Shown one piece after another: positions 1-39,472 of a DNA stretch of 39,472 nucleotides. The DNA is taken from positions 1 through 39,472 of IMG/VR virus record IMGVR_UViG_3300023176_001489; one strand, 5' to 3'. The translations under genes and the position numbers were made by a program. The notes under the pieces are model-generated. The model was not told where the DNA came from and did not search any database. It saw nothing but the letters and a program-made list of their open reading frames with translations. Positions within the stretch are counted from its first letter, which is position 1. Every line of letters begins with the position of its first letter. The DNA comes from a virus.

Positions 1-270
1 CGTGCGTGGTTTGGCAAAGGTAAAAAAGGCGGTGCTGGTGGCGGTGGCTGGGATCGTTATAATACCAAAGGCGAACGTATTGGTAAATGTGGTGATAGTA
101 AACCTGGTGAAGGTAAACCAAAGTGTCTATCTAAATCACGTGCGGCATCACTGCGTTCAAGTGGTGGTAAGAAAGCGATTGCTAATGCTGTAAAGCGTAA
201 GAAAGCAAAAGATCCAAACCCAAATCGTCGTGGAAAAGCAAAGAATGTAAACAATCATCCAAAGAAGTAA
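1..270 (+). CDS. Small basic Gly/Lys-rich phage protein (5' truncated)
   Basis: The frame is open from the first base of the window to a TAA at 268-270, giving 89 residues with no start visible, so the gene is cut by the window edge. The visible part begins RAWFGKGKKGG, followed by a WDRYNTKGERIGKCGD segment, a second Cys within KPKCLSKSRA, and a Lys/Arg-rich tail that ends in NNHPKK. This arrangement (W-F-G-K, Gly run, W-D-R-Y, two Cys, basic tail) resembles a small conserved protein of tailed phages and bacteria that I associate with the DUF5872-type family; that link is from memory. Function is unknown; the charge suggests nucleic-acid contact. The next gene begins 3 nt after its stop, so the two are probably cotranscribed. 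Confidence 0.75.
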   Translation, partial: RAWFGKGKKGGAGGGGWDRYNTKGERIGKCGDSKPGEGKPKCLSKSRAASLRSSGGKKAIANAVKRKKAKDPNPNRRGKAKNVNNHPKK

Positions 271-273
271 ACC

Positions 274-1272
274 ATGAAAATATTAGAAATCGTTGAAAGT
301 GTATTATTAGAAAAACCATCTGAAAGAGAAGAACAGGCTTATAGATTTTTTATAAGCATGGGGTTAACTCCAATACAGGCAGCAGGAATAGTAGGTAATT
401 TAAAACAAGAATCTTCAACTTTTAATACTAAAGATGTTGGTGACGGTGGCGAATCTATTGGTATAGCCCAATGGTCTTCTATACGAAGAAAAGATTTTGA
501 AAAAGTATTTGGTAAACCATTTAAGGATAGTACATTCCAAGAACAATTACAGTTTATATGGTGGGAACTTAACAATACAGAAAAAAGAGCATTAGATAAA
601 CTAAAAACAGCAACAACAGCGGCAGAAGCTGCTGCTTTATTTGATGAGTTTTATGAACGTAGTGATGGTAAGGCAAGAGACCAGCGTTCTAAAAATGCTG
701 AAGATATTTACACAAGATATGAAAATCCATCTAGTGTTGTAGACAAAGAAGTGGAACGAAGACTATTACGCATCGGAGTAAAAGGCGATGATGTTGAAGA
801 GTTACAGAAAAAATTAAATACTGCAGGATATAATATAGCAATAGATGGTATATTTGGTAATGAAACACTTAAAGCATTAAAAGCCTTCCAGAAACAGCAA
901 GGACTCACTGTAGATGGTATAGTAGGCGACAATACATACGAAGTATTAGATAATATTACAATAAGTGATACAGGTAATACTGATGGTGAAATTATCAGAC
1001 CGCAAACCAGACCTGAACCAAAAACAACTACAAAAACTGATCCAGAAGAGTTTCCTGGAATATCACCAGAAACTAAAGATGCGATTGATAAGACTGTAAA
1101 AGACGTTGTTGCTAAATCTACTATTGATAAAAGTACCAGAGACGAACTGAATAAAATGTTCAATGAACCAAAGAAAAATACAATCAAAAAACCTAAAGGT
1201 ACTACAAACAAGTCACCTAAAGTAATGACTACAGCACCGAAAGCACCAAGTTATTCAGCTGGATCAACATAA
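274..1272 (+). CDS. Phage lysozyme-type muramidase with peptidoglycan-binding domain
   Basis: This 332-residue protein probably cleaves host peptidoglycan. Residues about 24-150 match the phage tail-lysozyme type fold, with GNLKQESSTFN (Glu46 is the likely catalytic acid), then GIAQWS and a helical C-terminal part. Residues about 166-226 form a PG_binding_1 repeat (DVEELQKKLN, IDGIFGNETLKALKAFQ, VDGIVGDNTY). The last 100 residues are Thr/Lys/Pro-rich and look disordered. There is no signal peptide. The N-terminus MKILEIVESVLLE resembles the starts of several other proteins in this window and may be a targeting peptide. Its start lies 3 nt after the previous stop. It could be a virion-associated lysozyme rather than the lysis enzyme, because a separate endolysin-like peptidase lies on the opposite strand. 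Confidence 0.82.
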   Translation: MKILEIVESVLLEKPSEREEQAYRFFISMGLTPIQAAGIVGNLKQESSTFNTKDVGDGGESIGIAQWSSIRRKDFEKVFGKPFKDSTFQEQLQFIWWELNNTEKRALDKLKTATTAAEAAALFDEFYERSDGKARDQRSKNAEDIYTRYENPSSVVDKEVERRLLRIGVKGDDVEELQKKLNTAGYNIAIDGIFGNETLKALKAFQKQQGLTVDGIVGDNTYEVLDNITISDTGNTDGEIIRPQTRPEPKTTTKTDPEEFPGISPETKDAIDKTVKDVVAKSTIDKSTRDELNKMFNEPKKNTIKKPKGTTNKSPKVMTTAPKAPSYSAGST

Positions 1273-1508
1273 TGGCAAGACAATTACCAAAATCACAATC
1301 AACACAAAGCGTTACTTTAAGTGGGTGCAATACCTGCGGATACCCATCACACTGTGGCAGTGGTCATACTGTACAGTATAAAGATTATGAGGTTGATGGG
1401 GGTACAATAAGAGAAGTACAGGTTTGTAAACACTGTACTTGTCCTAAGTGTAGTCCAAAGACTACTGAAAAAACTCTAAACGTAAAACCAAATAAAAAAT
1501 TATTTTAG
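1272..1508 (+). CDS. Small Cys-rich putative zinc-binding protein
   Basis: A 78-residue protein not recognised as a named family. It holds eight Cys in CNTCGYPSHCGSG and VCKHCTCPKC, which could build one or two zinc sites (CxxC...C and CxxCxCxxC). The ends are polar and Lys-rich. The ATG shares one base with the stop of the lysozyme gene (TAATG), so translation is probably coupled. The 3' end overlaps the convergent peptidase gene by 4 nt, with no room for a terminator between the two transcription units. Confidence 0.7.
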   Translation: MARQLPKSQSTQSVTLSGCNTCGYPSHCGSGHTVQYKDYEVDGGTIREVQVCKHCTCPKCSPKTTEKTLNVKPNKKLF

Positions 1509-1957
1509 CTTAGTTCAAAGTGTGGACCATCAATAAATGGCCTGCGTCCTTGTGAACGGCGTAAGTCGATATACGCATCCATGGCATCCTGCATTGTTCC
1601 ATCCCATTCACGGATATCATTAATCTGCCATGCTGCGCCCCAACGTATAGAAACGCCTTCTTCAATTGCTGCTAACTTGAAAGCATCCGCAATGTCATCA
1701 TACAGTGACATTTCCCATGAACCTCTACTACCTACATATGCCATAACATCAACCGCTAAACCATCTAAGTGTTTTGACTTCATAGTTTGTGAGGCACCTT
1801 TTGCCACAAGTTCACGTTGCTCTTCAATAGTTCTTAAACCTTGGATTACCCCAAAGTCTACATTACTAAAAGAAATAGCAGTTTTTACTACTCTTACCAT
1901 CCTTTCATCCACGCCTTCTAATCTTGCTAAACTGCGTTTACTTAGTTTGAATGCCAT
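1505..1957 (-). CDS. L-alanyl-D-glutamate endopeptidase (M15-type endolysin)
   Basis: A 150-residue zinc peptidase of the M15/VanY type, similar in layout to the phage T5 endolysin, which cuts the L-Ala-D-Glu bond in peptidoglycan. Metal ligands are visible as His63 and Asp70 in KHLDGLAVDV and His146 in DGPHFEL; Asp143 is in the position of the catalytic acid (D-x-x-H). QGLRTIEEQ (residues 39-47) is the usual conserved entry segment. There is no signal peptide, so export would need a holin; a 66-residue holin-like protein is encoded three genes upstream in the same direction. It is the last gene of the lysis-type cassette, with 2 nt separating it from the upstream nuclease gene. Confidence 0.88.
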   Translation of the reverse strand: MAFKLSKRSLARLEGVDERMVRVVKTAISFSNVDFGVIQGLRTIEEQRELVAKGASQTMKSKHLDGLAVDVMAYVGSRGSWEMSLYDDIADAFKLAAIEEGVSIRWGAAWQINDIREWDGTMQDAMDAYIDLRRSQGRRPFIDGPHFELS

Positions 1958-1959
1958 TT

Positions 1960-2382
1960 TTAATCCTCCAGGCTTACTATACCTTTTTCTAAAAGTATTT
2001 CTCTGTTTATTAAATGTAGTGCCATAATCTGTTCTTTTGACTGACCGTGATATGGTACTGCATGGTTTTCTTTTATCATCAAGTCACTTAGTCTTTCACT
2101 ATCGATGATAAAATCTCCTAGTATTCTACCAAATTTACCAGTCTTATCTTTTTGTGTTCTAACTATAACTGTTGAACCAACTGGCATTAGACTTCGTACA
2201 AATTCTTTTGCTGCTAAACCAAATCTTTTTTCAATAAGGTCACGTGTTCTGCTTTCTGGTGAATCTATACCTATGATACGAACACGTTCTTTGTGCATCC
2301 ATATACCAAAGCCTAAATCGATATCAACATCAACTGTGTCCCCATCGACAACTCGTAAAACTTTACATTTATATTCGTACAT
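1960..2382 (-). CDS. Staphylococcal nuclease-like (SNase/thermonuclease) protein
   Basis: A 140-residue single-domain SNase fold protein. The family is made of Ca2+-dependent phosphodiesterases that cut DNA and RNA. All three hallmark residues are present at almost the same numbering as in the Staphylococcus enzyme: Arg35 and Glu43 in RVRIIGIDSPE, and Arg86 in KFGRILGDF. Asp13, Asp15 and Asp40 fit the calcium site. There is no signal peptide. The gene lies inside the lysis-type cassette between the spanin-like gene and the endopeptidase, so it could degrade nucleic acid at lysis or recycle host DNA; that is inference. A GATAAATA box abuts the ATG (2382-2389) but seems too close to serve this start. 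Confidence 0.87.
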   Translation of the reverse strand: MYEYKCKVLRVVDGDTVDVDIDLGFGIWMHKERVRIIGIDSPESRTRDLIEKRFGLAAKEFVRSLMPVGSTVIVRTQKDKTGKFGRILGDFIIDSERLSDLMIKENHAVPYHGQSKEQIMALHLINREILLEKGIVSLED

Positions 2383-2389
2383 ATTTATC
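2382..2389 (-). promoter_or_regulatory. GATAAATA late-promoter-like box abutting the nuclease start
   Basis: On the minus strand the sequence reads GATAAATATG, so the late box runs into the ATG of the SNase gene. A transcript from it would begin inside the reading frame. It may serve a shorter product or the endopeptidase downstream, or it may be chance. Confidence 0.3.
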
Positions 2390-2392
2390 TAC

Positions 2393-2866
2393 TCACTCTG
2401 CTGAATTTAGGCGTTCCACTAGCTCACCAACTTGATAATATAGATCATCTAAATCTATATCATACTCATCGGCCCATTCGTCAATCTGTTGAAGTTTAGC
2501 AACGATTTCAGCAATTTTTACTTCAAGTGCTTGTGTAACTTGGGCTGTGTAGTTGTTGTTGCGATTGTTTGTTTCGCCCATTTCATTGAAATCATCATAC
2601 ACTGCGCTGAAACGATTATCTGTATTCTCTGCTAGTAACTCAAATGATTCACCTGTGCGTCTTTCTAAATCAGCAATCATTGCTTTCAAGTCTGCTACGT
2701 CACGCTGTAGGTTGAATTGTTTTTCTTGTTCTGTCTTTGCTGTTAGTTCAGCCATTGCCGTCTCTAACTGAGTAATAGTCTGTGCTTGCTGTGCTGTCCA
2801 CCATACAAATGCTGATACTTGTAATACGATTGCGATTACAACACCTATGCTAAATTTATTGTTCAT
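2393..2866 (-). CDS. Membrane-anchored coiled-coil protein (inner spanin-like)
   Basis: A 157-residue protein with one N-terminal transmembrane segment (about residues 6-24, IGVVIAIVLQVSAFVWW) followed by an almost entirely helical, charged region with heptad-like hydrophobics (residues 28-155). This is the topology of phage inner-membrane spanins (Rz type), which span the periplasm at lysis; no sequence family is recognised. Its start overlaps the stop of the upstream holin-like gene by 4 nt (ATGA), and it is followed by nuclease and endopeptidase genes, which supports a lysis role. No embedded or following outer-membrane lipoprotein (Rz1) was found, so the spanin label is tentative. Confidence 0.75.
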   Translation of the reverse strand: MNNKFSIGVVIAIVLQVSAFVWWTAQQAQTITQLETAMAELTAKTEQEKQFNLQRDVADLKAMIADLERRTGESFELLAENTDNRFSAVYDDFNEMGETNNRNNNYTAQVTQALEVKIAEIVAKLQQIDEWADEYDIDLDDLYYQVGELVERLNSAE

Positions 2867-3063
2867 TTGCTTCCACCTATATATCCGCCAATAACTCCAA
2901 TAAGACCAGTTACTGACATTTTCATTAGAGTAATAACACTCTCGTCTACCGGTCTGTTCTCTTCTAGTGCTACTATGTAATCACCTATAATAATTACACC
3001 TAGTAATATTAACACACCAGTTGTAATCATTAATATTACAATATCTTTAAAGTTTTTAATCAT
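2863..3063 (-). CDS. Holin-like small membrane protein
   Basis: A 66-residue protein with two predicted membrane segments (about 8-28, IVILMITTGVLILLGVIIIG, and about 48-63, MSVTGLIGVIGGYIGG) joined by a charged stretch (EENRPVDES). Size, topology and position before a spanin-like gene and a peptidoglycan hydrolase fit a class II holin, which would form lesions in the inner membrane and release or activate the endolysin. No family signature was recognised, so the call rests on topology and context. A GAGG Shine-Dalgarno lies upstream of the ATG, and the stop overlaps the next start (ATGA). Confidence 0.72.
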   Translation of the reverse strand: MIKNFKDIVILMITTGVLILLGVIIIGDYIVALEENRPVDESVITLMKMSVTGLIGVIGGYIGGSK

Positions 3064-3078
3064 TTATTAATCCTCTTC

Positions 3079-3603
3079 TTAATGATCCATGTGATGACTT
3101 TTTTCTCTTGGATCTTCTATACTGTCATCAAATTCTGTAATTTGAAACTTTAAGTTTTCGTGTTCAGGATAATGTACAAATACATCTCCTTCAGGACATA
3201 TATAATGTATCTGTGCTAAAAGTGTAGCTTCTCCAGGTGTAATATGGTCCAAGTGATTTCCTGAAATCACAAAAGAAAACCCAAACTTATCTATTTTGTC
3301 ACTTGCAGGACCTGAAAATTTTGTTAAACTTGGATGAGCAGGGTGTACTATATAATCTACATCTCTTACTTCTAGGGTAAAATTTTCAACCTTACAATCA
3401 TCTCTATGTTTTTCTCTCGCAACTACTGCTTTGAACTCACCGTTTACTGGTGCATCAGATATTCTAAAATGTTCTGGAGCCCAAGTAAGAATATCCTTAC
3501 TTGATACTTTGTCCCAGAATGTATATCCGCCGCCTAGCATTGCTAGTGTAGCAGTTACAACTCCAATACCTTTTGTTATGTTATCTATGTCAAAAGAAAA
3601 CAT
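3079..3603 (-). CDS. Unknown membrane-anchored protein in the lysis-type cassette
   Basis: A 174-residue protein of unrecognised family. A hydrophobic, Gly-rich segment at about residues 12-30 (GIGVVTATLAMLGGGYTFW) probably anchors it in the inner membrane, with residues 35-174 outside. The outer part is beta-strand rich with two Cys (C70 and C135, possibly a disulfide) and ends in a His-rich tail (SHHMDH). Its ATG shares one base with the stop of the upstream lipase gene (TAATG), implying coupled translation. Position between lipase and holin suggests a role at the envelope. Confidence 0.7.
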   Translation of the reverse strand: MFSFDIDNITKGIGVVTATLAMLGGGYTFWDKVSSKDILTWAPEHFRISDAPVNGEFKAVVAREKHRDDCKVENFTLEVRDVDYIVHPAHPSLTKFSGPASDKIDKFGFSFVISGNHLDHITPGEATLLAQIHYICPEGDVFVHYPEHENLKFQITEFDDSIEDPREKSHHMDH

Positions 3604-4616
3604 TAATCCCCCCTTTTAATTTTTTCTTTTAATTTATTTACATCTTTATGGAACTCTCCATATATTCCATGATCCTCTATATATTTTAATCTATCCTTCC
3701 AAAGTACTTCGCTGCCGTCTTCTATAATCTTATCTATATTTTCTATATAACTTGTCATATAATGATCTGGTAGCTCTTTACCCATTTCATAAAATGAGAA
3801 ACTTTCCCTAGCAGACCATAACCAAAAACTGTTCACGCCAAAGTTTAAACTGTCCGGCTCTTCAACAAAGCAATACTTACCATAATCAAGTAGTTTAATC
3901 ATTTCACCTAGATGAGCATATCTATTCATATGAGTTCCAGCTGGCGGTACCAATGGAACTACATCAGTTTCATTTACTACTCTTGTGATTTTAATCTTAC
4001 CACGCATCTTTCTGATACCATGAGAGTCGGTAACTTTAGGTTGACCGAATGTGATACATTCTGATACATTGTGTCCACTATAGTCTAAGTACCAAGCAAC
4101 GATAATTGCTTCTGCACCACCTAATGAGTGTCCAGTCACATATGTAGTCCACGTTTTGTCTAGTCTTGTAAGTAAATCATCAGCAATCATTTCTGCTGTT
4201 CTATGAAAACCAGTATGAAGTTCAATACCTAGACGAAAACTTTTATCTTTAAAAAATTTTATATCTTGTAGGGCGTTGTGTGAATTGCTGGTTCCACGTA
4301 TAGATACATATTGTTCTCTTTTATCTTTGTCGAGTAAAATAATATATTTTATTTCATCGATTGTATTAACATACACTTCAAAGTTTTTATATTTTTCTCT
4401 TATAACGTCATTATCTTTTTTGTAAGCATAACTTGCTAATACAGCAAACCATCTTAAATTTTCCCAATCAACTTCATGTGATTTCGTAAAGTTCTGATTG
4501 AAACTATATTCTAAAGCATATTTTTTAACTAGCCATCTTCTGATAACTTTAGCTATTTTTGATAAAATCCAGCCCTGGATGATCCATTTAATAACGTATC
4601 TAATTAAAAAACTCAT
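3603..4616 (-). CDS. Class 3 lipase-like alpha/beta hydrolase, membrane-anchored
   Basis: A 337-residue protein of the Lipase_3 family (alpha/beta-hydrolase fold). The nucleophile elbow GHSLGG holds Ser164; Asp218 (NETDVVPLVPP) and His235 (RYAHLGE) complete a plausible triad, and RGTSNSH at 107-113 fits the oxyanion region. Residues 3-25 form an amphipathic to hydrophobic N-terminal helix (IRYVIKWIIQGWILSK) that may bind the inner membrane. Lipases of this family hydrolyse acylglycerols or phospholipids; the real substrate here is unknown. It is the first gene after a late promoter and leads the holin/spanin/endopeptidase run, so attack on host membrane lipid at lysis or lipid remodelling is the attractive idea. 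Confidence 0.85.
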   Translation of the reverse strand: MSFLIRYVIKWIIQGWILSKIAKVIRRWLVKKYALEYSFNQNFTKSHEVDWENLRWFAVLASYAYKKDNDVIREKYKNFEVYVNTIDEIKYIILLDKDKREQYVSIRGTSNSHNALQDIKFFKDKSFRLGIELHTGFHRTAEMIADDLLTRLDKTWTTYVTGHSLGGAEAIIVAWYLDYSGHNVSECITFGQPKVTDSHGIRKMRGKIKITRVVNETDVVPLVPPAGTHMNRYAHLGEMIKLLDYGKYCFVEEPDSLNFGVNSFWLWSARESFSFYEMGKELPDHYMTSYIENIDKIIEDGSEVLWKDRLKYIEDHGIYGEFHKDVNKLKEKIKRGD

Positions 4617-4636
4617 GGTCGTCTCCTCACCATGAG
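4612..4636 (-). promoter_or_regulatory. Hairpin enclosing the lipase ribosome-binding site
   Basis: A perfect 8-bp inverted repeat (CTCATGGT / ACCATGAG on the minus strand) flanks the GAGGAG Shine-Dalgarno, and its 3' arm contains the ATG. The 5' arm begins directly after the late box at 4637-4644, so an mRNA starting from that promoter would lose most of this arm while read-through mRNA would keep it. Confidence 0.55.
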
Positions 4637-4644
4637 TATTTATT
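4637..4644 (-). promoter_or_regulatory. T4-type late promoter box (AATAAATA) for the lysis-type cassette
   Basis: Minus-strand AATAAATAC, matching the T4-type late consensus TATAAATA, lies 20 nt upstream of the lipase start with GAGGAG between. It sits just past the terminator that ends the aminopeptidase unit. Confidence 0.65.
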
Positions 4645-4654
4645 AAATACGAAT

Positions 4655-4682
4655 AAAAAAGCGAGCCTAAAGCCCGCTTTGA
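4655..4682 (-). terminator. Intrinsic terminator after the aminopeptidase gene
   Basis: On the minus strand, AGCGGGC-TTTAG-GCTCGCT forms a 7-bp stem (one G-U pair) followed by TTTTT. It begins just after the aminopeptidase stop and precedes the next late promoter. Confidence 0.8.
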
Positions 4683-4683
4683 T

Positions 4684-6129
4684 TTAATATTTCATATCTT
4701 CATCTATTTCTAAATGTTCTTTGACTTCTGCTGCTGCAACATTAAATAATGTCCTTACCCCAAACCCAACTGCACCTTTTGGAACAGTAGGTTTACCACT
4801 GTTATCCCAGCATACACCAGCAATATCCAAGTGCGCCCAAGCACGGTCACTATCAACAAAACGATATAAAAATTCTGCTGCTGTAGTCGAACCTCCGTTA
4901 CGACCGCCACCTATATTTTTAACATCAGCGATATCACTGTCTAACATCTTATTCCAGTTTTTTCCCATCGGCATACGCCAGAAACCTTCACCCGAATTAC
5001 TACCAGCGTCTAATATTTCTTGTCCCCATTCTGCTGAGTTTGTAAATAGACCTGCTGCTTCTTCACCTAGTGAAATAACTATAGCACCTGTTAGTGTTGC
5101 TAAATCAATGATACGATCCGGGTTGTACTCTTGTTGTACAAAGTGTAGAATATCTGCTAGAACTAATCTACCTTCAGCATCAGTATTTAAGTTTTCTACG
5201 GTCTTACCGCTTAGTGAAGTTACCACATCACCCGGTTTGATAGAGTTACCGTCTGGCATGTTTTCTACTAGACCCACAATACCAACAACATGACGATCCA
5301 ATCTCTGTGAAGCAATAGCATGCATTGCACCTACAACTGCACCAGATCCGCCCATGTCGTATTTCATATCACCCATTCCAGCACTAGGTTTAATAGAAAT
5401 GCCACCTGTATCAAATGTTACGCCTTTACCAACTAATGCCAATGGTCTAGTTACAGGTTGGTCTTTCCAATCTAAATTTTTATGGAATGGAATAGGTCCC
5501 TCCCATTCCATTACGACTACATAAGAGTCTTTAACTGAACCTTGTCCTACACTTAATAATAAATCAAACCCCATTGTTTCTAGTTGAGATTGATGGAAGA
5601 TACGAACATTTACACCCAATGGTGTTAATAATTCATCAATGCGTTGTGCGTATGTAGCAGGATATAAAACGTTACCAGGTTCAGTAATTAAATCACGGGC
5701 AACAAAAACACTGTTATGAATAGAACTATCTTTATCACAATCAATATGAATATTAAGTTCTTCATCTTTACTATCTGATTTGTATTTTGAGAATTTATAA
5801 GTTGCTAACATAGCTCCTTCGTAAATACTGTCATTAAAATCATTATTGATTTCAAAATAAATGTTTCTTACAGAACCTGAGTATTTCTTAACCCAACTGC
5901 CGCCGAAGTCACGCCAATCTTGTTCTGTCTCAGCGTTTGTTTTTACAACTACAATTGCATCTACATTCAACTTTGATGGAAATGAAACTACTACTTCAGC
6001 AGTATCTTTATCCTTAAATTCTTTATAATCGCAAACACTTGATAATTGTCCTGATGTTTTTTTATCTAGTGATTTAAACTCTTTTGTGTCATACAAAACT
6101 ACTACGGCAGAATTTAATTCAAATGTCAT
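4684..6129 (-). CDS. pepA: Leucyl aminopeptidase (M17 family)
   Basis: A 481-residue M17 metallo-aminopeptidase, close to the usual length of the family (about 480-500). These enzymes remove N-terminal residues, especially Leu, as cytosolic hexamers with two metal ions. Visible active-site segments are GKGVTFDTGG (Lys235, Asp240), KYDMGGSGAVVGA (Asp258 region) and the signature NTDAEGRL (Asp317, Glu319, Arg321). The N-terminal domain is divergent, as is common. It is the last gene of a clpS/EEP/nucleosidase/HIT unit, overlaps the upstream HIT gene by 11 nt and is followed by a clear terminator. An aminopeptidase in the same unit as ClpS suggests peptide recycling into amino acids. It looks intact. 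Confidence 0.93.
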   Translation of the reverse strand: MTFELNSAVVVLYDTKEFKSLDKKTSGQLSSVCDYKEFKDKDTAEVVVSFPSKLNVDAIVVVKTNAETEQDWRDFGGSWVKKYSGSVRNIYFEINNDFNDSIYEGAMLATYKFSKYKSDSKDEELNIHIDCDKDSSIHNSVFVARDLITEPGNVLYPATYAQRIDELLTPLGVNVRIFHQSQLETMGFDLLLSVGQGSVKDSYVVVMEWEGPIPFHKNLDWKDQPVTRPLALVGKGVTFDTGGISIKPSAGMGDMKYDMGGSGAVVGAMHAIASQRLDRHVVGIVGLVENMPDGNSIKPGDVVTSLSGKTVENLNTDAEGRLVLADILHFVQQEYNPDRIIDLATLTGAIVISLGEEAAGLFTNSAEWGQEILDAGSNSGEGFWRMPMGKNWNKMLDSDIADVKNIGGGRNGGSTTAAEFLYRFVDSDRAWAHLDIAGVCWDNSGKPTVPKGAVGFGVRTLFNVAAAEVKEHLEIDEDMKY

Positions 6130-6565
6130 TATCTTTCCTCTTTTCTACTAATTCTTTATGCTGTTTTCTATATTCTTCTTTATGTTCGGGATGATTCATA
6201 TAATATGAAGCATTCATACCTCCTCTGTGTGCCAATCGCACACTTCCGGGAAATCCTTCTATATCACCTTTATGCCTTGGTATAAAATGAATATGTGGCC
6301 ACATAACAGTCTGTCCTGCATATTCTCCCATATTCATTCCGAAATGATACCCATCTATTTCCCCTTGTTCACGCAAATTGTTACCATAAGTGATTGTTGC
6401 TTCAAGTGCTAGTGTTATAAATTCTACATTGTTTCTTTTTGGTACAAATAATAAATGTCCTTCACATACTGGCCATTTGTCTTTATAAACCTTGTAATAA
6501 AAGTCATCATTTATAACATCTTGTTGGCTTTTTTCAAACGGAGTATCTTCAAACTTTTCAATCAT
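6119..6565 (-). CDS. HIT-family nucleotide hydrolase/transferase
   Basis: A 148-residue HIT protein. The HIT motif reads QTVMWPHIHFIPRHKGD (residues 85-101). His91 and His93 are in place; the first His of the canonical H-x-H-x-H-x-x triad is replaced by Trp89, as seen in some HIT subgroups, and His98 follows. Family members hydrolyse phosphoramidates or dinucleoside polyphosphates or act as nucleotidyl transferases. The N-terminal strand DDFYYKVYKDKWPVCEGHLLFVPKR is typical. It overlaps the nucleosidase gene upstream by 8 nt and the aminopeptidase downstream by 11 nt, so all three are one operon, perhaps for nucleotide and peptide salvage. The exact substrate cannot be told. Confidence 0.86.
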   Translation of the reverse strand: MIEKFEDTPFEKSQQDVINDDFYYKVYKDKWPVCEGHLLFVPKRNNVEFITLALEATITYGNNLREQGEIDGYHFGMNMGEYAGQTVMWPHIHFIPRHKGDIEGFPGSVRLAHRGGMNASYYMNHPEHKEEYRKQHKELVEKRKDNDI

Positions 6566-7274
6566 CCCATGTGTCCATTAATGGTAATAGTTTTTTAACT
6601 ATCTTTGCTGCTTTGCTTGAACTTTCATCTACAAAATCATCAAAATCAACATGAGAATCATCACCTGCTAAATCACTTAGCACTCTTACTACAACAAACG
6701 GTTTATGCCATTGACAGCAAACTTGCGCAATTGCTGCACCTTCCATTTCAATCGCATCGGCATCAAATTGTTTATGGAACATTTTACGTGTTTCACTGCA
6801 TGCTAGATAAGTATCACCAGTTAATATCTTTCCGAATTTAACAACTTTTCCAATAGATGCATCTAATAATGTTTTCATATCTTCAGACATAACATATGAT
6901 ACTTCAGTCTTACTACCTTCTAATGCTGGGAAAGAACCAGGAAGAGAAGATATAAGTTCACCTGTTACAATCGCACCGTAGTCATGTTGTATCAGTTCTT
7001 CACCGATAATTATGTCTCCGATTTTATATTCTGGATTTAATCCTCCCGCAACTCCACTAAAAACTATACTACTACAACCGTAGTGTGCTAAAAGTAACGT
7101 AGTTGTAACTGCGGCATTTACTTTGCCAATTCCACATTCTGCTGCTATAACATTGACACCATTAATGGAACCAAACTGAAATGTTTTATCCATAATAGTT
7201 TGTTCTTTTGGTGTTTCATCCCATTGTATTTTTGAATACTCTTCTGGTATAGCAGAAATAATTCCTACTGTCAT
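6558..7274 (-). CDS. mtnN: 5'-methylthioadenosine/S-adenosylhomocysteine nucleosidase
   Basis: A 238-residue MTA/SAH nucleosidase, essentially family length (about 230). It splits MTA or SAH into adenine and the thioribose compound, relieving inhibition of SAM-dependent methyltransferases and returning adenine to the pool. Key residues are present: Glu12 in SAIPEE, the FSGVAGGL loop at 72-79, Glu176 and Glu178 in EMEGAA, and the general acid Asp201 in SDLAG. Its start lies 7 nt after the stop of the EEP-fold gene and its 3' end overlaps the HIT gene. In a phage it could support heavy DNA methylation or prevent build-up of SAM by-products; I see no methyltransferase in this window. Confidence 0.9.
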   Translation of the reverse strand: MTVGIISAIPEEYSKIQWDETPKEQTIMDKTFQFGSINGVNVIAAECGIGKVNAAVTTTLLLAHYGCSSIVFSGVAGGLNPEYKIGDIIIGEELIQHDYGAIVTGELISSLPGSFPALEGSKTEVSYVMSEDMKTLLDASIGKVVKFGKILTGDTYLACSETRKMFHKQFDADAIEMEGAAIAQVCCQWHKPFVVVRVLSDLAGDDSHVDFDDFVDESSSKAAKIVKKLLPLMDTWDD

Positions 7275-7280
7275 TTATTT

Positions 7281-7997
7281 CTAATCCTCAATTTTATCAA
7301 ATGATACTGTATAGCCTATTGCTATATGACCTTGAATATTTTTTGTTCGTATTCCTTCATCATACACGATTACATCTGAAATGTCAAGTTCAAAGTTACT
7401 TATCATTTTATCTAAATTGCTTGGTTCTTCGCCCGGCATATGCCAAGTATTATATTCATCTAAATGAGATTTAAAACCGTATTTTTCTATTATTTTGTTA
7501 GTTCTATCACAGTCTGGATGTTTATGAAAGTCACCTGCGATAATAGTAGGAGTGTCTTTGAACTGCGATAGAACATACTCAATATCACCCATTCTTTCTA
7601 GTTCTAATATTGGATATTCACCGTATTGTTGTTGATAACATGGTAACATTGAAACTAAATTAATACCATTAACAACTGTTTTTAAAGCAGTACATCCCTG
7701 AAATGAATCATCTGCAACTATAACATGATGCACAGAAGGCATTGTTATACTTTCAGTATTACTAAATGTTGGTGCAGAATTACTTTTTCCTATACCAACA
7801 CATAGTTCCCCTACACCCGGAGTTGACTCTACCATAAATGAGCGGCCGCCTAATTCTCTTTCTAAATCTGATTTTTTGTCTTTTGGAAATCTCTGTAGTA
7901 AAACTATATCAGCACTTTTAATAACTTTTTCTAAGTAGTTCCAACCCCATCGCAAGTTGTCACAGTTATACTGCAGTATCCTTATAGAATAAACCAT
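7281..7997 (-). CDS. Endonuclease/exonuclease/phosphatase-fold protein (divergent)
   Basis: A 238-residue protein with the DNase I-like (EEP) pattern. ILQYNCDN holds the N-terminal Asn, ADIVLLQR is the second strand, IIAGDFHKHPD matches the GDFN motif, and NLDKMISN plus GHIAIGYTV match the C-terminal D and SDH-like strands. The usual catalytic Glu of the LQE motif is Arg here, and SDH is replaced by QGH, so it may be inactive or use an altered site. EEP proteins cleave phosphodiesters in DNA, RNA or small molecules. It shares one base with the clpS stop upstream, so translation is coupled. Confidence 0.72.
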   Translation of the reverse strand: MVYSIRILQYNCDNLRWGWNYLEKVIKSADIVLLQRFPKDKKSDLERELGGRSFMVESTPGVGELCVGIGKSNSAPTFSNTESITMPSVHHVIVADDSFQGCTALKTVVNGINLVSMLPCYQQQYGEYPILELERMGDIEYVLSQFKDTPTIIAGDFHKHPDCDRTNKIIEKYGFKSHLDEYNTWHMPGEEPSNLDKMISNFELDISDVIVYDEGIRTKNIQGHIAIGYTVSFDKIED

Positions 7998-8311
7998 TAC
8001 TCTGCTGGTTCAATTGAACAAGCCAAGGTAAATGAATTGGCACGGCTTGCTCTTGTTACTTCTTCTACTTTTTGTTCTGCGATTTCCATATAATACATAC
8101 CGACAATACCTTGCCCCTCATTATGTATCTTTTGTGCCATATCAATTGCAGTTTGTTGTGTGTGATGGAATAGCTGTATTAAAACTTCAATAACAAAATC
8201 GAATGGAGTTGTTTCATCATTATGCATCACTACATAATAACGTTTTGGTTTTTCTAAATTCAAGTCTATCTCCTCAGTTGACTTTACTTTTGTGTCTTCA
8301 TTCGCTATCAT
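7997..8311 (-). CDS. clpS: ATP-dependent Clp protease adaptor ClpS
   Basis: A 104-residue ClpS, the adaptor that binds N-degron substrates (N-terminal Leu, Phe, Tyr, Trp) and hands them to a Clp protease. The core motif YYVVMHNDETTPFDFV carries Asn31-Asp32, and His63 in KIHNEGQGIVG is the conserved pocket residue. The flexible N-terminal tail (residues 1-22) is present. I start at ATG 8309-8311 (MIANED), which has a GAGA ribosome site. A longer in-frame extension to 8368 would run through the late promoter and the upstream terminator and is unlikely. It is the first gene of the nucleosidase/aminopeptidase unit. With ClpX encoded nearby, it suggests active steering of host proteolysis. Confidence 0.92.
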   Translation of the reverse strand: MIANEDTKVKSTEEIDLNLEKPKRYYVVMHNDETTPFDFVIEVLIQLFHHTQQTAIDMAQKIHNEGQGIVGMYYMEIAEQKVEEVTRASRANSFTLACSIEPAE

Positions 8312-8339
8312 TGTTATCTCATTTTTTTGGTTGGTAAAA

Positions 8340-8347
8340 TATTTATC
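8340..8347 (-). promoter_or_regulatory. T4-type late promoter box (GATAAATA) for the clpS unit
   Basis: Minus-strand TTTTTTGATAAATAT, lying 28 nt upstream of the clpS ATG. It begins right at the end of the U-tract of the hsp20 terminator, the same terminator-then-late-promoter arrangement as at 14743-14786. Confidence 0.7.
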
Positions 8348-8374
8348 AAAAAAGAGAGGTGAATTCACCTCTCT
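8348..8374 (-). terminator. Intrinsic terminator after hsp20
   Basis: A perfect palindrome (AGAGAGGTG-AATT-CACCTCTCT) is followed on the minus strand by a run of T. It sits just past the hsp20 stop. Confidence 0.88.
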
Positions 8375-8392
8375 TAAAGTATAGCATAAAAC

Positions 8393-8809
8393 TTATTTTA
8401 TTTCAATACGTTTTGCTTTCTTTTCTTCTGGAACTTTTCTTTCTAGTAGAACATATAAAAGACCATCTTCCATGATTGCCTTTTCTACTTCTACATGGTC
8501 AGCAAGTTTCCATTGACGGGAAAAAGAACGGTTCGCAATACCTTTATGTAGATATGTACGATCCTCTTCTTCAATGTCTGGCTTATTGCCTTCAATTGTT
8601 AGCATTCCCTCTTTCACAGTAATTTCAATATCACTGCGTTTAAAGCCGGCCAAGGCTAAGGTGATTTGATATTCATTATCACCGATTGTTTCTACATTAT
8701 AAGGGGGGTATCCTGAATTATCTAGTCTGTTGAAATCGTTCATCAAACGATCAAAGCCCAATACTGAGCGGTGGAAATCAGGAAGGTTTAGTGTTGAAAT
8801 TCTTGTCAT
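8393..8809 (-). CDS. hsp20: Small heat-shock protein (Hsp20/IbpA type)
   Basis: A 138-residue alpha-crystallin-domain chaperone that holds unfolding proteins in a refoldable state. The N-terminus DFHRSVLGFDRLMNDF is of the IbpA class A type. The alpha-crystallin domain runs about 36-125 (YNVETIGDNEYQITLALAGF, EGMLTIEGNK, FSRQWKLADHVEVEKA, DGLLYVLLER) and the tail KRIEIK carries an I-E-I anchor. It has its own sigma70-like promoter (8889-8917) and terminator, so it is a single-gene unit. The leader contains a stem-loop and a UUGCU segment facing the AGGAG ribosome site, like ROSE RNA thermometers (see findings). Hsp20 genes are known in marine T4-like phages, where help with virion assembly has been proposed. 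Confidence 0.92.
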   Translation of the reverse strand: MTRISTLNLPDFHRSVLGFDRLMNDFNRLDNSGYPPYNVETIGDNEYQITLALAGFKRSDIEITVKEGMLTIEGNKPDIEEEDRTYLHKGIANRSFSRQWKLADHVEVEKAIMEDGLLYVLLERKVPEEKKAKRIEIK

Positions 8810-8816
8810 TTTGTTT

Positions 8817-8861
8817 CTCCTTTAATAAGCAAGATATGTTGGGTCCCTTCTGGCGACCCAA
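8817..8861 (-). promoter_or_regulatory. Candidate ROSE-like RNA thermometer in the hsp20 leader
   Basis: Minus strand: a stable hairpin TTGGGTC/GACCCAA (8839-8861) is followed by TTGCT (8828-8832), a 6-nt loop and the Shine-Dalgarno AGGAG (8817-8821). TTGCT opposite AGGAG gives U-G, U-A, G-G, C-G and U-A, the arrangement known from ROSE elements of small heat-shock genes. The temperature response is inferred. Confidence 0.45.
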
Positions 8862-8888
8862 GTAAGGTAAACTTTTTACCCTACAATT

Positions 8889-8917
8889 ATATTTAGTCAT
8901 TTTATTCCAAATGTCAA
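8889..8917 (-). promoter_or_regulatory. Sigma70-type promoter for hsp20
   Basis: A TTGACA -35 box (8912-8917) is followed after 17 nt by AAATAT (8889-8894); a better TATAAT (8886-8891) lies 20 nt away. The promoter starts right after the stop of the upstream gene. Confidence 0.6.
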
Positions 8918-8920
8918 GTG

Positions 8921-9157
8921 TTATACACCTATTTTTTCTGAAAAAAGTTTAATTTCTTTTGCAGGACCAATATTACAAGGTAAATCACCATGTTCATCAA
9001 TGTAATGTTGTATTACTGCTTTATACCATAATTGACTATTATGGTGTGCTACTTTATTAAATCGCCAAATGCCATTACTACTACCGTCCATTGTCAATAA
9101 CGCACGGGTTGCTTCTTTTTGTAATGTCCTTAAATCAAGTTCGTCTAAGTCTATCAT
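8921..9157 (-). CDS. Unknown small protein downstream of rpsU
   Basis: A 78-residue, mixed alpha/beta acidic protein that I do not recognise. It begins MIDLDELDLRTLQKEATRALL and contains NGIWRFNKVAHHNSQLWYKAVIQHYIDEHGDLPCNIG. I choose ATG 9155-9157 because it forms an ATGA overlap with the rpsU stop, which implies coupled translation; a TTG start 33 nt earlier is possible but would overlap rpsU by 37 nt. It is the last gene of the ClpX/IF3/S21 run. Confidence 0.7.
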   Translation of the reverse strand: MIDLDELDLRTLQKEATRALLTMDGSSNGIWRFNKVAHHNSQLWYKAVIQHYIDEHGDLPCNIGPAKEIKLFSEKIGV

Positions 9158-9405
9158 TGCCAATCTATTTGACGCTTTTTCTTTAACCAACGCTTGCGTC
9201 CTGCATCTTTAGCTTTACGTTTAATTTCACTTGGTTTCACATATTCTCTACGTGTTCTAACTTCTTGGATAATTCCATCTTCTGTGCATTTTTTTTTAAA
9301 TTTTCTTAATGCACGTTCAAAGTTTCCATTCTTAACTTCTACGGTTGTACCAGACTTGGTATATCTGTCTGTGTCGTTTCCTTTTATATAATGTCTTTTA
9401 CTCAT
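9154..9405 (-). CDS. rpsU: Ribosomal protein S21
   Basis: An 83-residue bS21 homologue. S21 sits on the small subunit near the anti-Shine-Dalgarno sequence of 16S rRNA and is needed for initiation on natural mRNAs. Family features are visible: VEVKNGNFERALRKFKKKC (the N-terminal helix), REYVKPSEIKRKAKDAGRKR and the basic tail. Phage S21 genes are known in marine phages and are thought to bias host ribosomes to phage mRNA. The start overlaps the 3' end of infC by 8 nt, and the stop overlaps the next start (ATGA). It is a few residues longer than the Escherichia coli protein (71). Confidence 0.93.
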   Translation of the reverse strand: MSKRHYIKGNDTDRYTKSGTTVEVKNGNFERALRKFKKKCTEDGIIQEVRTRREYVKPSEIKRKAKDAGRKRWLKKKRQIDWQ

Positions 9406-9919
9406 TTTTGTTTATCAAACCTGTAATTCTATTACCGTTTTGTTTAAGCGGTTGTTCATATTTATAGTTTTCTAAATCATTCTCTATCGCTGATTTAAAA
9501 TATTCTAATACGTCAGATGCTTTAGACATTTCTCTGCCACGCATTTGAATTGTAATTTTTACCTTAGCACCTTTATCTAAAAATTGTTGCGCTCTACGCA
9601 TTTTTATTTGTAAGTCATGCTCTCCTATACCAGGTCTAAACTTGACTTCCTTAATCTCAATAGCGTTTGCTCTTGCATTTTTTGCTTGTAACTTTTCACG
9701 CTTTTTAAGTTCGTAGTTATATTTATTTAAACTTATAATTTTAGCTACAGGAGGTTCTGCATCAGGAACTATTAATACTAAATCTAATTCTTGTGATTCA
9801 GCTTTATCTAATGCTTGAAATTTAGACATTACTCCTAATTGTTCGCCGTCACTATCTATGACTCGCAACTTATTTGAATCTATATCGTTATTAGATATAA
9901 TGTTAGATTTGTTTTTCAT
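9398..9919 (-). CDS. infC: Translation initiation factor IF-3
   Basis: A 173-residue full-length IF3, compared with about 180 in bacteria. IF3 binds the 30S subunit, keeps it apart from 50S and proofreads start codons. The N-terminal domain (about 10-80) shows LRVIDSDGEQLGVMSKFQAL, LVLIVPDAEPPVAKI and NKYNYELKKREKLQAKNA; the C-terminal domain (about 85-173) shows EVKFRPGIGEHDLQIKMRRAQQFL, KVKITIQMRGREMS and PLKQNGNRITGLI. Both domains and the linker are intact. It lies directly between clpX and rpsU with adjoining ends. IF3 and S21 both act at the 30S platform, so together they could reprogram initiation. Confidence 0.95.
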   Translation of the reverse strand: MKNKSNIISNNDIDSNKLRVIDSDGEQLGVMSKFQALDKAESQELDLVLIVPDAEPPVAKIISLNKYNYELKKREKLQAKNARANAIEIKEVKFRPGIGEHDLQIKMRRAQQFLDKGAKVKITIQMRGREMSKASDVLEYFKSAIENDLENYKYEQPLKQNGNRITGLINKNE

Positions 9920-11170
9920 TTATGTTTTTTGACTTACCTTTGTTTTATCGTCAAACACTAAGATTGGATCAGTACCGTCTTTGATAAAATCACCATTAAT
10001 AATTACAGATTTAAGTCCTCGTTTCGCTAAACTAGGTAATCTGAATTGTAATTTAAGAAGAGACTTTTCAATAGAACTCCTTAAACCACGGGCACCGGTT
10101 TTATCTTCTGACGCCTGCTTTGCTATTTCTTGTAAAGCAGAATCTTTAAATTCTAATTCAACTCCGTCCAATGAAAATAGTTTTTTAAACTGAGCGACAA
10201 TACTATTCTTTGGCTCTGTTAAAACTTGTACTAATTGCTCTTCATTCAACGGATCTAATCCTACTAATATTGGAAATCTACCAGTAAACTCTGGGATAAC
10301 ACCATATTTAATAACATCTTGTGCTTGAACTGTTTCACGTATATTTATCTTTGAATTAGATTTGTCTAAAACAGTTGCATTAAATCCAATACTAGAATTG
10401 GTATTAACACGGCGTTCGATTATCTTTTCAATACCAACAAACGCACCGCCAACAATAAACAGTATTTTACTTGTATCTACTTCCACCATATCTTGTCCGG
10501 GATGTTTACGTCCTCCGCCTGGTGGGACACGAACAGTTGTACCTTCTACAATTTTCAGTAGTGCTTGTTGTACACCCTCGCCACTTACATCTTTTGTGAT
10601 AGATACGTTTTCACCTTTCTTGGCTTTTTTATCGATTTCATCAATATATATAATACCGTGTTCTGCTTTTGCTACATCAAAGTCTGCTGCCATTAACAAA
10701 CGCTGAACTACGTTCTCAACATCGTCACCTACATAACCGCTCTCTGTTAGTGATGTCGCATCAATCTGTGCGAATGGTACTTCTAAAAACTTTGAAATTG
10801 TTTTTGCTAATAATGTTTTACCAGTTCCACTTGGCCCAAGAACCATGACATTTGATTTATCTAGTTCTATACCATCTTTGGTATCTGAATTAATTCTTTT
10901 GTAATGATTATAAACTGCTACACTTAGAACTTCTTTGGCTTCATCTTGACCAATAATATGTTCGTCTAGGAATTCTTTAATCTCTTCTGGACTTGGAAGT
11001 TCTTCTAGCTTTTCGGTTTTGTCTTTGGTGACACGTGTTTCATGTATAATCTCATAACATAAATCTACACACTCATTACAAATGTATTGATTTGGTCCTG
11101 CGATTAAAGTTTTAACTTCTTCTTTTTGCTTGCCACAAAAAGAACATGTATATTCTGTTTTATCAGTCAC
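9920..11170 (-). CDS. clpX: ClpX, ATP-dependent unfoldase of the ClpXP protease
   Basis: A 416-residue complete ClpX. It has an N-terminal C4 zinc domain (Cys9, Cys12, Cys31, Cys34), Walker A GPSGTGKT (112-119), Walker B IIYIDEID (173-180), pore loop GYVG (145-148), the RKH loop (221-223) and the IGF loop (261-263) that docks on ClpP. All functional loops survive, so it should work with host ClpP, including on tmRNA-tagged proteins ending in Ala-Ala. No clpP is visible here. The start is GTG (11168-11170), 14 nt past the upstream stop. A GATAAATA late box lies 61 nt upstream, inside the end of the preceding gene. It is followed at once by infC. Confidence 0.96.
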
Positions 11171-11183
11171 GTGTCACCTACTC

Positions 11184-12536
11184 TTATTTTTTCAAGTCGT
11201 CTAACCAACCTGAACGTTTAACCAACTCAGTATTTATCTTACGCTGTTTTTCAGCTTCAGAGATATTATCGCTTAAAGAGGTCGATTTGTCAAGCGTTTT
11301 TTTCTCTTTTTTTGAAAAAAGTGCGTCAAATATTTCTTCTTGTCTACCATCATTATTATGACGATTGATGAAGCTATAATTGGCTGCTATCAATAATAGA
11401 ACAGCAAGTGGGTCGAACACAAAAATAAACACAATGATTAACCAACGTACCGCATCATCTACAGTATCACGTTCTGCATTACCATATACAACTTCTGCGA
11501 TATATTTAATTGGACCAACTTCTGCTTCTAGTTTACGAACTTCTGTTTCTAATTCAAACTTTTCATCACGTAGTTCTTCATTAGTAATTTCAACTGTTCT
11601 AACCTTTTCAATAAGTTGTTCAATCTCTACACTGTTATCTATTTCTGAAACCGAATTTAGCTGCGCTCTTAGTCTGTCGATAGTTGCTTGTGAATTTTGA
11701 ACATCACGTTCTGCTATAGAACGCAATCTTTTTATTTCTTCACGTGCTTGGTTAATTGCTGCGCTATCAACAGAACCACGAATATCTTCTACAATTTGAA
11801 CAAGACCTGCTTTTTCTTGTTGTAGTGATAATCTAAATGCTTCTACTTTGGCTGCAGTTTTTGCACCGTATCTACCATCTTGTTTTGAACCAACTAAACC
11901 TTGAAGTTTTCTTATTTCTTCATTTTCAACATATGTCTGTAATTTTGTTAGGGTTTCATCGATACGTGATATTTGGTCAAGATAAGATTTAACTTGTTCT
12001 TCTTGCCCATTTTGTTCACTTTCAATGATTGACATCTGTTCATCGATTGCAGGTTGTACTCTGTCGTATGCTTGATTCATACGAGTTTGTTCTGCGTCAA
12101 GTTGTGATTGAATGTCAGATGTATCATCTGCTGTTTCATTTTCCAACTTTTCGATTTTGATTTCAGTTCGATTAATTATTTCTTCATTACGAATTATATC
12201 ATTAGCTATTCTTTCAGCACGAGCCGTGTATTGTTGTCCTTCTGCTGCTTGTTCTAAGTGCGCCCTGGATAAAAATCCAAAGATACCCATAGATGTAATA
12301 AACATAAGAACAATAACTGCTATTGTTAGATATGATTTCAGAAGAAATGGTGCCCTCTTCCAATTACGGTAGACCCATGAAGCTGCTACTAATTTACCTA
12401 CTTCAAGTGAGCCTGCCATTATAGCTACTGGTATAGCGGAGGCGGCAAAAATCGCCATAAGACCAGCGATTGAAAACCATCCAGCGATTGCTGCTATAGA
12501 AATCGCTACCAGAAAGGTGATAATTGGAAATATCAT
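11184..12536 (-). CDS. Polytopic membrane protein with long coiled coil
   Basis: A 450-residue protein of no recognised family. Hydrophobic segments lie at about 2-20, 24-45, 68-90 and 368-390. Between the third and fourth is a 270-residue region rich in Glu, Gln, Lys and Arg with heptad pattern (residues 95-360), predicted as coiled coil. A conserved-looking patch VGSKQDGRYGAKTAAKVEAFRLSL (215-238) resembles a short peptidoglycan-binding repeat. Residues 395-450 are cytosolic and charged. A late promoter and an AGGGAG ribosome site precede it, the latter inside a 9-bp inverted repeat. It may organise the envelope or replication at the membrane; function is unknown. Confidence 0.72.
   Translation of the reverse strand: MIFPIITFLVAISIAAIAGWFSIAGLMAIFAASAIPVAIMAGSLEVGKLVAASWVYRNWKRAPFLLKSYLTIAVIVLMFITSMGIFGFLSRAHLEQAAEGQQYTARAERIANDIIRNEEIINRTEIKIEKLENETADDTSDIQSQLDAEQTRMNQAYDRVQPAIDEQMSIIESEQNGQEEQVKSYLDQISRIDETLTKLQTYVENEEIRKLQGLVGSKQDGRYGAKTAAKVEAFRLSLQQEKAGLVQIVEDIRGSVDSAAINQAREEIKRLRSIAERDVQNSQATIDRLRAQLNSVSEIDNSVEIEQLIEKVRTVEITNEELRDEKFELETEVRKLEAEVGPIKYIAEVVYGNAERDTVDDAVRWLIIVFIFVFDPLAVLLLIAANYSFINRHNNDGRQEEIFDALFSKKEKKTLDKSTSLSDNISEAEKQRKINTELVKRSGWLDDLKK
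11231..11238 (-). promoter_or_regulatory. Candidate late promoter box upstream of clpX
   Basis: Minus-strand GATAAATACTGAG, matching the late box used elsewhere in the window, within the last codons of the membrane-protein gene and about 60 nt from the clpX start. It could also be coding coincidence. Confidence 0.4.
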
Positions 12537-12541
12537 TATAA

Positions 12542-12588
12542 TCTCCCTACTTTTACGGACCTCTCATACGTATTTATCAGTAGGGAGA
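12542..12588 (-). promoter_or_regulatory. Inverted repeat that can occlude the RBS, with late promoter in the loop
   Basis: On the minus strand, TCTCCCTAC (12580-12588) pairs perfectly with GTAGGGAGA (12542-12550), which contains the Shine-Dalgarno AGGGAG of the membrane-protein gene. The late box lies between the arms, so only transcripts coming from farther upstream would carry the 5' arm. Confidence 0.6.
12571..12578 (-). promoter_or_regulatory. T4-type late promoter box (GATAAATA)
   Basis: Minus-strand CTGATAAATACG, lying 34 nt upstream of the coiled-coil membrane protein start and inside the loop of the inverted repeat at 12542-12588. Confidence 0.7.
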
Positions 12589-12607
12589 GCATTTTTGTGT
12601 ATGTTGT

Positions 12608-13114
12608 TTACATACTAACGTTTAGAAAGACAACAGTACCACGTTTGTACCACTGTTTAGTATTGAATTGAAAACGTTGACCACCTTCAATCTCTACAGT
12701 GACTACATTATCACCACGCACAGACACAACTTGGCGCACATATTCTGTTGAACATTGTTGTTGCTGTTTATAACCGACAATTACAGTTTCTTTCTTTTGC
12801 TTCTTATCAGCGGCTACCATTCCGCCGATTACCGCACCTGCTGCAGCACCTTTATCATTACCTGAAGCGCCTTTACCAAGTAAACCGCCAATAATCATAC
12901 CGGCAAGAACGTCACCTCCGTTTGCACCGTTGCCCGTAGTGACTTCTTTATATACTGGAACTTCAACAGTACGACAAGATTGTTGAGGCACTTCTTTAAT
13001 TACTTCTTTATAACTTTCTCGCATATCAACTACAGTTGCCTGTATTCGGCCGTTGGCGAACGCAACTGACCCAAACATTGATAAAATTGCAGCAAATGTT
13101 ACTAGCTTTTTCAT
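12608..13114 (-). CDS. Exported glycine-zipper protein (17 kDa surface antigen-like)
   Basis: A 168-residue secreted protein. The signal peptide is clear: MKKLVTFAAILSMFGSVAFA, cleaved after AFA. It is not a lipoprotein, since no Cys follows. Residues about 67-98 form a glycine zipper (GGDVLAGMIIGGLLGKGASG, AAAGAVIGGMVAADKK) as in the Rick_17kDa_Anti family. The flanks contain Cys46 and Cys121, and the C-terminus is beta-rich (VVSVRGDNVVTVEIEGGQRFQF). Such proteins usually sit in or at the outer membrane. It is the second gene of a two-gene unit, 12 nt after the preceding stop. Phage versions might alter the host surface, for example in superinfection exclusion; this is speculation. Confidence 0.83.
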   Translation of the reverse strand: MKKLVTFAAILSMFGSVAFANGRIQATVVDMRESYKEVIKEVPQQSCRTVEVPVYKEVTTGNGANGGDVLAGMIIGGLLGKGASGNDKGAAAGAVIGGMVAADKKQKKETVIVGYKQQQQCSTEYVRQVVSVRGDNVVTVEIEGGQRFQFNTKQWYKRGTVVFLNVSM

Positions 13115-13125
13115 ATTAATCTCCT

Positions 13126-13521
13126 TTATGAGCCAGTGATTAGTTCAAGCGTACCATCTTCACCGAATTCAAAGTCTTCAATGAAACGATGATGGGTGCC
13201 TGATTGTTTGATACATGACTCAGCGGCAAACCAAAGAGACTTGATTGTACCGTCAATTGCAGTCATGCTTACTTGAGACATGCTACGCTTGCCACCATCT
13301 TTCATGTCAAGCAATAATTCTTCTTGTGTAGCATCATCCCGAACATATTCGTAAGTAACTTTACGAACTTTGTCAGTGAAAATTTTAAAGTCTAGACCTT
13401 TCTTTCCAAATTCTGTCATTGACCAGATTGATTGAAACCCTAGTTCATTCTGTAGTGCTGTATAGTGATCACACAATTCAAAGAACGCAAGTGTCTCAGC
13501 ATCATATTGAACGTTTTCCAT
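13126..13521 (-). CDS. Unknown protein, first gene of a two-gene early-type unit
   Basis: A 131-residue soluble protein, not recognised. It is acidic (MENVQYDAETLAFFELCDHYTALQNEL) with a mixed alpha/beta pattern and no membrane segment. An AAGG Shine-Dalgarno precedes the ATG, and a sigma70-like promoter lies 31 nt upstream. The glycine-zipper gene follows after 12 nt. Confidence 0.72.
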   Translation of the reverse strand: MENVQYDAETLAFFELCDHYTALQNELGFQSIWSMTEFGKKGLDFKIFTDKVRKVTYEYVRDDATQEELLLDMKDGGKRSMSQVSMTAIDGTIKSLWFAAESCIKQSGTHHRFIEDFEFGEDGTLELITGS

Positions 13522-13551
13522 GTCTAGTACCTTTCTCTTAACTATACTATT

Positions 13552-13579
13552 AATATAGCATGATTCGCTGATTTGTCAA
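13552..13579 (-). promoter_or_regulatory. Sigma70-type promoter
   Basis: TTGACA (13574-13579), 16-nt spacer, TATATT (13552-13557) on the minus strand. The spacer contains GCGAATCA, shared with other promoters in this region. Confidence 0.75.
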
Positions 13580-13587
13580 GTTTTTAA

Positions 13588-13737
13588 TTAAAGCTGTTCA
13601 CAAACAGCTTCACCTTCAGACAAGTCAACAACGACAACTGTTTCTTGTACAGGATATTGTGTAATGAAGTCTGATGCTTCTTGAAAGTCTGTGAAGAAGT
13701 GTGTTTCTTTACGATCAAAATCTACAACTGCGAACAT
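13588..13737 (-). CDS. Small 49-residue protein of unknown function
   Basis: A short gene encoding MFAVVDFDRKETHFFTDFQE and a further 29 residues ending in EAVCEQL. It has a GAGAGG Shine-Dalgarno 6-7 nt before the ATG and a strong sigma70-like promoter 29 nt upstream, which makes it credible despite its size. The sequence is acidic and looks like a small alpha/beta fold (strand AVVDFD, helix FQEASDFITQY, strand TVVVVDLS). It lies alone between two promoters, the usual look of phage early host-takeover genes. Confidence 0.68.
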   Translation of the reverse strand: MFAVVDFDRKETHFFTDFQEASDFITQYPVQETVVVVDLSEGEAVCEQL

Positions 13738-13765
13738 ATCTATTCCTCTCACTGATTACTATTAT

Positions 13766-13794
13766 AATATAATGTGATTCGCTAGATATGTCAA
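13766..13794 (-). promoter_or_regulatory. Sigma70-type promoter for the 49-residue gene
   Basis: TTGACA (13789-13794), 17-nt spacer, TATATT (13766-13771) on the minus strand; the spacer contains GCGAATCA. Confidence 0.78.
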
Positions 13795-13807
13795 GTATTA
13801 TTTTGAA

Positions 13808-14737
13808 TTAAATCCACTTAGTGATTTTTCTACCGCCCGCTGGATAGATTGAGAAACGTGCGCCTTTAACACCAAAGTTGTCACGGTCGCCTTTATACAT
13901 AGCCATTAGAACTGGCTCAAATTCATCTTCTAAACGCTCACCATTTGTATGTGCTGAGCCTGTAGCAACTAGTTTGTTGCCTTTGAACTGTGGTTCACCT
14001 TGAAGAATTAAGTCAACGTTCTGTTGTCCACGTTCACCACCGAATCCATTGCCGTAGATAGAAATACCACGTAGTTTGCCGTTCTGAATCTTACGTGCAT
14101 ATGTTGTTGCTCTTGGAATTTCACCGTTGGTAATAGCAATAACATCTTTAGCAAACTGTAAAATTTCTTCTTTTGCTTCTGGCATGTTCTGATACACTGC
14201 TTTCATTTCACGGTCACTCATGCCGCCCCATTGACCAAAGTCTTTAGCACGTGAGCCTTTCTTGTGTGAGATCCAAGCAACTTCGTTACCACTTGCGTCA
14301 ACAGCATGAAAGTCTGATTTAGGAGTACCCGGTGTAGAAACAAACTTAGCAACAGGAACAGTCTTATCGCCAATTACAAGATTGACTTCTGCTTTGCCCT
14401 GTTTCATTTGTTCTAGCATTTCGTTGATTTGTGTTAGTGCTGCGTCTTCATCACGTGTTGAGAAGCCACCTTTACCGCCAAACTCACTAGTCTTTTCTAG
14501 ACCAGTTAGTCTCACAGTTCTACCATCTTCTAATGGGAAACTATCAGGAATGTTACCTTTTTTCAGGTCTGCGATTAGTTCAGGATCACGCTTAATCTTA
14601 ACAGTAGGCATTTCTTCGCCTCTCAATACGAAAGGTGAACCAGTTTCAATCTTCTTAATCAAAGCCTGTAGCCTTGCTGGATTTTTAAGTAAGTTTGGTC
14701 TCTGTAATGGACCTTCATTTAATTCTGAATAACGCAT
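13808..14737 (-). CDS. Conserved-looking phage protein of unknown function
   Basis: A 309-residue soluble protein that I cannot place with certainty. Segments such as RLTGLEKTSEFGGKGGFSTRDED (about 79-101), DASGNEVAWISHKKGSRAKDFGQWGGMS and ARFSIYPAGGRKITKWI recall large-phage proteins sometimes labelled as endonuclease-like; this is a weak impression. I start at ATG 14735-14737 (MRYSELNEG). A 37-residue extension exists but runs through a late promoter and a terminator. The ATG lies exactly 5 nt after a GATAAATA box and has no Shine-Dalgarno, so the late mRNA may be leaderless. The N-terminal MRYSELNEG resembles the starts of other proteins here (see findings). Confidence 0.75.
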   Translation of the reverse strand: MRYSELNEGPLQRPNLLKNPARLQALIKKIETGSPFVLRGEEMPTVKIKRDPELIADLKKGNIPDSFPLEDGRTVRLTGLEKTSEFGGKGGFSTRDEDAALTQINEMLEQMKQGKAEVNLVIGDKTVPVAKFVSTPGTPKSDFHAVDASGNEVAWISHKKGSRAKDFGQWGGMSDREMKAVYQNMPEAKEEILQFAKDVIAITNGEIPRATTYARKIQNGKLRGISIYGNGFGGERGQQNVDLILQGEPQFKGNKLVATGSAHTNGERLEDEFEPVLMAMYKGDRDNFGVKGARFSIYPAGGRKITKWI

Positions 14738-14742
14738 AAATG

Positions 14743-14750
14743 TATTTATC
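14743..14750 (-). promoter_or_regulatory. T4-type late promoter box (GATAAATA)
   Basis: Minus-strand TTTTTTGATAAATACATTTATG: the box directly follows the terminator U-tract and ends 5 nt before the ATG. Confidence 0.7.
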
Positions 14751-14786
14751 AAAAAAGAAACCCCCACTGGAAAGGTACAGTGAGGG
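14751..14786 (-). terminator. Intrinsic terminator of the 15-kb noncoding transcript
   Basis: On the minus strand, CCCTCACTG (14778-14786) and CAGTGGGGG (14761-14769) pair at 8 of 9 positions around an 8-nt loop and are followed by TTTCTTTTTT. It closes a transcript with no protein gene in it. Confidence 0.85.
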
Positions 14787-15076
14787 CCTCTTGTTATAAA
14801 ATGTGCTTTATTATATATGTTGATAAAATGAAAAGCAGAGTTTATCAACTAGTATCTTTTATATATAGTGATAGGTGGGACTAAGGATTACCCACAATCG
14901 CCTTGACATATCCTGTCTACATATCCAGCGAAACCTAGCATCAAAGAGTTACCCTCGAACCCGCATCTTCCTGTCTCCAGGCTCATGCTGTGCCACTACA
15001 GCTACTAGTCAAGTTAATGCCTATGTGAAGCATCGTTTCCTTGCACTATCTAACTAAAGACCGTCGTCTTTGTTAT
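14755..15076 (-). ncRNA. Candidate structured noncoding RNA of unknown class
   Basis: This 320-nt stretch between a sigma70-like promoter (15083-15111) and an intrinsic terminator has no credible reading frame on the minus strand. It holds several short helices: GCTGT/ACAGC (14986-15002), CCTG-GAGA-CAGG (14971-14982), a long-range CTTGAC/GTCAAG pairing (15009-15014 with 14902-14907), GTGGG/CCCAC (about 14875-14896) and a 9-bp hairpin at 14819-14849. A GGGTTCGAG segment looks like a tRNA T-loop, but no cloverleaf can be completed. It is not a recognised tRNA, tmRNA, RNase P RNA or SRP RNA. The 5' end is inferred from the promoter. Confidence 0.55.
14819..14849. repeat. 9-bp inverted repeat GTTGATAAA / TTTATCAAC
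   Basis: Perfect arms at 14819-14827 and 14841-14849 with a 13-nt loop, inside the noncoding transcript upstream of its terminator. It may be a hairpin of that RNA. Confidence 0.6.
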
Positions 15077-15082
15077 GTTCTT

Positions 15083-15111
15083 AATATAGCAAATCAAAAC
15101 TGATTCGTCAA
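15083..15111 (-). promoter_or_regulatory. Sigma70-type promoter of the noncoding transcript
   Basis: TTGACG (15106-15111), 17-nt spacer, TATATT (15083-15088) on the minus strand, just past the fdxA stop. Confidence 0.7.
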
Positions 15112-15114
15112 GCC

Positions 15115-15453
15115 TTAATCGTAATTATCTAATAAATTTTCTTTACTTTCATCATAACCTTTTGCTGGATTTAAATCATCAGCATTTGGTAGTGGATCTT
15201 TTTTCTCTACGATAACTTCCCATTCTTGTGACCATTTTTTATTGATATCAAAAAGTCTTTGTGTAAAGTCAGGGTGTGTATCTGGAATAATTGCTTCTGC
15301 TGGACATTCAGGTTCACATACGCCACAATCAATACATTCATCTGGATTGATTACTAACATATCTTCTCCTTCATAAAAGCAGTCTACTGGACATACTTCT
15401 ACACAATCTGTATATTTACATTTAATACAATCTTGTGTCACAACATAAGTCAT
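15115..15453 (-). CDS. fdxA: FdxA-type ferredoxin (3Fe-4S / 4Fe-4S)
   Basis: A 112-residue bacterial ferredoxin very like the FdxA (7Fe) group of alphaproteobacteria. Cluster ligands lie in [17 protein letters not shown] (Cys9, 12, 17, 21, 25) and [12 protein letters not shown] (Cys40, 43, 46, 50). The C-terminal 55 residues ([19 protein letters not shown]) are the usual FdxA extension, so the length is normal. It is a soluble one-electron carrier. The 5' end overlaps the upstream 75-residue gene by 4 nt. Phages do carry ferredoxins, mostly plant-type 2Fe; a 7Fe FdxA is less expected. Possible partners are a phage or host reductase or ribonucleotide reduction, none of which is in the window. 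Confidence 0.93.
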
Positions 15454-15677
15454 TCTGTTTCCTCTTCTTTTTCTATTGTATATTTGTGTACTTCTGATTC
15501 TGGTATTTTATGCCAATGTTTTTCACCTTCTTTTGGTTGTGCTCCGATATACATTTCACCTGTTTCTCTATCGACTAACAACCATTTCATTGGCGCTTTA
15601 GTTTTTACAATTAGTTCAGCCGCGGTATCTAGTTCATAAACATTAGTACCGTCTTTTAGTTTTCTAAATGTTGTCAT
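15450..15677 (-). CDS. Small unknown protein between ferredoxin and zinc-finger genes
   Basis: A 75-residue protein, unrecognised. The middle [29 protein letters not shown] suggests a small beta-rich fold with a [13 protein letters not shown] strand pair; the C-terminus is Glu-rich. It overlaps fdxA by 4 nt downstream and the zinc-finger gene by 14 nt upstream, so it belongs to the same operon and may share its Fe-S or electron-transfer context. Confidence 0.72.
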
Positions 15678-15840
15678 TCTTCTCTCTTGTAAACTTTATA
15701 TCACAATACCCACATTTTATAAAACCTTTTCTTGGTACATTATAATATACTAATGGGTGATCATTGTTCTCACCAGAACAACCTATTCTTTCTTTATCAG
15801 TATAAATGATAGTTTCCGGATATTCAGTCAAGCTCTCCAT
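15664..15840 (-). CDS. CHCC-type zinc-finger protein
   Basis: A protein of 58 residues from ATG 15838-15840 (a GTG 6 nt earlier is possible). The core IGCSGENNDHPLVYYNVP...GFIKCGYCDIKF carries the C-x7-H...C-x2-C set of the zf-CHCC family, best known from the NDUFS6 subunit of complex I and small bacterial homologues. It probably binds one zinc ion. It overlaps both the nucleotidyltransferase gene upstream and the small gene downstream, so it is in the operon that ends with ferredoxin. A role in Fe-S or redox biology is suggested by that context only. Confidence 0.78.
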   Translation of the reverse strand: MESLTEYPETIIYTDKERIGCSGENNDHPLVYYNVPRKGFIKCGYCDIKFTREKNDNI

Positions 15841-16225
15841 CCTCACGCATCTTTTTTCTTATTTTTGTCGCTGAAATATTATGTATGTCTTCACCTAAAT
15901 CATGCTCTGTAAAAGTATATCCAACTGTCCGGCCATAACTAATATCAATAATATTTGGTACTTTGGCGACTTCAAAATCATGGTGTACTCTATAACCATG
16001 TTTGGTTAAACCTTCTACTATGTTTTTTCTTACGTCATAATAGTCCCATGGATTATCACTATTACCCATACCAGCATCACAGCCTTGAACATCCCTACAC
16101 ATAATTATCACTTGTCCAGTCTTTTCTATTGCTTTTTTAAATAGTGCAGTATGACCATCATGCCATGGTTGCCACCTGCCTAGCATCTGTACTGTTGGTT
16201 TTTTCCAATCAAATGTAAAGTCCAT
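15824..16225 (-). CDS. HxGH-motif nucleotidyltransferase (cytidylyl/adenylyl type)
   Basis: A 133-residue nucleotidyltransferase of the HIGH superfamily. GRWQPWHDGH (residues 16-25) carries the H-x-G-H motif, and ISATKIR (117-123) is the second nucleotide-binding motif. Members transfer CMP or AMP to substrates such as glycerol-3-phosphate, pantetheine phosphate, NMN or sulfate; the substrate here is not evident. It overlaps the upstream P-loop kinase gene by 17 nt. A kinase next to an adenylyltransferase fold recalls APS kinase/ATP sulfurylase or NadR-like pairs. The motif and length are intact. Confidence 0.84.
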   Translation of the reverse strand: MDFTFDWKKPTVQMLGRWQPWHDGHTALFKKAIEKTGQVIIMCRDVQGCDAGMGNSDNPWDYYDVRKNIVEGLTKHGYRVHHDFEVAKVPNIIDISYGRTVGYTFTEHDLGEDIHNISATKIRKKMREDGELD

Positions 16226-16652
16226 TTTTCTTCAATTCTATATGTCTGTGTACTGCGTATGATAATGTGTCTTGTGTATTATCAAACCATTCTGACACAT
16301 GAAAATCCACCTTTTCTAAGTTTGGATTTTCAAATATCTTATTTGTATCTTCAAAACGTCCTTCTTTAATAGTATCCATCCATACTGTAAAGTCTGCCTC
16401 AAATATATAACGTGTTAGTTCGGTGGGGCAAACAAAGTCACAAATAACTGTACGCCCACACCCTTTTTCAAAATCAGCAAGTGATCTCATTCGGCGAGCC
16501 TGACGAATTCTTGCGTCTTCGTCAAACTGCCAATCATTTGCCCATTTTCGAACTTCATCGGCATTATACCAAGCACAGTCAAGATTCTTTTGTAATCTTT
16601 CTGCTAACCATGTTTTGCCACTGCCGGGAAGTCCGAATATCAGTATTTTCAT
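16209..16652 (-). CDS. P-loop kinase, adenylylsulfate kinase-like
   Basis: A 147-residue small-molecule kinase. Walker A is GLPGSGKT (7-14), followed by WLAERLQKNLDCAWYNADEVRKWANDWQF as in APS kinases (the NADEVR segment). TVICDFVCPT is the next strand and FEADFTVWMDTIKEGRFEDTNKIF the lid-like region. APS kinase phosphorylates adenylylsulfate to PAPS, but many phage relatives have unknown substrates. It overlaps the preceding gene by 4 nt (ATGA) and the nucleotidyltransferase by 17 nt, so the two enzymes probably act together. Confidence 0.82.
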   Translation of the reverse strand: MKILIFGLPGSGKTWLAERLQKNLDCAWYNADEVRKWANDWQFDEDARIRQARRMRSLADFEKGCGRTVICDFVCPTELTRYIFEADFTVWMDTIKEGRFEDTNKIFENPNLEKVDFHVSEWFDNTQDTLSYAVHRHIELKKNGLYI

Positions 16653-16945
16653 TTTGCTTTATTTACGAAATTATAAAATTTTTCTGCTGCTTCTAATACA
16701 GCATCAGCGCCAGGTACTTCTGGCATTCTAACTTCAGTTACAACTTCGTCGCCATCTTTTGTGACGTTAGTTTCGAACTGGCCCCATTTAGCATGAAAAT
16801 CTTGCCATACTTGACTTTGTGCCATTTCTAAAACTTTTGTACGAATTTCATAACCGTTTTTATTTGCTTTAACATGTGGAACGCTTGCTTTCATAAACTC
16901 AGACATTTGTTCCATCATTTTTGTAGGATTACTCCAATCTTGCAT
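16649..16945 (-). CDS. Unknown small amphipathic helical protein
   Basis: A 98-residue protein, not recognised, beginning MQDWSNPTKMMEQMSEFMKA and ending in a helix VLEAAEKFYNFVNKAK. The N-terminal Met-rich amphipathic helix and short beta middle (NVTKDGDEVVTEVRMPEVPG) faintly recall phasin-like proteins. It has an AAGGAG ribosome site and a strong promoter with both a TTGACA box and a TATAAATA late box. It is the first gene of the operon running to ferredoxin. Confidence 0.75.
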   Translation of the reverse strand: MQDWSNPTKMMEQMSEFMKASVPHVKANKNGYEIRTKVLEMAQSQVWQDFHAKWGQFETNVTKDGDEVVTEVRMPEVPGADAVLEAAEKFYNFVNKAK

Positions 16946-16976
16946 TTTTAATCTCCTTGTGTATGTGTGTAATACT

Positions 16977-17008
16977 TATTTATATCATAAGTTAATACCG
17001 GTTGTCAA
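16977..17008 (-). promoter_or_regulatory. Composite promoter: TTGACA plus TATAAATA
   Basis: Minus strand: TTGACA (17003-17008), 18-nt spacer, TATAAATAAGTATT (box at 16977-16984). The -10 region fits both a sigma70 -10 and the exact T4-type late box, suggesting use in both early and late phases. Confidence 0.75.
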
Positions 17009-17011
17009 GTG

Positions 17012-17046
17012 AAAAAATATGGCGAGCAAAATCATGCCGCCATATT
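17012..17046 (-). terminator. Intrinsic terminator after the 76-residue membrane gene
   Basis: Minus-strand AATATGGCG / CGCCATATT, a perfect 9-bp stem with a 13-nt loop, followed by TTTTTTC. Confidence 0.85.
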
Positions 17047-17077
17047 AGTCTTCTTAAAAATAATCCAATGGTATGGA

Positions 17078-17308
17078 TTAGCGTCTATCCCAAATTTGGT
17101 ATAGAACCCAGATAGCTAACAAGCCCATCAAACCTTCAGCGCCTAGTGTGCCTAGCATTGCTGAAACATTTGCGATGATACTTGTCTCTGGGAAGAATGG
17201 GATATTACCTAGTCCCAGTACTTCTACGACAATCATCAATGCCGCAATTGAAATACCTACGTCAGCTAGACCTTTTGCCCACTCACGTACTTTCGCCATA
17301 ATTTCCAT
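17078..17308 (-). CDS. Small two-span membrane protein of unknown function
   Basis: A 76-residue protein with hydrophobic segments at about 15-34 (ADVGISIAALMIVVEVLGLG) and 47-70 (VSAMLGTLGAEGLMGLLAIWVLYQ), a basic N-terminus and a basic tail (WDRR). The AGGAG Shine-Dalgarno lies 7 nt from the ATG. It has its own promoter and its own terminator. Topology could fit a second holin, antiholin or immunity-type membrane protein; none can be assigned. Confidence 0.75.
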   Translation of the reverse strand: MEIMAKVREWAKGLADVGISIAALMIVVEVLGLGNIPFFPETSIIANVSAMLGTLGAEGLMGLLAIWVLYQIWDRR

Positions 17309-17359
17309 TGTTTTACTCCTTTTGTTGGCTACATTATGTAAATTTATTCATACACAATG

Positions 17360-17381
17360 GTTGTATGTATTTGTATACAAC
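17360..17381. repeat. Inverted repeat GTTGTAT...ATACAAC in a leader
   Basis: 7-bp arms (17360-17366 and 17375-17381) lie between the promoter -10 and the 76-residue gene. The same arms recur as a perfect palindrome at 17977-17994. Confidence 0.5.
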
Positions 17382-17386
17382 ACTTC

Positions 17387-17415
17387 ATATTATCATATAC
17401 TGATTCGTATGTCAA
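17387..17415 (-). promoter_or_regulatory. Sigma70-type promoter for the 76-residue membrane gene
   Basis: TTGACA (17410-17415), 17-nt spacer, TAATAT (17387-17392) on the minus strand; the spacer contains CGAATCA. Confidence 0.72.
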
Positions 17416-17435
17416 GCAAAACTTTGTCAATAGAC

Positions 17436-17465
17436 AAAAAAAGAGGGAGCGATAATTCGCTCCCT
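17436..17465 (-). terminator. Intrinsic terminator after the beta-barrel gene
   Basis: Minus-strand AGGGAGCGA-ATTA-TCGCTCCCT, a perfect 9-bp stem, followed by C and seven T. Confidence 0.9.
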
Positions 17466-17492
17466 AAGTTAAATTTATTTTTTATTATTATA

Positions 17493-17855
17493 TTAGAATG
17501 AGAATGTTACGCCAACAACAATGTCGCCACGCTTTTCTGTTTCTAAGTTATATGATGTGCCTAGTGTTAGCTCTGTACGGTCATCAAGGTCATAGTCAAC
17601 TGAAAAATCGATTGTTGGTAGTACATCTAGTGTATCACCGATAACAACTTCATCTTTGTAGATAGCTAGGTCTGTTGATGCTGTTAGATCAAAACCTGAG
17701 ATACCGTATACCATTTCTGGTGTTAATGTAATTGTTTCAACTTCAGTTGTTAGATTTGCTTCGGCGTTAATTTCGCCACCGAATGATAGTCCATCTTCTG
17801 CCATTGCAGATGTAGCCAAAAAAGATACAGCTACAGTAGTTAGTAGTTTTTTCAT
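17493..17855 (-). CDS. Small outer-membrane beta-barrel protein
   Basis: A 120-residue exported protein. The signal peptide MKKLLTTVAVSFLATSAMA is cleaved after AMA. The mature part alternates short amphipathic strands (FGGEINAEANLTTEVETITL, YGISGFDLTASTDLAIY, TIDFSVDYDLDDRTELTLGTSYNL, RGDIVVGVTFSF) and ends in Phe, the signal recognised by the BAM machinery. About 100 mature residues would make a very small barrel, or part of an oligomeric one. It has its own promoter, a hairpin-plus-U-tract in the leader and a strong terminator. A phage that installs an outer-membrane protein may be changing receptor access or uptake; that is inference. Confidence 0.82.
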   Translation of the reverse strand: MKKLLTTVAVSFLATSAMAEDGLSFGGEINAEANLTTEVETITLTPEMVYGISGFDLTASTDLAIYKDEVVIGDTLDVLPTIDFSVDYDLDDRTELTLGTSYNLETEKRGDIVVGVTFSF

Positions 17856-17878
17856 TTATATTTTTCCTTTTTTACATG

Positions 17879-17906
17879 AAAAAGCAGTCAACTGTTCGTT
17901 GACCGC
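17879..17906 (-). terminator. Leader terminator (possible attenuator) before the beta-barrel gene
   Basis: On the minus strand, GCGGTCAAC-GAACA-GTTGACTGC (9 bp, one G-U) is followed by TTTTT. It lies between the promoter (17923-17951) and the ATG, so transcripts must read through it to express the gene. Confidence 0.65.
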
Positions 17907-17922
17907 CCAAAGTACTTATCAT

Positions 17923-17951
17923 AATATAATATAAAATACGTATATATTCAA
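17923..17951 (-). promoter_or_regulatory. Sigma70-type promoter of the beta-barrel gene
   Basis: TTGAAT (17946-17951), 17-nt spacer, TATATT (17923-17928) on the minus strand. Confidence 0.65.
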
Positions 17952-17976
17952 GTACTAATTATTATTTTGTCACAAA

Positions 17977-17994
17977 TGTTGTATATATACAACA
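17977..17994. repeat. Palindrome TGTTGTATATATACAACA
   Basis: A perfect 18-bp palindrome between the 72-residue gene stop and the next promoter. Its arms match the inverted repeat at 17360-17381. It may be a weak terminator or an operator. Confidence 0.5.
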
Positions 17995-17995
17995 C

Positions 17996-18214
17996 CTATC
18001 CTCCGACATAAACTCCCTTGTTAGGTCGATACCAATTCTTTTGATTGTGTATACGACCTAGTAAATCCCTAATTTCTGCCGCTTCAGTCATTAGTATTTC
18101 AGGATCTTCGCCATCAAGTATACGTTGACTTCTTCGGTTAACTTTATTATTCAACGCTTCCTCAATAATTTTAATATCTTTTACACTTAGTTCAAACTTT
18201 AGATTCGGTTTCAT
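17996..18214 (-). CDS. Small helical protein of unknown function
   Basis: A 72-residue basic protein: MKPNLKFELSVKDIKIIEEA, then a helix with DLLGRIHNQKNWYRPNKGVYVGG at the end. It has no membrane segment. The start overlaps the 3' end of the upstream gene by 23 nt, implying coupled translation. The pattern (short strand, long helix rich in R/N/E) resembles small host-interaction proteins but no family is recognised. Confidence 0.68.
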   Translation of the reverse strand: MKPNLKFELSVKDIKIIEEALNNKVNRRSQRILDGEDPEILMTEAAEIRDLLGRIHNQKNWYRPNKGVYVGG

Positions 18215-18425
18215 CTACATTCTCTCTCACTTCATTTTCAGGTAAACATGCTATAGATAATATAGTGTCATTGAATCCAGCTATATCAATAACTTCTATA
18301 GCAAGTCTACTAGCATTACTTGGATCATTTACATAATCTACACATTCATTTCGTGTTTCAAATTCTAAATACGGAATATCAAATGGTCCTGCGATTGACA
18401 TATAAAAAACTATTAGCCACTTCAT
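18192..18425 (-). CDS. Small exported protein of unknown function
   Basis: A 77-residue protein taken from ATG 18423-18425 (MKWLIVFYMSIAGPFDIPYL); a 17-residue extension upstream is possible but looks like leader sequence. The N-terminus is a plausible signal or anchor segment. The rest (FETRNECVDYVNDPSN, FNDTILSIACLPENE) contains two Cys that might form a periplasmic disulfide. It lies just downstream of the tmRNA, with no other clear promoter, so it may be read from the tmRNA transcript. Confidence 0.6.
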   Translation of the reverse strand: MKWLIVFYMSIAGPFDIPYLEFETRNECVDYVNDPSNASRLAIEVIDIAGFNDTILSIACLPENEVRENVDETESKV

Positions 18426-18486
18426 TTTCTTTGTTCCATAGTAGTAAATATTTAGTGTGATTTTGTATAAAATCAATGGTAGTGTA

Positions 18487-18765
18487 CTGCGTTATAATGT
18501 AGCAGGCCCGTTCTGTTGCTAGGTGGAACCCATACCCCGCATACCTAAATCAGGCTGCGATTGCCATTGCTGGCGCTGCGTTTGTGTTTGCAGTTATAAA
18601 GTTTAACCTATTACGCTGTTACCCGGTTAACTCCACTTCACTTTCACACCTGTCGATCCTATTTCTGCCCCATAAAAAACACACTTGTCTAAATGTGCTT
18701 ATGGTGGAGCAGTGCGGTACCGCCCCGCAGTCCAGTATGTGTCCACGTTGCTTCAACGCTAACAG
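18487..18765 (-). ncRNA. ssrA: Circularly permuted (two-piece) tmRNA
   Basis: The minus strand encodes a permuted tmRNA, which rescues stalled ribosomes and tags nascent proteins. The acceptor piece comes first: CACATACTG, GAC, a T-arm TGCGG/CCGCA (18713-18729), then CTGCTCC and encoded ACCA (18702-18712). A 30-nt spacer with a 7-bp hairpin follows (18672-18701). The coding piece starts GGGGCAG (18665-18671), which pairs fully with CTGCTCC and has G-U as third pair, the alanine identity mark. CAGGTGTG pairs with CACATACTG (P2). The tag is GCA AAC ACA AAC GCA GCG CCA GCA ATG GCA ATC GCA GCC TGA, or ANTNAAPAMAIAA (18550-18591). TAGGT/ACCTA with GTTC/GAAC forms a following pseudoknot. Outer ends are approximate. 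The T-loop (GGCGGTA) is not the usual TTCRANN. Permutation is typical of alphaproteobacteria. Confidence 0.92.
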
Positions 18766-18767
18766 TT

Positions 18768-18798
18768 TATTTATAACATAATAATTAGTTGTTGTCAA
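18768..18798 (-). promoter_or_regulatory. Composite promoter of the tmRNA gene
   Basis: Minus strand: TTGACA (18793-18798), 17-nt spacer, TATAAATA (18768-18775). It combines a consensus -35 with a perfect T4-type late box, so tmRNA could be made throughout infection. Confidence 0.78.
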
Positions 18799-19219
18799 GT
18801 ACTGAATCTTTGTACATGATACACGGTTCAATTTCTTTTTTATAATAAACTATTATTGTACCGTTCTCATGTTTTACCATGTTTGCTATACCACGCTCAC
18901 GGGCTTTACCAAAACATTTATTTAAACTTTGTCCTGGAAATCTATATCTTGGATTTTCTTTTAAAAACTCTCTCAAATCATCAATCTTTTTTTGATTAAT
19001 TTCTATTCTATAACGAGATACGCAAGCAGAAAATGCGTTCCAATCATTAACATATTTGTTTTCAGGTTCACCGATTTCAACTCTGCAATCTTGGTAAACA
19101 CTTTGAGGAATGGCGTTACTTACGCCATTCACATTTAGTATAATTTGTGGTTCTTTAACTCTATCACCGAAGATAGAGAAACCTATTAGTAATATTATAA
19201 GTAGAATAGCACGTTTCAT
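18785..19219 (-). CDS. Exported Cys-containing protein of unknown function
   Basis: A 144-residue protein from ATG 19217-19219. The N-terminus MKRAILLIILLIGFSIFG is a signal peptide or anchor. The outer region has four Cys (QDCRVEIG, SACVSRYR, NKCFGKARERG, EPCIMYK), perhaps two disulfides, in a small alpha/beta domain of unknown family. The ATG lies exactly 5 nt after an AATAAATA late box and lacks a Shine-Dalgarno, so late mRNA may start at the AUG. A 15-residue upstream extension would overlap the preceding gene and the promoter. Confidence 0.72.
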   Translation of the reverse strand: MKRAILLIILLIGFSIFGDRVKEPQIILNVNGVSNAIPQSVYQDCRVEIGEPENKYVNDWNAFSACVSRYRIEINQKKIDDLREFLKENPRYRFPGQSLNKCFGKARERGIANMVKHENGTIIVYYKKEIEPCIMYKDSVLDNN

Positions 19220-19224
19220 ACTAT

Positions 19225-19232
19225 TATTTATT
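19225..19232 (-). promoter_or_regulatory. Late promoter box (AATAAATA)
   Basis: Minus-strand AATAAATAATAGTATG: 5 nt separate the box from the ATG of the exported Cys protein, the same spacing as at 14743-14750. Confidence 0.5.
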
Positions 19233-19233
19233 T

Positions 19234-19461
19234 TTAGATTGCTTCTCCGCAATGGGGACAACATTGTGTTCCCATTTCTTCTCTATATTCTTTAAGAAGT
19301 TTACGCAATCTTTTAGCTTCTCTACTAGTGTCTTTTAAAAAGTCTTTATTGCGTTCAGCTTTAGGCTTTTCGTATTCTTTTTCAATCTTCTTCAAAAGTT
19401 TCTTAAACTTTTCTTCAAATACTGGTATAAAACCTGTGTTCATTGCCATTTGATTCTCCAT
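19234..19461 (-). CDS. Small coiled-coil protein with C-terminal zinc-ribbon half
   Basis: A 75-residue, highly charged helical protein (FEEKFKKLLKKIEKEYEKPKAE, then TSREAKRLRKLLKEYREE) ending in CCPHCGEAI, a CxxC half-site that could bind metal as a dimer. An alternative start at the fifth codon (ATG 19447-19449) has a better-spaced GGAG. A sigma70-like promoter lies 16 nt upstream. No family is recognised. Confidence 0.7.
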   Translation of the reverse strand: MENQMAMNTGFIPVFEEKFKKLLKKIEKEYEKPKAERNKDFLKDTSREAKRLRKLLKEYREEMGTQCCPHCGEAI

Positions 19462-19476
19462 GAAAAATACCCCTAT

Positions 19477-19505
19477 ACTGTAGCATAGGAGTATTTAAAT
19501 GTCAA
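19477..19505 (-). promoter_or_regulatory. Sigma70-type promoter
   Basis: TTGACA (19500-19505), 17-nt spacer, TACAGT (19477-19482) on the minus strand, before the coiled-coil gene. Confidence 0.55.
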
Positions 19506-19574
19506 TAAAATATTATCATTGTAATGTAACAGCTATGTAAAAATTACATGAATTTATTGTGACATTTTAACGTA

Positions 19575-19793
19575 TTACCACTTGGTATCTAGTGTTCTTT
19601 TATAAGTTTTTTCACTGCGAATCGCATCTATAATTTTTGTTATCTTTGGTATGTGTGGAGATTTAGGAACATACTTATTTTTACATTTAAATTGTTCAAC
19701 ATATTCTCTTTGTTTTGCAGCTTCTTTACCCAATAAAGTTTCTACATAAGTCCAGTCCTCTTCTGTGAGAGTTTCAATCTTCTTGCTTGCCAT
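19575..19793 (-). CDS. Unknown small basic protein
   Basis: A 72-residue protein from ATG 19791-19793 (MASKKIETLTEEDWTYVETL), unrecognised; it is Lys-rich with KCKNKYVPKSPHIPKITKIID near the end. It overlaps the previous gene by 20 nt, so the two are coupled. An in-frame extension upstream would overlap the neighbouring gene by more than 100 nt and is rejected. Confidence 0.66.
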   Translation of the reverse strand: MASKKIETLTEEDWTYVETLLGKEAAKQREYVEQFKCKNKYVPKSPHIPKITKIIDAIRSEKTYKRTLDTKW

Positions 19794-19989
19794 TTTTTTC
19801 AGCCCATGCCTTTTCAAATTGTTCTTCATAAAGATATAATGGTGCGCCTGCGCAGCCATCATACCAAAGTCTTTTAAAATAGCCATCAGCACTTGCCAAC
19901 GCTGTTTTTTCTGTGCAATCCAAATGTCCCTTTACCATAAAGAAATATCTGTATGCTTCTTTAATTTCATCAGGTGTTGCTTTTTTCAT
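19774..19989 (-). CDS. Unknown small protein
   Basis: A 71-residue protein, MKKATPDEIKEAYRYFFMVK onward, with WYDGCAGAPLYLYEEQFEKAWAEK. It is predicted mostly helical and soluble. It overlaps the following gene by 20 nt. No recognised family; it lies among a run of short genes that are probably early. Confidence 0.68.
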   Translation of the reverse strand: MKKATPDEIKEAYRYFFMVKGHLDCTEKTALASADGYFKRLWYDGCAGAPLYLYEEQFEKAWAEKNGKQED

Positions 19990-20022
19990 AACTATATTTA
20001 CAGAATTAATAAGTTGTGAACG

Positions 20023-20220
20023 CTAACTTTTCTTTTTTCTGGTTGATTTTTTTACAGAATTTTCATGCCAATTTGATCTTTCTATGAGAGGATCAACGGC
20101 TACTTTAGTTTGACTATCGTTCCATTTAAATTGCTTTTTTACATCAGCATACAGTTTTTCTCTATCTGTATGCGCATCAAGTAAATTTAAAATAATCTTG
20201 TCAATCTGTATCCAGTTCAT
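20023..20220 (-). CDS. Unknown small basic protein
   Basis: A 65-residue protein from ATG 20218-20220 (MNWIQIDKIILNLLDAHTDR), with DVKKQFKWNDSQTKVAVDPLIERSNW and a very basic end (KKSTRKKKS). The start makes an ATGA overlap with the stop of the 50-residue membrane protein, which supports it over a longer frame starting at 20331. Function is unknown; the tail suggests nucleic-acid or ribosome contact. Confidence 0.7.
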   Translation of the reverse strand: MNWIQIDKIILNLLDAHTDREKLYADVKKQFKWNDSQTKVAVDPLIERSNWHENSVKKSTRKKKS

Positions 20221-20369
20221 TCTGCCTTCCAGATAGTCCAAGCACCATACGCAATCATACCATATGCGATAAGATTTACTGGTGCTACAATCATTGCGAT
20301 ACCTGACGCTACTAGAACGATACCGTCCCAAGTTGTTCTTTCTGTCATTCTTTTAGTAAACCAATTCAT
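20217..20369 (-). CDS. Small membrane protein, 50 residues
   Basis: A short gene translating to MNWFTKRMTERTTWDGIVLV and a further 30 residues ending AWTIWKAE. Residues about 16-47 form one long or two short hydrophobic helices (GIVLVASGIAMIVAPVNLIAYGMIAYGAWTI). A GGAG Shine-Dalgarno is 7 nt from the ATG. The start overlaps the CDF transporter stop and the stop overlaps the next start (ATGA), so it is embedded in a coupled string. It may assist the transporter; no family is recognised. Confidence 0.72.
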   Translation of the reverse strand: MNWFTKRMTERTTWDGIVLVASGIAMIVAPVNLIAYGMIAYGAWTIWKAE

Positions 20370-21289
20370 TTCTTTTCTCCTTCAAATTTACTATAAAATA
20401 ATACTTCGTCTGGACATTCGTTATGTTCTACTTGTATTGTAGTATGACCAATGCCATAATTTTCTATTAATAACTTTTTAGTATTGTAGATTGTTTTATC
20501 ACAATCTCCTTCATCAAGTATCTGAATATGCATTGTAGCAGCTACCTGACCACTAGCGAGTTCCCAGATATGAATATGATGTACGTTATTTACATCATCG
20601 ATGTTTTTCATTATATCATTAGTTATTTCAACTATATCTATGTTATCAGGTTTACCTGTCATTAATATTCTAACACAGTCTTTTAATAATTCCCAACCAC
20701 TTTTTAATATTAATGCTGCTAGTAGCACACTTATAATAGCATCAATATAATACCAATCTGTAAAATATATTACTACGCTGCCAATAATAGCTCCTATACT
20801 TCCTAATATATCAAGTAATATATGAAGTATAACTCCACGCATGTTTATATTTTCACCATCATGGTGATGATGTACAACTTTAAACAGCACTAGATTCACA
20901 ATCAATCCAATAATAGCAATAGGAAGCATTGTTATAGGGTCAACAACTTCTACATTGATTAACCTTTGAATGGATTCATATATGATATAATAAAATAATC
21001 CAAACCACATAAGAGCATTTAAAAATGCTGCTAATACTTCCGCTCTCATATAACCATATGAGTATGTATCGGTAGGTAATTTCCTACCTATCCAAAAACC
21101 AAATACTGCTATCAACATAGCAATAGCATCTGTTAATAGATGGAATGCATCACTTAATAGGGCAAGCGAATTACTGATGTATGCTCCTGCTAATTCCACA
21201 ACAACAAATGTCAAAAGAATTGCAATAGCAACCTTCATGGCAAATTCTTCTTTGCCTTTTTTTCTACTGTGATAATATTGATGTCTCAT
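20366..21289 (-). CDS. Cation diffusion facilitator (zinc/divalent metal efflux)
   Basis: A 307-residue CDF transporter, family length about 300, with six predicted membrane helices and a cytoplasmic C-terminal domain (about 215-300). The metal site is intact: Asp47/His50/Asp54 in SDAFHLLTD (helix 2) and His156/Asp160 in HILLD (helix 5). A His-rich loop (HHHHD at 140-144) lies between helices 4 and 5, as in ZitB/CzcD zinc exporters. CDF proteins exchange Zn2+ or similar ions for protons. It overlaps the epimerase stop by 4 nt upstream and the 50-residue gene downstream. A phage-carried metal exporter is unusual; it may adjust metal levels alongside YggX and ferredoxin. Confidence 0.92.
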   Translation of the reverse strand: MRHQYYHSRKKGKEEFAMKVAIAILLTFVVVELAGAYISNSLALLSDAFHLLTDAIAMLIAVFGFWIGRKLPTDTYSYGYMRAEVLAAFLNALMWFGLFYYIIYESIQRLINVEVVDPITMLPIAIIGLIVNLVLFKVVHHHHDGENINMRGVILHILLDILGSIGAIIGSVVIYFTDWYYIDAIISVLLAALILKSGWELLKDCVRILMTGKPDNIDIVEITNDIMKNIDDVNNVHHIHIWELASGQVAATMHIQILDEGDCDKTIYNTKKLLIENYGIGHTTIQVEHNECPDEVLFYSKFEGEKK

Positions 21290-22200
21290 TGATTATATTT
21301 TTTTGTATATAAACTTCTTATACCTTCTTCTATATTTATAGTAGGTTTCCAATTAAGAAGTTTTTTAATTTTATCTATGTCTGCTAATGTTTCGGGTGCG
21401 TAACCTTTTGGTTTGTCTTCATAAACGATTTCAAGTTCTGGGAAAAACTCTTTTAAAATATCTATAACTTCATTTACTGAAATATTAGACCCTGTGCCAA
21501 CGTTGAAAACTTCACTCTTTACTTTACTTTCCATGCTTGCTATACACGCTGCTGCTACATCACTTACATGAATATAATCACGCTTAAATGTACCGTCTCC
21601 ATGAACTGTAAGTGGTTTACCCTCTGATGCTAAACGATAAAATTTAGAAATCATAAGTCCCTTGTTATCATCGTCTGGTTGTTCGTCCCCGTATACTGTA
21701 AAGAAACGTAATATATTATAATTTAAATTAAACATATTTTTATATTGTTTACACAAATGTTCACCAAACAATTTAGTCATGGCATAATAATTTAGTGGGT
21801 CTGGTTTATGAAAAGGTTTATGCGGCGTTGGATTGTTACCATATATACTTGAACTACTACCGTATATAAACTTTCTTACTCCTACAGCACTTGCTGCTGT
21901 AAGAATATTCTTTGTTCCTGTTACATTGTCATCAAAATAGTCATCGGGATTAATAAAACTCTCTGGTATACGAGGCTTTGCTGCTAGATGAATTACATAG
22001 TCTTGTCCAGCACATGCTACCACACATTTAGCTGCGTTCTGTATATCACCTTGTATATACTTCACATTAGTAAAATCATCTGGTTTTTGTACTCTATCTA
22101 AAACAGTAACACTATATCCTTTTAAAGATAGTTGTTTTACTACTTCACGTCCAACAAAACCAGAACCACCAGTTACAAGAACTTTACCTTTTAAAAGCAT
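21286..22200 (-). CDS. NAD-dependent sugar-nucleotide epimerase (extended SDR)
   Basis: A 304-residue extended short-chain dehydrogenase. The Rossmann motif TGGSGFVG is at 10-17, the catalytic Ser lies in YGSSSSIYG (113-121) and the Tyr-x3-Lys pair in YAMTK (139-143). FFTVYGDEQPDDD and KRDYIHVSDVA are typical of UDP-glucose or UDP-glucuronate 4-epimerases. It interconverts nucleotide sugars, probably for glycosylation of phage DNA, virion or host surface sugars; a glycosyltransferase lies at 27888-28730. It is 12 nt downstream of yggX and overlaps the CDF gene by 4 nt. Confidence 0.9.
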   Translation of the reverse strand: MLLKGKVLVTGGSGFVGREVVKQLSLKGYSVTVLDRVQKPDDFTNVKYIQGDIQNAAKCVVACAGQDYVIHLAAKPRIPESFINPDDYFDDNVTGTKNILTAASAVGVRKFIYGSSSSIYGNNPTPHKPFHKPDPLNYYAMTKLFGEHLCKQYKNMFNLNYNILRFFTVYGDEQPDDDNKGLMISKFYRLASEGKPLTVHGDGTFKRDYIHVSDVAAACIASMESKVKSEVFNVGTGSNISVNEVIDILKEFFPELEIVYEDKPKGYAPETLADIDKIKKLLNWKPTINIEEGIRSLYTKKYNQ

Positions 22201-22211
22201 TTTGGTCTTTC

Positions 22212-22496
22212 TTAAATTAGTTTTGGAATATCAGGATCTGTAAAATCATCTGGCATTCCAATATCATCGTCTTCAAATAAAAATCTTTCACGTACTTCTG
22301 CTAGATATTCCCTAGCAGACTTGTCCATCATATTTAGTCTATTTTCATTTATGATCATTGTTTGAAAATTTAACCATTCACTCCACGCCTGCGCTGAAAT
22401 GTTTTCTAAAATTCTCACACCTTCTGTACCTGGAAATGGTTGTTTATCTAAAGCTGGCATATTTGATTTATATCGTTGACAAAAAACTTCTGACAT
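22212..22496 (-). CDS. yggX: YggX-type Fe(2+)-trafficking protein
   Basis: A 94-residue YggX homologue, family length about 90. The match is clear along its length: VFCQRY at the start (the Cys is the conserved redox Cys), PFPGTEGVRILENISAQAW, WLNFQTMIINENRLNMMD and the C-terminal REYLAEVRERFLFEDDDI. In enteric bacteria YggX protects Fe-S clusters from oxidative damage and is part of iron homeostasis. It has an AGGAG ribosome site and begins the yggX/epimerase/CDF run. With ferredoxin FdxA in the same genome it suggests care of Fe-S cofactors during infection. Confidence 0.88.
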   Translation of the reverse strand: MSEVFCQRYKSNMPALDKQPFPGTEGVRILENISAQAWSEWLNFQTMIINENRLNMMDKSAREYLAEVRERFLFEDDDIGMPDDFTDPDIPKLI

Positions 22497-22625
22497 TATT
22501 ATCTCCTATAAAACAATATAACATATTTAACAAAATATTACAAGCACTTTTTGCTATGCCAAGAGATATGACCCTATCACATACCGAGATTGATTAGACT
22601 CGAACGCCAAATGGTGCTATAACAC

Positions 22626-22633
22626 TATAAATA
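22626..22633 (+). promoter_or_regulatory. T4-type late promoter box (TATAAATA), plus strand
   Basis: CACTATAAATAATTG lies 33 nt upstream of the DUF1127 ATG; AAGGA serves as ribosome site. It is an exact consensus box on the plus strand, which is otherwise rarely used here. Confidence 0.65.
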
Positions 22634-22665
22634 ATTGTACACATATACACATAAGGAAAACAAAA

Positions 22666-22914
22666 ATGAAAACAATATACTTATATACAGTAGCTTTTTT
22701 CAAAAATGTTTCAAATACTTTAGACTATAATAGAAAAGTAAAAGAAACAATCAAAGAATTAAGCAAACTATCAAATAGAGAACTTAACGATATCGGTATC
22801 GCACGTGGTGATATCTATTATATTGCACACACTTCTTACAAAAAACCAGCAAAAGTTAAAGTTGAAAATAAAACTTTTGTATTTGAAAACGATAACTTAA
22901 AAGGATGGGTATAA
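22666..22914 (+). CDS. DUF1127 domain protein
   Basis: An 82-residue protein with the DUF1127 signature LSKLSNRELNDIGIARGDI (residues about 32-50), preceded by a helix YNRKVKETIKE and followed by a short basic and aromatic tail. In alphaproteobacteria, small DUF1127 proteins regulate phosphate and carbon metabolism and RNA turnover by protein or RNA contact. It is one of only a few plus-strand genes here, with its own late box and AAGGA ribosome site. The stop overlaps the next start (TAATG). A phage copy may imitate a host regulator. Confidence 0.85.
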   Translation: MKTIYLYTVAFFKNVSNTLDYNRKVKETIKELSKLSNRELNDIGIARGDIYYIAHTSYKKPAKVKVENKTFVFENDNLKGWV

Positions 22915-23093
22915 TGACTACATTAGTAATGAACACAATCGTAAATCCGTTTCGTGGGTTTGGTAAATCACTTTGGACATTCTGCGAAATAGTAGGATAC
23001 GCAAGAGCTGCATCAGAATTAGCACGCCAAGGTCTATATGAAGAATCAAAAGCATGTATGTTGCAAGTACAGTCGTTGCGTAATGGGAAGTAA
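22914..23093 (+). CDS. Small protein paired with DUF1127
   Basis: A 59-residue protein from ATG 22914-22916 (MTTLVMNTIVNPFRGFGKSL), then WTFCEIVGYARAASELARQGLYEESKACML. The R-A-A-x-E-L-A-R-Q-G-x-Y-E-E-A/S-K segment is like that found in small alphaproteobacterial proteins linked to DUF1127 genes; I am not certain of a family name. AAGGA lies upstream, and TAATG overlap couples it to the DUF1127 gene. It ends 12 nt before the convergent spoVR gene. Confidence 0.72.
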   Translation: MTTLVMNTIVNPFRGFGKSLWTFCEIVGYARAASELARQGLYEESKACMLQVQSLRNGK

Positions 23094-23105
23094 GAAAGCT
23101 ATAAT

Positions 23106-24614
23106 TTAACCTTGATAGCCTTCTTTGCGTTTACATTCGTATACGTCTATATTAGTATCTAAGTAACTACTGTATAGCTTAACGTCATATCCCCATAATT
23201 TTTGAACATGTATTAATACTTGTTCAGCATTCTTTTTGTCTAACCTCTTACCATTAAACGAGTAATGGGTCAAAGTAAGTTCACGGCTTTCTGTGATATC
23301 CGCTTCTGTTACTTGAATATCAGGAATCATTGCCGCTGTCACGTATTGTTGCGATAGTGCCTTACGCACACGCTTATATCCACGTTCATTATGAATACTG
23401 GTTACTTGATAATTGTCATTCTTTTCTTCATCATGTAGAACAAATAGTTTCCAATCACGAATAACTTTAGGTCCTAAAAACTGTAGAATAGCAGACTCGT
23501 CACGGTAGTTCGCAACGATATCTTTAATCACATCACGCCAGTTTTGACCTACTATATCTGGAAACCACTCTTCGTCTTCTTTATCTGGTTCTTCACATAT
23601 ACGCTGTACATCTTTAAGGATAGCAAAGCCCAGTGCGTATGGATTGAACCCTGAATAGTGTTGTGAATTGAAATTCGGTTGATATAACACAGCACTATGA
23701 AGTTGAAAAAACTCTAACATTGCACCATCATCTACTTTACCCTGATTATATAATTCATTAAAAATATAGTGATGTGTAAATGAAGCAAAACCTTCGTTCA
23801 TAACTTTTGTTTGATATTGTGGATAGAAATACTGCGCAATACGTCTTACGATACGACATATTTCACGTTGCCATGGTTGTAATACTGGAGAATGCTTTTC
23901 TAAGAAGTATAACAAGTTTTCTTCTGGTTCTGAAGGCCATATGTATTTTTTATCTTCTCCATCTGTCTTTGTTTTCGGTAATGTTTTCCAAAGTTCATTA
24001 ACTTGTGATTGCAAATATTCACTTCTGGCACGTTGTTTTTCTGCTTCACGTTTAGCATTCAACTTTGGCGGACGTTTATATTTGTTGATGCTCTGATACT
24101 GAATAGCATGACACGCATCAAGGGTCTCTTCTACAATCTCAACGCCGTATCTTTCTTCACAGCTTCTTATGTAATTTTTAGCGAATAGCAAATAATCTAC
24201 AATAGCGTCAGGAGATGTCCATTGCTTAAACAAATAATTATTTTTAAAGAAGTGATTATGACCAAACGCAGCATGTGCTATAACTAATGCTTGTGTAGTC
24301 ATAGAATTTTCTTCCATAAGATAGTTAATGCATGGATTACTATTAATAACAAGTTCATAAGCAAGTCCCATACGTCCAGCTGTATATTGATGCATGTTAC
24401 TAATAAAACTTTTACCAAAGCTCCAATGGTTATACATTAGTGGCATACCAACAGAACTGTATGCGTCTAACATTTGTTCTACTGTGATGATTTCAATTTG
24501 ATTAGGGAAACAATCAAGCCCCATGTCATTGACTGCGATTTCTTCACACGCATCCATTACAGAATACAGTTTGTCAAAATCCCAATGGGAGCCTGTATAG
24601 AGTAATTTACTCAT
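23106..24614 (-). CDS. spoVR: SpoVR/YcgB family protein
   Basis: A 502-residue SpoVR family protein of usual length (about 500). Characteristic stretches are PLMYNHWSFGKSF, the YELVINSNPCINYLMEEN segment, ALVIAHAAFGHNHFFKNNYLFK, and FASFTHHYIFNELYNQGKVDDG with HYSGFNPYALGFAILKDVQRI. The family is named for a Bacillus spore cortex protein; its biochemical role is unresolved. In many proteobacteria it forms a conserved cluster with yeaG (prkA) and yeaH, as here, linked to stationary-phase and nitrogen-starvation stress. Its start overlaps the yeaH stop by 4 nt. Confidence 0.93.
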   Translation of the reverse strand: MSKLLYTGSHWDFDKLYSVMDACEEIAVNDMGLDCFPNQIEIITVEQMLDAYSSVGMPLMYNHWSFGKSFISNMHQYTAGRMGLAYELVINSNPCINYLMEENSMTTQALVIAHAAFGHNHFFKNNYLFKQWTSPDAIVDYLLFAKNYIRSCEERYGVEIVEETLDACHAIQYQSINKYKRPPKLNAKREAEKQRARSEYLQSQVNELWKTLPKTKTDGEDKKYIWPSEPEENLLYFLEKHSPVLQPWQREICRIVRRIAQYFYPQYQTKVMNEGFASFTHHYIFNELYNQGKVDDGAMLEFFQLHSAVLYQPNFNSQHYSGFNPYALGFAILKDVQRICEEPDKEDEEWFPDIVGQNWRDVIKDIVANYRDESAILQFLGPKVIRDWKLFVLHDEEKNDNYQVTSIHNERGYKRVRKALSQQYVTAAMIPDIQVTEADITESRELTLTHYSFNGKRLDKKNAEQVLIHVQKLWGYDVKLYSSYLDTNIDVYECKRKEGYQG

Positions 24615-25900
24615 TGTTCTTCCCTCTTTTTAAATATTTCCCTGAACACTGGATATACATCATTACGATTTACTAATTGTTTAGCTATTAAATTATTATT
24701 ATCTTTTTCTAATTCTTCATATTCTGAAATAAGATTACCTACTGCGGTATAGTATCCACCCATCCCAACACCTCGAGGTTCACCAACTTGGATATATGAA
24801 AAGAATTGTGTGACTGGTAATATATGTTTTCTAAGAATATCTTTAAGAACTGTATTATCGCTAGACCAATTATCGCCGTCACTTGCTTGTGCGAAGTATA
24901 TATTCCATTCGCTAGGAGAATATCTTTCATTAATTATTTCTTTTGCTAATTCAAACGCACTACTAACAATAGTACCACCATTATCTTTACCAGAGAAAAA
25001 TTCTTCTTCGTCTACTTCGTTTGCTTTTGTATGGTGTCTAATGAATACACACTTTACTGTTTTGTACTTACGGGATACAAACAAATTAAGAAGCATAAAG
25101 AAACGCTTTGCTAAGTCTTTATGAAACTCTGTCATACTAGCAGAGACATCCATTACAAAGAATATAACAGCCTGTGAACTAGGTTTAGGTATTTTAGTAA
25201 AGTTATTGTATCTTAAATCTACAGGATCAATAAAAGAAATTGCTCTTGCTCTAATTCTTAATACACGTATTTCTTCTTCTAGTTCAAGCCTACGTTTTTC
25301 ATTTTTACAGTTTTCTAATTCTTCTTCAAGTTCACGTATCTTTTTCAGTTTAGGCTTTTGTAATGCAATACGTCTACCTATACTATTTACCATTGATTTT
25401 TCTAGATTGAGTTGAGCAGGGTTACCTTCATTTGTATACCCAGAACGTGCTATTTCCCATTTCTTTACTACACGATTTTCTTTTGGTATCATGTGTGGCA
25501 GTTCTAAATCTTCAAACAAAATGTTTACAAATTCATCATTGCTTAACGCAAAAGAAAAATCATCTTCTCCTTCACCATCAGGAGAACCTTCGTGTCCGAC
25601 TCCACCACCACCGCCTTTTGGTTTTTCAAGTAGATCACCTTCAGTATATTCTTCATTTCCTGGAAGTACAATATCACGTGAACCACTCTGAGGATCATGT
25701 CCAAACTGTGGTTCATTTATACCTTTACGTTGTATCGTAACGCCATGTTCATCGCCTGATCCTGATATTTTTCTTTTACCAAGACTATCGTATACACTTT
25801 TGCGTATTTGTTCTTTGTTTCTTTTCAGAAACTTTTGACGATTGTTTGAACTTTTACCGCCTGGATTTTTGCGTCTATCAATAATAGTATTGTTAGGCAT
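24611..25900 (-). CDS. yeaH: YeaH-type DUF444 protein with VWA domain
   Basis: A 429-residue DUF444 (UPF0229) protein, close to the bacterial length. The N-terminus is basic (IDRRKNPGGKSSNNRQKF), followed by a disordered Gly-rich linker (KPKGGGGGVGHEG). The C-terminal von Willebrand-like domain begins VIFFVMDVSASMTEFHKDLAKRFF with the metal-binding D-x-S-x-S. It is thought to partner the PrkA kinase and SpoVR. It lies 11 nt after prkA and overlaps spoVR by 4 nt, matching the bacterial gene order prkA-yeaH-spoVR. Confidence 0.92.
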   Translation of the reverse strand: MPNNTIIDRRKNPGGKSSNNRQKFLKRNKEQIRKSVYDSLGKRKISGSGDEHGVTIQRKGINEPQFGHDPQSGSRDIVLPGNEEYTEGDLLEKPKGGGGGVGHEGSPDGEGEDDFSFALSNDEFVNILFEDLELPHMIPKENRVVKKWEIARSGYTNEGNPAQLNLEKSMVNSIGRRIALQKPKLKKIRELEEELENCKNEKRRLELEEEIRVLRIRARAISFIDPVDLRYNNFTKIPKPSSQAVIFFVMDVSASMTEFHKDLAKRFFMLLNLFVSRKYKTVKCVFIRHHTKANEVDEEEFFSGKDNGGTIVSSAFELAKEIINERYSPSEWNIYFAQASDGDNWSSDNTVLKDILRKHILPVTQFFSYIQVGEPRGVGMGGYYTAVGNLISEYEELEKDNNNLIAKQLVNRNDVYPVFREIFKKREEQ

Positions 25901-25911
25901 GTTATCGTCCT

Positions 25912-27846
25912 CTAGTTAGACTTCTGGACACGCATATACCATTCTACTAATCGTTTCACTTGACGTTCTGTGTAACCCTTTTCAGTCATACGTGATACGA
26001 AATCATCATGCTTCTGCTGGTCGTCTTTTGACTTCTTACTACCGAATGAGATTACTGGTAGTAGTTCTTCTGTGCCAGCGAACATCTTATGTTCGATAAC
26101 TTCTTTCATTTTTTCGTATGCCGTCCAAGGAGGGTTGTTGCCTTCGTGCTTCGCTCTTGCTCTTAGAACCCAATTGACTACTTCGTTACGGAAGTCTTTA
26201 GGATTTGCGATACTTGCTGGCTTTTCAATCTTTTCTAGTTCTTCATTTAGAATATCTCTATCAAATAAATTTCCAGTGTCTGGGTCTTTGAAGTCAATTT
26301 TCTGTATCCAATGATCCGCATATTCTATATATCTATCAAATAAATTTTGTCCGTATTCTGAATAGCTTTCTAGGTATGCTTTTTGAATTTCATTACCTAC
26401 TTGTTCTGCATACTTTACTGCTAGATGATCCTTAATAAATCCAAGTAGCTTTTGTTCATGTTCTTCTGGGAACTGTTCACGTTTGATAGCTGTTTCTAGC
26501 ACATACATCAAATGCACTGGATCAGCAGCAACTTCATTTGGATCAAAGTTAAATGTTTGTGACAAAATCTTAAATGCGAAACGTGTTGACATACCTGACA
26601 TGCCTTCATCTACGCCGGCACTGTCTTTATATTCTTGCATTGACTTTGCTTTTGGATCTACATCATGTAGATTTTCACCATCGTAGATACGCATCTTTGC
26701 TGCTAGTGTTGAATTTTCATGCTCTTTCAAACGTGACAGAATTGAAAACTGTGCTAACATATCAAGTGTATGTGCTGCACATTTACTATCATCGAGACCT
26801 GATGATTTAAGCATCTTGTCATAGATTGCTGTTTCTTCTGATACACGTAGACAGTAAGGGACTTTAACGATGTAAACACGATCCAAGAACGCTTCGTTGT
26901 TCTTGTTGTTTCTGAATGCTTCCCATTCGCTTTCGTTGGAGTGTGCAACTACTACGCCGTTAAATGGGATTGCTGAGATGCCCTCAGTGCCCATATAGTT
27001 ACCTTCTTGTGTCGCTGTTAGCAGTGGGTGTAGAACTTTGATAGGAGCTTTAAACATCTCCACGAATTCCATCATACCCTGGTTACCACGACATAGACCG
27101 CCACTAAACGCATATGAGTCTGGGTCATTCTGTGAGAAGTATTCTAGTTTACGAATATCTGTCTTACCAACTAGTGACGAAATATCTTGGTTGTTATCAT
27201 CGCCAGGTTCTGTCTTCATAATACCGATTTGTTTTAGTTTTGAAGGATACATTTTTACAACAGAAAACTTACTAAGGTCTCCTTCAAATTCTTCTAATCT
27301 TTTAACTGCCCATGGAGAAAGTAGACCAGACAAGTAACGAGAAGGTACACCATATTTTTCTTCAAAGTCACTTCCGAAATCTTGTGGATTAAATAATCCA
27401 AGTGGTGTTTCAAACACTGGAGATATTTCATCACCTGCTTTTAGAACATAAATAGGATGCTTTTCCATAAGTTCTTTTAGTCGCTCTGCTAGTGATGATT
27501 TACCTCCACCTACTGGTCCTAATAGATAAAGAACTTGTTTCTTTTCCTCTAGTCCCTGTGATGAATGTCTGAAGTATGCTACTAATCTTTCAATTGCTTC
27601 TTCCATACCATAGAAATCCTTGAAAGCAGGATATACTTTAATTGTTCTGTTTAGAAAAATTCTACTAAGTCTAGGATCTGAACTTGTATCTACAACTTCC
27701 GGCTCACCGATTGCATCTAGCATTCTTTCTGCAGCGGTTGCGTATGCTAATTTATCTTCTTTACAAAGATCAAGATAGTCTGTCAGTGACATTTCATCTT
27801 CTTTTTTACTAGCATAAATTTTGTTAAACTTTTTTAAAACACTCAT
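25912..27846 (-). CDS. prkA: PrkA/YeaG serine protein kinase (AAA+ type)
   Basis: A 644-residue PrkA, essentially full length (about 640). The AAA+ N-terminal part holds Walker A GPVGGGKS (110-117), AERLKELMEKHPIYVLKAG and the conserved LSGLLSPWAVKRLEEFEGD. VVAHSNESEWEAFRNNKNNEAFLDRVYIVKVPY is the sensor region. The C-terminal kinase-like domain (about 430-640) ends GYTERQVKRLVEWYMRVQKSN. In Escherichia coli, YeaG acts in nitrogen-starvation survival; in Bacillus it affects sporulation. All three cluster members are intact here, so it appears to be a working system. The weak upstream region (27850-27887) shows TATATAAA but no clear -35. Confidence 0.94.
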   Translation of the reverse strand: MSVLKKFNKIYASKKEDEMSLTDYLDLCKEDKLAYATAAERMLDAIGEPEVVDTSSDPRLSRIFLNRTIKVYPAFKDFYGMEEAIERLVAYFRHSSQGLEEKKQVLYLLGPVGGGKSSLAERLKELMEKHPIYVLKAGDEISPVFETPLGLFNPQDFGSDFEEKYGVPSRYLSGLLSPWAVKRLEEFEGDLSKFSVVKMYPSKLKQIGIMKTEPGDDNNQDISSLVGKTDIRKLEYFSQNDPDSYAFSGGLCRGNQGMMEFVEMFKAPIKVLHPLLTATQEGNYMGTEGISAIPFNGVVVAHSNESEWEAFRNNKNNEAFLDRVYIVKVPYCLRVSEETAIYDKMLKSSGLDDSKCAAHTLDMLAQFSILSRLKEHENSTLAAKMRIYDGENLHDVDPKAKSMQEYKDSAGVDEGMSGMSTRFAFKILSQTFNFDPNEVAADPVHLMYVLETAIKREQFPEEHEQKLLGFIKDHLAVKYAEQVGNEIQKAYLESYSEYGQNLFDRYIEYADHWIQKIDFKDPDTGNLFDRDILNEELEKIEKPASIANPKDFRNEVVNWVLRARAKHEGNNPPWTAYEKMKEVIEHKMFAGTEELLPVISFGSKKSKDDQQKHDDFVSRMTEKGYTERQVKRLVEWYMRVQKSN

Positions 27847-27887
27847 TTTGCTCTAGTTCTCCGTCGTTTTTTATATACTATTACTTA

Positions 27888-28730
27888 TCATTTTTCTACG
27901 AATATGTTTTTAACATTTCCTTTAAATATATAGTGGCCCACGTGATCTAAGTTAACTAGTGGATCTAACCATACCTCACCGCCCAATGCCTGCCAGCGGC
28001 GACAGAACGCATAATCTTCTGACAAAAATCTTTTTGTTTCAGGCTCATGCATTGTATCGAAAAAGAGATAAGTCCATTTTTCAAATTCTGGATCTAAATG
28101 TAAATCATTATTGAAGTATAACTCAGGATATGATTCAATCATTTTTTCAATTACTGAACGTTTTATCAGCATAAATCCAGTTGCTGCGTCTTTTAACTCT
28201 ACTAATCCATTTGTAAACTGTACACCTTTATCTGTTTCATTATCTATAAATTTGAAATTTAAAGCATAGTTTGCACCGTGCGATGCTAACATGTCAGTAT
28301 CAACTTCTGGATCGTTTGTTATTGTTTTTTTGATATGTTTCCAACCTATATCTTTTTTAGGATATGCACCCACGATAATATCTTTATCATGTTGTAACAT
28401 ATGTAAAATATCTAAAGCATCAAAATTAATATCTGCGTCAATAAACATTAAATGCGTTGCGTTTGGATTTGCCATCATATAAGCAACCATGTGACAGCGG
28501 GCCCTTGATACAAGAGACTCGTTTGCTGATGTTGTTACTGAATATGGGATTTGATACTTTGTGAACATCATATGCGCTCTACTCCAAGAGCGAAAAAATG
28601 GTTCAGTTATTTGTCCACCGTAGCATGGTGTACAATAATGTACATGCGTATTTTTAATAAATTCTAAATCAATTTCTTTTCTAAATTGTTTTAGATTTTC
28701 TATTATCTGTTGGCTCAATCTTACTTCCAC
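27888..28730 (-). CDS. Glycosyltransferase, GT-A fold
   Basis: A 280-residue GT-A type glycosyltransferase. HVHYCTPCYGGQITEPFF begins the nucleotide-sugar domain, ARCHMVAYMMANPNATHLMFIDADI gives the D-x-D metal motif (DAD), and FLSEDYAFCRRWQALGGEVWLDP is the acceptor-side ED motif. It transfers a sugar from an activated donor, possibly one made by the epimerase at 21286-22200, to phage DNA, a virion protein or host glycan. The start appears to be GTG (28728-28730), with no good Shine-Dalgarno. It has its own sigma70-like promoter. Confidence 0.85.
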   Translation of the reverse strand: MEVRLSQQIIENLKQFRKEIDLEFIKNTHVHYCTPCYGGQITEPFFRSWSRAHMMFTKYQIPYSVTTSANESLVSRARCHMVAYMMANPNATHLMFIDADINFDALDILHMLQHDKDIIVGAYPKKDIGWKHIKKTITNDPEVDTDMLASHGANYALNFKFIDNETDKGVQFTNGLVELKDAATGFMLIKRSVIEKMIESYPELYFNNDLHLDPEFEKWTYLFFDTMHEPETKRFLSEDYAFCRRWQALGGEVWLDPLVNLDHVGHYIFKGNVKNIFVEK

Positions 28731-28752
28731 TTCAATGTGTTTATACTACTAG

Positions 28753-28781
28753 ATAATAATAGGATCTGGTCCCAAAGTCAA
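28753..28781 (-). promoter_or_regulatory. Sigma70-type promoter of the glycosyltransferase
   Basis: TTGACT (28776-28781), 17-nt spacer, TATTAT (28753-28758) on the minus strand; the -35 overlaps the end of the upstream gene. Confidence 0.5.
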
Positions 28782-29512
28782 GACTTTTCCTCTTCTTTAT
28801 CATCTTTTTTATTAACGTCTGAAGTTTTCGCTTGTCCCCAATTTGGATTTGCTAACCAAGATTTAGCTGCACGGGATGATGGGGGTGTAACCAAAAATTT
28901 GTCAATTGACTTTTCAACATTTTTGAAATTTTCAGCACGTTCAGGATCTTCTAAGCCGCCACTGTTATCTATAACGTGGAAGTTAGCTGCGCCAAATATT
29001 TGTTGAAATTTCATAAGATTATCTTGTACGGTACGCCACATCTTAGTAACCATTTCAGAAGGTATACTTCTAGGGCGCTGTAAATTTCTATCTTGTGCTA
29101 CTTCTTCGCTTGTGTTTACAAATAGCATCATTGTATCATAACCTAGTGCTTTTAGTTTTTCATTAGCTTTTGATACTTTAGCAACATCTTTGCCAGTGCC
29201 GTCAATGATCATTCCAAGTCTACCATCAATATAAACATGCTCTTTACCTTTTGTTAACTCTTTAGCACGATTACGTGTAGCTTGTCCAGCATCACTACCA
29301 ATGGTTTCTGGATCTAATGGCATATCTTGTTTTTTCATAAGATATTCAAATATATCATCGCTGTTTACAGTTTTAAGTCCTGTACCAGATAATAGTTTAG
29401 ATGCGACAAATGATTTTCCACTTCCAGGTCCGCCTGCCATAAATACTGCTTTGAAAATATGAGGATCGTTTGGACCCTCTTCCAGTGGACTTATAATATC
29501 ATTGACTTTCAT
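28778..29512 (-). CDS. P-loop kinase, zeta-toxin/AAA_33-like
   Basis: A 244-residue nucleotide kinase fold. Walker A is GGPGSGKS in VFMAGGPGSGKSFVASKL (about residues 24-41). NSDDIFEYLMKK follows as in zeta-type and polynucleotide-kinase-like enzymes, IIDGTGKD is the Walker B-like strand, and DTMMLFVNTSEEVAQDRNLQRPRSIPSEMV the lid. The C-terminus (KKDDKEEEKS) is charged. No antitoxin gene is adjacent, so a metabolic or nucleic-acid kinase is as likely as a toxin. The N-terminal MKVNDIISPLEEGPND resembles other virion-associated starts here. A late promoter with GGAG ribosome site precedes it, which fits a late or packaged protein. Confidence 0.8.
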   Translation of the reverse strand: MKVNDIISPLEEGPNDPHIFKAVFMAGGPGSGKSFVASKLLSGTGLKTVNSDDIFEYLMKKQDMPLDPETIGSDAGQATRNRAKELTKGKEHVYIDGRLGMIIDGTGKDVAKVSKANEKLKALGYDTMMLFVNTSEEVAQDRNLQRPRSIPSEMVTKMWRTVQDNLMKFQQIFGAANFHVIDNSGGLEDPERAENFKNVEKSIDKFLVTPPSSRAAKSWLANPNWGQAKTSDVNKKDDKEEEKS

Positions 29513-29536
29513 GGTAAAACTCCAATTAATTTATAG

Positions 29537-29544
29537 TATTTATC
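29537..29544 (-). promoter_or_regulatory. T4-type late promoter box (GATAAATA)
   Basis: Minus-strand GATAAATACTATAAATTAATT, close to the extended T4 late consensus TATAAATACTATT, 24 nt before the P-loop kinase start. Confidence 0.72.
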
Positions 29545-31606
29545 ATTCGCCGTTATAAATGGCTTGTGCTTTAATTGAGTTCCAAGACCTAATCTCATTA
29601 TCTACTTTTAGTCTTAAAGATTTTAATATCTTATCTTGTTTTGGATATATATCATCTCTGTATAAAACTTTTAATTCTTGTTCTTTAGCACTATCCAAAT
29701 CCCCACCAGGTGTAGTATATCTCATTTCTTCTACACGATTACGTAATGATCTAGCTTCACGCTCTAGGTTCATAAGATTTTCTTCAATAATTCTGGATTG
29801 TCTTTTTTGACTTTCATCACGGAATTTTGCTTGATCCAAATATCTTTGTATCTCTTTATATGTAACTTGTGCGTCTGAACGTATTTCCATCATTCTTGGG
29901 AATATTTCATTTCTCCACGATTTAACTGCTCCTGAATTTACAGTAATTGGAATTAACTGCCTATCTTTGTTATCAAAAGATGGTATACTTAAATCAGTAT
30001 CTATAATTTTTGCTAAACGTGTCGCTGATGAAATAGCAGGATTCATTGCGTCATTTAGCGATGCTGCTAAATCGCTTAACGCATTTTGATTTAGTGAACC
30101 TCTATCAAGACCACTTAAAGTATCAATGCTAGGAGGTGATTCCAACTCTGGAACTTCTAATCTACTAGGCAAATCTTGTCTCAATCTTTCAATAATAGAA
30201 TTATTAGCTGATACAGAGTTACTTCCAGTTACTGGCTTTTCTACTATTTTTGTCTGTCCATCTGAACCGATAACTGTTTCAAAGTTAGATGTAAATATAC
30301 CAGACAGATCATCAAACAAGTCAAATAGATAAGCATTTATAGGTTGATATATACCTGCTAGTGAACTAAACGGTGACTGTGGGACACCAGAACTTTTACT
30401 TGCTTTATCTTTTGCTTCTGCCATGCGCATATTCACAGCATTTTTATTTGCTCTTGGATCTGTTTCTGTTGGTATTACAAATCTAGGTGTAGGTACTGCT
30501 AACGGCGCATTAAGTAAATTCGCCGCTGATTTTAGTTCATCTGAGCCAGTGTTCAATAGTACTGCTAATTTACAAGGATCTAACATAGCACCAGCCATTG
30601 CGATTGATTTTAGCTTACTAGTAATTTGATCCATCATATTAGAAAGACCTGCGATTTCTCCAGCAATCTGGTTAGTTATACTTGATATAGCATTAAGAGC
30701 ACCTGATGCTAAACCGCCTAATGTACCTAGTGTTGCTCCTAGACCACCTAATGCGCTATTAACAATACTAGACAAACCACTAATAATGTTACTAATGTTA
30801 TCTGATATACCACCAACTAAACCATTGATTATACCCGATAAACCATTTTTTACTGTATCAAAGAAACCTAAAATCCCGGTGCCTTCCAGTATATTCATAA
30901 TAGAATTCCCAGCATTATTAAGAAGATCAAATGCACCATCAAATGCACCTGACATAATGCCCATTAGTTCATTGAAAAGAGAACAACTAGTATCACGCTC
31001 CCCGAACTGTGCGTTTAAACCTGCTAGTGTGTCTGCGTCTTCTAATGTTTGTGGCAAATCTAGTATTTGATTTTCAGTATGGGATTTTAAACTATTAAAC
31101 ATATCAATAGCAAGACCGCCAATTATGGCACCTTTTAAAATATCATCAAATTTAACACCTGTATTACTAAGAACTGCTGCTAAAATTGTACTTTTTGTTA
31201 GACTGCTTCCGCCTAAATTTGTATCTGACAATAAATTGAATACAATATTAGTATCACTAAGAGCAGACACTCCTGGGTGAGCAGAATATGTTGTATAGTT
31301 AGCAATCCCGTTAGAAGCAACTGATAGGTATGGATTACTGAAATTATTTGATGCTATCTCACTTGAAATTATACCTAGAGCTTTTTGTCTATTAAATTGC
31401 TCTTCAGTTGCATTTAAGTCAGCTAACGTAGATGGGTCTAGACCAATATTATTCGATTGATCATAATATGATACTGGAGTGTTTACTGCTTCGCCTAAAC
31501 TTTCAAGTATCGCAGAGTCAGACGTAGGAGTGTTGGTTGATGTTAAAGCACCACCTCCTTTTCTTATAAACTCCTGGTATAGTCTTTCAAACTCTGCTTC
31601 GCTCAT
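29543..31606 (-). CDS. Large virion protein with Gly-rich hydrophobic centre
   Basis: A 687-residue protein, probably part of the baseplate or tail because it follows a PAAR spike gene. Residues about 205-345 are rich in Gly, Ser, Ile, Leu and Ala in repeating patterns (LVGGISDNISNIISGLSSIV, LGGLGATLGTLGGLASGALN), resembling amphipathic helices that insert in membranes or line a tube. Residues 560-687 are helical and charged (EIQRYLDQAKFRDESQKRQS, LMNLEREARSLRNRVEEM). Three Cys are visible at most. I cannot assign a T4 counterpart. The start is 4 nt after the PAAR stop. Confidence 0.72.
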   Translation of the reverse strand: MSEAEFERLYQEFIRKGGGALTSTNTPTSDSAILESLGEAVNTPVSYYDQSNNIGLDPSTLADLNATEEQFNRQKALGIISSEIASNNFSNPYLSVASNGIANYTTYSAHPGVSALSDTNIVFNLLSDTNLGGSSLTKSTILAAVLSNTGVKFDDILKGAIIGGLAIDMFNSLKSHTENQILDLPQTLEDADTLAGLNAQFGERDTSCSLFNELMGIMSGAFDGAFDLLNNAGNSIMNILEGTGILGFFDTVKNGLSGIINGLVGGISDNISNIISGLSSIVNSALGGLGATLGTLGGLASGALNAISSITNQIAGEIAGLSNMMDQITSKLKSIAMAGAMLDPCKLAVLLNTGSDELKSAANLLNAPLAVPTPRFVIPTETDPRANKNAVNMRMAEAKDKASKSSGVPQSPFSSLAGIYQPINAYLFDLFDDLSGIFTSNFETVIGSDGQTKIVEKPVTGSNSVSANNSIIERLRQDLPSRLEVPELESPPSIDTLSGLDRGSLNQNALSDLAASLNDAMNPAISSATRLAKIIDTDLSIPSFDNKDRQLIPITVNSGAVKSWRNEIFPRMMEIRSDAQVTYKEIQRYLDQAKFRDESQKRQSRIIEENLMNLEREARSLRNRVEEMRYTTPGGDLDSAKEQELKVLYRDDIYPKQDKILKSLRLKVDNEIRSWNSIKAQAIYNGE

Positions 31607-31610
31607 CTTT

Positions 31611-31925
31611 TTATCCGTTAGCTATTACGTTACTCGATCCACTTGCTACACGAATGCCGCAACTAAATGAATCGTTTATTCTTCCTAATGGTCGACCATT
31701 TACATACACGTTCGGTGAACCCGCTGCCAATGGTGTTGTGTGTGGTATACAAATGATACCGGTTGGTGTAGAATGCGGCACACCGTGTGGTGTATCTCTG
31801 TCACCTTTTCTAAAAGCCAACTTACCATTAATAATCACATTTTCAGAACCAATAGAACATTGTCCAGGTCCGCAGGGATTGTGTGCTGTAGTTCTATCTG
31901 TTGTTCTCGCTGCTCCTGGCATCAA
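31611..31925 (-). CDS. PAAR-domain spike tip protein
   Basis: A 104-residue PAAR protein, the sharp cone that caps the central spike of contractile tails and type VI secretion systems. Visible features are PGAARTTDRTTAHNPCGPG, repeated short strands (VIINGKLAFRKGDRDTPHG, VYVNGRPLGRINDSFSCG) and SSNVIANG at the end. Metal ligands are likely His15, His47 and His62 with Cys near the tip. Its start overlaps the preceding gene by 4 nt (ATGA). It marks the phage as a contractile-tailed myovirus. Confidence 0.9.
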   Translation of the reverse strand: MMPGAARTTDRTTAHNPCGPGQCSIGSENVIINGKLAFRKGDRDTPHGVPHSTPTGIICIPHTTPLAAGSPNVYVNGRPLGRINDSFSCGIRVASGSSNVIANG

Positions 31926-32266
31926 TCTTCCTGTTCTGATTTTTCTAATTCATCAAATTCTTCTATCGCTTGCTTGATAACTTCTTTGTAATTATCAGCA
32001 TGTCCTTGCCAGGTTTTCATAGATGAAATTATTGTTGATTTATTAATAATTATGTCGCTATTAGATTTCCCAGTCACTGAAAACGGAATGAAATTATAAC
32101 CGCCTTCTGGGTTACCATCAGATGGTGGATTAGGAATAATATGCGCAGGACAATTTAGTGTAATTGTGTTTTCATCTTCTGATACAAACACACCTAAGGT
32201 CTCTGGCATACTAGGCATAACTACTGTGACTACATCGCCTTCTTTATATTTCTTTTCTACAAGCAT
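31922..32266 (-). CDS. Small beta-barrel-like protein of the tail cluster
   Basis: A 114-residue protein with a short SH3/Sm-like beta pattern in the first 70 residues (KYKEGDVVTVVMPSMPETLG, DENTITLNCPAHI, GYNFIPFSVTGKSN) and a helical acidic tail (YKEVIKQAIEEFDELEKSEQ). Family not recognised. It leads the PAAR and large virion genes, overlapping PAAR by 4 nt, with its own late promoter and AGGAG ribosome site. It could be a baseplate assembly factor or a post-transcriptional regulator with Sm-type fold. Confidence 0.72.
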   Translation of the reverse strand: MLVEKKYKEGDVVTVVMPSMPETLGVFVSEDENTITLNCPAHIIPNPPSDGNPEGGYNFIPFSVTGKSNSDIIINKSTIISSMKTWQGHADNYKEVIKQAIEEFDELEKSEQED

Positions 32267-32288
32267 TATATACTCCTGTTTTATACTG

Positions 32289-32296
32289 TATTTATT
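32289..32296 (-). promoter_or_regulatory. T4-type late promoter box (AATAAATA)
   Basis: Minus-strand AAATAAATACAGTATAAAAC lies 22 nt before the start of the PAAR-cluster leader gene, followed by AGGAG. Confidence 0.6.
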
Positions 32297-32314
32297 TCTT
32301 TATTATATACTAAG

Positions 32315-32761
32315 TTATTTTTTATCTCTGAATTTTAGAGTTTCTAGTATAAAATCTTGTGAATGACGCTCTATTACATTTAAATCATCTTTAACGTCTT
32401 CATACTTTTCAAGTTTACCACTGCGTCTATTTAATACATATCCGTCAACAACACATATCAAATATATGTCGCCATGTAGCAAATCATGTACTAATAATAA
32501 TTCTGGATTTTTATTTGAATGTGAATGATGTACTGTATAAAAACAACCTAAACCATTACCGCTATTTGTGTAAAACTCTTCGTTAATATATTCCCAAACA
32601 TCAGGCCAAGTTTTTGGATTATCATAGTCAAATCCTTGAGCATGATAATCCAATTGTTTCCACCAGTCTATGACTTCTTGTAAGTTTTTTTCTGTAAAGT
32701 TATTTTTAACTTTCAGACGTAATTGACGCCACTCATAAAGTAGCGTAGATTTGTCTTTCAT
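32315..32761 (-). CDS. Unknown protein in the structural cluster
   Basis: A 148-residue protein. STLLYEWRQLRLKVKNNFTE and LQEVIDWWKQLDYHAQGFDY form N-terminal helices; WPDVWEYINEEFYTNSGNGLG and ELLLVHDLLHGDIYLICVVDGYVLN make a mixed domain with several Trp. It is not a recognised family. It lies directly downstream of the 827-residue fibre-like gene with abutting ends, so it is probably cotranscribed with it. Confidence 0.72.
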   Translation of the reverse strand: MKDKSTLLYEWRQLRLKVKNNFTEKNLQEVIDWWKQLDYHAQGFDYDNPKTWPDVWEYINEEFYTNSGNGLGCFYTVHHSHSNKNPELLLVHDLLHGDIYLICVVDGYVLNRRSGKLEKYEDVKDDLNVIERHSQDFILETLKFRDKK

Positions 32762-35245
32762 TTACATTGACCATCTTTTTACTGTGTAACTAATTTCTGT
32801 AGTCCATCCTGAATCTTGTGTAAAATATATTTGTAAGTCATTGCCTAATTCTGCTACAGAATCAAGATTTACTTGTTGCGTTTCAGATAAGAATGTTGTC
32901 ACATCCCAATTTGGATCTGAGTTTTCACAAATAACATCATCTCCAACTTGTATTGTTCTGACATTATCAATTGAATTCATAACTGTTTCTAAGTAGTTAT
33001 CAATTCTAAACTTTTCATCATTTCTAATACGAACAACATCTTGTCTTTTCACATCAAACTGTATATTAGAAAATTCTGTTTCTGGATACATTGCAGCAAA
33101 CCCATCATTATTAAAGTCTTGCCAGAATTCAGTATGGTCATCTGTTAGTTTGGCTTGTGAAATACCATGTGGCCATCCGTTAATAACTTTAAGTTGTCCA
33201 GTACGTAAGAACTGTCTACTTGGACTTTTTTGTATTAGCGAATAATCAACAAAGAATGTTGTGTTTACATCATAAAGATATCTTAAGAATATACCAGTTT
33301 CTTCACTGTATACCTTTTTAAATAAACTAGAACGTCTACCAGTATGATGTGATAATGCTGATAGATGCTGGTCTGCGAATAACTGATTATATGAGTTTTC
33401 TGTGATTACTTCGACATTTCTGCGAGAACGAGCATAATATGGTGCTTCAAACTCAGGAACATCAACGTGTTCTACAAATACAGTATCTGCAAAATCAACT
33501 TGTTCTGGTGATCCTACACGTTCTTTTGTATAATATAATGATCTGTGTAGATTGTTATATTCATAATCTGTAAAACTTAGATGACCTTCCCAGTCTCTTT
33601 CTCTGATTGTGATTGTCGCCGTCCCGCCTTCTACATCTGGTTTACCATACATTAACTGTTGTGGTAGCATATCTTGTAGAGCAATTTTTTCAGTTAAAAA
33701 TATAGGAATAAATGTATCATTATATCTGAAATACTGATTTACTTCTTCAATAGACATACCATCTACACTTTGTCCTTCCGGTATAGAAGCAAGTCTCGGT
33801 TCAAGTGAATCAAACTCTGAGATTATAAGTTTTAAACTTTGTTGTAAGTCTCTACTATAGTCTACATAATAGTCACCGACTACTAACGGATCACCATTAC
33901 TTCTTTGATCTGGCTTCTCAATAGGTGTTGGTATTAAATCTTGTGTGTCTATATCAGTTGTATGGAATTGGAAGTCTTCTAAGTTATAAAAATATTTTAC
34001 TATGACTTCATCTCTACCATTAATCAGTGTTTCGTCTGCTAAGTAAATATCACCATGTACTAACGGTTCGCCGCTATAACCATACATACCAACATCAAAA
34101 TACCAGAATATTAAATTTGGACTTGTTGCTGGATCAATAATAGAAGCATGGTCATAGACAAATGTTACTTCATCTTCTGTACCTTTGAATTTTGTAATCG
34201 TTACTTCCCATCTACCGTTTGAATCGAATTCAAATGCATCAACTAAGTTGTCTGCTAGATGGTGCGTTGTACTATTGTTAACGATAGTCGCTTCGCCGGT
34301 TGCGTTATGCTCTTTACCAAGTAAACTCCAACCCCAATTTTTCTTTTTCCAATAACGAACTGCGCCGTCACCAATAACAACTGAAACATCGCCTACGATT
34401 CCTTCAGCATCTAATGGTTTAACCATATCTCCTGTATAGTCAACATCAGCATTGACTGGCTCGGTAGAACCTGCATCATGTACATTGTCTACTACATGGT
34501 GTACCCATTCCGTTCCGTCCCATTCAAACAATCCCCATTCAGATTTATTCATATTATAAAAGTCACGTTGCGGTGCGATGTCTTGCGCAAAAATAGGAGT
34601 ATTATGGCGTAAATATACAGTTACATCTGTTATGTCTCTGATAGGGTCATATGATGTTGAAACAACAGAACCTTGTGTGTAATCTTCAACGTCAACTACT
34701 TCTAAAACTTCACCGTCGCCATTTAATGGACCAACGCCAGTAGCAGTAAACTTCACATTGACTTTGTTTTCTTCAGCACCTAGTAATGTGTAATCAGTAT
34801 TACCCACTACTTTAATTACATAAGTTTTGCCTTTATCTATTTCAGATGATTTAACTCTGTCATCAGCATAGATAAACTGTTTTAAATAAACAATCTCACC
34901 AGGTGTAAATTCGACTTCACCATCCCACTCTACATTCTGTAGATAAAAATGCATAGCATTTATCATAACATCTACATCGGGGACACCTCTTATAACTAAG
35001 TCTTCGTCAACCTTTAAACCTAGATGCTGATATGGGTTATCAGAACTATCTAACCATGTTTGAATAATAGCATGTGCGTTGGCAAATACATCGAATTGTA
35101 CTTCATCAATAGACTCATCAATACCAACAAATAATTGATTGGTATCAGTGGTGAAACCCATTTCACCTGTATCTAATGTGTTCACACCAATGTGTTCACG
35201 TAACCCACGTCTTAATAGAATTTTTACGTTTGTTGTCGCCATCAT
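32762..35245 (-). CDS. Large tail fibre/baseplate-type structural protein
   Basis: An 827-residue protein, beta-rich and acidic. The start (TTNVKILLRRGLREHIGVNT, then LDTGEMGFTTDTNQLFVGID) matches the receptor-binding N-terminal segment seen in many phage fibres: L-R-R-G...GE-x-G-F-x-T-D-T-x-x-L-x-x-G. The middle carries repeated strand-turn patterns (YDPIRDITDVTVYLRHNTP, YTGDMVKPLDAEGIVGDVSVVIGDGAVRYW). The C-terminus ends TQDSGWTTEISYTVKRWSM. It is very likely a virion protein but the exact place is not known. It has a late promoter; the TTAGGAG ribosome site lies in the loop of a 7-bp hairpin. Confidence 0.82.
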   Translation of the reverse strand: MMATTNVKILLRRGLREHIGVNTLDTGEMGFTTDTNQLFVGIDESIDEVQFDVFANAHAIIQTWLDSSDNPYQHLGLKVDEDLVIRGVPDVDVMINAMHFYLQNVEWDGEVEFTPGEIVYLKQFIYADDRVKSSEIDKGKTYVIKVVGNTDYTLLGAEENKVNVKFTATGVGPLNGDGEVLEVVDVEDYTQGSVVSTSYDPIRDITDVTVYLRHNTPIFAQDIAPQRDFYNMNKSEWGLFEWDGTEWVHHVVDNVHDAGSTEPVNADVDYTGDMVKPLDAEGIVGDVSVVIGDGAVRYWKKKNWGWSLLGKEHNATGEATIVNNSTTHHLADNLVDAFEFDSNGRWEVTITKFKGTEDEVTFVYDHASIIDPATSPNLIFWYFDVGMYGYSGEPLVHGDIYLADETLINGRDEVIVKYFYNLEDFQFHTTDIDTQDLIPTPIEKPDQRSNGDPLVVGDYYVDYSRDLQQSLKLIISEFDSLEPRLASIPEGQSVDGMSIEEVNQYFRYNDTFIPIFLTEKIALQDMLPQQLMYGKPDVEGGTATITIRERDWEGHLSFTDYEYNNLHRSLYYTKERVGSPEQVDFADTVFVEHVDVPEFEAPYYARSRRNVEVITENSYNQLFADQHLSALSHHTGRRSSLFKKVYSEETGIFLRYLYDVNTTFFVDYSLIQKSPSRQFLRTGQLKVINGWPHGISQAKLTDDHTEFWQDFNNDGFAAMYPETEFSNIQFDVKRQDVVRIRNDEKFRIDNYLETVMNSIDNVRTIQVGDDVICENSDPNWDVTTFLSETQQVNLDSVAELGNDLQIYFTQDSGWTTEISYTVKRWSM

Positions 35246-35263
35246 GTAACTCCTAATTACATG
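35243..35263 (-). promoter_or_regulatory. Hairpin with RBS in the loop before the fibre-like gene
   Basis: Minus-strand CATGTAA (35257-35263), loop TTAGGAG, TTACATG (35243-35249), which overlaps the ATG. The 5' arm starts right after the late box, so a late transcript would lack most of it. Confidence 0.55.
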
Positions 35264-35952
35264 TATTTATCAAAATATGCTTGAACCTTCTCCGCCCATT
35301 CTAACGAATATTTTTCAAACTCTTCTCCTTCAACGACAAACTCCTGATAATTTCCTAGATTATCTGCTTCTGCATCCCAACCAATCATCATAATGACAAT
35401 CGTTTTAATATCAGTTCCATATAATTCATTATGTGCTGCTGCGTATGCCGCACCCTGTAGAAAGTAATCATCGATCCATTCACGTTTCTTTGGCTTGCGT
35501 GTAGTCTTAAAGTCAATGATAGCAGGCTTACCTTTATATACACCAACACAGTCTGTTGTACCAGCATACAGTCCAGGATAGTATAGCGGAACTTCTGTTC
35601 CCCAAACTTCATCAACACTAGACAATCCTTCTCTAATAACAATGTCAGATAGTTCTTTTGCCATCTGATGAATTAGATTATTTCCGTCTGGGCGACTTTC
35701 TTCAAGTATGAATTTTTCTAAATGTAAGTGAACTTGTGTACCAATACCAGTAGCAAGTCTCATAATTCGATCCGCTTCTTCATCACCAACACGCTTTCGC
35801 CATTCGTGTAGTGCTGTCTTATCTTTTAACGCACTTAAAACAGTTGTAACGCTTGGTAATGGTTTGCCCCCTGGCGTTTGATAGTGACGGGAACCGTTCA
35901 CGTTCACTCGCTCCAGGGGGCTATATGTATAAGTTTCTTTTAGCATACACAT
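35257..35952 (-). CDS. PD-(D/E)XK exonuclease-like protein (RecB nuclease fold)
   Basis: A 231-residue PD-(D/E)XK nuclease. PSVTTVLSALKDKTALHEWRKR is the usual entry; GIGTQVHLHLEKF gives the conserved His, GLYAGTTDCVGVYKGKPAIIDFKTT carries Asp and D-F-K (the D-x-n-D-x-K core), and YFLQGAAYAAAHNELYG holds the QxxxY motif. Family members are Cas4/RecB-like and act in recombination, repair or host DNA breakdown. The gene sits alone among structural genes. A TTGTAA - 17 nt - TATACT promoter (35953-35981) would start transcription near the third codon ATG (35944-35946), so that may be the real start. Confidence 0.87.
   Translation of the reverse strand: MCMLKETYTYSPLERVNVNGSRHYQTPGGKPLPSVTTVLSALKDKTALHEWRKRVGDEEADRIMRLATGIGTQVHLHLEKFILEESRPDGNNLIHQMAKELSDIVIREGLSSVDEVWGTEVPLYYPGLYAGTTDCVGVYKGKPAIIDFKTTRKPKKREWIDDYFLQGAAYAAAHNELYGTDIKTIVIMMIGWDAEADNLGNYQEFVVEGEEFEKYSLEWAEKVQAYFDKYM
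35264..35271 (-). promoter_or_regulatory. T4-type late promoter box (GATAAATA) of the fibre-like gene
   Basis: Minus-strand TTTTGATAAATACATG, 18 nt before the start codon, inside the last codons of the nuclease gene. Confidence 0.68.
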
Positions 35953-35975
35953 AGTATACTATATTTTAAAATGAA

Positions 35976-36470
35976 TTACAAGTGTTTTGTTAATTCTTCA
36001 ATCATTTTTGCTTTTGTATGTCTGCGGTCTAGTTGAACACCTAGATTTTCTTCTGCCCATAGATCAATTTCTTTTTTAGTCATAGACATAAAATCCGGTG
36101 GATCAGGTGCAAACTGTACAGTAGCTACATGCATATCTTTTGTATCTACTACTATGGGATCCACAGAAGTAGTAACAACCAATTCTTCAGTTGCTTGAAC
36201 TTTTGCTTCAGTTAGTTTCTCTATTTCAGCAGTTGCTTGTTCTAGCTTTTCTTTTACTAAACGATCATGTTCTTCTTTTTCACGTTGTACTTTAGCAAGA
36301 TATTTTCTACTTTCTTTTATTTCCAATATCTCTCTGCGTTTTGCTGCTACTTCTGGAGGTAGAGCATTAAGTGGATCAGATTTTGCTGCTGCTGCTTTTT
36401 CGATAAATTTTGTCATTTCTTTTTTAGAAATAACTTCAATATCTTTATTTCCTTTAATAATAAGTGGCAT
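35976..36470 (-). CDS. Coiled-coil protein with C-terminal SAP/HeH-like motif
   Basis: A 164-residue protein. Residues about 15-100 are long charged helices with a coiled-coil pattern (REILEIKESRKYLAKVQREK, LEQATAEIEKLTEAK). Residues 127-164 (SMTKKEIDLWAEENLGVQLD, KAKMIEELTKHL) form a short helix-extended-helix motif like SAP/HeH domains, which bind DNA or anchor to other proteins. Function is unknown. It follows the 103-residue gene by 2 nt in the scaffold-like cluster. Confidence 0.74.
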   Translation of the reverse strand: MPLIIKGNKDIEVISKKEMTKFIEKAAAAKSDPLNALPPEVAAKRREILEIKESRKYLAKVQREKEEHDRLVKEKLEQATAEIEKLTEAKVQATEELVVTTSVDPIVVDTKDMHVATVQFAPDPPDFMSMTKKEIDLWAEENLGVQLDRRHTKAKMIEELTKHL

Positions 36471-36472
36471 GA

Positions 36473-36784
36473 TTATATCCTCTTCTGTGTTGCTTTTTTA
36501 GCAAGTCTTTTAACTGCTTCACGTGATGTATCATCATTGCTAGAGGTTGGGGCTCCTTCTAGTTCGATGCTATCAATTGTAACATTCTGTACATATTTGC
36601 TACTACCTAATAAATCAACTAAACTTTCAGGTGTAACAGAATGTCCCAAATCTTCTAATTCACGTACCATAATATCAGTACCAATACTAGGAATACCATT
36701 GGCTTTTAAGCGAACCAAATACACATTGATATCATTCATAAGTTGCGATTTATAATTTTCGCTTAAAAGTGTAGATATTTTCAT
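36473..36784 (-). CDS. Unknown small protein in the head/tail gene cluster
   Basis: A 103-residue protein beginning MKISTLLSENYKSQLMNDIN, with a central GTDIMVRELEDLGHSVTPES segment like a small winged-helix fold and a basic C-terminus (EAVKRLAKKATQKRI). The start shares one base with the upstream stop. The N-terminal MKISTLLSE resembles the starts of other genes in this window and may be a targeting peptide. Confidence 0.74.
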   Translation of the reverse strand: MKISTLLSENYKSQLMNDINVYLVRLKANGIPSIGTDIMVRELEDLGHSVTPESLVDLLGSSKYVQNVTIDSIELEGAPTSSNDDTSREAVKRLAKKATQKRI

Positions 36785-38124
36785 TATCTTTTTGCTCTTC
36801 CTAGTGGTTCATCTTCTGGACCAGACATTGATTCATCACCGCCCATAATATCAGATTCTATATCTGATTCCATGTCATCGGCCATATCGCCGCCTAATTC
36901 TGCATCTGTGGCTGCCATATCTGAAGCAGGAGCTTCTCCTGACAGTACTAGCACTGCGTCATTTACTGCATCTTTTGCTGAACGTGCGTTATCTAGTAGA
37001 CCTGCTACTGCGCCATCTACTGATGACTTAAATGATGCTGCTACTTCAGGACCATGTGAATATGACATTTCATCTGTAAGTGGTCCTAATTGATCGTTTT
37101 GAATTTTACCTAGCTTTTCAATCATATCTTGTAGTTCGTCTACGATACCACGTGCAGCCATTGTAATTTCTGCTTCTGCCGCATCACCTTCTAGTAGTGC
37201 GTTCAGTTGGGCTAGTAGACCTTCTTCTAGCTTTTCTTTTTTCATTTTGTATTCCTTTGGTGCTTCATATGAGTTATCATACTTTGTTGTGTTAGTATCG
37301 AACTTTGGTGTTTCCGATTCTGTATATAGTGGATTAGTATCATGTGTATACGGATCAGCAGGTTTGCGTGATGTATTTTTGATAATCTTTCCTTTTTCTA
37401 TATTAGAAATTTGTGCTTTATCACCAGTCAAACGCTTTGCAGTTGCTTGATCCAATCCTGCCAAAAACTTGTTGATTTTGATTTGGTTGTTAGACGCTTT
37501 GACTTTCGCCCACTCAGCATCAACATCTTCTGTTGTGTATCTCTTAGGATCCAGTTTATATCTACCTTTATCGCCTGGATTTGTTCCAGGAGTTGTGTAT
37601 CTCTTAGGATCCAGTTTATCTCTACCTTTATCACGTGATTTTGTTAAATCAGGACCTGGACCTTTTTTTAAGTACTTGCGGGTATATGCGTCAGTTGCTT
37701 TCCCAATAGGATCATTTGTTTTTTCATTTGTTTTTTCTGCTTTTGCTGCATGTACTGCTTTACGCTGTGCGTCACTTTTGTACTTGCCTTCATCAGTCTT
37801 TTGCTTTTTCTTTAAATCATTCTTGCCTTTTCCATCTTCTGCATAGTCTGGAATGCCATTCTTATTTGCGTCTGGCTTCTTCTTTTCTGCTAGATGTGCT
37901 TTTAATAGAACACGAACTGTTTCAAGCATTAGCATATTTTCAATATATGCACGGTCTTGATAATCAGAACGCATTGATTTTTTCTTTTCTTCTAACGCTA
38001 CTTTTGCTTCACGCAGAGATTGTAAATCGCTTTCGATTTCATAACCAAAGTTTGATTTCATATACTCATTTAGTCGAGTAGAAATCACAACTGGGTTAGT
38101 ATTATAAAAAATTGTTTTTCTCAT
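36784..38124 (-). CDS. Probable virion-associated or scaffold-type protein with 20-residue repeat
   Basis: A 446-residue, strongly charged and low-complexity protein. Residues 60-85 hold DANKNGIPDYAEDG, a calcium-loop type (D-x-N-x-N-G-x-x-D) motif. Residues about 165-200 contain a tandem 20-residue repeat (KGRDKLDPKRYTT then KGRYKLDPKRYTT). The C-terminal third is helical and acidic (MAARGIVDELQDMIEKLGKI, SFKSSVDGAVAGLLDNARSA) and ends in an Asp/Glu/Met-rich tail. Composition and length suit a scaffold or internal core component, but this is inferred from type, not from a family match. A late promoter precedes it. Confidence 0.73.
   Translation of the reverse strand: MRKTIFYNTNPVVISTRLNEYMKSNFGYEIESDLQSLREAKVALEEKKKSMRSDYQDRAYIENMLMLETVRVLLKAHLAEKKKPDANKNGIPDYAEDGKGKNDLKKKQKTDEGKYKSDAQRKAVHAAKAEKTNEKTNDPIGKATDAYTRKYLKKGPGPDLTKSRDKGRDKLDPKRYTTPGTNPGDKGRYKLDPKRYTTEDVDAEWAKVKASNNQIKINKFLAGLDQATAKRLTGDKAQISNIEKGKIIKNTSRKPADPYTHDTNPLYTESETPKFDTNTTKYDNSYEAPKEYKMKKEKLEEGLLAQLNALLEGDAAEAEITMAARGIVDELQDMIEKLGKIQNDQLGPLTDEMSYSHGPEVAASFKSSVDGAVAGLLDNARSAKDAVNDAVLVLSGEAPASDMAATDAELGGDMADDMESDIESDIMGGDESMSGPEDEPLGRAKR
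37529..37640 (-). repeat. Two-copy 60-bp tandem direct repeat
   Basis: Copies start near 37532 and 37592, exactly 60 bp apart, nearly identical over about 45 bp (both contain ctcttaggatccagtttat). They encode the LDPKRYTT repeat of the scaffold-type protein. Confidence 0.85.
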
Positions 38125-38137
38125 GGTATTTGCCCCA

Positions 38138-38165
38138 ATACATAAAGTTATATTATGTATTTATC
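38138..38165 (-). promoter_or_regulatory. Late promoter box overlapping an 8-bp hairpin
   Basis: Minus strand: GATAAATA (38158-38165). Its last bases begin ATACATAA, which pairs perfectly with TTATGTAT (38138-38145) across a 7-nt loop. GGGG and the ATG follow at 38124. Confidence 0.65.
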
Positions 38166-38186
38166 ATTTAAGTTTACTTTTGGAAT

Positions 38187-38813
38187 TTACTTTACAGACT
38201 CATATATAGATTTTATTTTAGTCTTTATACTAGCTGCTTCAGATTTTGAACGTGAAAATCTTGCTTCTAAAATATCCATTTTTGTAAAATCACTATTCTT
38301 TTTAGCTTTCTTCCAAGAACTTTTGTGCTGTAAAGCATCAAAATATGATTGTTCAAATAGAGCATTTGTTGCCATAACTTTTGTTATTTCTGGCGAGTTG
38401 ATTTTCTTTCCTTCGTTGAGATATTTTGTGATAACGAATGCACTTTCATATAGGCATAAGCCTTCAAATAAAGTATCGTTTGTACGGCTATCTCTAATGT
38501 CATAATACCCATCGTCAGTTTTCTCCACAGAAAATAATCCTACTTTCACGCCGTTTGGAGTCTTAACTGACTCATTTATTGTTGTAGCAACTTTTTTAGA
38601 AACATTTGTCGATGCCGAATTAAACGCACTTAAAATGTTTTCCATTGCTTTAATATCTGCTTCTTTCACACCTGGTGAAGTATCAATAATACCAGCATCC
38701 TCTCTCGCTTGTCTTTCAGTAGCCGCTTGTTGCTGAACACCGCTCTTGTCTCCGTTAAGTGCTTTCATTATGTTCGCCATAGCGTCTACATCTTTTCTGC
38801 TAGGTGCTGTCAT
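38187..38813 (-). CDS. Unknown protein of the structural cluster
   Basis: A 208-residue protein, not recognised. A motif is repeated in the first half (DAMANIMKALN at 10-20 and KAMENILSAFN at about 55-65), suggesting an internal duplication of a short helix. A beta segment follows (GVKVGLFSVEKTDDGYYDIR), then CLYESAFVITKYLNEGKKIN and a basic helical end (AEAASIKTKIKSIYESVK). It has no membrane segment. It lies 12 nt from the upstream 64-residue gene and is presumably late. Confidence 0.73.
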   Translation of the reverse strand: MTAPSRKDVDAMANIMKALNGDKSGVQQQAATERQAREDAGIIDTSPGVKEADIKAMENILSAFNSASTNVSKKVATTINESVKTPNGVKVGLFSVEKTDDGYYDIRDSRTNDTLFEGLCLYESAFVITKYLNEGKKINSPEITKVMATNALFEQSYFDALQHKSSWKKAKKNSDFTKMDILEARFSRSKSEAASIKTKIKSIYESVK

Positions 38814-38824
38814 TTCTTCCTCCG

Positions 38825-39019
38825 TTAGTTTACACGATAGCCACGTATAGTTGGTACTAGAACACCCTTGTGAACTAGACCATCAACTATCACACATTCA
38901 CGTTCTGATAGTTGTGTTTCATTTACATATTCGTTTTCTGAAAAGAATTTAGTAATTAAATCATTCTCTTCTTCAGTGACCATAACATATATGCCACCTA
39001 AAACTTCTGTAAGTCTCAT
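38825..39019 (-). CDS. Small winged-helix-like protein
   Basis: A 64-residue protein: MRLTEVLGGIYVMVTEEEND, LITKFFSENEYVNETQLSERECVIVDGLVHKGVLV and TIRGYRVN. The order helix, helix-turn-helix, beta wing (GVLVPTIRGYRV) suggests a winged-helix fold, but no family is recognised. It could be a regulator or a structural clip. It lies 10 nt after the stop of the partial upstream gene. Confidence 0.7.
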   Translation of the reverse strand: MRLTEVLGGIYVMVTEEENDLITKFFSENEYVNETQLSERECVIVDGLVHKGVLVPTIRGYRVN

Positions 39020-39028
39020 TCAAACTCC

Positions 39029-39472
39029 TTATTGTTTGTTTAGCTTATTTAACAAACTTCTAAACTGTGGTGCTGTCTTAGGATCACTTGCTAATGCTCC
39101 TACAGACGATGCTTGCTGTGCCATCGCTTTTCGTTGTATAGGTGTTAATGGTTGTCCCGCACTTGCTTTATCCAATGCTGATGCCGCTTGGTTTGGAGTA
39201 ACATCACCTATGTTGTTCTTTCCTAACTTTGCCATACCTTGAACTGTTTGCGCTCTTGTTTTTGGATCTGGCATTTGTTGTGCTTGTGCCGCTTGTTGTC
39301 TGCCCTTCATCTCGCCTGGAGATAAAGTTCCACCAGTAGAGTATTGTTCACCAATACCAAGACCAAGAATTTCTTGTGCTTCTGATTTGTTTTGATCACG
39401 TAATGCTCTCATTAGGTCTACATATTCTTTAAACCCAAGAGACTTCATTCTTTTACGTACATCATCATCTGA
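39029..39472 (-). CDS. Unknown phage protein (5' end cut by the window edge)
   Basis: The frame continues without a stop to the last base (SDDDVRKR precedes MKSLGFKEY), so the protein is probably truncated here; ATG at 39446-39448 gives a 139-residue minimum. The sequence is helical and Gln/Ala-rich (GRQQAAQAQQMPDPKTRAQT, NQAASALDKASAGQPLTPIQ, KTAPQFRSLLNKLNKQ) and looks like a flexible virion or scaffold part. Family is unknown. Confidence 0.7.
   Translation of the reverse strand, partial: SDDDVRKRMKSLGFKEYVDLMRALRDQNKSEAQEILGLGIGEQYSTGGTLSPGEMKGRQQAAQAQQMPDPKTRAQTVQGMAKLGKNNIGDVTPNQAASALDKASAGQPLTPIQRKAMAQQASSVGALASDPKTAPQFRSLLNKLNKQ

Follow-up and report, generated by a model that had tools for sequence, protein, structure and literature searches.

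Since 2010 the manA RNA has counted among the orphan riboswitch candidates, and papers on cyanophages repeat the idea that it regulates metabolism in cis. Weinberg et al. (2010) are said to have taken the RNA as cis-acting, and Rfam lists it under its cis-regulatory type. A literature search found no description of manA as a free-standing element. Earlier reports place it in 5′ UTR positions (PMC2864571); this placement was an inference in the original paper and lies outside the covariance model. Other structured RNAs of the same marine phages, namely wcaG, glutamine (glnA) and freshwater-2, belong to other Rfam families and are filed as leaders of adjacent genes. A further comparison is offered by RNAs C and D of phage T4 (species 1 and 2 of its tRNA cluster), small stable phage RNAs found partly in tRNA arrays, for which the annotation "small stable RNA" gives no role.

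The window, by which we mean the whole 39,472-base virus record analysed, is a stretch of a marine T4-like phage, with genes for a tail tape-measure-like protein, a virion structural protein and an endolysin. It also carries a permuted tmRNA of alphaproteobacterial type with the tag ANTNAAPAMAIAA (18459–18802, minus strand), and, as judged by eye, a ClpX-like gene adjoining an IF3-like gene (9398–11170, minus strand). Three adjoining genes at 23106–27846 (minus strand) resemble the bacterial SpoVR, YeaH and PrkA set; the last of them matches phrog_22605.

Positions 15071–14865 match the Rfam manA RNA (RF01745) across model positions 1–192 at 46.7 bits (E = 5.9e-11). The curated gathering cut-off of this family is 55.2 bits, so a search at Rfam's curated thresholds reports nothing at the element and the match emerges only with an E-value threshold, which is why routine annotation misses it. 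The initial annotation had called the element undescribed and had proposed a covariance search against Rfam; that search returned a full-length match to a known family, and the description was therefore wrong. The window's score is typical of its own subfamily, since most window-type relatives likewise fall below the cut-off, at 37–53 bits, although L006/L007, which have their downstream gene in common with the window (72% protein identity), reach 55.5 bits and exceed it. Of the 77 IMG/VR contigs retrieved with only the 3′ motif, 72 match RF01745 at E ≤ 0.01, most with 37–65 bits over the full model, and only 17 score above the cut-off.

Homology is reciprocal, because a model built from 34 window-type sequences (R1) finds cyanophage members of the family. 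It recovers nine isolate copies, eight of them from cyanophages and of another sequence type (30–54 bits, E 2e-9 to 6e-18), as well as a copy flanked by tRNA genes (L092); neither this copy nor the eight cyanophage copies are in the model. The two types have the same helices and the conserved 3′ hairpin TTG..GGTA...A.TCC..CCT, and differ in that the window type reads AGTGCAAGGAA...AACTTG where cyanophage members have AGTGACTGAATAA. Comparison of the element with phage isolates by blastn gave short matches only, and a pattern scan of genome contigs returned weak partial matches, mostly in Bacteroidales contigs. Homology to the T4 rnaC/rnaD RNAs was rejected, as an unfiltered scan of the T4 tRNA cluster with the manA model gave no match above noise at 1409–1672. 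On its full-length sequence and structure match, then, the window RNA belongs to a known but unexplained family of marine T4-like phages, the manA RNAs.

The RNA gene lies on the minus strand, which the first reading had left unnamed, at about 15076–14751 between a ferredoxin-like gene (Fer4 domains; 15115–15453, minus strand) and a gene for a 309-residue protein of unknown function, phrog_13937 (13808–14737, minus strand). The promoter and strong terminator singled out in the initial annotation are both present on this strand. The sigma-70-type promoter TTGACG-17-TATATT (15111–15083) matches at 10 of 12 positions, has an extended TG, begins four bases after the ferredoxin-like gene and predicts an RNA start at about 15076. 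The manA core (15071–14865) opens with the P1 hairpin AAAGAC-GACG-GUCUUU (15071–15056), seen in both the RF01745 alignment and the fold prediction. Between core and terminator, a linker hairpin GTTGATAAA...TTTATCAAC (14849–14819) is predicted by folding and is not kept in the alignment with relative L002. The intrinsic terminator (14792–14751) combines a 15-pair stem of −22.7 kcal/mol with a T run and sets the predicted 3′ end at about 14751, giving a transcript of about 326–327 nt. Directly 3′ of it, just 5′ of the next gene, stands a T4-type late-promoter-like box, GATAAATA (14750–14743), which is kept in L002 and would yield a nearly leaderless mRNA, a point against the autonomous reading favoured below. 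A 5′ UTR position, as implied by Rfam's Cis-reg type, thus does not describe the window, where a terminator and a late-promoter-like box precede the next gene.

A protein gene in the core can be set aside: of 204 frames in 34 relatives a single one runs open through the core, and none is conserved, which agrees with the earlier observation that a credible protein gene is lacking. Of 100 dinucleotide shuffles of the predicted 327-nt transcript, only 2 fold as well as the transcript itself (z = −2.74). In an alignment of the 34 relatives (A3), 49 pairs in 11 helices are paired in 85.5% of cells, and a shift of the partners by one to three columns lowers pairing to 37–47%. The covariation score is 0.527, against 0.186 in shuffled alignments and 0.10–0.15 for slid structures; both partners are changed in 327 cells (122 in shuffles), and 37 of the 49 pairs show such double changes. 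In the 3′ hairpin one pair appears as U-A, G-C, G-U, A-U and U-G, and the next as G-C, A-U and U-A. Comparative folding, which had been suggested as a check, thus supports the manA fold.

The individual helices proposed from the single sequence fared less well. Both strings of the long-range CTTGAC/GTCAAG pair are present, but they pair in only 12–24 of the 34 relatives per column. CTTG pairs instead with a CAAG 30 nt upstream, where L103 carries a compensatory CATG/CATG; the invariance of CAAG/CTTG and of part of the 3′ hairpin is partly imposed, because the loci were fetched by those motifs. In the supposed T-loop-like GGGTTCGAG, TCGAGG forms the 5′ side of a hairpin with the loop GUAACU, and the T-loop candidate GGTTCGAG is likewise part of a covarying hairpin. 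ARAGORN and the Rfam tRNA model found no tRNA at the element; with the T-loop string in a covarying hairpin as well, the suggestion of a tRNA mimic lacks support.

The sub-threshold Rfam score would also be expected if the window copy were what is left of a leader RNA, inert or in decay and functionless in this phage, and two relatives with long contigs, L003 and L005, have no manA copy. We consider such decay highly improbable in view of the strong covariation and invariant loops, and of the alignment with L002, in which promoter and core are nearly unchanged despite a diverged linker.

Since its description manA has been read as a riboswitch or attenuator whose folded domain would sense a metabolite and set read-through of the terminator into the next gene. 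Its complex and highly conserved junction sequences, and the earlier reports of 5′ UTR positions, are in keeping with this. The signals around manA point elsewhere. We surveyed 203 elements in 40 clusters, each found by a 5′ motif paired with a 3′ motif; none of the patterns used to fetch the loci included promoters, terminators or neighbours. Of 33 testable window-type clusters, 26 carry an upstream sigma-70-type promoter at a constant distance (0.7% of random sites) and 12 have an intrinsic terminator 3′ of manA (2.8% at random); both flank 33% of relatives against 0.3% of random sites. The association of these signals with manA is far beyond chance, and the dozens of relatives thus bear out the proposal of a noncoding RNA gene that has a promoter and a terminator of its own. 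In S-SSM5, P-RSM4, P-RSM6 and P-TIM68, we read the manA −35 box as lying inside a terminator-like hairpin that follows the upstream gene.

What follows the terminator also speaks against control of the next gene in cis. After 11 of the 13 listed terminators a T4-type late box (NATAAATA) occurs within 4–42 nt, before the next gene. A separate leader RNA, freshwater-2 (RF02980), precedes the next gene in L280, L303, L312 and L360, giving the order promoter, manA, terminator, late box, freshwater-2 leader RNA, structural gene; whereas freshwater-2 leads that gene, manA is separated from it by the terminator. Glutamine and freshwater-2 RNAs sit near manA in these four loci, with the glutamine riboswitch upstream of manA in L312 and L360. 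In L045, L282 and L064 a conserved block, AAGGAGAC...AAGAATTATAG...GGGACCACGGTTAGTCCC, lies downstream of manA and is followed by a late box and a small gene (MQAQYFNNLVDQIHTQTK...); the block has no Rfam match in these clades and is possibly an undescribed leader RNA. Attenuation is possible in the window, because 80 nt separate the terminator from the core and the terminator arm pairs more favourably with its own manA (−16.3 kcal/mol) than with others (−12.6 kcal/mol). Over 13 units, however, terminators are not significantly more complementary to their own manA than swapped ones (p = 0.34), and antiterminator pairing specific to the own unit is not seen.

A regulator in a leader is expected to stay with its gene. 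The nine isolate genomes each have one RF01745 match, at different loci: after gp23 in P-HM1, S-SSM5 and P-RSM4, before gp32 in P-HM2, between regA and purL in P-SSM2, between ferredoxin and carbamoyltransferase in P-SSM7, near talC in P-RSM6 and P-TIM68, and before rubrerythrin and an ssDNA-binding gene in Mosig. The taxonomy lines of P-HM1 and P-HM2, whose copies lie at different loci, assign them to the same species. With model R1, P-HM2 has a second, weak match (12.2 bits). Across loci at least ten unrelated genes lie downstream of manA. Some copies lie between tRNA genes (tRNA-Pro and tRNA-Thr in L092, tRNA-Met and tRNA-Gly in L295) or between a tRNA and tmRNA (L150/L151); these serve as single examples only, because enrichment of tRNA neighbours is not significant (a tRNA gene lies within 60 nt in 3 of 40 clusters and at 2.6% of random sites; p = 0.08). 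A single copy whose neighbour changes, the many unrelated downstream genes and the copies among tRNA genes all count against a metabolite-sensing switch, which we regard as unlikely.

Leader-like positions occur at gp32. In six clusters, P-HM2 and HTVC008M, manA lies 30–100 nt before the gp32 gene and no terminator was found between them. Proximity to gp32 recurs in both sequence types (L016, L028, L054, L023 and L344 of the window type, L159 of the CTGAA type, P-HM2, Mosig and HTVC008M). The HTVC008M copy (L418, 5034–5223), directly 5′ of the single-stranded DNA-binding protein gene of this Pelagibacter phage, is probably a divergent manA RNA by its R1 score (17.6 bits, E = 8e-5); it is missed by Rfam and overlaps a small annotated ORF. 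In P-HM2 (NC_015284, 4849–5023) two annotated hypothetical genes, PHM2_011 and PHM2_012, overlap manA and are probably spurious. Because of the gp32-adjacent clades we keep open a cis role, a leader function there being possible, or a putative role in binding gp32. In the latter case manA would have originated as a gp32-leader operator, akin to the leader pseudoknot of T4 gene 32, and would elsewhere have become a free-standing, trans-acting operator or decoy. This seems to us rather improbable, and less probable than a riboswitch: gp32 and manA may simply have a replication-gene neighbourhood in common, and many genomes carry manA elsewhere.

We favour a trans-acting RNA, because manA stays with the genome while changing genes and has its own delimiting signals. 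For the window, we put at roughly two in three the probability that the element is transcribed on its own, as an RNA of the manA family about 326 nt long, and that this RNA folds and acts in trans; it may be a phage regulatory RNA. Host RNA polymerase would initiate from the sigma-70-type promoter just behind the ferredoxin gene, and the RNA would fold as manA, with P1 as a hairpin at the 5′ end, helix P2 closing a multi-branched domain, and the conserved hairpin UUG..GGUA...A.UCC..CCU. Transcription would end at the intrinsic terminator, and a T4-type late promoter belonging to the next gene would turn that gene on afterwards. The folded, stable RNA would act in trans, with a host or phage protein, or an RNA-protein machine, as its most likely binding partner. 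The sequence itself establishes membership in the family, the fold, the promoter and terminator, neighbours that change, and a single strong copy per isolate genome; from these we infer that the RNA is made, stable and trans-acting, with transcription read from the signals only.

Here and in many related phages, manA looks like a free-standing RNA gene, with start and stop signals of its own, and not like the gene-leader switch of the databases. With slightly less confidence than for the window, we extend the reading to the family: rather than a riboswitch family, manA would be a small RNA gene of T4-like marine phages, present once per genome, moved together with its own early promoter and trans-acting on a host or phage machine. 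If manA is autonomous, a ligand search guided by its downstream genes would be misdirected. These phages have Prochlorococcus, Synechococcus and Pelagibacter as hosts, and manA is present in several that are in culture, which makes the proposal testable now.
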